Shown: piece after piece, positions 1 to 64,000 of the stretch
How positions within the stretch are numbered: position 1 is the first letter of the stretch
Layout of the letters: each line of letters opens with the position of its first letter
Assembly: GCF_007997135.1 (NCBI RefSeq)
Contig: NZ_VORU01000006.1
Location: 62,001 to 126,000, forward strand
DNA length: 64,000 nucleotides
Origin: Aequorivita lipolytica
Lineage (GTDB): Bacteria > Bacteroidota > Bacteroidia > Flavobacteriales > Flavobacteriaceae
Direction of reading: 5' to 3'
The notes under the pieces: generated by a model
Seen by the model: the letters and a program-made list of their open reading frames with translations, nothing else
Databases searched by the model: none
What the model was told of the DNA's origin: nothing
Made by a program: the position numbers and the translations under genes

Positions 1-345
1 GAGCGTATAGAAAAATTGGTGCTCCCCTGCTTCTTCCTCCACTTCTACGGTAATATTTTCAGGTGGGTTCACGGTTTCGTTAAGCAGTACAATGGCGCCA
101 TTGTAAGTAACTCCAGTTGCCAAGTTTCCTGAAACGGTAACAACGGGTGCGTTGGGACCATCGCCGTCCAAATCGCGGGTCTGTAAAATAATGGCCGTTC
201 CGCCGCCATTGGGGGCAAGGGTTACCGTGAAAGTAGTAATTACTTCTTCTTCGTTTACTTCCACGGGGGTATCATCATCACTTGAGCACGATACAAATAA
301 TAGTGTTGCAAAAATTGCAGTTGCTAAAAATTTTACTTTTTTCAT
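1..345 (-). CDS. Surface lipoprotein next to TonB receptor (5' part only)
   Basis: The gene begins at 345 and runs off the left edge, so 115 codons are visible. The N-terminus is a lipoprotein signal ending in LFVSC (lipid-bearing Cys20) followed by SSDDD, an acidic stretch typical of exported Bacteroidota lipoproteins. The rest is an extracytoplasmic domain that resembles the family often labelled 'type 1 periplasmic binding fold' in flavobacteria; that name is from memory and not tested. It starts 19 bp after the TonB receptor stop, so it is very probably co-transcribed and acts with it, perhaps as a surface partner in uptake of the same ligand. Confidence 0.8.
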   Translation of the reverse strand, partial: MKKVKFLATAIFATLLFVSCSSDDDTPVEVNEEEVITTFTVTLAPNGGGTAIILQTRDLDGDGPNAPVVTVSGNLATGVTYNGAIVLLNETVNPPENITVEVEEEAGEHQFFYTL

Positions 346-364
346 TTGTTTTTGTTTTAAATAA

Positions 365-2764
365 TTAATAATTGAGTTTAAGGTTTAATAAAAAGTTTCT
401 GCCCAAATCGTCTGCATAATAGCGCAAGCGGTTTAGGTAATTTCTGTAAGAGGTGTTTAATACATTGGTAATTCCAAAACCTACCGTAAGTGTTGATGTT
501 TGGGTGGTTTTAAAATCGATGCTCGTATTAAAGTTGAACAAGTTGTATGCATCGGGCGGTGTACTTAAGTCCACAGTTTCCATAGTTTCAGTCTCTGGAA
601 TAAACACTTCAAAATTGTTATCGGGATATTCGTTCTGGTGGAATACATACTCATTCTGCAATGCCAAGCGTAGATTTTTGAACGCTGGATTTTGATAGAC
701 AATTTCGTTTTTGGTATTTGCGGGCGGTATATTTATCAAGGGTTCATCGCGAGAACGGTCGTACCCTTTTACCAATGAGAACTGGTGGTTGAAACGGAAA
801 TTTTCAGCAAAGGCATAAGAGGCTTCAAAATCCACTCCCAACAGTTGCGCATCGGTCTGTCTGTACTCCCATACTTGAAAATTACCTCTTACTGTTTGCT
901 GGATTTCTGTGGGTTCAATAACGATAAAATCATTAATGGTGTTTATAAAGGGATTTACTGAAAAGCTGAACTTTTCATTTTCACGCTGAAGGGTCAATGA
1001 TACTTTATGTCCCACTTCTGAATTGAAACGCAAATCTCCCAACTCAATACGGGAAGCGGAATGGTGTAAGCCCTCGCTAAAAAGTTCGGAAGGATTGGGT
1101 GCACGGGATGCTATTGAATAATTGAAAAACAGTTTATACTCTACGTTGAATTTGTATGTAGCTCCCAATGTTGCCGAAGGGTTATAAAAATTGAGTTGGG
1201 GATTGGTCAAAATTTGATTGTCCAATTCTTCTACTACTAATTCAGGGAATAGTTCGTCATAATTTCGGGATTCCCAAAAAGAGGTTCGATAGAATTTAAA
1301 AACGTCCATATACGTATAATCAAATCGTCCACCTGCTTCCATAAGCAGATTGTCATTCAAGCGGTAATCTGCTATGGCATATATTCCCAAATCGTATTTA
1401 TCATAATCTGGTATCAATCTGCGCACTCCGGTATTTGGGTCTGCAAAGTTGTTTTGATATCGGGCCATTATACCAGTTTTTAGGTTTATTGCATCGGTTA
1501 AGTGAGAATCCAAATCCAGCATCAGTGTATGGGTAACCAGTTGTAAATCCAACGATGCCTTATCCCTATCTGCACCACGCCTGATATCAAATTCCAAGCG
1601 GTTGTTGTGTTGAAAATCATATTGTAGGCTCAATTTTCCGAAGCTATCAAACTTTTTGAAGCCTTTTATTCGGGCTAAATGGTGCGTTACATCTTGCTTT
1701 GGTTCGTTTATTTGATATGTAAAATCATTGATGACTAAAGGTCTATTGCTATTTATGGCTCTAATTTGGTCCTGTGCACCTCCCAAGTGTGATGCCCTTA
1801 AAATGCCGATTTCATTTTTAAAGAGTGAATAATAAGCCTCTACGCCATAATTGAACCGATTAATGCCCACGAGCAAAGAAGCGTTTCGTTCAAAAATCCC
1901 AGTATTGCTCAACACATAATCCGGTGCTTCAAAATCGCCAAAACGTTTCAATGTTCCTTGCAGGGTTGAATACCATCCGCTTTGATAACTCTTTGTAAAT
2001 TGGGAAGTCATTGAAGAACCGCGCCCATTTGATGCTGCCGTATACAACGTCTTTCCGTAGAGGCTATCTTTTACAGGCACTTTTGAAGCTTCTGCTACAA
2101 TCACTCCTCCCACTGCATCGCCACTATATTGCAATGCACCTGCTCCTTTTATTAGGGTAAGGTTGCCTACGGAATTGACATCAACGTTTGGTGCGTGCTC
2201 TGCTCCCCATTCTTGGTCTTCCATCCGAACGCCATTATTTATAATGACAACACGACTGCTGTGAAGGCCATTAATCAATGGTTTTACAACGGTATTTCCA
2301 GTATTGAGTGAAGAAACTCCGCTCAAACTGTTGAGAGCGTCGCCGAGCGTACCACTGCTAAAGCGTTCCAATTCTTCTTTTGAGATGGTGTTTTCAAATA
2401 TTGTTTTGGACTTGTTACTATAGGCTTTTCCCTCAACGGTAATTTGGTTAAGTTCTTCCAAATGGTGTTCCAGTTTAAAAACTTTGCTGGTATTGCCTTT
2501 AATTTGAACAGTGAAACCTTTGGTCAAGCAGTTTGGGTGCGATACCTGTATGGAATAAGTGTCATTACAAAGATTTGAAATTGTATATTTCCCATCCATG
2601 TCTGTCTGCACAGCTTTCTCAGTACCTGCAACAATAAGGGTTGCGCCTACAAGTAAAGACCCATCGTGAAGGTCTGTTACAGTACCGGAAAGTGTGTTGT
2701 CACAATTTTGTGATATAGATGGAATACTGCTCAATAGCAGCATCAATAGTGCATACTTGCGCAT
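365..2764 (-). CDS. TonB-dependent outer membrane receptor
   Basis: 799 aa with a signal peptide (about residues 1-18), a carboxypeptidase-regulatory-like beta domain (about 25-95, GTVTDLHDGSLLVGATL), a plug domain (about 110-225, with GVRMEDQEWGAEHAP and IKGAGALQYSGDAVGG) and a 22-strand-type barrel ending in the aromatic residue Y799. Such receptors import scarce ligands across the outer membrane using TonB-ExbBD energy. The ligand is not readable from sequence. The His-rich protein 39 bp upstream and the lipoprotein 19 bp downstream suggest a metal ion or metal complex, as for ZnuD-like receptors; this is inference. The length is normal for the family and no damage is visible. Confidence 0.9.
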   Translation of the reverse strand: MRKYALLMLLLSSIPSISQNCDNTLSGTVTDLHDGSLLVGATLIVAGTEKAVQTDMDGKYTISNLCNDTYSIQVSHPNCLTKGFTVQIKGNTSKVFKLEHHLEELNQITVEGKAYSNKSKTIFENTISKEELERFSSGTLGDALNSLSGVSSLNTGNTVVKPLINGLHSSRVVIINNGVRMEDQEWGAEHAPNVDVNSVGNLTLIKGAGALQYSGDAVGGVIVAEASKVPVKDSLYGKTLYTAASNGRGSSMTSQFTKSYQSGWYSTLQGTLKRFGDFEAPDYVLSNTGIFERNASLLVGINRFNYGVEAYYSLFKNEIGILRASHLGGAQDQIRAINSNRPLVINDFTYQINEPKQDVTHHLARIKGFKKFDSFGKLSLQYDFQHNNRLEFDIRRGADRDKASLDLQLVTHTLMLDLDSHLTDAINLKTGIMARYQNNFADPNTGVRRLIPDYDKYDLGIYAIADYRLNDNLLMEAGGRFDYTYMDVFKFYRTSFWESRNYDELFPELVVEELDNQILTNPQLNFYNPSATLGATYKFNVEYKLFFNYSIASRAPNPSELFSEGLHHSASRIELGDLRFNSEVGHKVSLTLQRENEKFSFSVNPFINTINDFIVIEPTEIQQTVRGNFQVWEYRQTDAQLLGVDFEASYAFAENFRFNHQFSLVKGYDRSRDEPLINIPPANTKNEIVYQNPAFKNLRLALQNEYVFHQNEYPDNNFEVFIPETETMETVDLSTPPDAYNLFNFNTSIDFKTTQTSTLTVGFGITNVLNTSYRNYLNRLRYYADDLGRNFLLNLKLNY

Positions 2765-2803
2765 AAAAATTCTTAATTAACATAAAAAATAATTGTTAGT
2801 TTA

Positions 2804-3133
2804 TTAAGAAAAAATAGGCGGTGCGCGTAGCTGTGTATTGGTTATTTTAAAGGAATGGAACTGTAAGGAAGCAAAGTTTGCTTTAATCTTTACAGGAATT
2901 TTAGGTAGTAATAAATTAGGGTATTCGGCTATATCGTAGTTGAAAGATGCCAAGTGAAAATGACAAATATGGCAATCAGGTACATCTTGATGAATGTGTG
3001 TGCTAACTTCGGTGCAAGCAATATGTTCGTGCCCCTCAAAAATATGAAAAAACTGAATGGCAGTGGGCAACATTAAAGCTACAAAGAGCAATAATGCGGC
3101 TATATTTTTGCCAAGCTGTTTTTTAAAATCCAT
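2804..3133 (-). CDS. Small His/Cys-rich membrane protein, first gene of TonB receptor operon
   Basis: 109 aa with one N-terminal hydrophobic segment (about residues 9-28), then a cluster of potential metal ligands: HIFEGHEH, a Cys, THIH and DCHICHFH. The C-terminal third is plain and ends in RAPPIFS. I do not recognise a named family with certainty; comparable short His-rich proteins sit beside metal-related TonB receptors in flavobacteria. It is the promoter-proximal gene of a three-gene operon, so a role in sensing or binding a metal at the periplasmic face of the membrane is a reasonable guess. The membrane segment and ligand cluster are seen; the function is inferred. Confidence 0.7.
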   Translation of the reverse strand: MDFKKQLGKNIAALLLFVALMLPTAIQFFHIFEGHEHIACTEVSTHIHQDVPDCHICHFHLASFNYDIAEYPNLLLPKIPVKIKANFASLQFHSFKITNTQLRAPPIFS

Positions 3134-3156
3134 TGTTTTCTGTTATATCGAAAACG

Positions 3157-3164
3157 CAAAAATA
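3157..3164 (-). promoter_or_regulatory. -7 promoter element for the TonB receptor operon
   Basis: An exact match (TATTTTTG) to the Bacteroidota -7 consensus TAnnTTTG lies 23 nt before the ATG at 3133. No convincing -33 TTG was found at the usual spacing. Confidence 0.5.
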
Positions 3165-3414
3165 TAGAATTATTGCGGAATTATTTTAATAATTACATAG
3201 GAATAAACGTGGGTTAAATTCTTAATGCCTAATTGCCAATTAAATTTACACCCAAAAAAGGTGAAATTACTATCTCCATACAAGTATCTCAGCACAAAAA
3301 AATGGTATCCCTTATTATTAGGGATGCGGGAAAAGGAATTTAGCGAGAACATCTTCCACTTATTTTTGATAGATATTTTATGACCTTTTATATTGAAAAT
3401 AATATTGGCAAAGG

Positions 3415-3440
3415 TGTCCCGTCCAGAAATACGGCTACAG
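3415..3440 (-). repeat. IS3-family terminal inverted repeat (right end)
   Basis: The sequence starts TGTCCCGTCC and lies 13 bp beyond the stop of the transposase remnant at 3454, the expected place for the right end of an IS3-family element. A related copy, inverted, ends at 8759; the two match at 19 of 26 positions by eye. The 3 bases just outside this end are AGG, and the 3 bases outside the 8759 end are also AGG. Confidence 0.6.
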
Positions 3441-3453
3441 GCTAAAATTGATT

Positions 3454-3840
3454 TTACGCTGTTAATTTTTTACCCATATTCGGTGTTTTGAAGTCTAAAG
3501 AGAATTCATCTTTAAGGATACCATTTACACATTCTGCCATTGCATTTCATTATCAGTGGTTCTCCTCGATTATACCGATACCTATCTTTTTTCTTTTGAA
3601 TATTTGAGTGTAGAGACTGCTGAAATACTGTATTCCTCTGCCAGAATGGTATATGAGTCCTTTAATGTTATTAGTTTGATAATTTGCCCTATTAAGAGCT
3701 CTTACGTATCCATTAAGTTCCGTGCTATCACTTAAGACATTACTGACTTTTTTCTTGGAATACATATCTGTTATGAGCGCTAGGTAGCAAACCCTTTTGA
3801 GGTCCTGACATAGGTAATATCTGATTAGACTTACCTATTA
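3454..3840 (-). pseudogene. IS3-family transposase OrfB remnant
   Basis: Reading the minus strand across two frames recovers the C-terminal DDE domain of an IS3 transposase: SDITYVRTSKGF, LITDMYSKKKVSNVLSDS, GLIYHSGRGIQY, KRKKIGI, NAMAECVNGILKDEF, then a stop. At least one frameshift (after SKGF) and two in-frame stops (after EENH) break it. The second catalytic Asp of the usual HSDRG motif is Gly here (HSGRG), and the usual AER is AEC. OrfA and the N-terminal half of OrfB are missing. The remnant is inert. Confidence 0.85.
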
Positions 3841-3905
3841 ACGTTGACCGTTTTTGCTCTTCGCCGCCGCCAAATTTAAAGTGTCTACTCTTGAGGTTGG
3901 CAAGA

Positions 3906-4580
3906 TCAAAGCAGCCCGTGTTCCGAAGCAAATTTATAATGCGAGATGGCATTCCCTTCTATGTTCAATTTTTTAAATATATTGCGACGGTGGGTTTGTA
4001 CCGTAAAGCTGGAAAGAAAAAGTAGGTCTGCTATTTCTTTAGAGTTATGGCCTTTGCAGACCATCTGTATTACTTCGGCTTCTCGTTTGGTGAGATTGTA
4101 TTTCTTTAAAAACTGATCTAAAAAGGTAAATTCGTTTAGGTCTTCTTCGGTTTTTTTTGAAAAGTCTGGAAAAACTTTTTTGCCATCCATCACTTCCAAA
4201 ATAATAGCTGCTAAGCTATCGAGATTGTCCGATTTCAAAATATAACCGTTTGCCCCTGCCATCTCGCACTGCGCTGCCAGTTCTTTTGAAAAATAGGAAG
4301 TAAGAACCAAAACCTGCAGTTTAAGCCCCATGAACTTTATAGCTTCCAATACTTGTAACCCATCTTTGCCCGGCATATTCAAATCTAACAGCAATACATC
4401 TACGTCTGGTAAGACGGTGGACTGCATTAGAGAGTTACCGTCCTTATGGGTTTCCAGGACGCTGAAGCGTTTATTCTTTTCCAGTATCTCGGTAATTCCC
4501 GTAATAATAAGTGGGTGATCGTCTGCTATTATTACCTTTATTTTAGCTTTGGGAGAATTGGGGCCTTCGTGGGTTAACAT
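3906..4580 (-). CDS. NarL/LuxR-family response regulator
   Basis: 224 aa: an N-terminal receiver domain (about residues 14-135) with acidic pair D20/D21, phospho-acceptor D66 (LLLDLNMPG) and the conserved Lys in GYILKSD, then a LuxR-type helix-turn-helix (about 155-215, LTKREAEVIQMVCKG and SSFTVQTHRRNIFKKLN). It starts 37 bp after the stop of the histidine kinase at 4618-6882 and is surely its partner. Targets cannot be told from sequence. The stop lies about 65 bp from the IS remnant, but the regulator is full length. Confidence 0.92.
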   Translation of the reverse strand: MLTHEGPNSPKAKIKVIIADDHPLIITGITEILEKNKRFSVLETHKDGNSLMQSTVLPDVDVLLLDLNMPGKDGLQVLEAIKFMGLKLQVLVLTSYFSKELAAQCEMAGANGYILKSDNLDSLAAIILEVMDGKKVFPDFSKKTEEDLNEFTFLDQFLKKYNLTKREAEVIQMVCKGHNSKEIADLLFLSSFTVQTHRRNIFKKLNIEGNAISHYKFASEHGLL

Positions 4581-4617
4581 GTATTGTTTTTCTATTTATA
4601 GCTTAGGTAGTTTGCTT

Positions 4618-6882
4618 TTATACGGTTTTCTTTTTATGTTTTTTTTTCTCAATGGGAAGTTCTGCCAGAATGAAAGTGCCTTTGTTAGCATCGCCATTTA
4701 TTTCTATGGTTCCATTCAGGTATTCCACATTGCTTTTTAGTATTTTTAAGCCAATGCCCTCCTGCCCTGCATCAGTATTCATTCCCCTTCCATTGTCCTC
4801 TATATAAATAGTTACGGAATCTTCCAATTCTACTATCTGCACTACTACGTGGCTTGCCTGTGCGTGCTTAATAATATTGTTCATCGCTTCTTGTAAGATT
4901 CGATAAACTGTTAGGCAAAAATCTTCACCCCAACTACTTGTATCATCAAGTCCTTCCAATATTTCTTCTACTTTTAGTTTTTGTGAAGTGTTTACCGCAT
5001 TGACCAAATCGTGAATGGCTGCTTTTAATCCATATTTTTCAAGGGCTACCGGCATAAGCGTATGGCTAATGTTGCGAACACTATCACTGATGTCCACTAA
5101 AATCTTTTGTGTGGTATCCAGCTTTTTTTCAGCATTGCTTTCAGTTTTGAAAACGTCGCCCTGCAATTGCTTTAAGTTTAATATAGCTATGGAAAGCATG
5201 GAACCAGCTTCGTCATGAAGTTTGTGTGCTATTTTCTTGCGTTCCTCTTGTTCTGCACTCTTTAGGGATTTGGAAAGGTTTAAACGGTGTTCTTGATCCA
5301 AGTTTACAATTTGGGCTTGGTGGCGCTCCTTCAATTGCTTTCGGCGTAGCCATAGCGACAGGGATAGCAATAAAAGTATAAGCGCAACGCCCCCACCTAT
5401 TATCAAAAACTGCTGCCTAGCAAGTTCCTGTTTTTCCTTTTGAAGCGCCATTTGCATATCGCGCTTTTCCATTTCATAGGCAGTCTCTGTTTTCAGGGCG
5501 TTTACCTTTTCATTTTCAGTGAAAAGAGTTCTTTCCAAATCAAGCTCTTGGGTTTGATAATAGAGCGCTTTTTCAAAATTTCCTTCTTGGGTATATAACT
5601 CTTTTAGGTAGCCGTAAAGTTCCTTCAAATTTCTATTGGAACGACTCTTACCCTTATATATGGGTTCGGCGGCCAAGAGATATTCCTCTGCTTCTTTCCA
5701 CTTTTTTTGTTCCATGGCTGATTTCCCCAGCACTGAAAGTGAGCTTGCTGCAGCCAGCTCTGCTCCTATTTGTTTCCGAAGTTCATAGGCTTTCTGTAAA
5801 CGCTTGTCTGCTTCAGTATAATTTTTAGTGATTACAAGAAAATTTCCATAATTATGGTTTGCAAAGGCAATTCCGCCCGTATCTGAAGCCATTTCAAAAT
5901 AGCGAATGCCTTGAGTGTAAAGCGTGTCTACTCCATCATATCGCTCCTTGGCAATGTAAACCGTGGCCAGATTAACAAGGCTCAAGCCCAGCGATTTATG
6001 GTTAGCGGCCTGTTTGCTCAAGGCAATACTTTTTTTGTAATAGGTAATAGCCTTGTCAAACTCATCACCGTTTCGGAAAGCAATTCCCAGGTTGTTGTAA
6101 ACGCGCAAGAGTCCTGTGGTGTCCTTCATCTTTTCACAAATTCTGATAACCTTAAAATGAAATTCAACGGCCTCATCAAATTTTGAAAGGCGGGAAAGGG
6201 TAATTGCGTAATTAGTATAAAGAAGTGCGAGCTGTTTATCATCATTTATTTCCGCTGCAAACTCCATTGCTTTTTCTATAAGTGACAGGCTTTTTAAGTA
6301 GTTTCCCTGCGAACCTGCTATAATATTATATCTGCTATACAATTCTGCTAAGCGGGCTGCGTCCTGATTTCGGGAATTCTCTTCCAGCTCTATGGCTTGT
6401 TTTATGAGTTCTTCGGCTTTGTTGAAGTTTCCAAAGTTTATAAACTCCCTTCCCAGATTCCCGATAGCTACTGCCCTGCCTTTTTTGTATGAAATTTTTT
6501 CGGCCAACTGTATTGCGAGGGAATCATAGTGAGCGGCCTGCTTGGGTTCTCCATATATAAAGTGAAGGTTGCCATAGGCAATGTAACTGTCCGTTTCCCC
6601 TTCATTATACTTCTTTTCAGTAAAAAATGATAGCGCAGACTCAAGGTCATCAAAACCTTTTTCACGTTCGTTCTTGCCGAACAAAACCCCACGTTTTAAT
6701 TGTAGTTGGGCTTTTTCTGAAGGGATCGTTTCTTTCGCTATCAGCCGTGAAAGACTATCAATTTTATTCTGCCCCACGCTAACAGTTAGCACGAAACACG
6801 CAATTGGTAGGGTTAGTTTTTTTAGAAGTTTAGCGAAAAAATTGGAACTGTTAATTAAGGAGCTGGTTTGGATAAATAGCAC
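4618..6882 (-). CDS. TPR-repeat sensor histidine kinase (HisKA_3 / NarX-like)
   Basis: 754 aa: N-terminal signal segment, a long periplasmic array of tetratricopeptide repeats (about residues 60-440), coiled coil, one transmembrane helix (about 492-512), then a HisKA_3 dimerisation domain with phospho-acceptor H556 (KLHDE) and a HATPase domain (QEAMNNIIKHA at about 664, DNGRGMN, GIGLKI). This architecture is common in Bacteroidota and pairs with NarL-type regulators such as the next gene. The longest frame begins with GTG at 6882; the first in-frame ATG is far inside the TPR region, so a non-ATG start is required. The signal sensed is unknown. Confidence 0.9.
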   Translation of the reverse strand: MLFIQTSSLINSSNFFAKLLKKLTLPIACFVLTVSVGQNKIDSLSRLIAKETIPSEKAQLQLKRGVLFGKNEREKGFDDLESALSFFTEKKYNEGETDSYIAYGNLHFIYGEPKQAAHYDSLAIQLAEKISYKKGRAVAIGNLGREFINFGNFNKAEELIKQAIELEENSRNQDAARLAELYSRYNIIAGSQGNYLKSLSLIEKAMEFAAEINDDKQLALLYTNYAITLSRLSKFDEAVEFHFKVIRICEKMKDTTGLLRVYNNLGIAFRNGDEFDKAITYYKKSIALSKQAANHKSLGLSLVNLATVYIAKERYDGVDTLYTQGIRYFEMASDTGGIAFANHNYGNFLVITKNYTEADKRLQKAYELRKQIGAELAAASSLSVLGKSAMEQKKWKEAEEYLLAAEPIYKGKSRSNRNLKELYGYLKELYTQEGNFEKALYYQTQELDLERTLFTENEKVNALKTETAYEMEKRDMQMALQKEKQELARQQFLIIGGGVALILLLLSLSLWLRRKQLKERHQAQIVNLDQEHRLNLSKSLKSAEQEERKKIAHKLHDEAGSMLSIAILNLKQLQGDVFKTESNAEKKLDTTQKILVDISDSVRNISHTLMPVALEKYGLKAAIHDLVNAVNTSQKLKVEEILEGLDDTSSWGEDFCLTVYRILQEAMNNIIKHAQASHVVVQIVELEDSVTIYIEDNGRGMNTDAGQEGIGLKILKSNVEYLNGTIEINGDANKGTFILAELPIEKKKHKKKTV

Positions 6883-7191
6883 AGTTAGTTGAAGGTTTTT
6901 AAATAAATTATTGAGGAATCATAACTATTTTAAGAACATAAATATATAGAAATCATTAAACTAACCAAAGCCTATGGAAGAATAGAAAATCGCACGCTTT
7001 AAAAAGAGAACCTACTCCTCTCTTTTTAAGGTAAATAGCCATTATTAAAAAGATGAAATTTATTTGAATATATAATTTTAGGAAGTGCCAGTGTTTAGTT
7101 TCCCTGAAGTGTTCAACTATTTTAAAAAAAATGCGACCCTTTAGGAATCGCATTTTAATTAATAATTTTACTAATTACTAATTACTAATTA
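6883..7191. other. Gene-free stretch between kinase and alcohol dehydrogenase
   Basis: These 309 bp are AT-rich and hold no ORF with family features. They contain the terminator of the alcohol dehydrogenase (7124-7156) and most of a 7-bp tandem repeat at its stop codon. The right-hand part serves as leader of neither gene; the kinase promoter should lie near 6900-6950, but no exact TAnnTTTG was found there. Confidence 0.6.
7124..7156 (-). terminator. Rho-independent terminator of alcohol dehydrogenase
   Basis: The arms AAAATGCGA (7128-7136) and TCGCATTTT (7148-7156) form a hairpin that, read on the minus strand, is followed by a run of T. Confidence 0.8.
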
Positions 7192-7196
7192 CTAAT
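7169..7196 (-). repeat. 7-bp tandem repeat spanning the stop codon
   Basis: On the minus strand the unit TTAGTAA is repeated about four times from the alcohol dehydrogenase stop codon onward. Because 7 is not a multiple of 3, the array places stop codons in all three frames. Confidence 0.7.
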
Positions 7197-8247
7197 CGCT
7201 AAGCGAAGCCATATCAATCACAAAACGATATTTTACGTCGGCTTTTACCACACGCTCATAGGCTTCATTGATGTTTTTAATATCTATAAGTTCAATATCT
7301 GAAATAATATTATGTTTGCCACAGAAATCTAGCATTTCCTGGGTTTCTTTAATTCCTCCAATCAAAGACCCAGCTATTCGTTTGCGGCCCATAATGATAC
7401 TTCCACCATTGAATGGCTTAAGAGGTTCTACAGCGCCTACCAATACCATTGTGGCATCTATTTTCAAAAGAGCAATGTAAGGATCCATTTCGTGCCCTAC
7501 GGGGATTGTATTTAAGATAAAGTCAAAGCTACCTTGATGTTTCGCCATTTCGTCATCGTCTTTGCTGATAAGCACTTCGTGGGCTCCCAACTTTTTAGCA
7601 TCTTCAGCTTTTGAAGGCGAAGTAGTAATCATAACTACCTGCGCGCCCAAAGCATGCGCAAACTTTACGCCCATGTGGCCCAAGCCTCCAAGACCAATTA
7701 CGCCTACCTTGTCACCTTTTTTTACTTTCCAATGCGTAAGTGGCGACCAAGTGGTAATGCCCGCACACAATAACGGTGCAGCGCCTGCTTCGTCTAAATT
7801 TTCAGGAATGCGAAGGATAAACTCTTTGTTCACCACTACACTCCTAGAATAGCCACCGTAGGTTTGTTGCCCTTTTAAGTGTTTGTCTTCACTGTTATAG
7901 GTAAAAGTTGCGCCTTTTTCACAGAACTGTTCCAAATCATTTTTACATTGTGCACATTCCTGGCAGGAATCTACCATACAGCCTACCCCCACTAAATCTC
8001 CCTCTTTATGATCTTTCACGTTTTTTCCAACCGCGGTAACGCGACCAATTATTTCATGTCCGGGAACCACTGGATAAGTAGAACCTCCCCACTCGTTGCG
8101 CGCAGTATGTATATCGCTATGGCAAACGCCACAATAGGAGATGTCTATTTTTACATCGTCTTCACCCACCTCCCGACGCTTTATGTCCATTGGTTTTAGA
8201 TTGTCATTTTCGTTTTGTACGCCGTATGCTTTTGTATTTGTAGTCAT
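7192..8247 (-). CDS. Zinc-dependent NAD(P) alcohol dehydrogenase (YahK/CAD type)
   Basis: 351 aa, medium-chain dehydrogenase family. The catalytic zinc site is seen as C42 in GVCHSD and H64 in PGHE; the structural zinc site is the four-cysteine lobe C95, C98, C101, C109; the Rossmann motif is GLGGLGHMGVKFA. It resembles E. coli YahK and cinnamyl alcohol dehydrogenase-like aldehyde reductases, which reduce many aldehydes with NADPH in the cytoplasm. It has its own terminator and no operon partner, so it is likely a detoxifying or fermentative aldehyde reductase; the substrate is unknown. Confidence 0.92.
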   Translation of the reverse strand: MTTNTKAYGVQNENDNLKPMDIKRREVGEDDVKIDISYCGVCHSDIHTARNEWGGSTYPVVPGHEIIGRVTAVGKNVKDHKEGDLVGVGCMVDSCQECAQCKNDLEQFCEKGATFTYNSEDKHLKGQQTYGGYSRSVVVNKEFILRIPENLDEAGAAPLLCAGITTWSPLTHWKVKKGDKVGVIGLGGLGHMGVKFAHALGAQVVMITTSPSKAEDAKKLGAHEVLISKDDDEMAKHQGSFDFILNTIPVGHEMDPYIALLKIDATMVLVGAVEPLKPFNGGSIIMGRKRIAGSLIGGIKETQEMLDFCGKHNIISDIELIDIKNINEAYERVVKADVKYRFVIDMASLSD

Positions 8248-8479
8248 TAAATTTATTGTTTTTTTATTGAATAAATGTGCAGGAAAGAAATCTAATTGAA
8301 AGTTTTTTTGAATTTCATAAAGATATTATAGCAAGTTTCCAAATCGGGTTAAGGCTTTGTTAATAAATTTTGATTCATTCTATGTTTAATACTAAAAAAA
8401 TCATAAAAAACATTTTTGCGCTCTAGATATTGTAAATAAAGTATTAATTTAACTTCACTAACATTTAAATAACAAAACT

Positions 8480-8635
8480 ATGGGTAACATTTTATGGATT
8501 ATTGTAGTCTTACTGGTAATAGGTTGGCTACTCGGATTTTTAGTATTTCCTGCCATTGGCGGAATCATTCACATCTTACTGGTAATAGCAGTGATTATGA
8601 TAGTTTATCAATTACTGACCGGAAGAAAAGTTTAA
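8480..8635 (+). CDS. lmo0937-family small membrane protein
   Basis: 51 aa starting at ATG 8480. Two hydrophobic helices (about residues 4-24 and 27-46) are separated by a short loop with PAIGGIIH, and the end is polar, TGRKV. This fits the lmo0937 (DUF5670) family of about 50-residue membrane peptides. A strong terminator follows within 25 bp, which supports a real monocistronic gene. Members are often stress-linked, but the function is not known. Confidence 0.78.
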   Translation: MGNILWIIVVLLVIGWLLGFLVFPAIGGIIHILLVIAVIMIVYQLLTGRKV

Positions 8636-8655
8636 TACTTAACCTTCTTATTTTT

Positions 8656-8693
8656 AAAAAAGGCTTCTAGATTAATTTTTGGAAGTCTTTTTT
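8656..8693 (+). terminator. Terminator of the lmo0937-type gene
   Basis: AAAAGGCTTC pairs with GAAGTCTTTT (one G-U), followed by TTTT. Confidence 0.75.
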
Positions 8694-8733
8694 ATTGTAA
8701 CCTCCTACTTCATTAGATATTATTTCACTTAAA

Positions 8734-8759
8734 CTGTATAGTTATTTTAGGACGGGTCA
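8734..8759 (+). repeat. IS3-family terminal inverted repeat (left end, solitary)
   Basis: Read on the minus strand this begins TGACCCGTCCTAAAATAACT, a form typical of IS3-family left ends in Bacteroidota, and matches the end at 3415-3440 at 19 of 26 positions in inverted orientation. No orfA or other IS sequence lies directly inside it. The flanking triplet outside is AGG, the same as at the other end. Confidence 0.55.
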
Positions 8760-8874
8760 AGGAGGGGCCATTTAAATAGATACTCCATAGATAAGCCATA
8801 GATAAGTCATTAGAATGTAAGAAAACACTTCTATTTTCCTACAAAATAAAAATCCCATAAAACTTCACGCAAAT

Positions 8875-9819
8875 TTAATCCTTATCGCGATTTTTCATCT
8901 TTCCAGAAAACCTAGGAATAGTAAGGGTAGTCTTAGTAGTGTTTATAAAATAAACCCCTGTAAGTAAAACCGCAGCTGCAATTATAGACTGAAGGGTTAT
9001 TTGCTCATCCAAAATATACCAACCTAGAATAAGTGCTATGATTGGATTTACGTAAGTAGAAGTAGCAACCTTGTCTGGCGAAACGGTTTTAAGTAAATAA
9101 TTAAAAGAGGTAAAGGCTACAATGCTTCCAAAAACAATAAGCAATATCATACTAAGTTGTACAGGTTGTCCCCACTCACTGGGCGCTACCCATTTTTCCC
9201 CAAAAAGCAAACTGGCAAGGGCAAGTGTTATTCCGGCGGTAAACATTTGGTAGCCGGTGTTTACGAAGAAATTCTTTGGCAGATCTGCCTTGCCCACAAA
9301 AAGGCTACCGTACGCCCAACTTAGCATACAGGCAAAGATCATTACCATTCCCAGCACAGTGCCCTCTTTGGTAATTAGCTGTTTCTGGGCAACGAGAAGA
9401 AAAATACCCACAATTCCAAAACCAACGCCCACCAACGACATAGGTTTTATGCGTTTGCCCTGCAAAAGCCACATCAGCAATAAAACTACCAAGGGCTGCG
9501 CGGAAATTTCCAAAGCAGCAAAACCGCTGTCAACATATTTTAGCGCCCATACAATCAAGCCATTGCCAAAGGAAAGAAAGAGAATGCCTACTATGAAAGC
9601 ATTTTTAAACTGTTTTCGAGTAATGGCGAGACTTTTACCCATTGCTTTGGAAATGATAAATATGAGTAAACCTGCTGTTGTAAACCGAATGGATGCCAAA
9701 AAGAATGGCGGCAATTCCGAAACCGCAACTTTATTAAGCATATAGGTAGATCCCCAAATAACGTAAATGGAAAAAAATGCAAGGATTATCAGTAAAGGGT
9801 TTTTTGTTTCTGGTTTCAA
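8875..9819 (-). CDS. EamA (DMT) family transporter
   Basis: 314 aa with ten predicted transmembrane helices in two EamA repeats (about residues 10-140 and 155-295), the pattern of drug/metabolite exporters. The substrate is not predictable. The longest frame starts with TTG at 9819; the first in-frame ATG falls inside the first membrane helix (TYMLNK), so the TTG start is preferred. The C-terminus is short and basic (GKMKNRDKD). It is alone on its strand, with a 94-bp gap to the helicase gene. Confidence 0.88.
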   Translation of the reverse strand: MKPETKNPLLIILAFFSIYVIWGSTYMLNKVAVSELPPFFLASIRFTTAGLLIFIISKAMGKSLAITRKQFKNAFIVGILFLSFGNGLIVWALKYVDSGFAALEISAQPLVVLLLMWLLQGKRIKPMSLVGVGFGIVGIFLLVAQKQLITKEGTVLGMVMIFACMLSWAYGSLFVGKADLPKNFFVNTGYQMFTAGITLALASLLFGEKWVAPSEWGQPVQLSMILLIVFGSIVAFTSFNYLLKTVSPDKVATSTYVNPIIALILGWYILDEQITLQSIIAAAVLLTGVYFINTTKTTLTIPRFSGKMKNRDKD

Positions 9820-9913
9820 GTTTCTGTTGGTTAATAAAAGTTTAAAATTAGAAGTTCAAGGTTAGTAGCTTTGCAAATTTCAATTTTTGAATCTTGAACC
9901 TTAAATTAAAAAA

Positions 9914-11260
9914 TTATTTTCCTTTTTTTCTCTTGTTGTAATTCTTGTCCCCCCGCGTTTTGGGCTTCTTGTATTTCTGCTTAATAATACGCTTGTAGGA
10001 ACCTCCTTGGTTTTCCTTTTGGTTTTTTTCTTTCTTCTCATGGAAAGCCGGGCCAACTTCATCTACATTATTGGGGTTGTTTATCTCTACAATTTGCGGT
10101 TGTTCGTCGTAAGTGAGTTGTTTTGAGATTTCAACTTCTTTTGGAAAATCAAGTTCTTCAATCTTTAAATTCATCAATTTTTCGATGGCAGCTTTAGCAT
10201 CTTCCTCTTTAGCAGTATAGAGCAAAATAGCGGTTCCCTCCTGCTCTGCCCGTCCAGTTCTACCTATGCGGTGCATATAGTTTTCAGGGAAGTTCGGAAC
10301 GTCAAAATTGATAACGTGGCTTATCTTATCTAAATCCAGACCACGCGCCATAACATCCGTAGTGACAAGAATGCGGGTTTTTTCAGCATTAAAATCTTCT
10401 ATGGAACGAATTCTGTAATTCTGGGTTTTATTTGAATGGATAACGGCTACTTCACTTCCGAAGAATTCATCCAATATATCAAAAAGCATATCGGCACTTT
10501 TTTTATTCGGAACAAAAATGAGCACTTTTGTAAAATCGCTCTCATTCTGAAGCAAATGTTTCAGTAGATTAGCTTTGGTATAAAAATTAGGAACAGCATA
10601 CGCAAATTGCGAAATATTTTCCAAAGGCGTACCGCTAACCGCGACAGATACCGTAGTTGGCACAATAAAGAAATCGTGGATAAACACATTCACATCTTCG
10701 GTCATAGTTGCCGAAAACATAATATTCTGGCGTTTATTAGGAAGCAGTTCCAATATATTGGTAAGCTGAAAACGGAAACCAAGATCGAGCATTACATCTA
10801 CTTCATCAATAACCACTTTTTTAATGGCCTTTAGCTGAAGCGCGCGGCTCACAACCAAATCGTACAAACGTCCCGGCGTTGCTACAATAATATCGGCACC
10901 TTCGGCAACAGCTTCTTTTTGGCGATTTATATTCGTACCTCCAAAAACACCTATTACGCGAATGGAAGAATATTTTCCAAACTTTTCTATCTCTTCTACA
11001 ACCTGCAAAACCAATTCTCGAGTGGGAACCATCACCAAAACCCGCGGATTAATTTCTTTTGAAAATTTGAGATCCTGCAGAATGGGAAGCATATAGGCAA
11101 AAGTTTTACCCGTTCCCGTTTGCGCAATTCCAATCATATCTGTGCCCGACATAATTACCGAAAACGACTGTGCCTGAATGGGCGTGGGCTTTTCGAAACC
11201 CAGATCGGCAATGGCATACTGCAGTTGATTGGAAATATTAAGCTCGTTGAATGATTCCAT
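9914..11260 (-). CDS. DEAD-box RNA helicase (RhlE-like)
   Basis: 448 aa with all superfamily 2 motifs: Q motif (GFEKPTPIQ, Q29), Walker A AQTGTGKT (46-53), PTRELVLQ, TPGRL, Walker B as DEVD (152-155), SATMT, and HRIGRTGRAEQEG. The C-terminal tail after about 385 is Lys-rich (KKYKKPKTRGDKNYNKRKKGK region) and probably binds RNA. DEVD replaces DEAD; Val for Ala is tolerated in the family. Such helicases help ribosome assembly and mRNA turnover, often more in the cold. Confidence 0.93.
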   Translation of the reverse strand: MESFNELNISNQLQYAIADLGFEKPTPIQAQSFSVIMSGTDMIGIAQTGTGKTFAYMLPILQDLKFSKEINPRVLVMVPTRELVLQVVEEIEKFGKYSSIRVIGVFGGTNINRQKEAVAEGADIIVATPGRLYDLVVSRALQLKAIKKVVIDEVDVMLDLGFRFQLTNILELLPNKRQNIMFSATMTEDVNVFIHDFFIVPTTVSVAVSGTPLENISQFAYAVPNFYTKANLLKHLLQNESDFTKVLIFVPNKKSADMLFDILDEFFGSEVAVIHSNKTQNYRIRSIEDFNAEKTRILVTTDVMARGLDLDKISHVINFDVPNFPENYMHRIGRTGRAEQEGTAILLYTAKEEDAKAAIEKLMNLKIEELDFPKEVEISKQLTYDEQPQIVEINNPNNVDEVGPAFHEKKEKNQKENQGGSYKRIIKQKYKKPKTRGDKNYNKRKKGK

Positions 11261-11276
11261 TGGTGATTGTTTGGTA

Positions 11277-11284
11277 CAAATATA
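11277..11284 (-). promoter_or_regulatory. -7 promoter element of DEAD-box helicase
   Basis: An exact TATATTTG lies 16 nt before the ATG at 11260. Confidence 0.5.
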
Positions 11285-11354
11285 GTGTTTTGTTAATTCA
11301 GGATTCAGGATTCGTGAATTTGGAAACCTGCAGCGTAGAACTTGAAACCTTCAA

Positions 11355-12908
11355 CTAATCCTGCGGTGGATGCCCGTGAATTTCTTCAAAGACGGTATCA
11401 AAATTATCCCGAAGATAACTTCGCAGTTTTAGGCGGTAGTCGTCTCTCAACCAACTTAAAAAGTTATGTGTGCTTTTGCTAATGCACTGCGAGTACCTCT
11501 CAATACGGTGGTCAATATCGTCACCCAGCATTTTTGCCAAGCCCAAAGCGTCGTAAACATCTTCGCTGTTTTCTATACAAATATATGCGTGCTGCGCAAT
11601 GGAACGTTCCAAAACTACCTTGGAGGATTCGCCTTTATACGTTGCCTCAATATAAGTTTCCTTGATGTTGAAATAAACCTCCTTGCTATTCGCAAACTCT
11701 GCGCGAAGCTCTTCTGGCATTTCATATCTAAAATGGCTCTCAAGCTCCTCATCGCTGCTAAGACGATCCATATAATAATCTGGCGATCTGAAAATTGCCT
11801 GCCAATCCAAAGGTGCTTCCCAAGGGCCAAAACGCTGGTAATTGTTCCCCAAATCGATCATGGAAAATTTGGACTTGTTGTTCAAAATACGCGAACCACG
11901 CCCAATCATCTGAAAATACAGCGTTAACGAACGCGTTGCCCTGTTTAGAATAATAGTGTCTATAGTTGGTTCATCAAAACCTGTGGTCAAAATACTTACG
12001 GAGGTCAATATAGCATCTGGAGTTTCCTTAAACCATCTTAAGATTTGCTTTCGCTGTTTCTTGGTTGCAGTATTATCTAAATGCATAATGGGCAAACCTT
12101 CCGCCTTCAAATGGTAATATACTTGAATGGACGTGTTTATCCCATTGTTGAAAATCAGGGTTTTCTTTCCTTTGGAATGGTTCAAATAAGCTTGATACAA
12201 TTGATCAAGCATTCCCACTGCCGAATACAGATCATCTGAAGATTTTACTGTGTAATCGCCATTGGAGCCAATCTCCAGAGAGGTCAAGCCCATATTGTAT
12301 TGAAAAACTTCAACCTCAGCCAAAAATTCATTTTCAATCAAAGATTCAATGCTTTCCCCAACAATCAGTTCCTGATAATTGTCCTTCATTGGAAGATTTC
12401 TGTTGGAACTTAAAGGTGTAGCGGTAACTCCGAGAATAAACGACTTTTCAAAAAATTTAAATAGTTTGGTGAAAGAATTATAATGGGCTTCGTCAATGAT
12501 TACCAAACCGATGTCTGAAATATCCAATTTATTGTCGTTCAAACGGTTGTTCAAGGTTTCAACCATTGCCACGAAGCAACTGTATTTGGCTTGATCGGAA
12601 AGGTCTGCGGTGCTATTTACCACTTTATTCACTACGCCAAAACTGGTTAGCATTTCTGAAGTCTGCTTACAAAGTTCCACCCGGTGGGTCATTACCAGTA
12701 CCTTTTTGTTGTGATTCTTTAAGTATTGGCGAACTATTTCAGAAAAGATTACTGTTTTTCCTCCACCCGTAGGTAATTGGTAGAGCAAATGATAATCTTC
12801 TGGCGCAGTTTCAAATTTGTCAAATATTCTGTCTATCGCTCCTTTCTGGTAGCTATATAGCTCTTTATCAGTCTTTTTCTCTTGAATTGCGTCTTGAATA
12901 TCTGTCAT
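11355..12908 (-). CDS. DEAD/DEAH-box (ResIII-type) DNA/RNA helicase
   Basis: 517 aa from the preferred ATG at 12908. The motifs are QLPTGGGKTVIFSEI (Walker A), IIDEAHYNS (DEAH), GVTATPLSS and QMIGRGSRI, i.e. a superfamily 2 helicase core like type III restriction and UvrB-type enzymes, but with no nuclease or methylase partner nearby. An upstream ATG at 12935 would add nine unusual residues and overlaps the -7 element at 12933-12940, so 12908 is chosen. The C-terminal 150 residues are not recognised. Probable role in DNA repair or nucleic-acid remodelling. Confidence 0.88.
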   Translation of the reverse strand: MTDIQDAIQEKKTDKELYSYQKGAIDRIFDKFETAPEDYHLLYQLPTGGGKTVIFSEIVRQYLKNHNKKVLVMTHRVELCKQTSEMLTSFGVVNKVVNSTADLSDQAKYSCFVAMVETLNNRLNDNKLDISDIGLVIIDEAHYNSFTKLFKFFEKSFILGVTATPLSSNRNLPMKDNYQELIVGESIESLIENEFLAEVEVFQYNMGLTSLEIGSNGDYTVKSSDDLYSAVGMLDQLYQAYLNHSKGKKTLIFNNGINTSIQVYYHLKAEGLPIMHLDNTATKKQRKQILRWFKETPDAILTSVSILTTGFDEPTIDTIILNRATRSLTLYFQMIGRGSRILNNKSKFSMIDLGNNYQRFGPWEAPLDWQAIFRSPDYYMDRLSSDEELESHFRYEMPEELRAEFANSKEVYFNIKETYIEATYKGESSKVVLERSIAQHAYICIENSEDVYDALGLAKMLGDDIDHRIERYSQCISKSTHNFLSWLRDDYRLKLRSYLRDNFDTVFEEIHGHPPQD

Positions 12909-12932
12909 AAAATCCCTATTTGTGCAGGATTG

Positions 12933-12940
12933 CAAAAATA
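12933..12940 (-). promoter_or_regulatory. -7 promoter element deciding the helicase start
   Basis: An exact TATTTTTG overlaps the upstream candidate start codon at 12935, so transcription should begin downstream of it and the ATG at 12908 is favoured. Confidence 0.5.
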
Positions 12941-12996
12941 CGTCCTTTTGTAGCTTTTAAAAGAAGAATTGAGAATTTAATTTCGAAAGAATTTTA

Positions 12997-13224
12997 TTAA
13001 GCTTTCGGAAATTTAGTTTTAAGATAAAGTTGCTCCACCTTTTCACGTGCCCAAGGAGTTTTCCGAAGAAAAGTTAGGCTAGATTTGATTGACGGATTGC
13101 TATTGAAAGAGTTGATTTTTATCTTTTCACCCAAAATATCCCAGCCGTAATAATCTACAAGAGATTCAAGTATATCTGCAAGTTTTAAACCGTGTAAAGG
13201 GTTATTCGGTTGTTCGCTATTCAT
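12997..13224 (-). CDS. VF530-family DNA-binding protein
   Basis: 75 aa, matching the VF530 (DUF2132) family in length and sequence: [22 protein letters not shown] near the start and the C-terminal [20 protein letters not shown]. Members are small helical proteins with a fold related to the transcription elongation factor TFIIS/LEDGF domain and are proposed to bind DNA; the biological role is unclear. It lies 54 bp downstream of the SDR gene, so the two may share a transcript. Confidence 0.85.
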
Positions 13225-13278
13225 AACTGCTTTTTTAAAGTCTTTTCTCTTTATTCTTTCATCTTTACTCTCTGAAAA

Positions 13279-14895
13279 CTACCATTCAATAGGCCTATAA
13301 TCCTTCAAAAACTTCCCACTCCAGTGTTTTCCAGTATTTATCCCATCAATCAATGGATCCATTACTCGGGCCGCTCCGTCAACAATATCCAATGGTGGTT
13401 GAAAATCGTGCAGCTCCATTTTGCGTTTTGCAAGTTCTGCTGGGTCCTCATCGGTTACCCAACCAGTATCTACAGCATTAATAAATATTCCTTCTTTTGC
13501 AAGACTTCCCGCCGCCGTATGGGTTAACATATTGAGTGCGGCTTTTGCCATATTGGTATGCGGATGGCGGTCTTCCTTAAAAAATCTATGGAATTTCCCT
13601 TCCATTGCCGAAACGTTTATAATGTGCTTTTTCCCAGTGTTTTTTTTCTTCATTATCTCTCCCAAACGGTTGCAAAGAACAAATGGAGCAATGGAGTTTA
13701 CTAACTGAACCTCAATCATTTCGGTGGTTTCAATTTCACCAAGCCTTAAACGCCAACTATTTGTTTCTCTCAAATCTATTTGTTGTAAATCTGCATCCAG
13801 TTTTCCTTCGGGAAACACTTCTTTTGCGCTTAAGGAATTATCAAAACTATACGGAATCTGCGAAAGTTTTGCTGAAGCGCGAATACCAATTCCCGGCTCT
13901 GAACCGTGCCAAGTAACTGGCAAGTTTTTATTTGGGTTTTTACCGATATCTGCCGTAAGGGATTTTAGCTCTTGCAAGCAATTCATATGGTCGTGCAGTA
14001 AATCTTTTACAAACTGCGGATGCTCTTCAAAAGGCATTTCCTCTTTCGCCATTAAATGCTGGTAGAAACCTGCCGGCCTGCGAACGGTCTGGGCTGCGTT
14101 ATTTATTAGAATATCTAGGTTTTCATATTTCTGTTCAATATAATTACAGAAAATTTCTACACTCGGAATATGGCGAAGGTCTAAACCGTGAATCTTTAAA
14201 CGGTCCGCCCATTGATAAAAATCTTCCTCTTGCGCAAAGCGATAAGCAGAATCAGCCGGAAATCTAGTAGTGGCCACAACCGTTGCTCCGGCTCTAAGCA
14301 GCATTAAAGAAATATGATACCCAATCTTTAAACGGGAACCCGTCATAACTGCAACTTGCCCAGTTAGATCGGCGGTTTGAAAGCGTTTTGCATAATTGAA
14401 ATCGCCACACTCCGTACACATAGTATCGTAAAAGTGATGCAATTTTGTATAAAGGATTTTGCAGACGTAACAGTTTCTTGGTGTTTCCAACTCCAACCCC
14501 TTCTTTAAAGATAAATCAGCAGCCTGTAATAATTTTGGAGCTACAAATACTACATTTTCGCGGGCGCTTCTAATACCTGTTTCTTTTCGTGCGGTTCTGT
14601 CTTTATTAGCCTGTTTGCGCTTCTCGGCCTTCTTTGCGTCTTTTTTTCTACGAGAAAACTCGTCACGGTTGGGGCGTGAAAACTTTCCGGAAGCTTTTAT
14701 AAGCGCAGTGCGCTGTTCCTTTGGGATTTCGAATATCTTGTCTGTATTGCTGTTTAAATGCTCAAGAATAGCAATACACTTTGCTATTTCATCAGAACTG
14801 ATTTCCGTTTCGGCCTCTATACCTGAAATGGTACTATCCATATTTTCCATTGCTTCCTTTGTGGAAGTTTCCTTTTCAGAAACCTGCTGCGACAT
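13279..14895 (-). CDS. Zinc-ribbon SDR protein lacking the catalytic Tyr
   Basis: 538 aa, twice the usual SDR length. The N-terminus (1-115) is helical and Lys/Arg-rich. Next come two Cys pairs, C142/C145 and C160/C163, that look like a zinc ribbon. A Rossmann SDR domain follows (about 178-535) with TGSRLKIG (185-192), LINNAAQ, S429 in NVSAMEG, and K451 in TNMAKAAL. In the classical Ser-Tyr-Lys triad the Tyr sits four residues before Lys; here that residue is Thr447. The protein may therefore bind NAD(P) without normal reductase chemistry, or use another acid. The substrate is unknown. Upstream is an exact -7 element at 14910-14917. Confidence 0.85.
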
Positions 14896-14909
14896 AAATT
14901 AATTTTCGG

Positions 14910-14917
14910 CAAATATA
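14910..14917 (-). promoter_or_regulatory. -7 promoter element of zinc-ribbon SDR gene
   Basis: An exact TATATTTG lies 14 nt before the ATG at 14895. Confidence 0.5.
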
Positions 14918-15107
14918 GTCACAGTTTGAACTTGTAAAACATTTTATTGAAAATCATTGCTTTGGCATAAAACTAGTAAAAGGCTGCCAATCTGTAAATA
15001 CTTCTTAAAATTAATGGGCATTGTATTAAATAAATATTAAAGTCATTTTGGAATAATCTAAAACAGCACTAAAAGCGTATCTTCACATAAACAAAAAAAT
15101 AAACAAC

Positions 15108-15362
15108 ATGAACAATAAAGGAAAAGGATTATTAGCGCTACTTGGTTTAGCGGGGGGTGCATTTGCATTTTGGAAATACAAAAACATGACACCTGACGAG
15201 AAGCAAAAACTTAAGGATAAAGCCAACGAAACAGGCAGTAAAATAAAGGAAAGAGCTGGAGAGGTACAGGATACCATTTCAGAAAAGTATGATCAGCTTA
15301 AAAATTCTGCAAAAAAAGAGACGAATGATCTTAAAAGAGAAGCAAACGATTTGGCTAATTAG
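15108..15362 (+). CDS. YtxH-like small stress protein
   Basis: 84 aa: an N-terminal hydrophobic stretch (LLALLGLAGGAFAFWKY, about residues 8-24) followed by a long charged amphipathic helix rich in Lys and Glu. This is the YtxH/CsbD-like pattern of general stress proteins with a membrane-anchored helix. It stands alone with its own terminator. The exact role is unknown. Confidence 0.75.
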   Translation: MNNKGKGLLALLGLAGGAFAFWKYKNMTPDEKQKLKDKANETGSKIKERAGEVQDTISEKYDQLKNSAKKETNDLKREANDLAN

Positions 15363-15386
15363 TGATTAATATAGCCAGTTAATAAG

Positions 15387-15414
15387 AAATCCCGCAATTT
15401 GCGGGATTTTTTTT
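15387..15414 (+). terminator. Terminator of YtxH-like gene
   Basis: AAATCCCGC (15387-15395) pairs perfectly with GCGGGATTT (15401-15409), followed by a T run. Confidence 0.9.
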
Positions 15415-15438
15415 GTGTCTTAATAATGAAGGTAAAAA

Positions 15439-15885
15439 TTAAATTTTTGTAACCTTTACCGCATTCATTCCCCGTTGACCTTTTTCTAGTTCGAACGAAA
15501 CGTTATCATTTTCTGTAATTTCATCAATAATACCGCTAACGTGGGTAAAATATTTCTCATTATTTTCATTGTCAATGATAAAGCCAAAACCTTTTGACGA
15601 ATCATAAAATGAAACCTTTCCTTTTCGTACGGGATTAAAAGCTTCACGGTCACCCTCCTCTTTTGGTGGAATACCCAAAACAATGTCTTCAGCCTCAATC
15701 TCTACTTTCATAGAAGGATCTGGCGGAGTATCTACCAAGTTACCATTATAGTCAACGTATACGAATTCTATTCCAGGAGTTTTGTCAGCTTTACGGGCCT
15801 CTTTCTTCTTCTGCTTATCTTCCCGCTTTTTCAGCTTTGCCTTTTCCTTCTCTTTCTTACTGTACGTTTGTTGCGATTTTGCCAT
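15439..15885 (-). CDS. Cold-shock-domain protein with basic N-terminal extension
   Basis: 148 aa from the ATG at 15885. The N-terminal 40 residues are Lys-rich (KKEKEKAKLKKREDKQKKKE), a middle linker is acidic, and the C-terminal 65 residues form a cold-shock (OB-fold) domain with GKVSFYDSSKGFGFI (RNP1) and YFTHVSGI (RNP2). It probably binds single-stranded RNA, as CspA-type chaperones do. A longer frame to 15912 would translate through the leader hairpin, so it is rejected. The transcript appears to carry a leader of about 115 nt, as cold-shock genes often do. Confidence 0.88.
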   Translation of the reverse strand: MAKSQQTYSKKEKEKAKLKKREDKQKKKEARKADKTPGIEFVYVDYNGNLVDTPPDPSMKVEIEAEDIVLGIPPKEEGDREAFNPVRKGKVSFYDSSKGFGFIIDNENNEKYFTHVSGIIDEITENDNVSFELEKGQRGMNAVKVTKI

Positions 15886-15900
15886 TTGTGTTTTTGAAAT

Positions 15901-15933
15901 AAAAAAAGCCATCCGCGATAGGCAGATGACTTT
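15901..15933 (-). promoter_or_regulatory. Terminator-like hairpin in leader of cold-shock-domain gene
   Basis: On the minus strand AAAGTCATCTGCC pairs with GCGGATGGCTTT through a 4-nt loop, followed by a run of seven T, ending 15 nt before the start codon. Its position inside the leader suggests an attenuator or temperature-sensitive structure rather than the end of another gene, as no minus-strand gene precedes it closely. Confidence 0.6.
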
Positions 15934-16008
15934 ATAATTAATTATATGTTATTGCTTGTTTTATTGGTTTACCTATCTGGATTTTAAAAATTAATCATCC
16001 GAATGCTG

Positions 16009-16016
16009 CAAATGTA
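16009..16016 (-). promoter_or_regulatory. -7 promoter element of cold-shock-domain gene
   Basis: An exact TACATTTG; a start about 7 nt downstream gives a leader of roughly 115 nt. Confidence 0.45.
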
Positions 16017-16126
16017 CAGTAAATTATACCGTTAAATTCATAAAAAGGGTTAAAGTATTTAAAGATAAGGAATCAATATCCATAAAAATCTTTAGACGTA
16101 TCACCTTAAATAATTGGAGCTCATTA

Positions 16127-16672
16127 TTAGTGAGATATCAATTTATCGGCATGCATTTGCCTGAGTTTTGCTAGTTTTGGTGAAATAACTGCGGTACAGT
16201 AGCCTTGTGATTTGTTGTTTGAATAATAGTCTTGATGCTCATCTTCAGCTGGATGGAACTTTTCCAATGGGCTCACTTCTGTAACGATATCGTTTTCATA
16301 ATAGCTTGCCATTTCCTTTAAAACCGTTTCAGCAATTGCTCGTTGCTTTTCATCATGATAAAAAATCACAGAGCGATATTGCGTACCTCGGTCCGCTCCT
16401 TGCCTATTTAAAGTTGTAGGATCGTGGCTGGTCATAAATATTATAAGCAGATCTTCAAACGACACAATTGATGGATCAAAAGTTACTTGAATTACTTCGG
16501 CGTGGCCAGTCAATCCGCTGCATACCTCGCGATAGGTTGGTGTGCCGGGAACGGTACCGCCTGAATATCCCGAAACTACTTTTTCTACACCTTTCACCTG
16601 ATCAAAAACCGCTTCGGTACACCAGAAGCATCCTCCGCCAACGGTCAATTTTACTGAGTTATTATTTTCCAT
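16127..16672 (-). CDS. msrA: Peptide-methionine (S)-S-oxide reductase MsrA
   Basis: 181 aa. The active site GGCFWCTE has catalytic C15 with C18 nearby, and the family signatures VVSGYSGG and YREVCSGLTGHAEVIQV are present. The enzyme reduces the S-epimer of methionine sulfoxide in free or protein-bound form using thioredoxin. There is no signal peptide, so it acts in the cytoplasm. Length is normal. It has a private promoter and is not fused to MsrB. Confidence 0.96.
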   Translation of the reverse strand: MENNNSVKLTVGGGCFWCTEAVFDQVKGVEKVVSGYSGGTVPGTPTYREVCSGLTGHAEVIQVTFDPSIVSFEDLLIIFMTSHDPTTLNRQGADRGTQYRSVIFYHDEKQRAIAETVLKEMASYYENDIVTEVSPLEKFHPAEDEHQDYYSNNKSQGYCTAVISPKLAKLRQMHADKLISH

Positions 16673-16694
16673 TTCTCTTTTTTGAATTCAAATT

Positions 16695-16702
16695 CAAAGA
16701 TA
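16695..16702 (-). promoter_or_regulatory. -7 promoter element of msrA
   Basis: An exact TATCTTTG lies 22 nt before the ATG at 16672. Confidence 0.5.
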
Positions 16703-16824
16703 GTCAGTATACATTTTTTGAACCCTAAAGTACTGTTAAACCTGCTTTGCGTTTTCGCTGCTAATATTTCCTTAATTTGCTCTGAAATTTATATCTTTCA
16801 AAGAATTATAAAAAATAACCGTCC

Positions 16825-17436
16825 ATGATTAAAAAACTACTCCTAGCATTATTTATTTTAACAAGTTGCACTCCACTATTTTCACAGGAAAGACCAATTG
16901 AAATTGTTGAAGAAGTAAAGGCCAATCGCCTTTTTCTTTATGCGCTAAACAAAAATGAACAGGACCTAGACGTTTTAATTACTGTGGAAGGAACTAACTT
17001 TCGTCAAAGTAAAAGCGTTCCAAGACCAGTACGAGTGCCGGCTGCTTCTAAGGCATTGCTTACCAATCTGATTGTTGAAAGAGGAAAAAACGCAAACTAT
17101 ACCTATGAACTAAAAGTGAGCGATAGCCTATCCCACCGAGCTTTACGCAGGGAATTCGATCCCATAAAAATTGATCCCAAAAAAAAGGTAATCGTTTACA
17201 TACCTGAAAAATGTATGAATTGTGATACTCTCATCGCAAGCCTTAACAAAAGCCGTTATATTTATTCAGCTTACAGTTTTTCTGAAAAACCTGAATTAAA
17301 GGACCAACTGGCTCCGGCATTTATAAATTCTTCAGTAAAAATAGATTTAGTTACCACTCCTATAATAAGTTTGGGCGGTGTACTTCACGTAAAAATTGAT
17401 GATTACGATCAGCTTCTCGAAGAATTAAACAAATAA
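16825..17436 (+). CDS. Exported protein with C-terminal thioredoxin-like CxxC domain
   Basis: 203 aa with an N-terminal signal (MIKKLLLALFILTSC...FSQ). LTSC could be a lipobox, or cleavage may follow FSQ. Residues about 25-110 are beta-rich and not recognised. Residues about 125-200 look like a glutaredoxin/thioredoxin-like fold: VIVYIPEKCMNCDTL with a CMNC pair, a conserved TTPIISLGG (cis-Pro type) and a final helix. It may act in periplasmic redox chemistry, but the pairing with an oxidant or reductant is not visible. It converges on tamL with a 7-bp gap. Confidence 0.7.
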   Translation: MIKKLLLALFILTSCTPLFSQERPIEIVEEVKANRLFLYALNKNEQDLDVLITVEGTNFRQSKSVPRPVRVPAASKALLTNLIVERGKNANYTYELKVSDSLSHRALRREFDPIKIDPKKKVIVYIPEKCMNCDTLIASLNKSRYIYSAYSFSEKPELKDQLAPAFINSSVKIDLVTTPIISLGGVLHVKIDDYDQLLEELNK

Positions 17437-17443
17437 TCATATT

Positions 17444-19714
17444 TTAAAAAGGATACCCAATTCCAAAGTTGAAAACGGTCTCTTTCACATTAAAATCAAG
17501 ACGGTTTCCTTCGGACAGGGATGGATCGTGAAATGGAGCGGCAAAATCAAAACGAATTACAAATCCTTGCACATCAACCCTTAATCCAACACCAGCGCCC
17601 ATTCCCAATTCATTAATAAAATTGGAAGTAAATTTATCCTTTCCATCATAAGTGGGATTCGCCTTTGAGTTCCAAATATTTCCCGCATCGGCAAAAACGG
17701 CACCTTTTAGAAACGAAATAATAGGAAAGCGATATTCAATATTGGCCTCTAAGCGTATGTTTCCTGTTTGGTCAAAATAATTGTTTTCCGGATTATTTTC
17801 ATCACTGTAAGTTCCCGGTCCTAAAGAGCGAATCCTAAAAGCACGAACACTGTAAGGTCCTCCGGAATAATACTGTTTTACGTAAGGTATAACATCAGAA
17901 TTTCCATAAGCATAGCCATAACCACCAAATAATCTTGTTGCAATAAGTTGCTCTTTCCCAAGTTTAAAATGGTACCTAAAATCCACGTCAACCTTGGCGT
18001 ATTGTGCATATTCCAATCCCAAAACTTCCTTCTTGCCGGTACCGTTCTCTTTTCCAAATAAACTCACGGAGTTTCCCGCAACGTCCAGTGTGGCATTCAC
18101 AAAAAATTGGTTTGTTTTTGTAGCGTCCACCATTCCGTTATATGTAAAAGAATAGTTGAGCCCAGAAATAAACTGTTGGTCAAAACTGCGCTTTAAGAAT
18201 GGGTTTTCATCTAAAATTGCATCAAACTCAGGAGTTGTATTTGAAGGTTTTGTGTAATTAATTGAAATAGGAATAATTTCGTGGGTCACAAATTTATTCG
18301 CTTGCCAAATGTACCCAAATTGAGCGGTGCCCGACAATAACGTATATAGTTGGGTCCTGCTCAGATAATTAATGCTTACGCCGGTTTTGGTTTTAGGAAT
18401 GGAATATTTAAAAAAGTCAGTATTTATCTTTATTGGGAAAATAACGCGAGGAAAGATAAGTTCAGATTTTAGACCTAAATCAATACTGGTATTACCGCTA
18501 TTTCCACCGCCGCCTACCTGCACCTCATACCCAAAACTGGCCGTTGTGTTTAAAGTTTCACCGCCTTTAAAAAGATTTCTATTACTGTACGTAAGTGCCA
18601 ATCCTGGACCGGCAAAATTATTTGATTTTGAAACCGCTTGCAATTCGGCTCTTATGGCACGTTTGTTTAACGGTGAAAGAAATATATTGGCTTCCAAAAT
18701 TCCCAAACTGTCAGAAAGTAACGAATCTTTCTCCTTATACTGAATGTTAACAAATTTATAGGCGCCAATAGTAGAAAGCCGTCTTGCAGTGTTTCTTGAG
18801 TCTTCGGGACTGTATAACTGTCCCTCTTCCATTGTTATAAATTGGTCGAGGTACTTTGGTTTGAAAAAATCTGAACTATTTATATAGTTTTTTTCGTTAA
18901 AACGCGTCACATCTGCTACTGTAGAGTCCTGCGCATCATATCTTCCATAGACGTTTATTTTTGAAATTTTATAGGGAACAATAGCTTTTTCTGGTACTTC
19001 TTTTTTCAACCGAAGGAAAAGATCGAATCGTTTTTTGTCGTATTGATTGGTGTCTGCTTCAAAAATAAGGAAGCTGTTATTAAAATTATAATAGCCTTTT
19101 TCTTTTAAATTACGGTCTATTCTTTCACGTTCCTGTTTCATATTTGAAAGGTCGAAACGCATTCCTTTGGAAAGTTTTGCCTCTGCTACAATTTTCTTTA
19201 TTTCGGAATAAATGGGTTGTGGCAATGAGTCTAACTTATAACTGGCAATTCTATATGGGCTGGAAGCTCTTACGGTATATTGTAATGAAGCTGTTTTTTC
19301 TGTTTCTTCAAATTCTGAATTTACGTCACTGTAGAAGAAACCTCTGTTTTCCATTCTATTTAGTAGTATTTCCTCAACCTCATATGGTTTTACATCACTC
19401 TGATAAACAGGTTCCTCACCGAACTTTTTATACAAAAACCGATTTATAAATCCTGGGTTCTCCTTTTGCACTTTGTAGTAATAATGAAGTCCCGCGCGCA
19501 TTCCCAAGAATTTTGAATTAGGCTCGGGACGCAAAGCCTCCTCAAGTACAGCTTCAAGATTGTCCTTGTTCTCAATAACTGAATCAGATTTTACCGCTAC
19601 TGTCGCGCCAGTATAAAGCCTTTTGCCCTCGGGAATATATTTATTTACTGCACAAGATTGCAGCAACATTAAAATTGCTGCAAAAACTATTACTATTTTG
19701 AATGTAAGTTTCAC
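17444..19714 (-). CDS. tamL: TamL: lipoprotein TamA-like outer membrane assembly factor
   Basis: 756 aa, Omp85 family. The signal ends in LLQSC, so unlike proteobacterial TamA it is a lipoprotein, the form described as TamL in Bacteroidota. POTRA-like domains span about residues 30-380 (e.g. IASYKLDSLPQPIYSEI), then a 16-strand-type barrel with the YYSGGPYSVRAFR lid-lock region and a C-terminal FNFGIGYPF ending in Phe. It follows tamB by 28 bp, so both halves of the TAM complex are co-transcribed. The start is GTG at 19714; no nearby ATG exists. Role: insertion of outer membrane proteins or lipid transport together with TamB. Confidence 0.92.
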   Translation of the reverse strand: MKLTFKIVIVFAAILMLLQSCAVNKYIPEGKRLYTGATVAVKSDSVIENKDNLEAVLEEALRPEPNSKFLGMRAGLHYYYKVQKENPGFINRFLYKKFGEEPVYQSDVKPYEVEEILLNRMENRGFFYSDVNSEFEETEKTASLQYTVRASSPYRIASYKLDSLPQPIYSEIKKIVAEAKLSKGMRFDLSNMKQERERIDRNLKEKGYYNFNNSFLIFEADTNQYDKKRFDLFLRLKKEVPEKAIVPYKISKINVYGRYDAQDSTVADVTRFNEKNYINSSDFFKPKYLDQFITMEEGQLYSPEDSRNTARRLSTIGAYKFVNIQYKEKDSLLSDSLGILEANIFLSPLNKRAIRAELQAVSKSNNFAGPGLALTYSNRNLFKGGETLNTTASFGYEVQVGGGGNSGNTSIDLGLKSELIFPRVIFPIKINTDFFKYSIPKTKTGVSINYLSRTQLYTLLSGTAQFGYIWQANKFVTHEIIPISINYTKPSNTTPEFDAILDENPFLKRSFDQQFISGLNYSFTYNGMVDATKTNQFFVNATLDVAGNSVSLFGKENGTGKKEVLGLEYAQYAKVDVDFRYHFKLGKEQLIATRLFGGYGYAYGNSDVIPYVKQYYSGGPYSVRAFRIRSLGPGTYSDENNPENNYFDQTGNIRLEANIEYRFPIISFLKGAVFADAGNIWNSKANPTYDGKDKFTSNFINELGMGAGVGLRVDVQGFVIRFDFAAPFHDPSLSEGNRLDFNVKETVFNFGIGYPF

Positions 19715-19742
19715 CTGTGTTTTATTTCTTTAAAATCATAAC

Positions 19743-22700
19743 TTATCCCTCTTCATTTTCCTCCTGTATTGCATCAACGCCATTTTCAGTTTTATTCTTT
19801 TTATCGTTTTCCTTCTCCTTTTTCGCTTTCGCTTCCTCTTCCGCCTCTTTCGTCCTTGTTTCCGCTGCCTTTTTTTCAGCTTTTTCCTTTTCTGTCTCGC
19901 CACGTAGCAAGGCTTGCCACAATTCATCAAACTTATTGAATTCCTGTGTGAAAATTAAAGCGATACCGCTAACGATAGTCTGCCCATCTACGATATTTTC
20001 AAATTGATTTTTTCTGAAACCTTTAAGTCGATAACGGCCGTTTTCTGTGAGCAAATATTCCAAACTAACGTTGCCAATTATAGGTGCTGGTTCGTTTGTG
20101 GAACTGCTTCCCTGCAAATCTACTTCGCTCCCCACGCGCACTATCAACCTGTCATTAAACAATTCTTTTTGTGCGGCAATATCCAGCTGGGTTCTTTCCT
20201 GAGCGGTCTCTCCTTGGTAATCTGTATAACTATCCAAACCAAAATCAAGCTGAACGCCGCTGTTGCCCAAGAGTTTATTAGAGAAAGTATTTAATTGGTC
20301 TGAAACAGCATCATTTAAATTGTCGCGCGCAACGGTTGCAAACCCACCACCACTGCCATCGCTGCCTGGCTCAGGATAAAAACGGCCCAACACTAAAAGT
20401 GAAAAAACCTGTCTATTAAGTTCGTCTTGCTGCGTATTTACCTGCTGCAATCTGCCGTAAACCTGTCCGCCGATAGCGCCTTGTTCGTCTTCTGGCATAT
20501 TGATGTCAAAACTGATGACCGGCTGTGTTAATTGTCCGTCAATATTTAAATAGACATTAAAAGGTAAAACCTGCTTGTATTTATTCTTAACCGCAGGGTC
20601 TGAACCAGAAATTATAGGCGCCATCAAAGGCGATGCAGACGCTTTTACTGTATAAATTGCTTTCACATCCAACTTAGCATCAAATGGATCGCCAGACCAC
20701 GAAACGCGGCTTTCTGGAGAAAGTTCAAACCTTCTATTAACAAGATTGTATAAATTCATTTCATAATGACCGCCAACAATATCGTACACGCCGCTCAAGG
20801 TCATTCTGCCGTTAGGGTTCATATTAAAATTGAATTCGCCATCGCCATAAACCTCAAAATTATCACCTGTTTCCTGATCGATTATAATAGTTATTTTGGC
20901 GGCTTGTCCTATTTTCAAAAGCGCATCTACGTCCAGTCCAGAAAATGTAGCTGTCGTTTCTGTATTTTTCGTTAAAATAGCATCAGGATTCTCTCGATTC
21001 ACAAAAATAACAATACCATCCCGCTCTTCAATGGCAACACTGGAGGATGGAAGTATGTAGGTTACGTCCGTCCCATCATTTACAGTTAGCCGGGCATTCA
21101 ATTTTGGAATTTGAAGATCGCCCGTTAACTTGGCATCTGCATCAAAGGAAGCTTTTCCATATATAAAATCATTATCACCCTCGTTAGCATCAAGAACTTG
21201 GAAGTTCTGCGCCCTCAGCTTTAGATTGAAAGTTGGGTTGATGAAACTCTCCGTTCCAATCTTTCCGTTCATTACAAGCGTATTTTGGTTTTCATCGCGA
21301 ACCGTAAAACCATCCATATAAAGGCCTTGATTATCTATACGCAGCACTTCATTGGATAAAGTGAAAGGTGCATTCAGTTTTGTAATTGTAAAATCTGCTT
21401 CGTTAAAATTTAGGCTTCCTTCATATTTGGGAGCAGTTGTGGTTCCGGTAACGCTGAAATTTCCAGAAAAACTACCATCCGTATTTTTAATTTCGCCTAA
21501 AGAAAATCCTTCTAAAGCGCGCATTTTAAATTCATTGATGTTCAAATCTAAATTCAATTTTGCTTCAGTTCGTGTAGCCACATAATCTCCTGTTAAGTCT
21601 AAATCTACTTCGCCATCCTTTAAAGCCAAATCAAAATCATAACTATTACCGCCTTTAGATTTTGCATCAACAGTTAGTTTTCCTAAATCTACATCGAGCA
21701 AATTAAATTCTTCTACGGAAATATCTGCTAAAAGACCAGCGTTTCCAAAGGGTTCTACAATTGCTAAGTTCCCGTTTAAACTTCCTTGTGCAAGCTCTTC
21801 GGAAGGATTTAAGTAGTTCAGAATTTCACTTAATTTGAAATTTTCAAAGGTAATAGCAGCGTGTTGTTGTGAAACTCCTGAAAGACTGTTGGTTAATTCC
21901 ACAACCTCATCGTTTCTCGTAAAACGAAAATTATTAAATTCTAGATTGTTTTTAGAGAAAAGGATTTCATTGTTTTCAGGAGTTGACCAAGGGTTTCTAT
22001 CCAAAATTAAATCTTCCGGAACTATGTGAAACCTAAGTTTCTCTGAAGTTCCCGTAATCTGCGATTGAATATTTATTAACGTACTATCTTTATAAACTGA
22101 ATTAAATGTCAAGTTCAACTCTCCATTTTGTTGATTACCGGCAATTTTAGTTTTCGGAATATCGAAAGGACCGCCTTTTATATTCTTGAAACCGAGAGCG
22201 AAAACAAACTTTTCTTTATCGGTATCCATTGTGAAAGCAAGGCTATCTAATTCATTTCCGCCATAATTAATATGTGGTGCAGTAATATCTGCTTTCAGTT
22301 TTCTGGCTGCTTCATCAAAAGCTACGTCAATTTTTATGGTATCCAGCTCTTTTACATTTACCAAAAACACTTCGTTTAAAACGGGAGCTTCCACAATTTG
22401 CCCTTTAATTTCAAGCTTTACGGGGTCTTGAATTGTATCTGAGAATTTCACGTTTTTTGAAAAATAGCTGGCTATATGGCGCTGAACTGAAGTGCTGAAA
22501 GTTGCTGGATCTGTATTACTTTCCAAACTTAGTTTAATCATTTTATTATCCAGCCAGATAGAGGTTGTATCACTGCGAACGTGGGCTGTTGCAAGAACAT
22601 CACCAAGTAAGTACGATTTATCGTCATAGACCACTACCCCATCGCCAATGGTTGTAATTACATTGAAACCGTCTTTGTTTCCTTCAAAATCTGCATCAAG

Positions 22701-24875
22701 TTTAAACGATGTACGCACGTCACGCCCCATTAACCCAAGCGACTGCAGATTAGCGCCAATAATATTTAAATGCGCACTTGCCTGTGGCGCAACGGAATCC
22801 AAAACCACATCTGCCTTAAAATCGAGATTTATATTCTTGTCTTTGTAAGATGACACTACCTCTCCCTTTCCGTTTTTAATTTTTCCAGTTATGGGCAAGT
22901 TTTCTATTGCGTAACCATTAAATTCAAAACTAGAAATATTAGCTTCCAAAGTAGCGTCCAGACTGTTGATATCTGTACCCGAGCCCTGTGTTTTAACATT
23001 TAAACTCAACGTTCCCAATTGGTCGTTTTTCAGTAGTTCGTTGAGTTCGTATTCCTTTATTTCAAGGTTCAAATCAAAAGCAATTTGCGAGTCGTTTTTG
23101 AAATGTCCATCAATGATTGCAATACCTTGCGAAGTGGTCAAGTTTGCCTTTGCGTAGATATCTTCCAAATCTCCTTTTGCGTTTCCTTTTAGTGAAATAT
23201 CCTGCGGTAAACTCACCCCGAGGTCTTCTTCGTTAACAAACTGAAGAAGATCGCTGCGTTTGGTTTGCACTGAAAAACGGGGGATATCAAATTTTAAGTC
23301 GTTGGGATTTGTAGCATTTTGAATAAATCCATTCGCGGCAATACGGGTTGTGTTTCCCCAACGAACATTCAAATCTGGAATTTGTATTGCTGAAATAAAA
23401 CCCGATGCTTCAACATTTCCTGAAAGATATTTCTTGCTGAGTGTCGCTAAATATTCGTTCTTTTTAAGCGCTGGCTGAAACTTGAAAACTTCCTTTAAAT
23501 CTAGCTGAAAAGAAGGTACGTCCAAAGCAATTTTTGATTGGTCTGGCGCCTCAATTAAAGCTGGCAACGATGGATATTCCAGTCGTAATTTTCCCTTTAG
23601 CGTATTATTATTTAACGCTAATTTTAAATCATTAATTTCTAGAAAATTATCTGTAGCTTCCAGATTTAGAGCCAGTTCCTTTAGGTTTATCCCAGAGCCT
23701 TCTTCAAAAGTTAATGCGTCCAACTGCAGACCTGCTCTTTTATCCTTCAGAAATATATCGTTTGCTTTTAGATTTAAGTTTTTCAGCGCAATTGCATTTG
23801 GATTAAACACATTTTGTTTCACTTCGTTTTCACCTACAAAATAGTTAACGTTATTTCCTTCCAAATCAATTGCTGCAATAGCTATTTTTAAATCTGGCCA
23901 CTCAAACTTTTGAATATCTTTTTTTAAGTCATCCTTCACTTCTTGGGCTTTTTGAGTTAAGCCATTGGTTTCGGTTTCCGTATTAATAGTAACGATTGAA
24001 TTTTTTAAACTGAAATCACCAATTTGATAATTGTTATTCGCTAAATCTGCTTTTTTCAATTCTAACAGCAAATCTGCAATCTCCACATTTGCTGCAATTC
24101 TATCCGTGTACGACTGATAATCAACAAACACATTTTTAAGGGTAACTTCATCCAAAACCAGATATGGCAATGGCAAGTCCTCCTGCGGCGTGGGCAGTAC
24201 TGGCGTCTGTATATATTTTATGCGCGCATTGGAAAGCGAACCCTCGGAAGCACGGAAATCCATATTTTCCAAATCGGTTTTCTTCATTTGAAGCGCGAGT
24301 GAGCCTATCTTAAACTGGCTATCTATACCAAGCACCGCATCATTGAAGACGACATTGAAATCTTTCAGATTTATATCACCCAAAATAATATTCATGGGCG
24401 CGGAAGTAGTATCGGTTTTAACAGTGGTAGTATCTGTAGCGGCAAAGGCATCCATCAAAAACTGAAAGTTGTAACCGTTTATAGAATCTTTTCGAATAAT
24501 ATTTGCGTGTACACCTTCCCAGTCCAAATAGTTGACTCCAATACCGTTTCCGCGAATGATGGGAAGCAAGGGCACATCGGCTTCCAACGATTTTGAGTAA
24601 ATTAAAGTATCACCCTTTTTGTCTTCCAGATAAAGGCCTTTCAGCATAATATTTCCGTCAAAAGTGATAAATAGTTTCTCTATTTCAACTTTGGTATTGG
24701 TTTTATCTGAAACATAATTTACGGCTTTTTGAACAATGATGTCCTGCCCCCAAGGACTGCGGATGAAGAGTATAAGTAAAATGAACAGGATTAAAAGAAC
24801 TGCAAATATCCACGCAATGATTCTTAAAAACCTGTACTTACTGCTTTTTGTCTTTTTTTCTTTTTTCTTTTCCAA
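19743..24875 (-). CDS. tamB: TamB: inner-membrane-anchored envelope-spanning assembly protein
   Basis: 1710 aa. A signal anchor (about residues 14-38) is followed by a very long repetitive beta region and the C-terminal DUF490/TamB domain (about 1230-1640). AsmA/TamB proteins form a beta-taco bridge between membranes, taking part in protein assembly with TamL or phospholipid transport. Beyond the domain lies an unusual 50-residue charged tail rich in Glu, Lys and Ala (predicted coiled coil, ending QEENEEG). The frame begins with TTG at 24875, giving MEKKKEKK before the anchor as in relatives; no ATG is near. Confidence 0.93.
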   Translation of the reverse strand: MEKKKEKKTKSSKYRFLRIIAWIFAVLLILFILLILFIRSPWGQDIIVQKAVNYVSDKTNTKVEIEKLFITFDGNIMLKGLYLEDKKGDTLIYSKSLEADVPLLPIIRGNGIGVNYLDWEGVHANIIRKDSINGYNFQFLMDAFAATDTTTVKTDTTSAPMNIILGDINLKDFNVVFNDAVLGIDSQFKIGSLALQMKKTDLENMDFRASEGSLSNARIKYIQTPVLPTPQEDLPLPYLVLDEVTLKNVFVDYQSYTDRIAANVEIADLLLELKKADLANNNYQIGDFSLKNSIVTINTETETNGLTQKAQEVKDDLKKDIQKFEWPDLKIAIAAIDLEGNNVNYFVGENEVKQNVFNPNAIALKNLNLKANDIFLKDKRAGLQLDALTFEEGSGINLKELALNLEATDNFLEINDLKLALNNNTLKGKLRLEYPSLPALIEAPDQSKIALDVPSFQLDLKEVFKFQPALKKNEYLATLSKKYLSGNVEASGFISAIQIPDLNVRWGNTTRIAANGFIQNATNPNDLKFDIPRFSVQTKRSDLLQFVNEEDLGVSLPQDISLKGNAKGDLEDIYAKANLTTSQGIAIIDGHFKNDSQIAFDLNLEIKEYELNELLKNDQLGTLSLNVKTQGSGTDINSLDATLEANISSFEFNGYAIENLPITGKIKNGKGEVVSSYKDKNINLDFKADVVLDSVAPQASAHLNIIGANLQSLGLMGRDVRTSFKLDADFEGNKDGFNVITTIGDGVVVYDDKSYLLGDVLATAHVRSDTTSIWLDNKMIKLSLESNTDPATFSTSVQRHIASYFSKNVKFSDTIQDPVKLEIKGQIVEAPVLNEVFLVNVKELDTIKIDVAFDEAARKLKADITAPHINYGGNELDSLAFTMDTDKEKFVFALGFKNIKGGPFDIPKTKIAGNQQNGELNLTFNSVYKDSTLINIQSQITGTSEKLRFHIVPEDLILDRNPWSTPENNEILFSKNNLEFNNFRFTRNDEVVELTNSLSGVSQQHAAITFENFKLSEILNYLNPSEELAQGSLNGNLAIVEPFGNAGLLADISVEEFNLLDVDLGKLTVDAKSKGGNSYDFDLALKDGEVDLDLTGDYVATRTEAKLNLDLNINEFKMRALEGFSLGEIKNTDGSFSGNFSVTGTTTAPKYEGSLNFNEADFTITKLNAPFTLSNEVLRIDNQGLYMDGFTVRDENQNTLVMNGKIGTESFINPTFNLKLRAQNFQVLDANEGDNDFIYGKASFDADAKLTGDLQIPKLNARLTVNDGTDVTYILPSSSVAIEERDGIVIFVNRENPDAILTKNTETTATFSGLDVDALLKIGQAAKITIIIDQETGDNFEVYGDGEFNFNMNPNGRMTLSGVYDIVGGHYEMNLYNLVNRRFELSPESRVSWSGDPFDAKLDVKAIYTVKASASPLMAPIISGSDPAVKNKYKQVLPFNVYLNIDGQLTQPVISFDINMPEDEQGAIGGQVYGRLQQVNTQQDELNRQVFSLLVLGRFYPEPGSDGSGGGFATVARDNLNDAVSDQLNTFSNKLLGNSGVQLDFGLDSYTDYQGETAQERTQLDIAAQKELFNDRLIVRVGSEVDLQGSSSTNEPAPIIGNVSLEYLLTENGRYRLKGFRKNQFENIVDGQTIVSGIALIFTQEFNKFDELWQALLRGETEKEKAEKKAAETRTKEAEEEAKAKKEKENDKKNKTENGVDAIQEENEEG

Positions 24876-24893
24876 AGCTATTTTTGGTAGGTT

Positions 24894-24959
24894 TCAAAAG
24901 TATGAAAATTCCTTTATACTATATTCGGCGATACGTTTAAGTAATTGCTCATTTGCCAT
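24894..24959 (-). CDS. Possible 21-aa leader peptide upstream of tamB
   Basis: An ATG at 24959 opens a 21-codon frame (MANEQLLKRIAEYSIKEFSY + F) ending in TGA 18 bp before the TTG start of tamB and in the same frame. It could be a translated leader that tunes tamB expression, or a chance frame. There is no homology evidence. Confidence 0.3.
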   Translation of the reverse strand: MANEQLLKRIAEYSIKEFSYF

Positions 24960-25097
24960 AAACTTCTGTTAAAAATTAAAAGTCAAAATAATGATTTCGA
25001 ATATTTTAAGTCGAATTTTACATTGAAACTTAAATTACTGAAATAGAGCACTTTTCATTTCTTATCATACATCAATGCGAGAGTTTATGGCGAACCC

Positions 25098-25105
25098 TAA
25101 ATTTG
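25098..25105 (+). promoter_or_regulatory. -7 promoter element deciding the yceI-like start
   Basis: An exact TAAATTTG lies 35 nt before ATG 25141 and downstream of a longer candidate start at 25075, so the shorter protein is preferred. Confidence 0.5.
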
Positions 25106-25140
25106 TTTCAGATATAATTAATAACTTAAAATTTAAAAAT

Positions 25141-25662
25141 ATGGAAAACACAAAAACCACTTGGAATATTGATCCCACACATTCAGAAATCAATTTCAAA
25201 GTAAAACACTTGATGATTTCTACTGTAACAGGTAGTTTCGAAAAATTTGATGGAAAGGTTGAAACTTCAAAAGAGGATTTCAAAAATGCAGATTTTTCAT
25301 TTGCTGCAGAAATTGATTCAGTAAACACCAATAATAAAGATCGCGATGATCATTTAAAAAGTGATGAATTTTTTGGGGCGGAAAAAAATCCAGAATTAAG
25401 ATTCAAATCAAAATCATTTGACGGTGAAAAAATGGTGGGTGATTTAACAATAAAAGACGTTACAAAAGAAGTAATATTAAACACAGAATACAACGGAACG
25501 GCAGTTGACCCTTACGGACAAACAAAAGCAGGTTTTGAGATTGAAGGCGAAATAAACCGTAAAGATTTCGGTCTTACTTGGAATGCAATTACCGAGGCGG
25601 GAAGTGTTGTAGTAAGCGATAAAGTGAAGTTGATTGCTTCGCTACAATTCATAAAACAATAA
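25141..25662 (+). CDS. YceI-family lipid-binding-fold protein
   Basis: 173 aa from ATG 25141. It begins TTWNIDPTHSEINFKVKHLMISTVTGSF, the YceI signature, and ends with the beta-strand KVKLIASLQFIKQ. YceI proteins form a lipocalin-like barrel that binds isoprenoids. No signal peptide is present, so this copy is cytoplasmic. A longer frame from 25075 adds 22 atypical residues and starts upstream of the -7 element. The pirin gene follows after 125 bp, with a palindromic repeat between. Confidence 0.9.
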   Translation: MENTKTTWNIDPTHSEINFKVKHLMISTVTGSFEKFDGKVETSKEDFKNADFSFAAEIDSVNTNNKDRDDHLKSDEFFGAEKNPELRFKSKSFDGEKMVGDLTIKDVTKEVILNTEYNGTAVDPYGQTKAGFEIEGEINRKDFGLTWNAITEAGSVVVSDKVKLIASLQFIKQ

Positions 25663-25769
25663 TTATTCTATGTCCGTTCTAACAAAGTCGAGAACTACTG
25701 GCTCTTTCAAAAAGTTCTTGACTTTAATTTATCCTGAACGGAGCCGAAGGGCTCGACCAGACAGAATAA
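25663..25769 (+). repeat. REP-like composite palindromic element
   Basis: The outer arms TTATTCTATGTC and GACAGAATAA enclose AAAGTCGAGAAC / GTTCTTGACTTT (12 bp with one G-U), CCGTTC / GAACGG and a small GAGCC-GAAG-GGCTC hairpin. It resembles the intergenic palindromes with GAGCGAAGTCGAAG-type cores common in Bacteroidota genomes. It may also end the yceI-like transcript. Confidence 0.65.
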
Positions 25770-25787
25770 TAAAAAAATAACTTAAAT

Positions 25788-26663
25788 ATGAAAACACGAA
25801 CAATAGAAAGAGTCCTAACCCCGCCCCGACCGCATATGGTTGGCGATGGGTTTAGAGTACATCAATATATTCCTGGAGGTTTGGGCCAAGGTTTTGAGAG
25901 AATGGATCCATTTATTATGATGGATTACAACAGCAAATTCTATTTTCCTCCCACAGACCAGCCTCGTGGGGTTGGGGTGCATCCACACAGAGGTTTTGAA
26001 ACGGTGACAATTGCGTATAGAGGAAGTGTGGCCCATCACGACAGTGCTGGCAATAGTGGTGTAATTGGCGAAGGCGATGTGCAATGGATGACGGCCGCTT
26101 CGGGAATTCTTCATAAAGAATATCACGAGGAAGAATTCAGCAAGGCTGGTGGCGATTTCCAGATGGTACAATTGTGGGTAAATCTTCCCGCCAAAGACAA
26201 AATGAATGCACCAAAATATCAGGGTATCAAAAATGCTGAAATGACAAAAGTGAAACTTCCCGATAATGCTGGTACAGTTGAAGTTATTGCAGGTGAATAC
26301 AATGAAGAAAAAGGAACAGCTTCCACTTTTACTCCTGTAAATATGCTCAACGCAAAACTAAATAACGGTGGAAAAGCGACTTTCAGTTTTCCCGAAAATT
26401 ACAATACCGTAATTTTAGTAGTTGAAGGAAATATTTTAGTGAACAGTTCCGAAGAAATAAAAACCGATGGTCTGGGATTGTTTGCCAATGATGGAGAAGA
26501 ATTCACAATTCAAGCAACGGATAATGCTGTAGTTTTAATTCTTAGCGGAGAACCAATTAATGAACCAATTGCGGCGCAAGGTCCATTTGTAATGAACACA
26601 AAAGCTGAGATTATACAGGCGATTAGTGATTTTAATATGGGCAAATTTGGGTATTTGGAATAA
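25788..26663 (+). CDS. Pirin-family protein
   Basis: 291 aa, bicupin pirin family. The N-terminal cupin has VHPHRGFETVT, HHDSAGNSGVIGEGDVQWMTAASGILH and EYH, giving the His-His-His-Glu metal site. Bacterial pirins have been reported as quercetin dioxygenases or as regulators of pyruvate metabolism; which applies here is unknown. It sits between a YceI-like gene and a converging Crp-family regulator, 27 bp from the latter. Confidence 0.93.
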   Translation: MKTRTIERVLTPPRPHMVGDGFRVHQYIPGGLGQGFERMDPFIMMDYNSKFYFPPTDQPRGVGVHPHRGFETVTIAYRGSVAHHDSAGNSGVIGEGDVQWMTAASGILHKEYHEEEFSKAGGDFQMVQLWVNLPAKDKMNAPKYQGIKNAEMTKVKLPDNAGTVEVIAGEYNEEKGTASTFTPVNMLNAKLNNGGKATFSFPENYNTVILVVEGNILVNSSEEIKTDGLGLFANDGEEFTIQATDNAVVLILSGEPINEPIAAQGPFVMNTKAEIIQAISDFNMGKFGYLE

Positions 26664-26690
26664 TAATTAATTACTTTCTTTTTAATCATT

Positions 26691-27308
26691 TCAACTCGGT
26701 TTAAAATTTTTATGCGCTAACTCTTTCCGAACGCGGCTAAGGCTTTCTGGTGTTATTCCCAAATAGGAAGCAATCATCCATTGTGGAACACGAAGCAGTA
26801 AGTCTGGATATGTTTTTATAAAACTTAAGTAACGTGTTTCCGCGGTTGCGCCGAGTAAAAGGTTGATTCGTTTTTGCATATGCAATATGTGGTTGTGCAA
26901 TAACCTATCGTTGAATTTGCTGAAAGCAAGGCTAGTTTCACTTGCTTTACAAATAAAATCTTCCTCTATAAAAACCACAATGGTATCCTCGATGGCTTCA
27001 ATATAACTTTCAGAGGCATCATTAAAATAAACACTACTTCTATCTACAATAAACCAATTTTCGGGAGCAAACTGAATTACATGCTCCTTTCCATCCTCAT
27101 CAAGCATATAGGATCGCAATAGCCCTTTTTCAACAAAAAATGAATGTTTGCATACATCTCCTTTTTTTAAAAGAATTGATCCTTTTTCATAATTCATTCG
27201 CTTTAACGGAAAGGATAACTGCTGCGCCTCGGTTTCAGATAAACCAACGGCTTTGATCAAATAGGACGTGAAATCTTCTGGGGTCGTATGGCTCTCAGGC
27301 TTTATCAT
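26691..27308 (-). CDS. Crp/Fnr-family transcriptional regulator
   Basis: 205 aa: a cyclic-nucleotide-binding-like beta-roll (about residues 20-130, KGSILLKKGDVCKHSFFVEKG) and a C-terminal helix-turn-helix (about 165-200, VPQWMIASYLGITPESLSRVRKEL). The cAMP-contacting arginine pattern is not obvious and there are no Fnr iron-sulfur cysteines, so the ligand is unknown. Such proteins are numerous in Bacteroidota. It may control the neighbouring pirin or YceI genes; this is inference from position. Confidence 0.9.
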   Translation of the reverse strand: MIKPESHTTPEDFTSYLIKAVGLSETEAQQLSFPLKRMNYEKGSILLKKGDVCKHSFFVEKGLLRSYMLDEDGKEHVIQFAPENWFIVDRSSVYFNDASESYIEAIEDTIVVFIEEDFICKASETSLAFSKFNDRLLHNHILHMQKRINLLLGATAETRYLSFIKTYPDLLLRVPQWMIASYLGITPESLSRVRKELAHKNFKPS

Positions 27309-27509
27309 TTATTAATTATTTAAAAGCTTAAAATTACCATTTATCTTTTATTTCTTTTAAAAAAATAGATTATCTTTGATTTTCTTCTCACGATAAATTT
27401 AAAAGCGAATATTTTAACTTTTACGTCTATTTTTACGACAAAAAGCGATATAAGTCCGATTAAAAACAAAATTTAACAATTATCATTAGCCTTTCATCAA
27501 GCTAGTGCA

Positions 27510-27517
27510 TAAATTTG
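27510..27517 (+). promoter_or_regulatory. -7 promoter element of the secreted-paralogue operon
   Basis: An exact TAAATTTG lies 19 nt before ATG 27537. Confidence 0.55.
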
Positions 27518-27536
27518 CAACTCAAAATTGAATGAA

Positions 27537-28160
27537 ATGACCTACAAAAACTTATATCTTTTTATGGGGCTATTTTTGATGTGCGCTTTGTCTCAAGTTC
27601 ATTCCCAAGTAGGTATTAATACAACTACTCCACGCAAAGCACTAGAGGTTGCAGGGAGTATGAAAATTTCTGATTCCATTGAAATTAGTCAAATAAATGC
27701 GCTAAAAGACATAGATACTTCTACATTTCTAATTCAGGATAATCAACAATTTGTAAAAACACTGGATGTAAGTAATCCTATTGGTGAGGCTTTGGGATAT
27801 ATCCAAGTATATTTAATTGAAAACCCAAACCTAGATTGGGTACTGGATTTTGACACCAAAGTTAACGCTAACGATTATGTATTAAACACCATTTCTGCCC
27901 ATTTTAATCGAGAACTAGTTATGAATACAAGTGATGGTCGCAATTCAAGCGTACCCTATACATCGGCTTTTGTAAGAAATGGAACTTGGCATATTATTGC
28001 TGATTATCCTTCTGCAGCTAATAAAAATTCATCCGAAATTGGTACTTGGACAATAACCACTCTCATTTATTCAAAAGATCTTTCCAAACAATTTGGAACC
28101 GTAAACATACCAATGAACAATGGTTCTAACGGAAGTGCAACTACCCCAATTATAAATTGA
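27537..28160 (+). CDS. Secreted protein with QVGIN motif, paralogue 1 of 3
   Basis: 207 aa from ATG 27537 (a TTG nine bases earlier is less likely). The signal peptide ends at about VHSQ, directly followed by VGINTTTPRKALEVAGSMKI. That QVGINTxxPxxxLxVxG opening is common on mature surface or secreted proteins in Flavobacteria. The remainder shares with the next two genes an NYxF/IQV strand, a 'DTK(V/I)xANDY' motif (here FDTKVNANDY), an NGTWH core and an IYSKDL-type ending. No enzyme motif or type IX C-terminal sorting domain is seen. Function unknown. Confidence 0.8.
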   Translation: MTYKNLYLFMGLFLMCALSQVHSQVGINTTTPRKALEVAGSMKISDSIEISQINALKDIDTSTFLIQDNQQFVKTLDVSNPIGEALGYIQVYLIENPNLDWVLDFDTKVNANDYVLNTISAHFNRELVMNTSDGRNSSVPYTSAFVRNGTWHIIADYPSAANKNSSEIGTWTITTLIYSKDLSKQFGTVNIPMNNGSNGSATTPIIN

Positions 28161-28165
28161 AGACT

Positions 28166-28789
28166 ATGAATAAAGTTACGTTTCTACTGCTTTTTATTAT
28201 GAACATTGGCTTTGCCCAAGTAGGAGTTGGTACGCTAAATCCACAAGCGGAATTAGATATTAATGGATCCTTGCTAGTGCAGCAAGAATTTGTGACTGGG
28301 TCTTTACCTACGGTAAAAATCACAGACGAAAACTTTAAATTATTAACGCGCCTTACAAACTCATCTCCCGTCGGAGAAATTAGGGTGCTAAATGTGGATT
28401 CACTTACCGTAGCACCCATTAATGTAGTTAATTACAGATTCGACAACATATATTTAGACAACCTTACCGATGTAGATTTACAATATGACGCCAATAAATA
28501 TATTGTTGGTGTAGCAAATTTTAGATATGTTGGCGATGCAATAAAGAAAATTGCAACGGGTGGCACCAACTCAATAGGAGCTTTTGTAGTTAGGACTTTT
28601 ATACAAAATGGAACTTGGCACTTAGAGATCCGAAACAGATTTCTAGATATTACTGACGGTACCGAAGGAATACAATACTACGTAACTTTTATTATTTATG
28701 ATAAATCCTATTTCAAAAATCTGCCCGCAATAACAACAAACCTAAATGGATCACAGATAGGTGTAGCATCCTCAGTACCTAATTTATAA
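28166..28789 (+). CDS. Secreted protein with QVGVG motif, paralogue 2 of 3
   Basis: 207 aa from ATG 28166, 5 bp after the first copy. The signal peptide ends near GFAQ, then VGVGTLNPQAELDINGSLLV. It shares YDANKYIVGVANF, QNGTWHLEI and FIIYDKSYFK with the corresponding parts of its neighbours, though overall identity is low by eye, so the duplication is old. Function unknown; tight spacing shows an operon. Confidence 0.8.
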   Translation: MNKVTFLLLFIMNIGFAQVGVGTLNPQAELDINGSLLVQQEFVTGSLPTVKITDENFKLLTRLTNSSPVGEIRVLNVDSLTVAPINVVNYRFDNIYLDNLTDVDLQYDANKYIVGVANFRYVGDAIKKIATGGTNSIGAFVVRTFIQNGTWHLEIRNRFLDITDGTEGIQYYVTFIIYDKSYFKNLPAITTNLNGSQIGVASSVPNL

Positions 28790-28798
28790 TTAAAACTG

Positions 28799-29452
28799 AT
28801 GTTTAAAATTAACAACTTTCATTTAATTTTTTTTCTACTAAACAGTGTTTTTATAATGGCTCAAGTAGGAATTAATAATCCAAATCCTACTGCTACGCTG
28901 GATGTAACGGGAAGCGTGTTAGTAGGAAAGAATTTGTATTTGGAAAATCCTGGAGAGTTTCCCGAAATTAGAGGGTCTCAATTATTGATTAAAAAAACGG
29001 ATGAACAGGTTGTTAAATATGATATTGACCAGAGTAAATATGGCCCCATAAATTATGTACAGTTCGTCTTTAGAAATACTAATACAATTGGACTTCAAAA
29101 TTATGATACCAAAATTTCAGCAAATGATTATTTAGTTACCGTACAAGGGTTTTATTTCTTGGTAAACGGAACAAACAGTACCAACATTACAATACACAGC
29201 AATATTGCCGAAGATAATATTGAAGGATATCAAATCTATGCCTATACAGATAATTCTACCCAAACGTGGCATATCAAAGGGTTTGTAAATGATAGCACGT
29301 TTAGAAATGATGCAAATGCGGATACAGCAATCGATCTTTATATAAATTTGATCATTTTCAGAAATGGTTTTATTGCTAAGCCCTTGGAAAATGTATATGT
29401 AAATATGAATAATCAAGAAACCAAAACGGTTCCAGCTCCCACAGGTTTTTAA
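28799..29452 (+). CDS. Secreted protein with QVGIN motif, paralogue 3 of 3
   Basis: 217 aa, 9 bp after the second copy. The signal peptide ends near IMAQ, then VGINNPNPTATLDVTGSVLV. It contains YDTKISANDYLVTVQGF, TWHIKGFVND and LIIFRNGF, matching the pattern of the other two. It is the last gene of the tandem set. No catalytic motif is seen; a structural or adhesive surface role is possible but untested. Confidence 0.8.
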   Translation: MFKINNFHLIFFLLNSVFIMAQVGINNPNPTATLDVTGSVLVGKNLYLENPGEFPEIRGSQLLIKKTDEQVVKYDIDQSKYGPINYVQFVFRNTNTIGLQNYDTKISANDYLVTVQGFYFLVNGTNSTNITIHSNIAEDNIEGYQIYAYTDNSTQTWHIKGFVNDSTFRNDANADTAIDLYINLIIFRNGFIAKPLENVYVNMNNQETKTVPAPTGF

Positions 29453-29537
29453 ATTTTTAATCTTCTCAATAAAATCATTTCTTCTTTTGGGACAATTAAT
29501 TTAGTATTATTTTTAAGGAAATATTCATAGAAAAAAA

Positions 29538-29714
29538 ATGAACTGGACATTCGAAAACTTCAAACCTGCTCTCGATAATCTGACGCCACAGGTTCGTGAA
29601 AAAGCAGTGAAAATAGCCCATAAGCTAATGGAGCAAGGTGGCATTTCAGAAGAAAGAGCCATCCAACAAGCAATTGTTAGAGCCGAGGAATGGTTTTACA
29701 ATTCTGAAGGCTAA
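29538..29714 (+). CDS. Small conserved-looking helical protein, 58 aa
   Basis: 58 aa starting at ATG 29538. A WTFENF...PALDNLTPQVREKAVKIA opening and a helix ending AEEWFYNSEG resemble the short hypothetical proteins with P.VR.KAIEIAN patterns found in Bacteroidota; sometimes the same stretch is fused to DUF2188. It lies 85 bp after the secreted paralogues and before a DUF4256 gene. Function unknown. Confidence 0.65.
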   Translation: MNWTFENFKPALDNLTPQVREKAVKIAHKLMEQGGISEERAIQQAIVRAEEWFYNSEG

Positions 29715-29782
29715 TTTCTATCTTTCTATAGGAAGAAAAGGCCCAACCGAAGATATTTGCTGAAAAGTGTTTATATTTAATT

Positions 29783-30352
29783 ATGACAAAAGCGAGCAAA
29801 AAGGAATTAACTCCGAAACTAAGCGAAGAAATTCTCAGCAAATTAAAAGCCCGTTTTGAACAAAACAAGAATCGTCATGAAGACGTTGAATGGGCCAAAG
29901 TACAAATGAAGCTGGAAGCAAGTCCCGAAAAACTTTGGTCGCTATACCAAATGGAAGAAACCAATGGCGAACCGGATATTGTGGGCTATGATAGTAAAAC
30001 AAATGAATATATTTTTTATGACTGTTCCAAGGAAAGTCCAAAAGGACGAAGAAGCTTTTGTTATGACAATGAGGCTTTAGAAGCCAGAAAAGAACACAAA
30101 CCAAAAAATAGTGCTGCAGGTATGGCTGAAGAAATGAGAATCGAGCTTCTAAGCGAAGAACAGTACCATGAATTACAACAACTCGGCGAGTTCGATACTA
30201 AAACTTCAAGTTGGTTGAAAACACCTGCCGATATACGAAAACTGGGCGGTGCTATTTTTGGTGATTTCCGGTTCAATACGGTATTCGTTTATCATAATGG
30301 GGTTGAATCTTATTATAGTGGAAGAGGTTTCAGAGGTGCGTTGCGGGTTTAG
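29783..30352 (+). CDS. DUF4256 domain protein
   Basis: 189 aa, matching DUF4256 over its full length: LSKLKARFEQN...RHEDVEWAKV, YDCSKESPKGRRSFCYD, SWLKTPADIRKLGGAIFGDFR and FVYHNGVESYYSGRGFRG. Cytoplasmic, no signal. The family is widespread in bacteria and has no known function. It may be a stand-alone unit; no partner gene is evident. Confidence 0.88.
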   Translation: MTKASKKELTPKLSEEILSKLKARFEQNKNRHEDVEWAKVQMKLEASPEKLWSLYQMEETNGEPDIVGYDSKTNEYIFYDCSKESPKGRRSFCYDNEALEARKEHKPKNSAAGMAEEMRIELLSEEQYHELQQLGEFDTKTSSWLKTPADIRKLGGAIFGDFRFNTVFVYHNGVESYYSGRGFRGALRV

Positions 30353-30405
30353 TAATTTAGTTACAAATCACGAATCAACGAATCCCTAATTAACGAATCG
30401 CAAAG

Positions 30406-31671
30406 CTATTCACGCTCGTGTTCCTCTATATCCTTCCTCAAATCAAGCTTTCTAAGTTTTGGAAAAAAGAATCCCGTGCCTAGCACAGTAAGTATTGTCA
30501 TCCCACCGCCGAAAACAACAGCTGTTACAGTCCCCATTAATTTTGCAGTAAGTCCGCTTTCAAAAGCACCCAACTCGTTTGATGAACCTACAAACATAGA
30601 ATTTACTGAAGCTACACGACCACGCATTGCATCTGGCGTTCTTAATTGTAGAATAGTCTGCCTTATAATCATTGAAATTCCATCTGTTACCCCACTCAAA
30701 AAAAGCGCAATTACTGAAATCCAAAACCACGTGGAAACCCCAAATATAATAATGCAAATACCAAAGCCAAAGATGGCTGCAAGTAATTTCATACCAGCGT
30801 TTTTGTTAAGTGGAAAATGTGCTGAAGTAAACATAATTAATAATGCGCCTACAGCAGGTGCGGCTCGTAAAATTCCAAAACCTTCAGGGCCCACTTTTAA
30901 AATATCCTGCGCATAAATTGGTAACAGTGCAACTGCCCCCCCGAAAAGAACCGCAAACATATCTAAAGTAAGCGCCCCGAGAATCACCCTCGTGTTCCTA
31001 ACAAATCTAATACCCTCTTTCAGGCTTTTCATAATCGGTTCGCCAATATTTGGGTTCAGTATCGGTTTCTTTGGAATTTGGAGCAATAGCAACAAAGCCA
31101 TTAATGAAAAGGCGAAAACGAAGCACATGGACCAATGCACACCTATCCAATGAATAAAAAATCCACCGAATGCGGGACCTACAACGGCACCCATTTGCCA
31201 AACTGAACTACTCCAAGTAGCAGCATTGGGATATATTTTTTTTGGAACCAATAAAGAGAAAAGTGAAAATATTGTAGGCCCAAGAAAAGCCCGTACAATA
31301 CCGCCGAGAAAAACTAAGAAGTAAACTGTGTAAAGTACCATATCTGTAGAAAGATCGGCGATTATATATGGCCAAGTTATAAGAAATAAACCTAAACTTA
31401 CAACGGAAAACCCAAGAATACATTTAATTAAAAGTCCGCGCTTTTCTTTTTGATCTACAATATGTCCTGCAAAAAGTGCCATAGACACAGCCGGAATTAC
31501 TTCCATCAAACCTATAATTCCTAAAGAAAGTGGGTTTTTAGTAATACTGTAAACCTCCCATTCAATTATTACAAACTGCATGCTCCAAGCAAACACCATT
31601 GCGAAACGAACTAAAAGAAAAATGTTGAACTCCCGAAATCGTAATGCAGCGTAGGGATCGTTTTTCTTCAT
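30406..31671 (-). CDS. MFS transporter (EntS-like, MFS_3)
   Basis: 421 aa with twelve predicted membrane helices; the loop motif GHIVDQKEKRGLL corresponds to the MFS signature between helices 2 and 3. It is closest in pattern to MFS_3/EntS-like exporters, but no siderophore gene is nearby, so the substrate is unknown. The C-terminal tail is acidic and basic mixed (RKLDLRKDIEEHERE). It lies 70 bp downstream of the VTT gene and has its own -7 element. Confidence 0.87.
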   Translation of the reverse strand: MKKNDPYAALRFREFNIFLLVRFAMVFAWSMQFVIIEWEVYSITKNPLSLGIIGLMEVIPAVSMALFAGHIVDQKEKRGLLIKCILGFSVVSLGLFLITWPYIIADLSTDMVLYTVYFLVFLGGIVRAFLGPTIFSLFSLLVPKKIYPNAATWSSSVWQMGAVVGPAFGGFFIHWIGVHWSMCFVFAFSLMALLLLLQIPKKPILNPNIGEPIMKSLKEGIRFVRNTRVILGALTLDMFAVLFGGAVALLPIYAQDILKVGPEGFGILRAAPAVGALLIMFTSAHFPLNKNAGMKLLAAIFGFGICIIIFGVSTWFWISVIALFLSGVTDGISMIIRQTILQLRTPDAMRGRVASVNSMFVGSSNELGAFESGLTAKLMGTVTAVVFGGGMTILTVLGTGFFFPKLRKLDLRKDIEEHERE

Positions 31672-31733
31672 TTAAAGAAGCGGTTATTTCAAGAATAAAA
31701 AGGTTTTTTTCGAAAAAAAATATTTCGATACTC

Positions 31734-31741
31734 CAAATGTA
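31734..31741 (-). promoter_or_regulatory. -7 promoter element of the MFS gene
   Basis: An exact TACATTTG abuts the stop codon of the upstream gene; the implied leader is about 55 nt and includes a perfect palindrome at 31704-31719. Confidence 0.5.
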
Positions 31742-32356
31742 CTATACCAAATTGAATATGGCAATTGCATAAAGATAAAACCGAACAAAACGAAGCAAGC
31801 CAAACATAAGGTAATTTCTAAATTTATAGTGAATCATCCCCGCAGCCATACTCGTCATTGAGTAAGGGATAGGCAGCAAGGCACCTACAATAATTAAGAA
31901 CCCGCCCCATTTGCGAATGTGTTTTAAATGCTTTTTCATCTTCCCTTCCATATACTCAAAAACGCGGGGAATTGTAAAAATCCATTTTCCGATGAAATAG
32001 GAAATAATACCACCAACGTACGAAAGCGTTGCCAATAATGTTAAATATAGTATGGGCTGCGGCATTTTATCGCTCCAAGCAATAAATATTTCAGGAGGAA
32101 CTAGCCCCAAAAACGATTCGGATGCAAGGAAAACCAACAAAATATTTAGTGGTGCATAGGTTTCTGTTATGTACGTAAAAAGATTGCTGAAATCTATTAC
32201 GTAAAGATCTACCACGATCAGAGCAACAATCATCAAAATTATTGGTATGATTGCTTTTTTAAGGCTCTGTCCTACAAAGGAATAAAACCCAGTGTATTTA
32301 TAATACAAATGGGTTCGCTTGAGTTTATTTGTTTCAGATTTTTTAATGGTATTCAT
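31742..32356 (-). CDS. VTT (DedA-like/SNARE-associated) membrane protein
   Basis: 204 aa with an N-terminal cytoplasmic segment and about five hydrophobic helices. The VTT-domain pattern includes FLASESFLGLVPPEIFIAW, a glycine-rich GGIISYFIGKWI and the re-entrant GALLPIPYSMTSMAAG. DedA-type proteins are implicated in lipid flipping (undecaprenyl phosphate or phosphatidylethanolamine) and envelope homeostasis. This shorter branch is common in Bacteroidota and its substrate is not established. It has a full promoter at 32431-32461. Confidence 0.85.
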   Translation of the reverse strand: MNTIKKSETNKLKRTHLYYKYTGFYSFVGQSLKKAIIPIILMIVALIVVDLYVIDFSNLFTYITETYAPLNILLVFLASESFLGLVPPEIFIAWSDKMPQPILYLTLLATLSYVGGIISYFIGKWIFTIPRVFEYMEGKMKKHLKHIRKWGGFLIIVGALLPIPYSMTSMAAGMIHYKFRNYLMFGLLRFVRFYLYAIAIFNLV

Positions 32357-32430
32357 TGTGATTATAGATACTAATATTTCTAATATTTCAGTGATAAATT
32401 AATTCGTCATTATTCGTTTTTACCAGGTTG

Positions 32431-32461
32431 CAAATATATAGTTATACCCACCATAGTGCAA
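32431..32461 (-). promoter_or_regulatory. Complete flavobacterial promoter for the VTT gene
   Basis: TTG (32459-32461), a 20-nt spacer, then TATATTTG (32431-32438): both elements match the Bacteroidota -33/-7 consensus. Confidence 0.7.
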
Positions 32462-32481
32462 TTATTTGGCAATACTTTGGT

Positions 32482-32559
32482 GGTTAATGGTATGTTAAAC
32501 AACTACTAAATTCTTAAAAGTATGACCGCAGCTTGCTCAAAGGTTAATGTTTAGTTAAA
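32482..32559 (+). repeat. Direct repeat pair GGTTAATG-N4-GTTAAA, 60 bp apart
   Basis: Copies at 32482-32499 and 32542-32559 agree at 15 of 18 bases including both conserved halves. They lie between the divergent VTT promoter and the micro-ORF cluster, so they may be operators; no regulator is assigned. Confidence 0.45.
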
Positions 32560-32640
32560 TCATTACTTTGTATTACATAGTACTGTAACAATATACCCTT
32601 CCCTGCGTCTTTTAGATATAACCCAATAAAACAATTTATT

Positions 32641-32727
32641 ATGAGAACTTTAGACAGCGACCAGTTAACAGGAAAAATGAAAACTTCAAAATCGTATTCT
32701 TGGAATATGAAAAGAAGATTTCGCTAA
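32641..32727 (+). CDS. 28-aa basic microprotein, copy A
   Basis: ATG 32641 to TAA 32727. The peptide starts MRTLDSDQL and ends SKSYSWNMKRRFR. A second 28-codon frame 36 bp downstream encodes the same length with MRTL, S6, S16K17, Y19, W21-F27 all conserved (15 identical positions), while the middle differs. Conservation at both ends with divergence between them argues for real translated paralogues. The peptide is very basic at its C-terminus and has no membrane helix. Function unknown; possibly nucleic-acid or ribosome binding. Confidence 0.7.
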   Translation: MRTLDSDQLTGKMKTSKSYSWNMKRRFR

Positions 32728-32762
32728 TAAACTTAAACAGAAAACAATTAAAACTTACAATT

Positions 32763-32849
32763 ATGAGAACATTGAACAGTAACGAAAAACAACACAGACC
32801 ACAAAATTCCAAAGCGTATAATTGGAATATGAAACGGCGTTTTAAATAA
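32763..32849 (+). CDS. 28-aa basic microprotein, copy B
   Basis: ATG 32763 to TAA 32849. It starts MRTLNSNEK and ends SKAYNWNMKRRFK. Synonymous-type differences from copy A occur in the conserved block (AAAAGAAGATTT versus AAACGGCGTTTT for KRRF), which is a sign of selection on the protein rather than the DNA. It is probably co-transcribed with copy A and the 44-aa frame after it. No database family is known to me. Confidence 0.7.
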   Translation: MRTLNSNEKQHRPQNSKAYNWNMKRRFK

Positions 32850-32882
32850 CGTCCACTACTGAAAAACTAAAAGCAACTAACT

Positions 32883-33017
32883 ATGAAAACTTTACGAAAT
32901 ATTCAAAAGAGGATAAAATGCGGATCGCAAAAAGAGCACACATTGAGCTACTTAAACGGAAGTCATCATCTGTTTGAAGATCCTACAATAAGAATAATAT
33001 GCAGATACGTGTATTGA
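32883..33017 (+). CDS. 44-aa basic micro-ORF, third of the cluster
   Basis: ATG 32883 to TGA 33017. It begins MKTLRNIQKRIKCG, echoing MRTL of copies A and B, and has Lys/Arg-rich ends, two Cys and a HH pair, but lacks the WNMKRRF tail. The start codon context (AACTATGAAAAC) resembles that of the other two (ATTATGAGAAC), and a strong terminator follows 25 bp later, so it is likely the last gene of the unit. Less certain than A and B. Confidence 0.5.
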   Translation: MKTLRNIQKRIKCGSQKEHTLSYLNGSHHLFEDPTIRIICRYVY

Positions 33018-33041
33018 AACATAAGAAACCGAGAAATGACT

Positions 33042-33076
33042 AAAGCTGGATATAAGAAATTTAATCCAGCTTTTTT
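33042..33076 (+). terminator. Terminator of the micro-ORF cluster
   Basis: AAAGCTGGAT (33042-33051) pairs perfectly with ATCCAGCTTT (33064-33073), followed by T-rich sequence; it overlaps the stop codon of the converging DUF1456 gene. Confidence 0.85.
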
Positions 33077-33371
33077 ATTTTTTAGGATTGGGACTATATT
33101 TACGAACAGGTTTTGGTTTATCTTGAGCTTTAGTCACCTTCTTTTCCGGCATTGGACCCCTCAAATGAATGACCAAACCATTTAAAAAATTACGAAGAAA
33201 CTGGTCGCCACATTCCATGTATTTTTCATGGTTTTCATTTCTAAAGATAGCACCCAACTCACTCTTGGTCACTGCAAAATCAACTAGCGAACATATTTTT
33301 ACAATGTCCTCGTCGCGCAGTTTGTGAGCTACGCGTAGTTTTTTCATTATATCATTATTCGTAAGTGCCAT
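33075..33371 (-). CDS. DUF1456 (YehS-type) protein
   Basis: 98 aa. One DUF1456 repeat is visible: LTNNDIMKKLRVAHKLRDEDIVKICSL...VTKSELGAIFRNENHEKYMECGDQFLRNFLNGLV. E. coli YehS has two such repeats and about 150 residues, so this is a single-repeat form, as is usual in Bacteroidota. The tail is basic and proline-rich. Function unknown. Confidence 0.88.
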   Translation of the reverse strand: MALTNNDIMKKLRVAHKLRDEDIVKICSLVDFAVTKSELGAIFRNENHEKYMECGDQFLRNFLNGLVIHLRGPMPEKKVTKAQDKPKPVRKYSPNPKK

Positions 33372-33472
33372 AATTTATTTTTAAATGAAATGATCTTTAG
33401 GCGAAGGTAATAATTAAACAACAAAACCTTAAACCGCTGTTATATTTTATTTAATGATTGTTAAATTGAGTT

Positions 33473-33500
33473 TTGGTTTTAGCGATTTTGAATACCTTTA
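33473..33500 (+). promoter_or_regulatory. Near-consensus promoter of the 106-aa hydrophilic protein
   Basis: TTG (33473-33475), a 17-nt spacer, then TACCTTTA (33493-33500), one base off TAnnTTTG. Confidence 0.45.
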
Positions 33501-33512
33501 AAGAAAAATAAT

Positions 33513-33833
33513 ATGAAAAATTCAGAAAAACATTCAAGTCCAAAAAAGCAATCAGAAATAAAAGGTGAAAACGAAAATCTCCCTTATAACCCAAATATTA
33601 CTGAACACGACAAAGACATACTTTCACAGAAAAATATTCATGGTGATGGCGGGGATGATCAACAACTACGCGACCGCAAACAAAAAGTAGATTTTGAAGG
33701 AAAAGATTTAGATGTTCCTGGTAGAAGTCAAGCTAAAAAGTCTAATGGAAATGGTCTCCGAGATGAAGAAAACAAGCTATTCAGCCAAGGCGGGGAAGAC
33801 AATGAAAGTTTAGAACAAGATAAACAGTTATAA
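33513..33833 (+). CDS. Hydrophilic, probably disordered stress-type protein
   Basis: 106 aa made almost only of polar residues (Lys, Glu, Asp, Asn, Gln, Gly), with no hydrophobic core and no signal. This composition resembles hydrophilin or LEA-like stress proteins. It sits next to a universal stress protein gene on the other strand. I recognise no named family. Confidence 0.7.
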   Translation: MKNSEKHSSPKKQSEIKGENENLPYNPNITEHDKDILSQKNIHGDGGDDQQLRDRKQKVDFEGKDLDVPGRSQAKKSNGNGLRDEENKLFSQGGEDNESLEQDKQL

Positions 33834-33847
33834 ACATTTATGTACTA

Positions 33848-34303
33848 TCACTTCCCTGTTGGCACCATGTAAACAGGGATTTTTGTGTGTTCCAAAACGC
33901 TGGAAGCTACAGTTCCCAAAAATATTCTTTCTAAGGTCCCGTGACTGTGTGTACCCAAAACTATTAAATCTGCTTTCCACTCTTCCGCGTATAGCGTAAT
34001 ACTTTGAGCGGTATCTCCTTCTGCTAAATGGGTTGTAATATTTTCTCCACCCAAATGAGCAGCGGTTTTTTCAAGATAATCTTTTGCCACTTTAACAAAT
34101 TCTTCCTGAATTCTGAAATCTACAGGGAAGGCATAACCTTCATAGCCCATAAAAGGTTCATACTGCATACCGTAATAGCGTACTTCGGCAAGTACATGGA
34201 ATAAACAAATTTCAGCTTGCATCAGCTTGGCAAGCTCATAGCCCATATTTACCACTTTTTCCGAGTTTGGGTTATAGTCGAGAGCAATCAGTACTTTTTT
34301 CAT
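33848..34303 (-). CDS. Universal stress protein (UspA family)
   Basis: 151 aa, one Usp domain: KKVLIALDYNPNSEKVVNMGYELA at the N-terminus and the ATP-binding GTHSHGTLERIFLGTVASSVLEHTKIPVYMV at the C-terminus (G-2x-G-9x-G-S/T pattern). Likely an ATP-binding dimeric Usp that helps survival under stress. It is single-domain, unlike the tandem-domain forms also found in Bacteroidota. Confidence 0.93.
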   Translation of the reverse strand: MKKVLIALDYNPNSEKVVNMGYELAKLMQAEICLFHVLAEVRYYGMQYEPFMGYEGYAFPVDFRIQEEFVKVAKDYLEKTAAHLGGENITTHLAEGDTAQSITLYAEEWKADLIVLGTHSHGTLERIFLGTVASSVLEHTKIPVYMVPTGK

Positions 34304-34455
34304 AATTAGGATGTTTAATGTAAAGTTAAACTACGATTCATGAAAAACATAAAAATTCCTGAAAAAAAACAAAGGAGTAAATAACTTTTCAACCTCGAAT
34401 TTTATTAAGTAAAGATAACGACACCTTTTTTGATGCCTTTAAATAGATTAGTCAA

Positions 34456-35109
34456 TTACTGTTTCACCAAAATGGCCGTGGCCTTATTGCCAGTTAGAAG
34501 ATTCCATTCATAGGAAGCGAGCAAATTTCCAATTTCATCATATATATTCAATTGTGCGGTATTTGGGCCAGAGGAACCTTGGTTTAACGCTTCAAAATCT
34601 ATTTTGTTGAAGCCATCTTTCAGCGGTAAATCAAAACCTCTAAAACTGCCCTCAAGTCTGGCATTGGGTATTTCAATTTCACCATTTACATAAACGCGAA
34701 TCATATCACCATCCACAAATTCGTGGTCGCGATACATAAATGTTGCTTTTTTGGCTGTAGTTTTAAAGTCGCCAAGATATTGATCTTTACCGTATTCGGG
34801 CTTTTCCTCTTTGTCTTTTGTGAAATATTTCGGAGTTTTGTTTGTGCCAGTATATTCAATCAAACCATCTCCGTTTTGCATATCGATTTGTTTCTCTTTT
34901 TCTTTTCCTAAATTGGAATTGTTCGGAGTATTTGGATTCTTGGTGTTTGAAAGTGTCGGAGTTTTAATTGCAGGAATTTCAAAACCTGTTGGACTGTTCA
35001 AATTGGATTCGGAAGCATCAAAACGCACCGAATTATTACGCAAATCTATTTGCGAAAAAGTTGCCCAACCGGTTAATATAAAACTAATGAGAAATAAATT
35101 TTTAAGCAT
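34456..35109 (-). CDS. Secreted protein of unknown function
   Basis: 217 aa from the ATG at 35109, which opens a clear signal peptide (MLKNLFLISFILTGWATFSQ). A longer frame to 35163 is rejected because a -7 element at 35148-35155 overlaps it. The mature part has an Asn/Pro/Thr-rich linker (about residues 40-85) and a C-terminal beta domain (about 125-217) with DMIRVYVNGEIEIPNARL and GFNKIDFEALNQGSSGPNTAQLNIYDE, similar in outline to secreted Ig-like or carbohydrate-associated modules. No catalytic residues stand out. Confidence 0.75.
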   Translation of the reverse strand: MLKNLFLISFILTGWATFSQIDLRNNSVRFDASESNLNSPTGFEIPAIKTPTLSNTKNPNTPNNSNLGKEKEKQIDMQNGDGLIEYTGTNKTPKYFTKDKEEKPEYGKDQYLGDFKTTAKKATFMYRDHEFVDGDMIRVYVNGEIEIPNARLEGSFRGFDLPLKDGFNKIDFEALNQGSSGPNTAQLNIYDEIGNLLASYEWNLLTGNKATAILVKQ

Positions 35110-35147
35110 AACGGTAAATTTTTCAATGTTGATAACAACAATTGCAC

Positions 35148-35155
35148 CAAAAATA
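35148..35155 (-). promoter_or_regulatory. -7 promoter element deciding the secreted protein start
   Basis: An exact TATTTTTG lies 38 nt before ATG 35109 and inside the longer reading frame. Confidence 0.45.
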
Positions 35156-35194
35156 GTATTCAATTTGGTATAAATTAATTTCTAAAGGCTGAAA

Positions 35195-35407
35195 TTATTT
35201 TTTATTATTTCCTTTATTTCTTCGCTTTTTTCTCCAAACGAAGTATAACAACACCGCACACAAAGGAAGTACAATATATATTATTATATCTGCAGGATTA
35301 GAAAGGTCTATCGGTTCTGAACTAGGCCCAGGAACTCCAGTGGGTTGTTGTGCACTTATTGCTCCTGAAAACATTGTAAGGCATGAGAGAATTATTCTTT
35401 TATCCAT
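35195..35407 (-). CDS. Small signal-peptide plus single-helix membrane protein
   Basis: 70 aa from ATG 35407 (an ATG two codons earlier is possible). A signal peptide (MDKRIILSCLTMFSGAISAQ), a short Pro/Gly/Ser-rich linker, one transmembrane helix (about residues 40-60) and a basic end (WRKKRRNKGNNKK). This is the format of small flavobacterial membrane proteins of unknown role. It lies 75 bp from the sigma factor start, divergent. Confidence 0.6.
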   Translation of the reverse strand: MDKRIILSCLTMFSGAISAQQPTGVPGPSSEPIDLSNPADIIIYIVLPLCAVLLYFVWRKKRRNKGNNKK

Positions 35408-35538
35408 TATCATAGAATTTTCTTCTAAAATAAGGAAAAAAGTTAGACCGTGAAATTTTAACAACTTCTGTTAACTATTTGGAAATTACCTCAAATTGTC
35501 TTACTATGCCGTGTTATTATTAAAAACTAAGAGAATAT

Positions 35539-36405
35539 ATGAGACAACTTAAAATCACGAAGCAAGTAACCAACCGCGAAACCAAATCTTTAAACAGTTA
35601 TTTACAGGATGTTAGCAAAATAGATTTGATAACTGCCGAAGAGGAAGTTGAGTTGGCGCAGCGCATTCGTGAAGGAGATCAGGCTGCTCTGAACAAATTG
35701 AGCAGAGCAAATTTACGATTTGTGATTTCCGTGGCGAAACAATACCAAAATCAGGGATTGAGCCTTCCCGATCTTATTAACGAAGGAAATGTGGGCTTAG
35801 TGAAAGCAGCTAAGCGATTTGATGAAACTCGAGGTTTCAAATTTATATCTTATGCGGTTTGGTGGATACGTCAAGCAATTTTGCAGGCTATCGCTGAACA
35901 ATCCCGTGTAGTGCGTTTGCCTCTGAACAAAATTGGCGATATAAACAAAATAAAGAAAGCCTCCATTCACCTTGAACAAAAATTTCAACGTGTACCTACA
36001 GCGGCAGAAATTGCCCAAGAGCTCGATTTCAGTGAAGCTAAAGTGAAAAGTTCACTTAAGAATTCTACACGTAGTCTTTCAATGGACGCACCTTTCCAAG
36101 AAGGTGAAAACGACAACAATCTTTATGACGTTCTCAGTTCTGGCGAAAGTCCAAATCCAGATAAAAACTTATTGCATGAATCACTTCGAATTGAAATAAA
36201 TCGTGCGTTGGACACCTTAGCACCACGTGAAGCAGACGTTGTAAAGCTGAATTTTGGTCTTTGTGGTCAACCACCAATGACGCTTCAGGAAATTGGAGAT
36301 ACTTTTGATTTGAGCCGCGAACGTGTACGCCAGATTCGCGAAAAAGCAATTCGTAGACTTCGTCAAACTTCAAAAAGCCACATATTGAAGAAATATTTGG
36401 GCTAA
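35539..36405 (+). CDS. rpoD: Primary-type RNA polymerase sigma factor (RpoD/SigA family)
   Basis: 288 aa, the usual short length of the main sigma factor in Bacteroidota, which lacks the long region 1.1. Region 1.2 ([26 protein letters not shown]), region 2 ([35 protein letters not shown]), region 3 and region 4 with the helix-turn-helix ([29 protein letters not shown]) are all present. It should direct transcription from the TAnnTTTG promoters seen throughout this window. Monocistronic, with a terminator just after. Confidence 0.95.
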
Positions 36406-36418
36406 TCAATAAATGTTA

Positions 36419-36442
36419 AAAATATTGTGCTCACAATATTTT
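36419..36442 (+). terminator. Hairpin after the sigma factor gene
   Basis: A perfect inverted repeat AAAATATTGTG / CACAATATTTT with a 2-base centre lies 13 bp after the stop. Confidence 0.7.
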
Positions 36443-36506
36443 ATGACTTTCTTAGGAACGGGTTTTATTTCTGCGGTTATCTTTATGGGTTCAACCATCA
36501 AACCAA

Positions 36507-38318
36507 ATGACCACAGAAATAATACTCGTTTTTTCTATTCTGTTTGTTACCATTATCCTATTTGCATTTGAAATTTTTACAGTTGATAAAATTGCAATGC
36601 TCATTATTGCTTCTTTGGCATTAACTGGATTGGTAAATCCCGAGGAAGCAATTTCCGGATTCTCAAACATTGCAACGATCACCGTTCTTTCTTTAATGAT
36701 AATTGCGCTTGCTCTAGAGGATAATGGAGTTATTGCTTCCTTGGCAAGACTTCTTAAGAACTTGCATATTCTGCCATTATTTTTACTATTACCCGTTCTC
36801 ATGCTTATTACAGGAGGAATTTCAGCATTTATAAATACAACCGCAGTAGTAATTGTATTCATTAAAATCATTTCAGAATTATCAAAACGTTTTAATCTGT
36901 CGCAAGCAAAACTACTCTTGCCTATTTCGTTCGCAGGTATTTTAGGTGGCAGTTGTACTTTGATGGGAACTTCTACAAACTTGATAGTAAATTCCATTGC
37001 ACTAGATTTGGGTGCAGAGCGGTTCAGCTTTTTTGAATTTTCTTTTTTTGGTGCAATTTTTTTGGTTATTGGAATGGTCGTAGTAACAATTGCTTCAAGG
37101 TGGCTTCCAAAGGATTCTAAGGAAAATTTAAGGGATGCTTACGATTTAGAAAATTATATAACCACCGTTGTGATCAATAACGACTCGGATCTAATTGATA
37201 AAAAGATTGAAGACACTTATCTATTTACAAATTCAGAAATTTCTATATTAAAATTAACTCGAAATAAGCAAATTACAAATGCGCCCGGCCGCTACATTAC
37301 TTTAAAAGCAAAGGATAAACTCGTTCTGATGTGCGATTTGGAAAACCTTACAAGACTTAACGAAGCCAAAGATTTAAGTGTTCACAAGACAAAAGAGAAT
37401 ACAAAGAAGAAAGAAAGTGAAGAAGAAGATATAAAGAAACAAGAAGATTTAGGATTTGTAGAACTACTAATCCTTCCAGGCTCTATATTAGTTGGTAAAA
37501 CATTGAAACAGCTTAGAAAGCAAACATTTCAAAACGCACTGCCCATAGCTATCAAAAAGAGAAGAAATATCAGAAATACAAAGGAGCGTCTGGTGCGAAG
37601 GAATATTGAGCAAATTACCTTAAAACCAGGAGATAGGCTACTCGTAGAAACTCCAAAAGACCAAATTCATCGGCTTGACGATATTGAAAATGTTGCTGTT
37701 CTTATGGAACACGATGTTAAGCCTTCTGTTAATACTACCAAAAGAGCTCTTTCATTTGCAATACTATTAGTGGTGGTAGGTTTAGCTGCCAGTGGAGTTT
37801 TAAGTATTTTAATTAGCGCCATTACAGGTGTTAGCCTTTTATTGCTCACGCGCTGCTTAGACTTAAATGATGTATACCACCGCATCAACTGGCAAGTAAT
37901 TTTTCTGTTGGCGGGAATGATTCCGCTAGGAATTGCAATGAACAACACTGGCGCAGATAGATGGATTTCAGACCACTTGCTGGATATTTTAAGCGGGCAG
38001 TCAAATATTATTGTAATTGGACTCATTTTTTTGATAACGATGCTAATGAGTAGCGTGGTGAGCAACAATGCAACGGCAATAATTATGACACCCATTGCTA
38101 TAGCGGTTGCAGTTGGGCTAGATCTAACTATGAAACCTTTTATACTTGCAGTACTTTTTGGCGCAAACTTTAGCTTTTTCACGCCTATGGGTTACCAAAC
38201 AAATACATTAATTTACGGAATGGGCTTTTATAAGTTCAAACATTTTTTTATTATTGGAGGGACACTTTCCTTAATCCTATGGATTTTGGGTACTTTTATG
38301 CTTTCTACTTTATTTTAA
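36507..38318 (+). CDS. SLC13-family permease with two TrkA-C domains
   Basis: 603 aa. The N-terminal membrane half (about residues 1-210) and C-terminal membrane half (about 405-603) flank a cytoplasmic pair of RCK_C/TrkA-C domains (about 215-300 and 315-400, e.g. KLTRNKQITNAPGRYITLKAKDKLVLM). The membrane halves carry the paired hairpin motifs GGSCTLMGTSTNLIVN and SVVSNNATAIIMTP. Such permeases move sulfate, dicarboxylates or other anions; the ligand sensed by the TrkA-C domains is unknown. Followed after 12 bp by an MscS channel. Confidence 0.92.
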   Translation: MTTEIILVFSILFVTIILFAFEIFTVDKIAMLIIASLALTGLVNPEEAISGFSNIATITVLSLMIIALALEDNGVIASLARLLKNLHILPLFLLLPVLMLITGGISAFINTTAVVIVFIKIISELSKRFNLSQAKLLLPISFAGILGGSCTLMGTSTNLIVNSIALDLGAERFSFFEFSFFGAIFLVIGMVVVTIASRWLPKDSKENLRDAYDLENYITTVVINNDSDLIDKKIEDTYLFTNSEISILKLTRNKQITNAPGRYITLKAKDKLVLMCDLENLTRLNEAKDLSVHKTKENTKKKESEEEDIKKQEDLGFVELLILPGSILVGKTLKQLRKQTFQNALPIAIKKRRNIRNTKERLVRRNIEQITLKPGDRLLVETPKDQIHRLDDIENVAVLMEHDVKPSVNTTKRALSFAILLVVVGLAASGVLSILISAITGVSLLLLTRCLDLNDVYHRINWQVIFLLAGMIPLGIAMNNTGADRWISDHLLDILSGQSNIIVIGLIFLITMLMSSVVSNNATAIIMTPIAIAVAVGLDLTMKPFILAVLFGANFSFFTPMGYQTNTLIYGMGFYKFKHFFIIGGTLSLILWILGTFMLSTLF

Positions 38319-38330
38319 ACATAATCTAAT

Positions 38331-39224
38331 ATGCTAAAAGAAAAATTTTCAGTTCACGATTCAATTACTGGTCTATGGGACAAACTGGACGGTTGGCTGG
38401 ATGCAATAATTTTGAAGCTTCCTAATTTTGCAGTAGCCGTGCTCGTAATGGTTGTTTTTTACTTTATCGCAAAAGGCCTGAAAAAACTTTCGCATAAAGT
38501 ACTCTTTAAAAAAATAAGCGACGAGTCTATTAAACAGGTTCTTTCCAAATTAATTTATGCAATTGTCCTATTGGTAGGCTTCTTTATCGCCCTCGGGGTG
38601 ATGCAATTAGATAAAGTACTTACCTCGGTTTTGGCCGGTGCAGGAGTAATGGGTTTAGCAATTGGTTTCGCACTGCAAGGTACTTTAAGCAATACAGTGT
38701 CTGGCTTTATGCTGTCCTTCCAACCCAAAGTTCGTATCGGCGATTATATTGAAGCGCAGGGAAATACTGGATACGTAGAAGAAATCAATTTGAGAAATGT
38801 TACAATTCGTCAACCGGATAATGATTACGTTATCATTCCGAATAAGATTTTTGCCGAAAATCCCTTTACCAACTATTCGTGGACAGAGCGAGGCAGAATC
38901 TCGGTAAGTTGCGGCGTAGGTTATGAAAGTGATCTGCAAAAAGTGGAAGATTTGGTCGTGAAGATTATTTCTGAAAATTTTGAACAACGCATCAATGAAG
39001 GCGTAGAGTTCTTTTATACTGAATTTGGAGATAGCTCAATTAACTTTGTTACCCGATTTTGGATTACAAGTCAAAAACCAAAACCAAAGCTTGAGGCCCA
39101 GCACACGGCAATAAAACTTATTAAGAAAAATTTCAACGAAGCTGGAATCAATATCCCTTTCCCTATTCGTACGTTGGATTTTGGAAAGAATAAATTACAG
39201 ATGGCTCCCAACAAAACCGAATAA
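38331..39224 (+). CDS. MscS-family mechanosensitive channel
   Basis: 297 aa. Three N-terminal membrane helices, the pore helix with the glycine/alanine-rich GAGVMGLAIGFALQGTLSNTVSGFML, then the beta and alpha/beta C-terminal domains (KVRIGDYIEAQGNTGYVEEINLRNVTIRQPDN). This is the MscS length and layout. It opens under membrane tension to release solutes at osmotic downshock. Co-transcribed with the SLC13 permease (12-bp gap) and followed by a 45-aa peptide. Confidence 0.93.
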   Translation: MLKEKFSVHDSITGLWDKLDGWLDAIILKLPNFAVAVLVMVVFYFIAKGLKKLSHKVLFKKISDESIKQVLSKLIYAIVLLVGFFIALGVMQLDKVLTSVLAGAGVMGLAIGFALQGTLSNTVSGFMLSFQPKVRIGDYIEAQGNTGYVEEINLRNVTIRQPDNDYVIIPNKIFAENPFTNYSWTERGRISVSCGVGYESDLQKVEDLVVKIISENFEQRINEGVEFFYTEFGDSSINFVTRFWITSQKPKPKLEAQHTAIKLIKKNFNEAGINIPFPIRTLDFGKNKLQMAPNKTE

Positions 39225-39254
39225 CTTCGATATATATCTTTCAAAAAAATAATT

Positions 39255-39392
39255 ATGAAAAAATTGCTCAGAATTTTACTTGCCGGTTGGGGCGCCAAAA
39301 AAATTGGCGGTGGAAAATGCGGCTGCATAGGTACTATTGTTGTATTCATCATACTGTATTGGCTATTAGGTTATGTTTTCAAAATATTTTGA
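39255..39392 (+). CDS. 45-aa small membrane protein
   Basis: ATG 39255 to TGA 39392. A basic, glycine-rich start (AGWGAKKIGGGKCGC) and one membrane helix (about residues 25-43). It lies 30 bp after the MscS gene and is probably the third gene of that operon. Peptides of this type recur in Flavobacteriaceae without a known role. Confidence 0.6.
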   Translation: MKKLLRILLAGWGAKKIGGGKCGCIGTIVVFIILYWLLGYVFKIF

Positions 39393-39452
39393 TAGGTTTC
39401 TTTTAACAAAACAATAGCATCCGTTAACTAATTTTTTGGTGCATTGTGCGGT

Positions 39453-39460
39453 TATATTTG
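39453..39460 (+). promoter_or_regulatory. -7 promoter element of the OmpA-family gene
   Basis: An exact TATATTTG lies 28 nt before ATG 39489; a TTG at 39436 is closer (14 nt) than usual. Confidence 0.55.
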
Positions 39461-39488
39461 CCTCACAAACCCTTAAAAACTTAGTATT

Positions 39489-40331
39489 ATGAAAAAAGCT
39501 ATTGCATTAACCATGCTAGCAGGAGCGCTTATTGCGACGTCCTGTGTGTCAAAAAAGAAGTATGTAGAACTGGAAACTCAGTACAATGATACCCGGTCTA
39601 CGCTAGCTAAAACCCAACTTGAAAAAGAAGAAATCGAGGCTAAATATGCCAAGATTGAAGAACGGGTTGCTAGCTACAACTCAAAAATCCAATCTTTAAC
39701 AGATTCCAACAACAGTCGCTTACAGCAAATTGAAGGCGTTGTAGTTTCGGAAAACGATAAAGAAAAGATGCGTAAAGCCCTTGCCAATGTAGATCCCCAA
39801 GAATTGGCGCAGGCAAAAACGTTGAAGGATTCTATGAACCTTATCGTTTCCCACAATCTTAAAAAGAACCTAGACAACAATTTGGTTGGCGAAGGTGAAG
39901 AAGATGATATTAAGATTGACATTAATGAAACTGTGGTAATGATTACAATTTCTGATAAATTATTGTTCAACTCAGGAAGTGCGCGCGTTAACAATAAGGC
40001 AAATCCACTTTTGGAGCGTCTTGCAAATGTAATAAACAGCGAGCCAGCTCTTGAAGTAATGGTTGAAGGCCACACAGATAGCCAAACTGTAAAGCCAGGT
40101 GCTTACATTAAAGATAATTGGGAATTGAGCGTAGACCGCTCCACGGCAGTTATCCGCAAATTACAGGATGATTATGGTGTTGCTCCTGAAAAGCTGATAG
40201 CAGCTGGACGTAGCAGTTTTCACCCTCTTACGGAAAATGAAACCAAAGATGGTCGCGCTACTAATAGAAGAACGCGTATTGTAATACTGCCAAACCTTGA
40301 TAAGTTTTTGGCTTTGCTTTCTGCAAATTAA
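39489..40331 (+). CDS. OmpA-family peptidoglycan-associated lipoprotein
   Basis: 280 aa. The lipoprotein signal ends LIATSC (Cys19), followed by a coiled-coil region (about residues 25-85) and a C-terminal OmpA domain (about 140-275) with MVEGHTDSQTV, NWELSVDRSTAVI and AAGRSSFHPLTEN...RRTRIVI. The OmpA domain binds diaminopimelate in peptidoglycan, so the protein should tether the outer membrane to the wall. Monocistronic with a clear promoter and terminator. Confidence 0.94.
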   Translation: MKKAIALTMLAGALIATSCVSKKKYVELETQYNDTRSTLAKTQLEKEEIEAKYAKIEERVASYNSKIQSLTDSNNSRLQQIEGVVVSENDKEKMRKALANVDPQELAQAKTLKDSMNLIVSHNLKKNLDNNLVGEGEEDDIKIDINETVVMITISDKLLFNSGSARVNNKANPLLERLANVINSEPALEVMVEGHTDSQTVKPGAYIKDNWELSVDRSTAVIRKLQDDYGVAPEKLIAAGRSSFHPLTENETKDGRATNRRTRIVILPNLDKFLALLSAN

Positions 40332-40354
40332 AATAGAAAGTATTTAAAATTGTG

Positions 40355-40386
40355 AAGGCGATTCAGAAATGAATCGCCTTTTTTTT
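40355..40386 (+). terminator. Terminator of the OmpA-family gene
   Basis: AAGGCGATTC (40355-40364) pairs with GAATCGCCTT (40371-40380), followed by eight T. Confidence 0.92.
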
Positions 40387-40402
40387 GTTTGCAATTTGCA
40401 GG

Positions 40403-41122
40403 TTATTTGGGCATTGAAGGTCGAACCTCAATTTTGCTCGGTAACGTGCGAGGATTCATTTTTAATAAATCTACCACTAGCTCACCTATATCTTCTATTT
40501 GAATTTTCCAGGCGTCACTATCATCAGGTTCGTTACCCGCAAAATGTGTAGAAACTGAACCTGGCATTATCGTACTTACTTTTACACCGTGATCTCTTAA
40601 ATCTAACATAGCAGCTTGCGTAAAGCCAGTCAATCCAAACTTACTCGCGTTATAAGCGCTTCCACCTTTAAAGAAATTGGTGCCAGCCAAACTGGAAATA
40701 CTTATAAAATAACCTTCATTTTTTTTCAATTGGTCAACACTCGCTTTCAAAGAATAAAAAGGCCCTGAAAGGTTAGTGTCTATAGTTTCTTTCCATTGCT
40801 CAATAGTAATGTCTTCCACAGAGCCGAAATGACCAAGACCGGCATTTGCAATTACAATGTCTAGCTTTCCAAATTTATCTGTTGCTTCAGAAACCGCTTT
40901 TTGTTGGCTTTCATAATTTCGCACATCAGCCTCTAACCCTATTGCCTGTGCCCTATCGTTTCCGTGAGCGTTTAGTTTTTTGGCTGCTTCTACGGCTGTT
41001 TCCTTTGTTCTTCCAGTTATGGCAACGTTAATACCTTCTTTCAGCAATGCTTCCGCAATTCCATATCCTATTCCTTTTGTACCGCCTGTAATAAGTGCGG
41101 ATTTGTTTCCTAAATCATTCAT
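40403..41122 (-). CDS. Short-chain dehydrogenase/reductase (FabG-like)
   Basis: 239 aa classical SDR: TGGTKGIGYGIA cofactor motif, IANAGLG, active-site Ser in ISISSLAG and Tyr-Lys in YNASKFGLTG. FabG-like by sequence but with no fatty-acid genes nearby, so the substrate is unknown. It converges with the OmpA gene and is divergent from the VanX-type gene. Confidence 0.9.
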   Translation of the reverse strand: MNDLGNKSALITGGTKGIGYGIAEALLKEGINVAITGRTKETAVEAAKKLNAHGNDRAQAIGLEADVRNYESQQKAVSEATDKFGKLDIVIANAGLGHFGSVEDITIEQWKETIDTNLSGPFYSLKASVDQLKKNEGYFISISSLAGTNFFKGGSAYNASKFGLTGFTQAAMLDLRDHGVKVSTIMPGSVSTHFAGNEPDDSDAWKIQIEDIGELVVDLLKMNPRTLPSKIEVRPSMPK

Positions 41123-41148
41123 ATTTTTTCGTTTTTCCCAAAGTTACA

Positions 41149-41156
41149 AATAGTGA
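41149..41156 (-). promoter_or_regulatory. -7 promoter element of the FabG-like SDR
   Basis: An exact TAACTTTG lies 26 nt before the ATG at 41122. Confidence 0.5.
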
Positions 41157-41192
41157 TTCCGAATGTTATTAAATTCTACTTAAATTTGAAAT

Positions 41193-41807
41193 ATGAAGTT
41201 GCTGCCAATTTTATTTTATACGTTTCTATTTTTTAGTTTTTCTTCGGAAGAGAATTCTCAACAACCTTTAGTAGATCTCGAGTCGCTTTCAACCGAATTC
41301 AGCTATCAAATTCGTTACGCCACACCGTATAACTTTATTGGTGAAACACTTTACGATTGTGCAAAATGCTTGCTCCGCCCTGAAGTGGCCGAAGCACTGC
41401 TAGAAGCCAACCAATACTTTTGCGAAAAAGGCTACCGTATAAAAATATACGATTGCTACCGTCCCTTAGATGTGCAGAAAAAGATGTGGGCCAAAGTACC
41501 GCGACCAACTTATGTAGGCAATCCCTATGGCAATGGTTCTATCCATAATAAAGGTGCGGCTGTAGATATTACGTTGGAAACTTTAGAAGGTTGTTACATT
41601 GAAATGGGTAGCGATTACGATTATTTCGGAAGGGAGGCGCATATTGACAACTATAATTTTTCAGAAGAAATACTCGCCCATCGCAAGTTGCTATTTGAGG
41701 GTATGCGTAAATTTGGTTTTAGTACTATTAGAACGGAATGGTGGCATTTTAGCTACAAAAGAAATTGGAGCTACAAAACCCTGAACATTCCCCTGCCCTG
41801 CGACTGA
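41193..41807 (+). CDS. D-alanyl-D-alanine dipeptidase (VanX/DdpX family)
   Basis: 204 aa, peptidase family M15D. A signal peptide (about residues 1-19), R90 in YDCYRPL, the zinc ligands H118 and D125 in SIHNKGAAVDIT and H185 with catalytic E182 in EWWHF. These enzymes hydrolyse D-Ala-D-Ala. No VanH/VanA or other glycopeptide-resistance genes are close, so this is more likely a peptidoglycan turnover and scavenging enzyme of the periplasm than a resistance gene. Confidence 0.92.
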   Translation: MKLLPILFYTFLFFSFSSEENSQQPLVDLESLSTEFSYQIRYATPYNFIGETLYDCAKCLLRPEVAEALLEANQYFCEKGYRIKIYDCYRPLDVQKKMWAKVPRPTYVGNPYGNGSIHNKGAAVDITLETLEGCYIEMGSDYDYFGREAHIDNYNFSEEILAHRKLLFEGMRKFGFSTIRTEWWHFSYKRNWSYKTLNIPLPCD

Positions 41808-41869
41808 TTTAATATTTCATTAGCACACTTTCCGTTTGCTTCATTGTAACTTTATAAAAAACAAATATT

Positions 41870-42610
41870 ATGAAAAATAAAACAGTAATAGTAACCGGAG
41901 CTGGTTCTGGTTTAGGAAGGGCGATTGCACATAAATTTGCAAAAAATGGGGCGAACGTAATTGTCTCAGATATTGACGTAGATTCTGGAAATAAAGTAGT
42001 TAAAGAAATAACTGATGAAAGCGGAAAAGCTTTTTTTATAAAGGCAGACACTTCAAAAGCAAAGGAATGTGAGCAATTGGTAAAACAAACTATCGATAAA
42101 TTCGGCAAGCTTCATTATGCTGTTAACAATGCTGGCATAGGAGGCGAAATGGCAAAAACTGGCGATTATCCATTAGACAGTTGGGAGAAAGTAATAGGAA
42201 TTAATTTGAGTGGCGTGTTTTACGGTACGCGCTATCAAATTCCTGAAATGATAAAGGCCGGCGGCGGCGCTATCGTTAATATGGCATCTATTTTGGGTAG
42301 CGTCGGTTCGGCATATTCCGTTGCTTATGTTGCGGCAAAACATGGAGTTGTCGGTCTAACAAAAACCGCTGCTATTGAATATGCAAAGGACAACGTTCGT
42401 GTAAATTCCGTTGGACCGGGATATATTAAAACACCACTATTGGATCAACTTGATGACGAACAGAAAGAACAATTAATACAGGCTCACCCAATAGGCAGAT
42501 TAGGAAAGCCCGAAGAAGTTGCGAACTTGGTTTATTGGTTGTGTAGTGATGAGGCTAGCTTTGTAACCGGATCTTACCATCTCGTAGATGGTGGTTATAC
42601 CGCACAATAA
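41870..42610 (+). CDS. Short-chain dehydrogenase/reductase (glucose-1-dehydrogenase-like)
   Basis: 246 aa classical SDR with TGAGSGLGRAIA, NNAGIGG, Ser in NMASILG and Tyr-Lys in YVAAKHGVVG; the end SYHLVDGGYTAQ is typical. Substrate specificity cannot be read. It lies 62 bp after the VanX-type gene on the same strand, perhaps as a separate unit. Confidence 0.9.
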   Translation: MKNKTVIVTGAGSGLGRAIAHKFAKNGANVIVSDIDVDSGNKVVKEITDESGKAFFIKADTSKAKECEQLVKQTIDKFGKLHYAVNNAGIGGEMAKTGDYPLDSWEKVIGINLSGVFYGTRYQIPEMIKAGGGAIVNMASILGSVGSAYSVAYVAAKHGVVGLTKTAAIEYAKDNVRVNSVGPGYIKTPLLDQLDDEQKEQLIQAHPIGRLGKPEEVANLVYWLCSDEASFVTGSYHLVDGGYTAQ

Positions 42611-42663
42611 TTATTATTAACTCTGTGGTTTTTAAACGCAAACACGAAAAGATCGCAGGGTTT

Positions 42664-43587
42664 TTAATTATTATCTTTTTTTGGAAATTCCGGACTGTTT
42701 CTAAATTTAATTGGAATAGCATCCTCAGTTCCATAAATTTTAAGTTCCTTAATATCTGCAGGAAGATTAAAGCCTTTTTTAAACAATTCTTCCTTGACTT
42801 GTCTAATAACCATTCCTCGTAATACACGCGATGCGCGACGATAGTCAAACGTATCTACCCAAAAATACACCTTTAAATTTACCGTGCTTGCGGCGAGTTC
42901 GTCTTCAATGACAAAATTTTCGTGATCTAAATCTCGCATTATTTCCGTATTGGCATCCAAAATATCCTGAATCACCTTTTTCGCTGCTACAATATCATCT
43001 TCATAACCAATCCCCACCGTAAATTCTACTCTATAAAAACCATCGGCTGTATAATTTTCAACTGGCTTGGTGAGCACATCGCTATTTGGAATATAAATAT
43101 CACGGCCATCAAAGGTTTTTATGTGAGAATATCTAAAACTTAACGCTTTCACCTTTCCGAAGATATCGTCCACTTTAATGGTATCGTTAATATTAAAAGG
43201 TCTGTTGAAGGCAAGTATAACTCCCGCCAAGAAGTTCTTGCCAATATCCTGAAATGCAAATCCCAATATAATTGCCCCACCTCCAACGGCTGTTAATAAT
43301 CCTGTGGCTATTCCATCTAAGCCAGCAACTCTCAATGCCAGCATAATTGCAATTATAATGAGTATAATTTTTACCGCTTGTGCCAAAAATCTTGACATTA
43401 ACGGATCTTCAGATTTTTTCTGAAATCGTTTTTTATAAAAATTGGTAATCAATTGGGCTAGTAAAACACCCAAAATTATCACCAAAATCGCCAAAGCAAC
43501 ACGTGGAAGAACCTTTAGGAATTCATCATAATATTTTTCGAGCGAAATTTGGATTGTCTCAGTTGGCGATTGTAGTAATGGAAGCAT
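42664..43587 (-). CDS. MscS-family mechanosensitive channel (second copy)
   Basis: 307 aa. One long N-terminal helix region, pore helix GIATGLLTAVGGGAIILGFAFQDIGKNFLAG, and the soluble vestibule domain with NINDTIKVDDIFGKVKALSFRYSHIKTFDGRDIYIPN. It differs from the channel at 38331 in the N-terminus and vestibule, so it is a separate subfamily rather than a recent duplicate. Role: osmotic release valve in the inner membrane. Confidence 0.92.
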   Translation of the reverse strand: MLPLLQSPTETIQISLEKYYDEFLKVLPRVALAILVIILGVLLAQLITNFYKKRFQKKSEDPLMSRFLAQAVKIILIIIAIMLALRVAGLDGIATGLLTAVGGGAIILGFAFQDIGKNFLAGVILAFNRPFNINDTIKVDDIFGKVKALSFRYSHIKTFDGRDIYIPNSDVLTKPVENYTADGFYRVEFTVGIGYEDDIVAAKKVIQDILDANTEIMRDLDHENFVIEDELAASTVNLKVYFWVDTFDYRRASRVLRGMVIRQVKEELFKKGFNLPADIKELKIYGTEDAIPIKFRNSPEFPKKDNN

Positions 43588-43676
43588 CTATTTTTTCTTT
43601 TAAAGATAGTAATTCTTCGCAAAAGATTTCTTCCCATAAATTAGCCTTAAAGTTTAGTGGGGAAATTTCCAAGATG

Positions 43677-43684
43677 TATCTTTG
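43677..43684 (+). promoter_or_regulatory. -7 promoter element deciding the DUF3817 start
   Basis: An exact TATCTTTG covers the TTG at 43682 that would be an alternative start, so translation should begin at GTG 43700. Confidence 0.55.
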
Positions 43685-43699
43685 CCAAAAAATAAAGCT

Positions 43700-43978
43700 G
43701 TGGAACTTTCAGTAAAATCTTTTCGACTAATTAGCACGCTAGAAGCCATCTCATTTCTTGTGCTTTTGGGAATAGCAATGCCTTTAAAATATATTTGGAA
43801 CATGCCGCAAATGGTTCAAATTGTCGGGATGGCACACGGTGTTTTATTTGTACTTTATGTGGGCGGAGCACTTTATATGTATAAAAAATTAAATTGGTCT
43901 ATTACAGATTTATTTATTGTAGTAATGTGCTCCGTCCTTCCGTTTGGGCCGTTTTATGTAGAACGTAAATATTTATAA
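43700..43978 (+). CDS. DUF3817 (YdzA-type) membrane protein
   Basis: 92 aa from GTG 43700, three membrane helices: FRLISTLEAISFLVLLGIAMPLKY, VGMAHGVLFVLYVGGALYM and LFIVVMCSVLPFGPFYVERKYL, matching DUF3817. Function unknown. Its stop overlaps the ATG of the following MscS-type channel (TAATG), so the two are translationally coupled. The GTG start fits both the family N-terminus and the promoter element. Confidence 0.85.
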   Translation: MELSVKSFRLISTLEAISFLVLLGIAMPLKYIWNMPQMVQIVGMAHGVLFVLYVGGALYMYKKLNWSITDLFIVVMCSVLPFGPFYVERKYL

Positions 43979-45240
43979 TGAATAGAGAAACCATTCAAAA
44001 ATACAGTTGCCTTTTTCAGGACTATCTCGTTAACGAAGGGATGACCATCGAATGGGCTATTTTTTTGAATGTCCTCGTAAACTGTGTTATCGTCTTTGCA
44101 GCAGTTTTAATATTGGATGTAGTTTTCAGAAAATTGATCGTTGAAACCTTCAAAGCTTTCAGCGACAAAACAAAAACGACATTTGATGACTATCTTGTGA
44201 AGAGTAATTTTCCGCGATTTATTGCCCACTGTCTTCCTTTGGGCCTTGTGTGGTATCTCATTCCAATCATTTTTGTTGAGTCGGCGTTTATGACCAACTT
44301 ATTGCAAATTGCTGCTCAGGTTTATTTGATTATTCTTTGTGTTTATATTTTCAGAAGTATTCTGCGAACCACACGTAATTTTCTTGAAGAAAGCGAAAGT
44401 TATCGCGACAAGCCAATGGAAAGCTACGTGCAGGTAATGATGATTTTTGCCTGGGGAATTGGCGTTTTCTGGATTATACAATTGCTAACCGGTTTTTCGG
44501 TAGTTAGCTTAACTACTCTTGGAGCTGCTTCTGCAGTAATTCTGCTTATTTTTAAGGATACAATTCTCGGCTTTGTGGCAAGTATTCAAGTTTCAGTGAA
44601 TGATATTGTGCGTATTGGCGACTGGATTACTTTTAGCAAATTTGGCGCTGATGGTTACGTTACCGAAATAAACCTAGCAACTGTCCGGGTTCAGAATTTT
44701 GACAATACTTTTACCACCATTCCCACATATAGTTTAATTGCAGATTCTTTCCAAAACTGGCGCGGAATGCAGGAAAGCAAGGGCCGAAGAATTAAGCGTT
44801 CTATTTTCATCAAGCAATCCTCCATTAAATTTCTTTCTTCGGAAGATATTGAAAGGCTTAAAAACATTCAGTTGATAAAACCCTATTTAGAGCATCGCCA
44901 AAGAGATGTTGACAAATTTAACCGAATGAATGAGGCAGATAAAGAATTACTCATAAACGGGCGAAACCAAACAAATCTCGGAGTTTTTCGTCATTACGCT
45001 GATGCTTTTTTAAACGAAAATTCTGCCATAAATAAAGATCTTTTTTTGATGGTTCGTCATTTGGCGCCAACTGACAAGGGTATTCCTATTGAAATTTTTT
45101 GCTTTAGCCACGATAAAAAGTGGGAAAATTACGAACACATTCAAGCAGATATTTTTGACCATTTGCTGGCCTCTATCTCCTATTTCGATTTGGAAGTTTT
45201 TGAATTACCCACAGGAAGAGACCTTCAAGCCTTGGCATAA
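43978..45240 (+). CDS. MscS-family channel, larger YbdG-like form
   Basis: 420 aa: about five membrane helices in the first 190 residues, the pore-region equivalent TTLGAASAVILLIFKDTILGFVASIQ, vestibule motif NDIVRIGDWITFSKFGADGYVTEINLATVRVQNFDN, and a C-terminal extension with the E. coli YbdG (MscM) type sequence RRIKRSIFIKQSSIKFL and FRHYADAFL. Such channels open at low tension. Third MscS-type gene within 7 kb. Coupled to DUF3817. Confidence 0.92.
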   Translation: MNRETIQKYSCLFQDYLVNEGMTIEWAIFLNVLVNCVIVFAAVLILDVVFRKLIVETFKAFSDKTKTTFDDYLVKSNFPRFIAHCLPLGLVWYLIPIIFVESAFMTNLLQIAAQVYLIILCVYIFRSILRTTRNFLEESESYRDKPMESYVQVMMIFAWGIGVFWIIQLLTGFSVVSLTTLGAASAVILLIFKDTILGFVASIQVSVNDIVRIGDWITFSKFGADGYVTEINLATVRVQNFDNTFTTIPTYSLIADSFQNWRGMQESKGRRIKRSIFIKQSSIKFLSSEDIERLKNIQLIKPYLEHRQRDVDKFNRMNEADKELLINGRNQTNLGVFRHYADAFLNENSAINKDLFLMVRHLAPTDKGIPIEIFCFSHDKKWENYEHIQADIFDHLLASISYFDLEVFELPTGRDLQALA

Positions 45241-45242
45241 TT

Positions 45243-45632
45243 TTATTTTGCCAGACGGTCTTTTACGTATTCTGTTTCAGTCTTTCCGTGCGGGGAGGAG
45301 TTTCCGTCATCATCCAAGCTAACCATAATAATTTTATCGATACTGATGATGACCTCTCGCGTCATTTTGTTGCGTACCTCGCAGGCGAGCGTTATGGATG
45401 TTCTTCCAAATTTTGTCACCTCTAGCCCTATTTCAATTATATCACCCTTTTTCGCAGAGCTTCTGAAATTGATTTCACTCATAAACTTGGTAACAGTTCG
45501 GGGGTTTTCAAGTTGAATTATTGAATAAAGCGCGGCTTCCTCGTCTATCCATTCCAGCAGTCTTCCGCCGAAAAGTGTTTCGTTAGGATTTAAATCCTCA
45601 GGTTTAATCCATTTTCTTGTGTGAAAGTTCAT
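45243..45632 (-). CDS. Acyl-CoA thioesterase (hotdog fold)
   Basis: 129 aa, YciA/BACH-type hotdog: NPNETLFGGRLLEWIDEEAALYSI (catalytic Asp/Glu region), TKFMSEINFRSSAKKGDIIEI. It hydrolyses acyl-CoA thioesters in the cytoplasm. It directly follows the DUF72 gene with no gap (stop/start junction at 45632/45633), so the two form an operon. Length is normal for the single-domain form. Confidence 0.9.
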   Translation of the reverse strand: MNFHTRKWIKPEDLNPNETLFGGRLLEWIDEEAALYSIIQLENPRTVTKFMSEINFRSSAKKGDIIEIGLEVTKFGRTSITLACEVRNKMTREVIISIDKIIMVSLDDDGNSSPHGKTETEYVKDRLAK

Positions 45633-46520
45633 CTAAAATAAAGTATCAGGGTTATCCATTCGCGGAATGTGGAGATTTGTTCCAAATCTTTCATTCGCTT
45701 TTTTAATAAAATGTGCCGAAAGCAGTGGCGATGCTTTTTCGAGATTTTGGTGAACAAAAAAGTAAATATTCTGTAAACCTTGATCAATCCATGTTTCCAA
45801 GCGGTCTATCCATTCGTCCAATCGCGTATAATCGCTCTGGTGGTTTGCGCCATTATAACGTATAAAAGCTGTAGGTGTAGTCAGCCTCATATGCAGCAAA
45901 TCTCGCCTTCCGGCGGAATCTACAATTGTGTTTGTAATATTGTATTTTTCAAGAATTCCATAAAGTTCTTCAGCTGCTTCTTTATTATTGAACCAATCTG
46001 TGTGTCTAAATTCTATAGCAGGCTTAATATCCTTTGGAAGCATTTTAAAAAACGGTTCCAATCTATCACTGTTTTTAGGTCCAAAATTTTCAGGCAATTG
46101 CACAAACGGCATTTCCAGTTTTTCCTTCAAATTTGAAGAATTTAAGATGTATTCATTCAAATTTTCTTCACAATCCTGAAGTCGTTTCCAATGTGAAATT
46201 CCTTGAAAAAATTTCGGGAAAAACCTGAAATCAGCCGGCGTTTTTTCATACCAACTCGCAAATACGTCCGCAGAAAAAATTCTGTAAAAGGTAGCGTTCA
46301 ATTCAATACTGTTAAATTGCGTTGAATAATAAGCCAGCTCGTCTTTTGTGCCCCTCGGATAGAATCCTTTTAAGTCGGCCTTGTTCCATTTTGCACAGCC
46401 AACATACAATTTTGGAGGAGTAGCTTTTTTATATTTTGAAAGAATTTCCTTTGTTCGCGGATGATCCGGCGGAAGTGTAAAGTCTATATTTTCAGGGTCA
46501 TCAACTTTACCGAACTTCAT
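45633..46520 (-). CDS. DUF72 domain protein (YecE-like)
   Basis: 295 aa, DUF72 family with a TIM-barrel fold: KLYVGCAKWNKADLKGFYPRG, FNSIELNATFYRI, FRFFPKFFQGISH, FVQLPENFGP, PAIEFRHTDWF and IYFFVHQN. E. coli YecE belongs here. Its biochemical role is not established; some members are linked to endonuclease-IV-like folds. First gene of a two-gene operon. Confidence 0.92.
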   Translation of the reverse strand: MKFGKVDDPENIDFTLPPDHPRTKEILSKYKKATPPKLYVGCAKWNKADLKGFYPRGTKDELAYYSTQFNSIELNATFYRIFSADVFASWYEKTPADFRFFPKFFQGISHWKRLQDCEENLNEYILNSSNLKEKLEMPFVQLPENFGPKNSDRLEPFFKMLPKDIKPAIEFRHTDWFNNKEAAEELYGILEKYNITNTIVDSAGRRDLLHMRLTTPTAFIRYNGANHQSDYTRLDEWIDRLETWIDQGLQNIYFFVHQNLEKASPLLSAHFIKKANERFGTNLHIPRMDNPDTLF

Positions 46521-46721
46521 AATAGTGTTGTTTCCGTAAAGATAAACCTTAAAAAAAAATCAAAAAAATAATAGGCTGTAACTTTTTATAAAACTGTTAG
46601 TCTTATATTTACTGAAACTTAAAATGTTATTTATAAATGTCCTCCGCCACCGCGGATTCAAGATAAACGAAGTTGGACTAGGGCATTCCATCTTCCATTA
46701 AAAACAAATATTCCATACAAA

Positions 46722-47477
46722 ATGAAAATCATTAAAACACTTACCATCGCTTTTTTACTAACTGCAATTGCGCCAGTTTCTGCGCAGACTGCAGATGAAA
46801 TTATTAATAATTATTTTGAGAATACCGGCGGAAAAACGGCTTGGGAAAACTTAAAAAGCGTAAAAATGACTGCAACTGCAAATGCACAAGGAATGGAAAT
46901 TCCTGTAGAAATTTTTCAAACCAAAGACGGAAAACAATTGATTAAAATCAATTTTCAAGGCCAAGAAATTACCCAATTGGCCTTTGATGGTGAAATCATG
47001 TGGTCCACCAATTTTATGACAATGCAACCTGAAAAGAGCGATGCAGAATCTACCGCAAATATGATGAAGCAGACAAAAGATTTTCCAACTCCTTTTTTGA
47101 ATTATAAAGATAAAGGCTTTACCGTTGAACTGATGGGTAAAGAAACCAAAGAAGGAACTGATACGTACAAAATTAAACTTACGCAATCACCGGTTATGGT
47201 TGATGGTGTGGAGCAGCCCAATGTTTCTTATCACTATTTTGACACTGAAACTTTTGTACCTATCGTTACAGAAAGTGAAATTGCCCAAGGTCCAATGAAA
47301 GGTCAAATGAATGTTAGCACAATGAGCGATTATCAGGAAGTTGATGGACTTTATTTTCCTTTTGCACTTTCAATGGCAGGACAGGGAATTCAACTGAAAG
47401 AAGTAGTTCTAAATCCCGAAATTGATGTGGCTATGTTCACATTTCCCGCTACAGCAGCCGATTCAGAGAAAAAATAA
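46722..47477 (+). CDS. Secreted LolA-like outer-membrane-lipoprotein-sorting-fold protein
   Basis: 251 aa with signal peptide (ending PVSAQ at residue 22). The mature protein has the half-barrel pattern of LolA/LppX-like proteins (DEIINNYFENTGGKTAWENLKSVKMTATANAQGMEIPVEIFQTKDGK). It probably binds a hydrophobic ligand in the periplasm. Not LolA itself by context; in Bacteroidota several such paralogues exist. Own terminator. Confidence 0.82.
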   Translation: MKIIKTLTIAFLLTAIAPVSAQTADEIINNYFENTGGKTAWENLKSVKMTATANAQGMEIPVEIFQTKDGKQLIKINFQGQEITQLAFDGEIMWSTNFMTMQPEKSDAESTANMMKQTKDFPTPFLNYKDKGFTVELMGKETKEGTDTYKIKLTQSPVMVDGVEQPNVSYHYFDTETFVPIVTESEIAQGPMKGQMNVSTMSDYQEVDGLYFPFALSMAGQGIQLKEVVLNPEIDVAMFTFPATAADSEKK

Positions 47478-47496
47478 CCAAATAGATCCTAAAAGA

Positions 47497-47525
47497 AAAT
47501 CCCTGCTCGTTCAGGGATTTTTTTT
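47497..47525 (+). terminator. Terminator of the LolA-like gene
   Basis: AAAATCCCTG (47497-47506) pairs with CAGGGATTTT (47513-47522), followed by T. Confidence 0.92.
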
Positions 47526-47575
47526 AAATAATAATTAAATCTTTATTGTTGCAGAATAACCAAAAAACCATCATT

Positions 47576-50500
47576 ATGAAAAATTTCATCTTAACGTTCA
47601 TAGCTATTTTTTCAAGCTTCACGTTTATTCAAGCTCAAGAAACCTCTTTAAAAGGCAAAGAACTTTTCGGCAATATGAATGCGCGCCACATTGGTCCAGC
47701 ATTAATGAGCGGACGTATCAATGACCTTGAAAATCATCCCACAAACGCACGTATTATCTATGCAGGAACAGCTGGTGGCGGTGTTTGGAAATCTGGCGAT
47801 GGCGGTGCAACATTCGCACCGATTTTCGATGAACACGCACAATCCATTGGTGTAGTTACCCTAGATCCAAAAAATCCTGATGAAGTAATCTGGGTGGGAA
47901 CCGGTGAAACCTGGACGCGTAACTCTGTTTCTGTGGGCGATGGCCTCTACAAATCTACCGATGGTGGTAATAACTGGAAGGAAATCCCTGGCTTTGAAGA
48001 TTCTGAAAGAATTACTTCCGTTGTTATAAATCCAAATAATACAGATGAAGTTTATGTAGGCGTTTTGGGCGCATTGTGGAGCGATAGTGAAGATCGCGGG
48101 ATTTATAAAACAACTGATGGCGGAAAAAATTGGAATAAAATTCTCTATGTAAATCCAGCTACGGGTGTTTCCGATATTTTGATGGATCCAAAAAACCCAA
48201 ACATTTTAATTGCTTCTATGTGGGAATTTAGAAGAACCGCTTGGGGATTTAATTCCGGAGGTGAAAACAGTGCTATCTACAAATCTACCGATAGTGGAAA
48301 AACTTGGAATAAGCTAAGTAAAGACCTTCCAACCGGAAAGCTGGGAAGAATAGGTATTGCAATGGCTCCAAGCGATAGTAAAATAATTTACGCAGTGATT
48401 GAAACCGGTGTAAAAGAAACAAACGGTCTATGGAGATCCAACGATGGTGGCAATTCTTGGGAACATTTAAACAATGATTTCGGACTTACCGTGCGGCCTT
48501 TTTACTTTTCAAGAATAACAGTTGATCCAAAAAATCCAGATATTGTGGTGAAAGGTGGTCTAACTGGCTCCATTAGTAGAGACGGCGGAAAGACATTTAA
48601 AAATCTCGGAAATATGCACAGCGACATTCACGATGTTGTTTTCGATATAAATAATAGCGATATTATGTATTCAGGCACAGATGGTGGCGTTTATCGTTCT
48701 TGGAATGGAGGTTCTACTTTTGAAATAGTTGAAAATCTTCCCCTTTCCCAGTTTTATCACGTAAGCGTTGACGATGCCGAACCGTATAATGTTTACGGTG
48801 GTCTGCAGGACAATGGTTCGTGGTACGGCCCCTCCTCTGCTCCTGGCGGAGTTACCGCTCGAGATTGGAACAGCGTTGGCTACGGTGACGGTTTTAGAGT
48901 TTTAAAGCATCCTACAAAAAATATCATATATTCTGAAATGCAGGGCGCAGCAAATGTTTGGCGTTATGATGTGGACAGAAATAGAACGACAACCGTACAG
49001 CCACAACCAAAAAAAGGCGATCCTGAATTGCGTTTCAACTGGAATGCGCCAATGGCAGTAAGTGCTTTTGTTCCAGATAGATTTTATATGGGAAGCCAAT
49101 TTCTCCATCGTTCAGACGATATGGGCGATAGCTGGACCATCATTTCACCAGACTTAACCACTAACGACAAAACAAAGCAAGACCAATCCAGTTCCGGAGG
49201 ACTTTCGGTAGATAACAGTGGTGCTGAAAACCATACAACAATATTCACAATCGCTGAATCACCACTCGATCAAAATATTATTTGGGTGGGAACCGATGAC
49301 GGAAACGTACAACTTACTACCGACGGTGGAAAGACTTGGACAAATCTTACCGAAAATCTTGTGGGAATCCCAAAAAACACTTGGGTTTATCATATTGAAG
49401 CGAGTGTTCACGGAAAAGGAACAGCTTACGCTGTTTTTGAAGGTCACACAACTGGCGATATGAAACCATATACCTTGAAAACTACCGATTATGGAAAAAC
49501 TTGGAAATCAATTATTTCAGAAGATATAGATGATAAAGCTTTTGTCAGAAATATTCAGGAAGATTATGTGAATGAAGATTTACTTTTCCTCGGAACCGAA
49601 TTCGGACTTTACGTTACTATTGATGGCGGAAAAAACTGGTCGCAGTTCACAAATAATATGCCTCCTGCAGCAGTTCATTTTATAGAACTTCAAAAAAGGA
49701 CTAATGATTTGGTGATGGGCACTCACGGCCGTGGTGTTATAATTATTGACAATATAAGCCCGTTGCGAGAATTGACTCCCGAAATTTTAAACAAAGACCT
49801 TCATTTTTTCAAAACCGAACCATTTACAATGACTGAAGATAGCGGCTTTAGTGGAAGTTTTGGGGCAGAAACGCAATTTGTTGGAGAGAACAAAAACACG
49901 AGTGCTCAAATAGTTTACTACCTTAAAAAGCGCCACACTTTTGGAAAGATGGAGATGGAAATTCAAGATATGCAGGGGAATAAAATTACAACAATTGCTC
50001 CAGGAAAGTCAAAGGGTATTAATGTTGTTTCTTGGAACTTCACTGGTACAAATCCAAAAGTAGCCCAAGCCAAAACACTTGCATATGGAGGTTTTGCCGC
50101 CCCAAGGGTTCCGGCTGGAAAGTATAAAGCCGTAATGACTAAGGGAAAAGAAACATACAGTTACGAAATTGATGTAAAGTATGATGAAAAATCCATAACC
50201 ACTTTGGAACAGCGGAAAGAGCAGGAAACACTCACCAAAAAACTTTATAATATGGTTGAAGATCTGGCATATATGGTGTATGAAATAACCGAAACCCAAG
50301 CAAAAGCCACCGAGGTAGTTGAAAACAATCCAAAAGGAAAAAAGGATGCTCAAAAATTTTATGATGCGCTTGAAAACCTTCGGAAAGATTTAGTAATTAC
50401 CACTGGCGACAATTACGTAGCTTCCGCAGACCCAGAATTGCGTGAAAAAATGGCGGATCTTTACAGCAATGTTGCTACAAACTTCAATAAAGTTTCCGGA

Positions 50501-50668
50501 GCTTCGAAAGCAAATTTGGAATTAATTTCTGAAGATTTTTCAAAAGCGAAAAAGCGCTATGAAACTTTAATGGAAAAGGAAGGAAAGAAATTCAATTCAT
50601 TTTTGGAAAAAAACAATATTCCGAAACCAGAACTTGAAAGCAAAGAAGAGTTTTTGAAGAAAGGATAA
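47576..50668 (+). CDS. Secreted VPS10/BNR-repeat beta-propeller protein
   Basis: 1030 aa from ATG 47576, which opens a signal peptide (ending IQAQ); a TTG 30 bp upstream is not needed. Two beta-propellers of Asp-box/BNR repeats fill residues about 30-740, seen as repeated S-x-D-G-G-x-T/N-W blocks (STDGGNNWKEI, TTDGGKNWNK, STDSGKTWNK, TTDGGKTWTN, TIDGGKNWSQ). A beta domain (about 770-870) and a helical tail follow. This is the sortilin-like (VPS10) family frequent in Bacteroidota, often called 'glycosyl hydrolase' without catalytic evidence. No type IX sorting domain is seen at the end. Confidence 0.88.
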   Translation: MKNFILTFIAIFSSFTFIQAQETSLKGKELFGNMNARHIGPALMSGRINDLENHPTNARIIYAGTAGGGVWKSGDGGATFAPIFDEHAQSIGVVTLDPKNPDEVIWVGTGETWTRNSVSVGDGLYKSTDGGNNWKEIPGFEDSERITSVVINPNNTDEVYVGVLGALWSDSEDRGIYKTTDGGKNWNKILYVNPATGVSDILMDPKNPNILIASMWEFRRTAWGFNSGGENSAIYKSTDSGKTWNKLSKDLPTGKLGRIGIAMAPSDSKIIYAVIETGVKETNGLWRSNDGGNSWEHLNNDFGLTVRPFYFSRITVDPKNPDIVVKGGLTGSISRDGGKTFKNLGNMHSDIHDVVFDINNSDIMYSGTDGGVYRSWNGGSTFEIVENLPLSQFYHVSVDDAEPYNVYGGLQDNGSWYGPSSAPGGVTARDWNSVGYGDGFRVLKHPTKNIIYSEMQGAANVWRYDVDRNRTTTVQPQPKKGDPELRFNWNAPMAVSAFVPDRFYMGSQFLHRSDDMGDSWTIISPDLTTNDKTKQDQSSSGGLSVDNSGAENHTTIFTIAESPLDQNIIWVGTDDGNVQLTTDGGKTWTNLTENLVGIPKNTWVYHIEASVHGKGTAYAVFEGHTTGDMKPYTLKTTDYGKTWKSIISEDIDDKAFVRNIQEDYVNEDLLFLGTEFGLYVTIDGGKNWSQFTNNMPPAAVHFIELQKRTNDLVMGTHGRGVIIIDNISPLRELTPEILNKDLHFFKTEPFTMTEDSGFSGSFGAETQFVGENKNTSAQIVYYLKKRHTFGKMEMEIQDMQGNKITTIAPGKSKGINVVSWNFTGTNPKVAQAKTLAYGGFAAPRVPAGKYKAVMTKGKETYSYEIDVKYDEKSITTLEQRKEQETLTKKLYNMVEDLAYMVYEITETQAKATEVVENNPKGKKDAQKFYDALENLRKDLVITTGDNYVASADPELREKMADLYSNVATNFNKVSGASKANLELISEDFSKAKKRYETLMEKEGKKFNSFLEKNNIPKPELESKEEFLKKG

Positions 50669-50678
50669 TTTATTATTT

Positions 50679-50727
50679 AGCCACGAATTCACGAAAAATT
50701 ATTAAAAATATTCGTGAATTCGTGGCT
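50679..50727 (+). terminator. Long perfect hairpin between the propeller and ALDH genes
   Basis: Two 17-nt arms, AGCCACGAATTCACGAA (50679-50695) and its exact complement (50711-50727), followed by TTTTTATTTTTT. Serves as terminator for the plus-strand gene. Confidence 0.85.
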
Positions 50728-50736
50728 TTTTATTTT

Positions 50737-52098
50737 TTATGTATTTATATAAACAGTTTTGCGATTTACGAATTCTTTTATTCCGTCGTCGCTAAGCTCA
50801 CGCCCATAGCCACTCTGTTTAATTCCACCAAAAGGCAGCCGTGGATCACTTTTCACTAATTCATTTATAAAAACGGCACCTTCATCAAACTGAAACGCCA
50901 ACTTTTCGGCCTCTTCAATATTCTTTGTGAATATAGAAACACCCAATCCAAATTTTGAATTATTTGAAAGTGCTACCGCCTCTTCCACAGTTTTAAAAGT
51001 GGTAACCGAAAGTACCGGGCCAAAGGTTTCTTCTTTAAATACAGACATTCCCTCATTTACATTTGTTAAAATAGTAGGTTCAAAATAAGCACCTTGCCGC
51101 TTTCCTCCTATTTCTAATTTCGCTCCTGCCTTGATAGAATCATTTACTTGTTTTTCCAAATCTTTCGCTAAATCTGCACGCGCCATTGTGCCAACATAGG
51201 TTTCTTCATCCATTGGATCGCCACTTTTAAGCTCTCTAACTTTCACAAGCATTTTTTCAACAAATTCTTCGGAAATAGATGCATCTATAATCAATCTTTT
51301 TCCTGCAATGCAACTTTGTCCGGTATTCTGAAAGCGCGCTTGCACGCAGGTTTCGATAGTTTTATCCATCTCGCAATCTTTCATAATGACCAAAGCGTTA
51401 TTTCCACCCAATTCCAAAACAGATTTCTTTATATTTTTCCCAGCAATAGAAGCCACTGAAGAGCCCGCTGGACCGCTGCCGGTAAGAGTCACTGCTTTAA
51501 CTTTTTCGTTTTCAATAATTTCTTCCACTGCATCGCTTCCCACCAATAAAGTAGTAAAACAATTCTCAGGAAAACCTGCTCTTTTAAAAACCTTTTCAAT
51601 ATTCAAAGCACTTCCAAAAACGTTTGAAGCATGTTTTAAAATTCCAATGTTTCCAGCCATCAAAGCTGGTGCAGCAAAACGAAAAACTTGCCAAAAAGGA
51701 TAATTCCAAGGCATTATAGCCAATACTACACCCAACGGTTCATAGCTTACATAGCTTTTATGGGCATCGGTTTTTACTCGTTCATTTTCAAGATGCTTTT
51801 CAGCATTTTCAGCATAATATTCACAGACCCACGCACACTTTTCTACCTCGGCGATAGCTTGTGTAATAGGCTTGCCCATTTCCAAAGTCATCGTTTTAGC
51901 ATATTCCTGTTTGTTCTTTTTCAATTCAGAAGCAGCGGCAAGCATTAATTTTTTTCGTTCAGAAAATGAGGTTTCACGCCAATTGTAAAAACGTTTATCG
52001 GCTTTGTCAATTATTTCTGAAACTTCTTTTTTTGTGTGATTTTTATAGGATTGCAATTCTTCATCCGTGTACGGATTTATCGAGAGGGTTGTGGCCAT
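50737..52098 (-). CDS. Succinate-semialdehyde dehydrogenase-type aldehyde dehydrogenase
   Basis: 453 aa, ALDH superfamily: [20 protein letters not shown] cofactor region, active-site [11 protein letters not shown] (Glu) and [13 protein letters not shown] (catalytic Cys), [10 protein letters not shown], and the C-terminal [12 protein letters not shown]. Closest in pattern to the NAD(P)-dependent succinate-semialdehyde dehydrogenases of the GabD/Sad group. It may act in GABA or general aldehyde oxidation; no gabT is nearby. Confidence 0.9.
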
Positions 52099-52217
52099 GA
52101 TTTTTCTTTTAAAAGTATTGAAAACATTGGGAACGAAGCAGCCGATTATGATGATTTTAACGTGAAGATTGTTGAAAATTATCCTTGTAAATACTCGCTA
52201 ACTTCTACCTATTGTAA

Positions 52218-52225
52218 TACATTTG
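52218..52225 (+). promoter_or_regulatory. -7 promoter element deciding the gcvT start
   Basis: An exact TACATTTG lies 17 nt before ATG 52243 and far inside a longer frame starting at 52036, which is therefore not the real start. Confidence 0.6.
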
Positions 52226-52242
52226 CGAAAACTTTTTTACTG

Positions 52243-53325
52243 ATGAAAAACACAGCACTTACACACATACACGAACAATTGGGCGCTAAAATAGTTCCAT
52301 TTGCAGGTTATAACATGCCAGTTTCTTACGAAGGCGTGAATGCCGAACACGAAACCGTACGCAATAGCGTTGGTGTTTTTGATGTTTCGCATATGGGCGA
52401 ATTTTTAATTACCGGCCCAAAAGCGTTGGATTTGATCCAAAAAGTATGCAGTAATGATGTTTCAAAAATTGTTGATGGCCAAGCGCAATACAACTGTTTG
52501 CCAAACGAAACGGGCGGAATTGTTGACGATTTAATTGTTTATAAGCTAAAAGATGAAAAATATTTATTGGTCGTAAACGCTTCAAACATCGAAAAAGATT
52601 GGGCTTGGATCTCAAAACACAACACCATGGGCGCAGAAATGCGCAATCTTTCTGAAGATTATTCACTGTTGGCAATACAAGGTCCAAAGGCAATTGAGGC
52701 TATGCAGTCATTAACTTCCGAAGATTTGAGCGCTATAAAATTTTACACCTTCAAAGTGTCCGATTTCGCTGGGATAGAGCACGTAATAATCAGCGCAACA
52801 GGTTATACCGGAAGTGGCGGTTTTGAAATTTACTGCAAAAATAACGAAGTAGAACAAGTTTGGAATAAAGTAATGGAAGCCGGAAAAGAGTTTGGCATTA
52901 AACCTATTGGATTAGCTGCGCGCGATACGCTTAGGTTGGAGATGGGCTTCTGTCTTTACGGAAACGATATTAGCGACACAACTTCACCTTTGGAAGCAGG
53001 TCTGGGCTGGATTACAAAATTTACAAAAGATTTTATTAATTCAGAAAACTTAAAAAAACAAAAGGAAGATGGCGTAAAACGAAAACTTGTGGGCTTCGAA
53101 CTTAACGAACGTGGAATTCCAAGACACGATTACGAAATCGCTAACAAAGACGGTAAAACCATAGGAATTGTAACCAGCGGAACGATGGCGCCATCACTTA
53201 ATAAAGCTATTGGGCTGGGCTATGTAACCGTGGAAAACAGTGCACCGGGAACAGAAATTTTTATTCAGATAAGAAATAGACCAATTGCAGCAACTGTTGT
53301 GAAAACCCCATTTTACAAAGGTTAA
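52243..53325 (+). CDS. gcvT: Aminomethyltransferase (glycine cleavage T protein)
   Basis: 360 aa from ATG 52243. It begins with the family motif [23 protein letters not shown] and contains [56 protein letters not shown] and [17 protein letters not shown]. It transfers the methylene group from the H-protein aminomethyl to tetrahydrofolate in glycine catabolism. gcvP and gcvH are not in the window. Its stop overlaps the start of the glutaminase gene (TAATG). Confidence 0.96.
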
Positions 53326-54239
53326 TGGTAGAATACCAAACTATATTAGAAGAAATTCACGAGTCACTTAAGAATGTTGAAAATACAGGCGAAGTTGCGA
53401 GTTATATTCCCGAATTGGCGAATGTTTCAAAAGACAAATTCGGGATTCATCTTCAACTAATTACAGGTGAAAATTTTGCGGTTGGCGATGCTTCTGAAAA
53501 ATTTTCCATCCAAAGTATTTCAAAAGTTCTCTCACTTGTCAAGGCATTTCAACTTATCGGGAATGATTTGTGGGAGCGTGTTGATGTGGAACCATCGGGC
53601 AACCCGTTTAACCATCTTTCGCTTTTGGAACTTGAAAATGGAATTCCCCGAAACCCTTTGATAAACTCCGGAGCCATTGTAATTGCTGATGTTCTGCTTT
53701 CACATTTAAAAAATCCTAAAGAAGATTTCTTAAATTTTGTTCGAGAATTAACACACGACGAAAGCATTCACTACAACGAAAAAATAGCTGAATCTGAAAG
53801 AGTAACGGGTTTTAATAATTACGCCGCTGCAAATCTTTTAAAAGCTTACGGAAACCTAAACAACAAAGTTGAGGACGTATTGGATTTTTATTTCCATCAA
53901 TGTTCGATTATGATGGATTGCAGACAACTTACCAATGCTTTTTTCGTTTTCGCTAATAAGGGAAAATGTATAAAGGAAGTTCAACATTTAACTCCAAGTC
54001 AAGTAAAACGTATAAATGCAATTATGCTCACTTGCGGTTTTTATGACGAAGCTGGAGAATTCGCTTTTGAGGTTGGACTCCCCGGAAAGAGTGGCGTGGG
54101 CGGTGGTATTGTAGCGCTTTTGCCACATTGCTACACAATTGCTACGTGGGCGCCAGCACTAAACCCAAAAGGAAATTCGTATTTGGGAATGCAAGCCTTG
54201 GAACAATTTACCACGAAAACCAAATTGTCCATTTTTTAA
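53325..54239 (+). CDS. glsA: Glutaminase A
   Basis: 304 aa, the beta-lactamase-fold glutaminase family: catalytic Ser-Lys in S64-I-S-K67 (FSIQSISKVLSL), the PSGNPFN and NPLINSGAI motifs, ERVTGFNNYAAANLL (conserved Asn), and GKSGVGGGIVALLP. It converts glutamine to glutamate and ammonia in the cytoplasm. Translationally coupled to gcvT by a 1-nt overlap, so it shares the same promoter. Confidence 0.96.
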   Translation: MVEYQTILEEIHESLKNVENTGEVASYIPELANVSKDKFGIHLQLITGENFAVGDASEKFSIQSISKVLSLVKAFQLIGNDLWERVDVEPSGNPFNHLSLLELENGIPRNPLINSGAIVIADVLLSHLKNPKEDFLNFVRELTHDESIHYNEKIAESERVTGFNNYAAANLLKAYGNLNNKVEDVLDFYFHQCSIMMDCRQLTNAFFVFANKGKCIKEVQHLTPSQVKRINAIMLTCGFYDEAGEFAFEVGLPGKSGVGGGIVALLPHCYTIATWAPALNPKGNSYLGMQALEQFTTKTKLSIF

Positions 54240-54258
54240 GAAGTGACGATAGATTTTA

Positions 54259-55116
54259 ATGAAGAAAAGAGAAGAAAAAAATCGGATTCTTATTTTAGGC
54301 GGCAGTGGTTTCATTGGCAATGGCCTCTACAAAGAACTCCACTCCTATTTTGATGTGCATTGCACGTACTGCCAACAGCACGGCGCATTTTCAGAGAATC
54401 AAATCTTTCACAAATTTTGTGTTGAAGAGGATTCCATGTTCTTATTATTGAATGAAATTAAGCCTACCGTAATTATTTCAGCCATAAACGGTGAATTTAA
54501 AAGTCAGTTTGAGACGCACAAAGAAATTGTGAATTATGCCTTACTGAATGATGGTTGCGCTGTTTTATACATTTCTTCTGTCGAAGTTTTTAATGGGAAA
54601 TCCTCCCATCCTTCTTATGAAAATGATACAACGTTTTCGGAAAAGGCTACTGGAAAATTTAAAATTTCTGTGGAAAAATTATTGTTAGAAACTATTCCGC
54701 AGCAAACCGCAATCTTGAGATTACCGATAGTACTTGGCATTAATTCGCCAGAAATACTTCATCTTCGACAGTGCATTCGGCACAAAGCCGCATTTGAAGT
54801 TTTTCCAAACTTGGTGATAACCACTACAACAATCAACAAAGTTTGTCAGCAAATTCATTATATAATCAATCAATCCCTTCGCGGAATTTTCCATTTGGCA
54901 AGCAATGATATGGTTCACCACGAAGATCTTTTTAGGGAAATTACTTCAAAAATGGGAGATAAAATGCCTATCTTTAAAAGTGTATTTACCAGTAATGAAG
55001 ATAAATACAATGCAATTATCCCGAAGAAAAATAAATTACCTGACTCACATCAAATAACTGTTTCACAGGTTATTGAAGAGTGTAGTCTAAATGAAGAGAT
55101 TATATCAATAAAATAA
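54259..55116 (+). CDS. NAD(P)-binding RmlD/SDR-extended-like protein
   Basis: 285 aa. A Rossmann start RILILGGSGFIGNGLYKEL, IISAINGEF, then SSVEVFNGKSSHPSYENDTTFS and the KISVEKLLLETIPQQTAILRLPIV region follow the RmlD/dTDP-4-dehydrorhamnose reductase-like pattern. The YxxxK position is KFKISVEK here, so the catalytic Tyr is not in the standard place (residue before is Gly/Lys/Phe). Substrate unknown. It lies 19 bp after glsA in the operon. Confidence 0.75.
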   Translation: MKKREEKNRILILGGSGFIGNGLYKELHSYFDVHCTYCQQHGAFSENQIFHKFCVEEDSMFLLLNEIKPTVIISAINGEFKSQFETHKEIVNYALLNDGCAVLYISSVEVFNGKSSHPSYENDTTFSEKATGKFKISVEKLLLETIPQQTAILRLPIVLGINSPEILHLRQCIRHKAAFEVFPNLVITTTTINKVCQQIHYIINQSLRGIFHLASNDMVHHEDLFREITSKMGDKMPIFKSVFTSNEDKYNAIIPKKNKLPDSHQITVSQVIEECSLNEEIISIK

Positions 55117-55126
55117 ATATTTAACT

Positions 55127-55408
55127 ATGAAAGCAATATCAGAAAAACAAATAAACGAAAGATTAAAAGAATTTGAAGGATGGGAGTACCAAGAAGGAGC
55201 GCTACATACAATTTTTGAATTCGAAGATTTTAAGGAAGCATTCTCTGCAATGACGCGAATAGCTTTTGAATGTGAAAACCTAAACCACCATCCCGAATGG
55301 AGTAACGTTTATAACTCATTGGAGATTTACCTTTCCACTCACGATGCCGATGGCGTTACAGAAAAAGATTTTGAGCTTGCCGCAATTATTGATGAATTAA
55401 TTGGATAG
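55127..55408 (+). CDS. phhB: 4a-hydroxytetrahydrobiopterin dehydratase (pterin-4a-carbinolamine dehydratase)
   Basis: 93 aa. The signature with the catalytic histidines is ENLNHHPEWSNVYNSLEIYLSTHDADGVTEKDFELA. It recycles the pterin cofactor of aromatic amino-acid hydroxylases. No phenylalanine hydroxylase gene is visible in the window. 10 bp after the epimerase-like gene, last in the operon. Confidence 0.95.
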   Translation: MKAISEKQINERLKEFEGWEYQEGALHTIFEFEDFKEAFSAMTRIAFECENLNHHPEWSNVYNSLEIYLSTHDADGVTEKDFELAAIIDELIG

Positions 55409-55430
55409 AAATTGCTAAAAAGCGACAATT

Positions 55431-55545
55431 TACAAATACCAAATTCCAAACAAACCACAAAAAACAAGTTCTAAAACACAAACAGTTTTAAAATTGAATT
55501 TTGTGATTTGTAATTTATTTGGGTTTTGGAATTTGTATTTTTTTA
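55431..55545 (+). repeat. Long imperfect intergenic palindrome
   Basis: An AAATACCAAATTCCAAA arm near 55434-55450 is mirrored by TTTGGAATTTGTATTT near 55526-55541, with further partial pairing inside. It may end the phhB transcript. Confidence 0.5.
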
Positions 55546-55551
55546 TATTTG
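55519..55551 (+). promoter_or_regulatory. Promoter of the yebC-type gene
   Basis: TTG (55519-55521), a 22-nt spacer, then an exact TATATTTG (55544-55551); the implied leader is about 45 nt. Confidence 0.55.
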
Positions 55552-55602
55552 AACTTTCATTTCAAGAATAGACAATAGCAAATAACAATAGATAATAATT
55601 GT

Positions 55603-56325
55603 ATGGGAAGAGCTTTTGAATTTAGAAAAGCAAGAAAAATGAAGCGTTGGTCTGCCATGTCCAAGGCTTTTACACGTATTGGGAAAGATATAGTAATGGC
55701 CGTGAAAGAAGGCGGTCCAGATCCTGATGCTAACTCTAGACTACGCGCTGTCATTCAAAACGCGAAGGCGGTGAATATGCCCAAAGACAATGTGGAACGC
55801 GCCATAAAACGGGCCAGCGATAAAAGTTTGGGCGATTTTAAAGAAGTGCTTTTTGAAGGTTACGCACCACACGGAATTGCTATTTTAATAGAAACTGCAA
55901 CAGATAATAATACCCGAACGGTTGCTAATATTCGCAGCTATTTCAATAAATGTGATGGTAGTTTGGGAACTTCCGGCTCTGTTTCATTTATGTTCGATCA
56001 TACGTGCAACTTTCGCATAAATCCAGAAGGGATGGATATCGAAGAACTGGAACTTGAGCTAATTGACCACGGCGTTGATGAAATTTTTGAAGACGAAGAC
56101 GGAATTATGATCTACGGTCCTTTTGAGAGTTTTGGCGCTATTCAGTCTTATCTTGAAGAAAATAATATTGAAATCCTTTCTTCCGGTTTTGAGCAAATTC
56201 CCCAGGTAACCAAAAAATTGACAGAGGAAGAAGTTGCAGATGTTGAAAAGCTTTTAGAAAAAATTGAGGAAGATGATGATGTTCAAAACGTATATCACAC
56301 TATGGAAGAGTCTTCAGAGGAATAA
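55603..56325 (+). CDS. YebC/PmpR-family protein
   Basis: 240 aa, full-length YebC family: GRAFEFRKARKMKRWSAMSKAFTRIGKDI, PDPDANSRLRAVIQNAKAVNMPKDNVERAIKRA, YAPHGIAILIETATDNNTRTVANIRSYFNK, GSVSFMFDHTC. Members act as transcriptional regulators or as TACO1-like factors that relieve ribosome stalling. The unusual RKMKR in place of KHKK is common in Bacteroidota. Own promoter and terminator. Confidence 0.94.
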   Translation: MGRAFEFRKARKMKRWSAMSKAFTRIGKDIVMAVKEGGPDPDANSRLRAVIQNAKAVNMPKDNVERAIKRASDKSLGDFKEVLFEGYAPHGIAILIETATDNNTRTVANIRSYFNKCDGSLGTSGSVSFMFDHTCNFRINPEGMDIEELELELIDHGVDEIFEDEDGIMIYGPFESFGAIQSYLEENNIEILSSGFEQIPQVTKKLTEEEVADVEKLLEKIEEDDDVQNVYHTMEESSEE

Positions 56326-56347
56326 TTAAAATACTTCTTGAAAATTA

Positions 56348-56372
56348 AAAAGCCACCTAAACGGTGGCTTTT
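56348..56372 (+). terminator. Bidirectional terminator between yebC and lipoprotein genes
   Basis: AAAAGCCACC pairs perfectly with GGTGGCTTTT around a 5-nt loop; T runs occur on both strands. Confidence 0.9.
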
Positions 56373-56390
56373 CCTAATTTTAATTAACTA

Positions 56391-57422
56391 TTATTTATCA
56401 ATGTAAAACAATGATGAAGCTCCAGGGAACTCAGAGCTAAGATCTGGAACCAAATTACCTCCTGCCTCTATATTGTAAAAGAATAGAATTTTACCTCCAT
56501 CATTGGCTCGCTCAGCTATAAAAACAGTATTATCTGAATGTTCGTATTCAACAGCAACAGGGTTTCCAAGGCCGGTCAATGCCCCCGAAACTCTAATTTG
56601 GTTTCCTACAAAGCTAAGCGTTCCTCCATTGGGTATAGCATTAAATTTTGTGACAAAATCACCTATAAATTGAAAACCACCATCACTTTCGTTTGATGCA
56701 TCACCAATGTCCGTAAGAATCACAGAACCTTCATCCTCTGTAATTCCGTGTGTACGTGTGATACCTTCAATTGAAATTTGCTTATCTGGAGTAGCAATAA
56801 CATCTGTTGTATAGTTGGTTATGAAATTCTTTAAAACGGCAACATCAGAAGTTTTATCAACCACTGTGTATAAATCGTCTCCTATAAACTGAATACCCCA
56901 AACAGCGTAATTTACAGTAACAGTATTTCGAAGTGTGTATCCACTAGCATCTCTTGTGAAAATAAAAAATCTGCCATCTTCAGTATTTAGATCGCCATCT
57001 ACATCGGCATTGTCTGATACTACATAAATATCATCCTTAACTGCAATATCCCTCGGACTTTCCAATACAGAGTTACTTGACAGAAAAGGGCTCAGCACAG
57101 TACCGCTCTCAGTATTTTCAATATTTGAATATGTGTTAATTACCGATTGCTCTCTTGAATTAACCACAAGTTCATCTGCAGCATCGTCATAATAAATACC
57201 TTCATTATCAGCAGAGCTTGTAGAGAAAGAACGTAGCACTACTCCATTTGAAGTAAAATCATACGAAAGTATAGAATTATTCAAATTACTGGTTGCGTAA
57301 AGATTGGCAAAAACAGGTATTGGTAGCGGCCCACCACCACCTCCTTGAGGATCATCATTACTGCAGGATGCAAACAACAGCCCGGACACTAAAACTGGAA
57401 ATATTAATTTTATTCTTTTCAT
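56391..57422 (-). CDS. Lipoprotein with beta-propeller-like domain
   Basis: 343 aa. The lipoprotein signal ends LLFASC (Cys20) followed by SNDDPQGGGGG linker. The mature part has repeated strands of a SMP-30/YVTN-like propeller (ANLYATSNLNNSILSYDF, VESPRDIAVKDDIYVVSDN, PVAVEYEHSDNTVFIAERAN). Exported lipoproteins with this linker type are often surface-exposed. No enzyme motif is clear; function unknown. Confidence 0.8.
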   Translation of the reverse strand: MKRIKLIFPVLVSGLLFASCSNDDPQGGGGGPLPIPVFANLYATSNLNNSILSYDFTSNGVVLRSFSTSSADNEGIYYDDAADELVVNSREQSVINTYSNIENTESGTVLSPFLSSNSVLESPRDIAVKDDIYVVSDNADVDGDLNTEDGRFFIFTRDASGYTLRNTVTVNYAVWGIQFIGDDLYTVVDKTSDVAVLKNFITNYTTDVIATPDKQISIEGITRTHGITEDEGSVILTDIGDASNESDGGFQFIGDFVTKFNAIPNGGTLSFVGNQIRVSGALTGLGNPVAVEYEHSDNTVFIAERANDGGKILFFYNIEAGGNLVPDLSSEFPGASSLFYIDK

Positions 57423-57574
57423 AATTATTTTTAAATTTTGTACATAAATAATATTTAGAATTTAAATAATTGAAATTTCTGAAGAGGTTAACTTGTTTTT
57501 AACAACACACCGCTGAATACTAAGTACTTATGATATGGCACTGAATGTTGGTTTTAACATTTTCAATTAGAAGT

Positions 57575-58102
57575 TCATCGATTTTTTCCTGTTACACCAT
57601 CAAAATATGTTCTTAGCTTCACGCTATCCAATTCAATATTACCTGATGGATAAAAAGCAGGGTTTATAATGATGGATTTTTTTTTGTAGTCAAAACCCAC
57701 ACAGATTATTGGAACTTTTGCAGCTAACGCAATATAATAGAAACCCGTTTTCCAAGTTAAAACTTTTTTTCGAGTACCTTCAGGTGACAGAGCTAAACGA
57801 AATTCATCTTTTTTCTTAAAAATTTCAGCAATTGCCTCAACCTTATTTTGCCCAGGGGTTCGGTCTAATTTTACGCCACCCGTCCAACGGAAATACCATC
57901 CAAATGGCCAGCTAAAGAGTTCTTTTTTTGCGATATAGTTTATCTGGGTCTTTGTTAATCTTCGTGTGAATAACCCGAGATAAAAATCATGCCAGCTTGT
58001 ATGCGGAACGACTATTATAACTGCTTTTTTAACCGCTGGAGCAAAGGTACCTTCAATGCGCCAGCCCATTAATTTTTCAAAAATAAATTTTGTAATTCCC
58101 AT
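57575..58102 (-). CDS. 1-acylglycerol-3-phosphate acyltransferase-like protein
   Basis: 175 aa, PlsC-type fold. The acyltransferase motif I appears as VPHTSWHDFYLGL (His...Asp, with the usual NHxxxxD varied), motif II/III FRWTGGVKLDR and motif LALSPEGTRKK (EGTR). It would transfer an acyl chain to a lysolipid or another hydroxyl acceptor at the inner membrane. The short form lacking the membrane-bound N-terminal segment is common in Bacteroidota. It lies 16 bp after the KdsB fusion gene on the same strand, so it is probably in its operon. Confidence 0.88.
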   Translation of the reverse strand: MGITKFIFEKLMGWRIEGTFAPAVKKAVIIVVPHTSWHDFYLGLFTRRLTKTQINYIAKKELFSWPFGWYFRWTGGVKLDRTPGQNKVEAIAEIFKKKDEFRLALSPEGTRKKVLTWKTGFYYIALAAKVPIICVGFDYKKKSIIINPAFYPSGNIELDSVKLRTYFDGVTGKNR

Positions 58103-58118
58103 AGAGAGCTGATGTGTT

Positions 58119-59948
58119 TTACATCTTTAAATATAATTCTCTTAATTTTTCATAGGTAATTACTTCCTCCCAATTGCTTCCCAATGCATTTTCCCAAAGA
58201 GGCACCATTCCCAAAGCTACGGTTATCATTGAGTTCAATTGTTCTTCGGTAAGATTTTTGCAGATTTCTTGGGGAATTTCAACTCCGTGTTTCTTTACCA
58301 TTTTTTTGAATAGCGCAACATCTTTAGAATAAAATTCTTCTAAATACTGAAAAACGATACAATTGCCAACCCCGTGCTTTGTTCCCAAAACGTAACCCAG
58401 CCCATAACTCATTGCATGCGCCACGCCTACTTGCGAATAAGCGATGCTCATTCCACCATGCCAGGAGGCCATCATCAATTTTGCCCGTGATTCTTCTTCG
58501 GAGAGGGAATCGTCCAAGAATATTTCCTTACATAAATCGTATGCTTTTTCGCCATAGCTTTGGCTAAAAGCGTTTAGAAATGTACCGTTCAAAGATTCCA
58601 CACAGTGAATAAAACAATCCATTCCTGTGTAAAACCATTGATTTTTTGGAACCCCTTTTGTAAGTTCTGGGTCTAGAATTACTTGATCAAAAGGTGTAAA
58701 GTCACTATTGATTCCTAATTTGCGCACGGGTCCGGTTAAAACTGTAGTTCGAGAAACTTCAGCTCCCGTTCCCGAAATGGTTGGAATACCAACGTGGTAA
58801 ACGGCTTTCTGTTTTACCAAATCCCATCCTTGATAATCGGCAGCACTTCCTTTATTTATAAGCATAATGGAAACGGCTTTTGCAAGATCCATCACTGTTC
58901 CCCCACCAATACCAATTATTCCCGAAGGTGTATTGGTGAATTCGGCTTTAATTTTTTTTACCAAATCATCAACTTGAGATGTTTTCGGTTCTTCTTCAGT
59001 AGAAACAAAGATTAATTTGTCATTGAAACGAAGGTTAATTCGATCCAAAAATTCCTTATTTCGCTCAAAAACATCATCTACTAAAAATATAAACGGAGCC
59101 TTTTCCTGCTTCTGTGCTGAAAGGATTGAGGTAAGCTGGTCAAAACAACCTTCTCCAAAAACCACCTTGGGCACCATCGGGAAATTTCTAAATTTGTTAT
59201 TTACGGCGTTCGGTTTCTTTTCTTTCAGAAGTTTATTCGCCCTTATAAGATCTTCAGGAGTATCTATTTCAACTCCAGTTGTATTTGAAACTGCCATTTT
59301 TATATTTTTCCCGTATTCTAAGTAACGAATACATTCTATTTTTTCTACTGCTTCCAAAGAGCGCATAGGCAGTCGGTAAAAATCCATTATTGCCTGCTTC
59401 CTGAAAGCGTAAATACCTTTGTGCTTGTAGTATTGCATTTCCACATTCTTATCGCGTGGATATGGAATTGGTGAGCGAGAAAAATAAAGTGCGAAATTAT
59501 CTTTATCAACAATTACCTTCACACAGTTTGGGTCGCTAATTTCTTTCCAATCGTGTATTTCGGTCATTAGCGAAGCTAAATCTATTTTATCTGCATCTGG
59601 CTCATTAAAAACCGCCAAAACTTTTTCCAGTCCTTCTCTGCTCGTAAACGGTTCATCGCCTTGAACATTTACAACAATATCTACGTCCATGTTTTCTACA
59701 GCTTCGGCAATGCGATCGCTGCCGCAGTCGTGTTCTTTTTGGCTCATAATAGCTTTTCCGCCATTTGCTTCAATCTCTTGAAAAATAATCTCGCTATCTG
59801 TTACTACATAAACTTCATCAAAAAGATTGGTGGCCTTTGCAGCTTCATAAGTTCTAACAATTACGGGCTTTCCAGCCAAATCCTGCATTAATTTTCCGGG
59901 AAAACGAGACGCACCATAGCGCGCGGGAATCATTGCGATTATTTTCAA
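58119..59948 (-). CDS. kdsB: KdsB fused to iron-type alcohol dehydrogenase (KdnB-like)
   Basis: 609 aa, one uninterrupted frame. Residues 1-245 are CMP-Kdo synthetase ([12 protein letters not shown] at 8-19, NVQGDEPF at 94-101, [16 protein letters not shown]). After a short linker, residues about 255-609 form an iron-containing alcohol dehydrogenase: GIGGGT (346-351), D444, H448, H511 and H525 as metal ligands. In Shewanella KdnB, an enzyme of this class, oxidises Kdo at C8 before KdnA transaminates it to 8-amino-Kdo and KdsB activates it. The fusion fits that route; that this half is KdnB is inference. The start is TTG 59948, because [12 protein letters not shown] matches the KdsB N-terminus; the first ATG is five codons later. 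Confidence 0.88.
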
Positions 59949-59970
59949 GTTGAAGTTTTTAAAATGATTT

Positions 59971-59999
59971 CAAAAATAAGAAGTTTAAGTTTGTGGCAA
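59971..59999 (-). promoter_or_regulatory. Complete promoter of the KdsB fusion gene
   Basis: TTG (59997-59999), an 18-nt spacer, then TATTTTTG (59971-59978): both elements match the Bacteroidota consensus. It overlaps the end of the DUF4126 gene. Confidence 0.7.
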
Positions 60000-60563
60000 T
60001 CTCTTTTTGCGAAGCTTTTTATAAAACTTAAAAAGTATATAAAGCAAAATTAATACAAATATGAATGCCAAAACTGGAATAAATATGGAAGCGAAGGCCA
60101 TTAATACAGCAAGAGCCGTTTCTACTGTTGCAATTATTGGATTTGCAACCCCTGCTGTAGTTGTAGTTGATGTTAGCCTGGCCGCTGAAGCATTTCCCTT
60201 TATTACAGCAGCCGTACCACCTCCTGCAATAATAGCCAAGGTCCAAGTTACAACCGGATTCAAATCTATGACCGTTGCAACCATAACAGCTGTTCCAGCA
60301 ACTGTTGCCAAAGGCAATGCAATTGTGTCTAGCAAATTATCCAACCATGGAATATAATAGCCTACAATCTCAACAAAAGTGGCGACCGCCATTGTTATTA
60401 CAGCTGTTGTACTCCCTATCCATTGCCAGTTTTCATTTATGGGAATAACTTCGCAAAAGCTTGCAAGGCTTAAAATTAATAAGGGTAAAAAAATTCGGAA
60501 ACCAACAGCAGCAGCAAGCCCAATGCCCAGAAAAATGCTGATTATGATTTCGATGTTTTCCAT
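59985..60563 (-). CDS. DUF4126 membrane protein
   Basis: 192 aa, mostly hydrophobic with about six helices. It starts NIEIIISIFLGIGLAAAVGFRIFLPLLILSLA and has the glycine-rich segment TWTLAIIAGGGTAAVIKGNASAARL, both typical of DUF4126. Function unknown. It begins 6 bp after the RecD-like gene stop, so the two are probably one transcript. Confidence 0.88.
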   Translation of the reverse strand: MENIEIIISIFLGIGLAAAVGFRIFLPLLILSLASFCEVIPINENWQWIGSTTAVITMAVATFVEIVGYYIPWLDNLLDTIALPLATVAGTAVMVATVIDLNPVVTWTLAIIAGGGTAAVIKGNASAARLTSTTTTAGVANPIIATVETALAVLMAFASIFIPVLAFIFVLILLYILFKFYKKLRKKRLPQT

Positions 60564-60569
60564 TAAGTA

Positions 60570-61994
60570 CTAATCTACAAAAAATTCGTCCTTAAAACCT
60601 ATTAAATACAATTTTTCACGGGCTCGGGTTACAGCGGTATAAAGCCAGCGAAGATACTCTTTATCAATTCCGTTGGGAAGATATGGCTGCTCAACAAAAA
60701 CAGTATTCCACTGTCCTCCTTGCGATTTATGACAGGTAATAGCGTAACTGAATTTTACTTGAAGCGCATTAAAATATTTATTATTCTTAACGGCCAGAAA
60801 TTTTTTGTATTTGGATTTCTCGGTTGCATAATCTTTCATCACTTCTTGATAAAGCTTGTTTGATTCATCATAAGTAAGAGAAGGGCTTTCAGAAGTAAGT
60901 GTATCTAAAAGCAGCACTGTTTCCAAAGGTTTCATATTTGGGTAATCTACCATTCTTATTTTCACTTCAGCAAAACGAAAACCATATAGCTCCTTAAAGG
61001 CGAATATTTCCAATACCTCTACAATATCGCCATTGGCAACAAATCCAGCTTCGCTTGTATTGTCTACCCAAAAATAATTGTTCTTCACCACCATCAAATA
61101 ATCGCCCGCCGATAGCTCCGATTCCTGAAAAAGTATGCGTTCGCGAATGCTTTGATTGTATAGGTTCGCTCTTTTATTGGAACGCACTATTATTACTGTG
61201 TCTTCATTGCCCAAAGCTGAATAACTGTCATTTATGGCGTCCATTATTTCCTGACCATCAACAGGGCGAATAACATCCGGAAAATTTGCTCCAGAAAATT
61301 TAAAGGCTTCGTATAATTCGTCGTCCAGCCGTTCCCGAATCCGCGTTGCGTTCAACAAAATACCACTGTCCTTTTGCTGACGTACTACTTCATCCAACTC
61401 AAGAAATATCACTTCTCGATTATACTGGTTTTCTAGTAATGTTGCATCCAGCGCGGGACTAATGTCTAAATGAACAGGCGGCAACTGAGCTGAATCTCCA
61501 ATTAAAAGTAATCTGCAATTATTGCCACTGTACACGTACTGCATTAAATCATCGAGTAGCGAACCGTTTTCAAATAGTTTTGAGTCTTGGTTTATATCGG
61601 GAATCATCGATGCCTCATCTACTATAAATATAGTATCCCTGTGTTTGTTTTGTTGAAGCGTGAAGGAAACAGAACCTTTATCACTCTTTGGAAAATATAT
61701 TTTCTTATGAATGGTAAAAGCCTGCTGGCTTGAATAGTTACTGATGACCTTCGCCGCCCTACCCGTTGGCGCCAAAAGCACAGAGCGTTTTTTAACTTTG
61801 GATAGATTTTTTACCAAAGAGCCTACAATTGTTGTTTTTCCGGTTCCGGCGTAACCCTTGAGCAAGAAGGTTTCATTTTTGTTTGGGCTCAGCACAAATT
61901 TTGCTAATAATTGAAGTGCAATATCCTGTTTTAAGGTTGTGTTATGTGGAAAATCATTTTTTAAAAAACTGTAAAATTCTGATACATTCATCAT
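60570..61994 (-). CDS. RecD-like superfamily 1 DNA helicase
   Basis: 474 aa: LLKGYAGTGKTTIVGSL (Walker A), LAPTGRAAKVIS, FIVDEASMIPD (Walker B), LIGDSAQLPPV, and the UvrD_C_2 motif YAITCHKSQGGQWNTVFVEQP with YTAVTRAREKLYLIGF. This is the RecD/RecD2-like 5'-3' helicase group, in the short form without the N-terminal extension. It likely works in DNA repair; no recB or recC lies nearby. Confidence 0.92.
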   Translation of the reverse strand: MMNVSEFYSFLKNDFPHNTTLKQDIALQLLAKFVLSPNKNETFLLKGYAGTGKTTIVGSLVKNLSKVKKRSVLLAPTGRAAKVISNYSSQQAFTIHKKIYFPKSDKGSVSFTLQQNKHRDTIFIVDEASMIPDINQDSKLFENGSLLDDLMQYVYSGNNCRLLLIGDSAQLPPVHLDISPALDATLLENQYNREVIFLELDEVVRQQKDSGILLNATRIRERLDDELYEAFKFSGANFPDVIRPVDGQEIMDAINDSYSALGNEDTVIIVRSNKRANLYNQSIRERILFQESELSAGDYLMVVKNNYFWVDNTSEAGFVANGDIVEVLEIFAFKELYGFRFAEVKIRMVDYPNMKPLETVLLLDTLTSESPSLTYDESNKLYQEVMKDYATEKSKYKKFLAVKNNKYFNALQVKFSYAITCHKSQGGQWNTVFVEQPYLPNGIDKEYLRWLYTAVTRAREKLYLIGFKDEFFVD

Positions 61995-62048
61995 TCGCTG
62001 CTATCAATGAGGGTTTAAAGATAGGTATGATTTTTTCAGAATATACTT

Positions 62049-62076
62049 TTGCGAACAAAAAAAAATTGTAGATTTG
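62049..62076 (+). promoter_or_regulatory. Complete promoter of the 219-aa membrane-anchored protein
   Basis: TTG (62049-62051), a 17-nt spacer, then TAGATTTG (62069-62076): both elements match the consensus; leader about 37 nt. Confidence 0.7.
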
Positions 62077-62119
62077 CGATAGACCTTTTAGTAAAATCAA
62101 CACTTAAATAATATCAATA

Positions 62120-62779
62120 ATGAAATTAGTAATTCAGATTGTTCTTTGGATTGTCATCATTTTTTTGGGCTGGAAGCTATATACCTCGGTTATGGGCCCG
62201 GTTGAATTCAATAAAGTTAAGGAGGCACGTTATGCCAAAGTAATTAAGAATTTAAAGGACGTACAAGCTGCAGAGCTTGCACATAAAGAAATCACAGGTA
62301 AATTTACTGGTGACTGGGACAGTTTGGTTCGTTTTATTGACACCGCCCAATTTGCCAGAACGCAGAGACGTGACACAAGTTACGCCGACGTTGCCAAGAA
62401 CAAAGCTTTCGGAATTGATGAAGGTTACTTTATAGAAGAATCATTAATTGATACGCTAGGCTTTACTCCCGTTAAGGATTCGTTATTCGGAGCAACTGAC
62501 AGGTATAAAACTATGATGAACGTTCCTATAGAAGGAGTTGATGCTAAGTTTGAATTAAAAGCTGGAAAAATCGAGAAAAACGATGCTACATATTCCGTAT
62601 TTGAAGCAAAAATTGCAAAGAAGATTATATTGGCAGATCTTAATAAAGATCTTTTGGCTCAAGAAATTCAAGTACAATCTGTAGACGGCGTTAACGGTCC
62701 TGATATTAAGGTAGGTTCCTTAGAAGAGGTAAATACAACCGGAAACTGGCCAAAAATTTATGATTCTGCAAAAGACTGA
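62120..62779 (+). CDS. Membrane-anchored protein of unknown function
   Basis: 219 aa: an N-terminal membrane helix (about residues 3-22), then a pilin-like long helix (NKVKEARYAKVIKNLKDVQAAELAHKEITGKFTGDWDSLVRFID), and a beta-rich C-terminal part. The shape recalls type IV pilin or pseudopilin-like subunits, but no prepilin cleavage site is seen. It is regularly upstream of DUF3822 and rsmD in flavobacteria as far as I recall. Its end overlaps the next start by 20 nt. Confidence 0.75.
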   Translation: MKLVIQIVLWIVIIFLGWKLYTSVMGPVEFNKVKEARYAKVIKNLKDVQAAELAHKEITGKFTGDWDSLVRFIDTAQFARTQRRDTSYADVAKNKAFGIDEGYFIEESLIDTLGFTPVKDSLFGATDRYKTMMNVPIEGVDAKFELKAGKIEKNDATYSVFEAKIAKKIILADLNKDLLAQEIQVQSVDGVNGPDIKVGSLEEVNTTGNWPKIYDSAKD

Positions 62780-63581
62780 TAACATAATTGATAAATTAAA
62801 AAACAGACTGTCCGTTCAAGTTTCTTTGAACGGGCTTTCTTTTTTGGTGACAAATCCTGAAAGTGAAGGAGTTCTATTCTTTGCTGAAAAAAAGCTGGAC
62901 CACAGCACTACACCAGAGGAACTATTGATGGACATAGAATCAATAATGTTCAAAAATGATATTCTTAATTCAACCTTCGCTGAAGTATCAGTTGTTTATG
63001 CAACACCTGTTTACAGTTTGGTGCCCCATTCACTTTTTGATGAAACAAAGGCTAGCGAATATTTAAAGTTCAATTCAAAAATATTGGCCAATGATTATAT
63101 GGCGCACGATGTTTTGGAGAATCAGGAAATTGTGGTGGTGTACGTTCCTTTTATGAACATCAACAATTTTTTCTTTGAGAAATATGGTTCCTTTAGCTAT
63201 TATCATTCTGTTACCGTTATACTGAAAACAATTCTGGAAAAAGAAAAATATACACTTCCAAAAATGTATTTGCACTTTCAGAAAAACAATTTTGATTGTA
63301 TTGTTCTTAAAAATGGGGAACTGCAACTCTGCAATAGCTACACCTATAAAACTCCCGAAGACTTTATCTATTACACCCTTTTCTGTATGGAACAGTTAAA
63401 CCTGAACCCTGAAAACCTACCAGTTGTACTTTGTGGCGAAATTGAAAAAGATGATGAAAATTTCAAAATTGCGTATACCTATATCAGAAACTTAGAATTT
63501 TTTGATTCAAATGCTTCCAATATAAAGACTTTGGAAGAAGATATGCCCCACAATCATTTCATCTTAAAAAACGTGCTTTAA
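62760..63581 (+). CDS. DUF3822 family protein
   Basis: 273 aa, DUF3822: KLKNRLSVQVSLNGLSFLVTNPE near the start, YATPVYSLVPHSLFDETKASEYLKFN, and a C-terminal FDCIVLKNGELQLCNSYTYKTPEDFIYYTLFCMEQL. The fold is ASKHA (actin/HSP70-like) in the family. Role unknown; it overlaps the previous gene by 20 nt and abuts rsmD, so the three are coupled. Confidence 0.88.
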   Translation: MILQKTDNIIDKLKNRLSVQVSLNGLSFLVTNPESEGVLFFAEKKLDHSTTPEELLMDIESIMFKNDILNSTFAEVSVVYATPVYSLVPHSLFDETKASEYLKFNSKILANDYMAHDVLENQEIVVVYVPFMNINNFFFEKYGSFSYYHSVTVILKTILEKEKYTLPKMYLHFQKNNFDCIVLKNGELQLCNSYTYKTPEDFIYYTLFCMEQLNLNPENLPVVLCGEIEKDDENFKIAYTYIRNLEFFDSNASNIKTLEEDMPHNHFILKNVL

Positions 63582-64000
63582 ATGCGAATTATTTCTGGAA
63601 CATATAAAGGAAGAAGACTAACGGCACCAAAAAATCTGCCCGTGCGTCCAACTACCGATTTTGCGAAGGAAGCTCTTTTCAACATTCTTAGGGTTCGGTA
63701 TTATTTTGACGAACTTACTGTTCTGGATCTTTTTAGCGGTACTGGAAACATCAGTTTTGAATTTGCTTCGCGTGGCGTTCCTAATATTACTTCAGTTGAC
63801 GCACATCAAGGCTGTATTCAATACATAAATAAAATTTCGGAAGAGTTTTCGTTTCCTATTACCACTGTAAAATCTGAAGTATCCAAATATTTGGATACCT
63901 CCTCTGGGAAATACGATGTAATTTTTGCAGATCCGCCCTATGACTTTGACGTGTCTCAATTAGATACCATAGTTAATACAGTTTTTGATAAAAGTTTTTT
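63582..64000 (+). CDS. rsmD: 16S rRNA (guanine966-N2)-methyltransferase RsmD (5' part)
   Basis: 139 codons are visible before the window ends. MRIISGTYKGRRLTAP, VRPTTDFAKEALFNIL, the SAM-binding VLDLFSGTGNISFEFASRG and the catalytic FADPPYDF (DPPY) identify RsmD, which methylates G966 of 16S rRNA during small-subunit assembly. Its ATG follows the DUF3822 stop with no gap (TAAATG). Confidence 0.94.
   Translation, partial: MRIISGTYKGRRLTAPKNLPVRPTTDFAKEALFNILRVRYYFDELTVLDLFSGTGNISFEFASRGVPNITSVDAHQGCIQYINKISEEFSFPITTVKSEVSKYLDTSSGKYDVIFADPPYDFDVSQLDTIVNTVFDKSF

Follow-up and report, generated by a model that had tools for sequence, protein, structure and literature searches.

The HAAS-PadR-PspC system of membrane stress is, to our knowledge, known mainly from analyses of domains and gene neighbourhoods. 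Small stress-induced proteins of model bacteria are short proteins under the control of alternative sigma factors. The microproteins analysed here are likewise short and predicted to be under alternative sigma control, but their 28-aa family differs by forming a tandem array of a soluble basic peptide. The HAAS-PadR arrangement has been described (PMC11237479), and the gene content of flavobacterial PadR operons agrees with the part of that source available to us. For Flavobacterium psychrophilum, the accessible part of PMC9723704 reports SM6, an ECF motif with a CGT box, upstream of an ABC ATPase, T9SS genes, a putative small RNA and an ECF sigma/anti-sigma pair. A SigP motif has been proposed for P. 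gingivalis in the sections available of PMC4800418, and the portion of PMC5613140 at hand discusses a PadR gene of Zobellia in another setting.

The locus studied here lies in a 64,000-nucleotide stretch of the Aequorivita lipolytica genome, which in its whole length is called the window. Its microprotein operon carries the module of GTTAA repeats and an inverted repeat found at the PadR/PspC/Toastrack operon, the counterpart of the HAAS-PadR / PspC-Toastrack system (PMC11237479, as far as accessible). The microproteins are encoded at a separate locus though and lack PspC, LiaI-LiaF-TM, HAAS and Toastrack domains, and the part of that source consulted describes no such short peptide. The likeness to SM6, compared at the -10 box and the downstream genes, lies in the CGT-type -10 box and a downstream ABC transporter ATPase, and the sections seen of PMC9723704 mention no operon of microproteins. 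The SigP motif, as given in the available part of PMC4800418, is unlike the ECF boxes of the microprotein leaders. New are a family of small proteins, its control region, and its probable link to a type of response already described.

Organization of the operon

The operon consists of three short frames closed by a terminator:

32641-32727, plus strand: ORF1, a basic microprotein of 28 aa (dN/dS 0.17, 18 sequences)
32763-32849, plus strand: ORF2, a basic microprotein of 28 aa and paralogue of ORF1 (dN/dS 0.23, 15 sequences)
32883-33017, plus strand: ORF3, the operon's third frame, a microprotein of 44 aa that evolves fast between genera (dN/dS 0.10, 15 close sequences)
33042-33083, plus strand: intrinsic terminator of the operon (z -5.56; fold equalled by 0 of 200 shuffles)

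A previous reading of the sequence alone had claimed two adjacent 28-codon frames sharing 15 of 28 residues, a third frame of 44 codons and a strong terminator at the end of the unit, and each of these elements is present. ORF1 and ORF2 are separated by 35 nt and agree at 15 of 28 residues (54%). When all adjacent short ATG frames of the window are compared, 126 pairs in total, this pair scores highest (runner-up 7 of 23). At up to two mismatches the window holds two copies of the motif TGGAAYATGAARMGNMGNTTY, a number reached in 0 of 100 shuffles. The terminator is a hairpin at 33042-33073 followed by a U run, with a folding energy of -18.1 kcal/mol. ORF1 to ORF3 are one small operon of selected microproteins.

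A profile comparison did not establish ORF3 as a paralogue of ORF1 and ORF2: hhalign aligned the first five columns only, with a probability of 7%. In some genera, frames of the ORF3 type and the 28-aa family share an ending of the form W-x3-[KR]-R-Y. With a profile of ORF3, matches at E 0.01 were obtained in 15 of 397 genomes, eight of them at E 1.2e-5 or better. A further small frame starts within 200 nt after the last 28-aa copy in 73 of 80 loci, a count obtained with a permissive rule that may include chance frames. These downstream frames often end in KRYAH or RYAY and change fast between genera.

The genes flanking the operon are chromosomal and depend on the clade (80 loci). In Aequorivita they are VTT-domain and DUF1456 genes, and in other clades what we take, from their sequences, to be ExbD-like, helicase and Hsp20-like genes. 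A hydrophilic protein of 106 aa without a Pfam match is encoded at 33513-33833 and is kept near the operon in 11 of 80 loci.

An undescribed family of basic peptides

Members of the 28-aa family carry a mean net charge of +5.8 (161 copies, 145 distinct). The N-terminus reads MRTL[DN]SNQ and the C-terminus WN-x-KRR[YF], with these conserved ends taken from copies preselected for N near position 7, WN and RR. Read by eye, the sequences of family members contain nothing that resembles a signal peptide or a transmembrane segment. For a 33-aa member the predicted model has helices at residues 6-14 and 17-31 (pLDDT 74.6, pTM 0.34), and for ORF3 at 4-31 and 34-41 (pLDDT 72.1, pTM 0.35). Both models are of low confidence, and the structure predictions are too weak to carry an argument.

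The sequence-only reading knew of no described family with this signature, and the searches bear this out. ORF1 to ORF3 have no match in Pfam at E up to 1, including the PspC, Toastrack and HAAS domains, and the 28-aa family matches nothing in NCBIfam or PHROGs and, at E up to 10, no chain of the PDB, ribosomal chains included. Six peptide strings do not occur in the literature full text covered, which leaves bioRxiv preprints and most subscription-journal papers outside. Among the publications listed for small proteins, PadR/PspC and ECF factors in flavobacteria, no title or beginning of an abstract names the family. Within this coverage, the 28-aa microproteins are an undescribed family.

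The family is widespread in the Flavobacteriaceae. The lack of homologous short frames in related genomes had been named as the outcome that would speak against a protein, and such frames were found in 26 of 28 congeners (profile A4, built from 50 peptides, E 0.01) and in 129 of 397 genomes of the family from 87 of 237 genera (profile A3, built from 24 peptides, E 0.01), the own genome being included in both counts. Seven of the 129 matches are weak, with a best E of 0.001-0.01. Host genera include Aequorivita, Ulvibacter, Altibacter, Marixanthomonas, Aquimarina, Winogradskyella, Gelidibacter and Psychroserpens, and the large genus g146 has no microprotein among the matches listed. A scan with the exact motif recovered 7 of 59 genomes, again with the own genome. 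In a sample across the phylum, 5 of 395 genomes match profile A4 at E 0.001, four of them Flavobacteriaceae including the own genome, and the fifth (G633) is a partial and probably spurious match. The two congeners without a microprotein match, G015 and G023, are 99% complete, which indicates that the family is dispensable; neither has a match to the composite module described below. Cargo of a mobile element, phage or plasmid was rejected on the chromosomal flanks and on a search with one family member, to which none of 50,697 phage and 72,556 plasmid records gave a match.

Selection on protein

The genes often occur in tandem, and 161 copies were collected from 80 of the 104 confirmed loci, with one to five copies per locus and a median spacing of 45.5 nt. 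The collecting script demanded N near position 7, WN and RR, so the invariance of these residues is partly by construction. Copies within a locus are on average more alike (identity 0.79) than copies between loci (0.60), which indicates that copies were repeatedly duplicated or converted.

The sequence-only reading had suggested selection on protein and had proposed dN/dS on homologues as a check. The ratios from Aequorivita and close relatives (the window, loci L067-L082 and L093; n = 18, 15 and 15 for ORF1, ORF2 and ORF3) are 0.17, 0.23 and 0.10, respectively, and point to purifying selection on all three frames. In line with the suggestion, 12 of 114 within-locus copy pairs encode identical proteins, and 11 of these carry 2-7 DNA differences that are all synonymous, the remaining pair being identical in DNA. 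The six congeners recovered with the exact codon motif keep ORF1 to ORF3 intact and in order. We consider it virtually certain that the 28-aa family is a real protein family under selection.

Promoter and leader

Upstream of ORF1 the leader contains a conserved promoter block at 32543-32610, which lies outside the span covered by the sequence-only reading; function and regulation are additions of the present analysis. The elements are as follows:

32543-32547, plus strand: first GTTAA of a direct repeat, predicted activator half-site (pair spacing 11 bp start to start)
32554-32558, plus strand: second GTTAA of the direct repeat (the -22 copy, found in 66 of 73 leaders)
32564-32582, plus strand: TACTTTG-N5-CATAGTA, an imperfect inverted repeat and predicted operator of the PadR type (same architecture before the PadR/PspC operons of other genomes)
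32584-32590, plus strand: TGTAACA, predicted -35 box for an ECF sigma factor (67 of 73 leaders match TGTAACR-N15-CGTC exactly)
32606-32610, plus strand: predicted ECF-sigma -10 box CGTCT, from leader comparison

The -35 and -10 assignments follow the box conventions of ECF-sigma promoters. The block CAWAGTACTGTAAC, or a near variant, precedes the array in 73 of 81 leaders. Both GTTAA copies, at -33/-32 and -22 when counted relative to the arm CATAGTA, are present in 63 of these 73 leaders and lie 10 or 11 bp apart, and a -10-like box of the CGTC/GTCTA type occurs at one offset in 72. Of the eight leaders without the block, five truly lack it (L113, for its first cluster, L124, L138, L139 and L144); at L087, L089 and L117 collection began at the second copy after the first had failed the pattern, and the block was missed. 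The repetition of GTTAA at one helical turn suggests, on our assumption, an activator of the OmpR/PhoB type. TACTTTG was at one point taken as a housekeeping -7 box, a view dropped once the fixed pair TGTAACA-N15-CGTC emerged.

The boxes of the leader look like an ECF-sigma promoter. In five genomes, chosen among the microprotein-bearing ones rather than at random, the pattern TGTAACA-N14-17-CGTCTWNT has 20 matches compared to one for the reversed pattern. Microprotein leaders account for three of these 20 matches (G000, G103 and G327). The others precede an ABC ATPase in four of the five genomes and an OmpH-like gene in one, along with genes that we take to be a permease, a DUF456-like and a peptidase-like gene; a few sites have no clear gene behind them. 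We infer, on good support, that an ECF-type sigma factor transcribes the microprotein operon. At two sites in two genera, L192 (G088:C12:145718) and L203 (G103:C11:38030), an ECF-type promoter precedes related sequence in which no frame is clear. These represent a candidate ECF-driven small RNA, comparable to Rfp11 of F. psychrophilum as it appears in the accessible part of PMC9723704.

A module shared with the PadR/PspC operon

The composite of GTTAA pair and inverted repeat was searched in 36 genomes, selected among those bearing microproteins and not at random. It has 56 matches in 34 of the 36 genomes, with none for the reversed control. These comprise 34 microprotein operons, 21 PadR operons and one match at a contig end (G407:C42); 39 assignments come from the DNA read and 16 from coordinates adjoining known matches. 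The microprotein genomes G134 and G159 have no match. The PadR operon encodes DUF4870, PadR and PspC + LiaI-LiaF-TM + Toastrack, and its leader reads GTTAA-N6-GTTAA followed by TACTATG-N5-CATAATA. In a narrower set of 12 genomes, likewise chosen among microprotein-bearing ones and not random, PadR (PF03551) is present in all 12, and the inverted repeat occurs at up to one mismatch in 12 of 12 microprotein leaders and 10 of 12 PadR leaders. The own genome is a poorer case. There the PadR leader combines the GTTAA pair with TACTATG and a poor right arm, CACACTA, and is not matched by the strict module pattern. Stricter and looser operator patterns both miss it, so that it is visible only by reading the DNA, while the looser one picks up the PadR leader in other genomes. 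No PadR-leader site was found in the congener G006.

The two operon types share the upstream module alone. Among 30 loci read from these 56 matches, ECF boxes are present in 18 of 18 microprotein leaders and in 0 of 12 PadR leaders, the latter carrying a TATATTTG box that resembles a housekeeping -7 element. The small frame before padR varies (L151, L154, L157 and L159), being 61 aa in the own genome and about 13 aa beginning MNS(L/F) elsewhere, and might perhaps serve translational coupling.

The module also occurs in genomes without the microproteins. Thirty genomes defined by having no reported microprotein match, for some of them only through their absence from the 129 genomes above, and in which divergent copies are possible, yielded 16 module matches, one per genome and none at a microprotein operon. 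PadR lies within 1.5 kb of ten of them, one precedes a first gene that is DUF4870-like by eye, and five are in g146. At the PadR-operon sites L278, L285 and L287 the arms vary exactly as at microprotein leaders. In genus g146 (L276, L277, L279, L280 and L282) the module precedes what we take to be an ankyrin-repeat gene with an apparently secreted product, which is likely a further target of the same regulators.

Toastrack-PspC (PF22744) was found in 123 of 129 microprotein genomes (Fisher p 0.0004, kinship ignored); this co-occurrence is weak evidence given how common PF22744 is overall (345 of 397 genomes). The six microprotein genomes without PF22744 are 68-88% complete, and every microprotein genome at least 90% complete also matches Toastrack-PspC.

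A second candidate regulator resides in an operon for HTH_34 (PF13601), presumably with a CreD-like gene, in the same genomes. Its inverted repeat, TACTTTG-N5-CAAAGTA, is close to that of the microprotein leader, so that HTH_34 rather than PadR could bind there. The sites of the HTH_34 / CreD-like operon differ in being paired about 950 bp apart, in being mostly followed by CTTTA, and in having, where read, neither the GTTAA pair nor ECF boxes. In several genera (L166, L178 and L187) two repeats of the form TACTTTG-N5-CAAAGTACTTTA stand about 950 bp apart, and these paired repeats are probably the operon's own operators. That PadR itself binds the inverted repeat in the microprotein leader is somewhat more likely than not. 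The composite module makes it quite probable that the microprotein operon is wired to envelope stress in common with PadR/PspC, and the microproteins are probably co-regulated with the PSP-like PadR-PspC envelope-stress system.

Discussion

We suggest that in membrane stress a PSP-like HAAS/PspC-PadR system and an ECF sigma factor converge on the microprotein operon. The ECF sigma factor would provide the output, and PadR, or HTH_34, would leave the inverted repeat or be reset there. An activator on the GTTAA pair, together with the binder of the inverted repeat, would couple the operon to the PspC membrane-stress system. The product would be a pool of cytoplasmic, strongly basic and Trp-containing short helical peptides, with several gene copies serving dosage. 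Such peptides might bind an anionic surface, such as the inner face of the inner membrane, or a partner within the complex of PspC and PadR. In this way they might make the membrane more stable or adjust the response. Confidence in the ECF sigma and PadR/PspC wiring rests on the module result in 36 genomes. The explanation as a whole, that is a selected microprotein operon under ECF and PadR/PspC control with a membrane or PspC-complex target, has in our view an even chance of being correct.

The target is the more tentative part of this explanation. We infer that the peptides may act as soluble basic agents at the membrane or on the PadR-PspC system, though a membrane or PspC-complex target is a possibility that we hold at less than even. 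The main rival is binding of ribosomes or RNA, in which the basic peptides would modulate translation during the ECF/PadR response instead of acting at the membrane. The small size and very basic character of the peptides would suit such a role, as would the conserved WN-x-KRR end and the dosage provided by tandem copies. Yet the PDB search found no ribosomal chain resembling the family, and about two thirds of the Flavobacteriaceae genomes searched have no match, unlike what is expected of a core ribosomal factor. Similar promoters moreover precede genes that include envelope proteins. We regard translation modulation as rather unlikely.

The peptides might alternatively be small feedback regulators that bind PadR, a HAAS/PspC protein or an anti-sigma factor, with copy number setting the sensitivity. 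The upstream control module common to the PadR/PspC operon fits this role, as does the match to Toastrack-PspC in all of the more complete microprotein genomes. However, 222 of 345 Toastrack-PspC genomes have no microprotein match, and the system thus works without them. Dedicated feedback regulation appears unlikely on this balance.

Secreted or membrane-active peptides such as bacteriocins, toxins or type I toxin-like products could also be small, basic and arranged in tandem. Such a role is hard to credit given that family members appear by eye to have neither a signal peptide nor a transmembrane stretch. The recurrent flanking clusters, also read by eye, contain no obvious export or immunity gene and vary by clade, and the member searched against the phage and plasmid collections had no match. 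A function as transcript, with an ECF-driven small RNA as the active molecule and the frames secondary, has a parallel in the putative regulatory RNA Rfp11 behind an ECF-type promoter of F. psychrophilum (accessible part of PMC9723704), and the predicted fold of the transcript is stronger than that of shuffles (z -3.0), in part through the terminator. We rejected an RNA gene as very improbable, for the dN/dS of 0.10-0.23 and the purely synonymous differences between identical-protein copies within loci speak against it, and 32300-33200 has no Rfam match at E up to 1. Chance frames inside a non-coding leader, suggested by the very short lengths and the absence from the protein family libraries searched, have next to no probability in view of homologues conserved across many genera and the purifying selection and synonymous copy differences found in them.

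The microprotein operon might belong to a PSP-like flavobacterial response with a multi-copy peptide arm. Tandem 28-aa soluble peptides, as direct effectors or feedback ligands, would be jointly induced by an ECF sigma factor and the HAAS/PspC-PadR system, and the partner peptide encoded last would evolve rapidly. We offer this picture tentatively, as one that may well prove wrong. One third of the sampled Flavobacteriaceae genomes carry a 28-aa family that is unnamed in any library searched. If the proposed wiring is true, the HAAS-PadR-PspC system would gain a second target operon, and the leader would offer a short natural operator for testing the function of PadR in Bacteroidota. The family would also show plainly that a microprotein controlled by envelope stress can be amplified in tandem.
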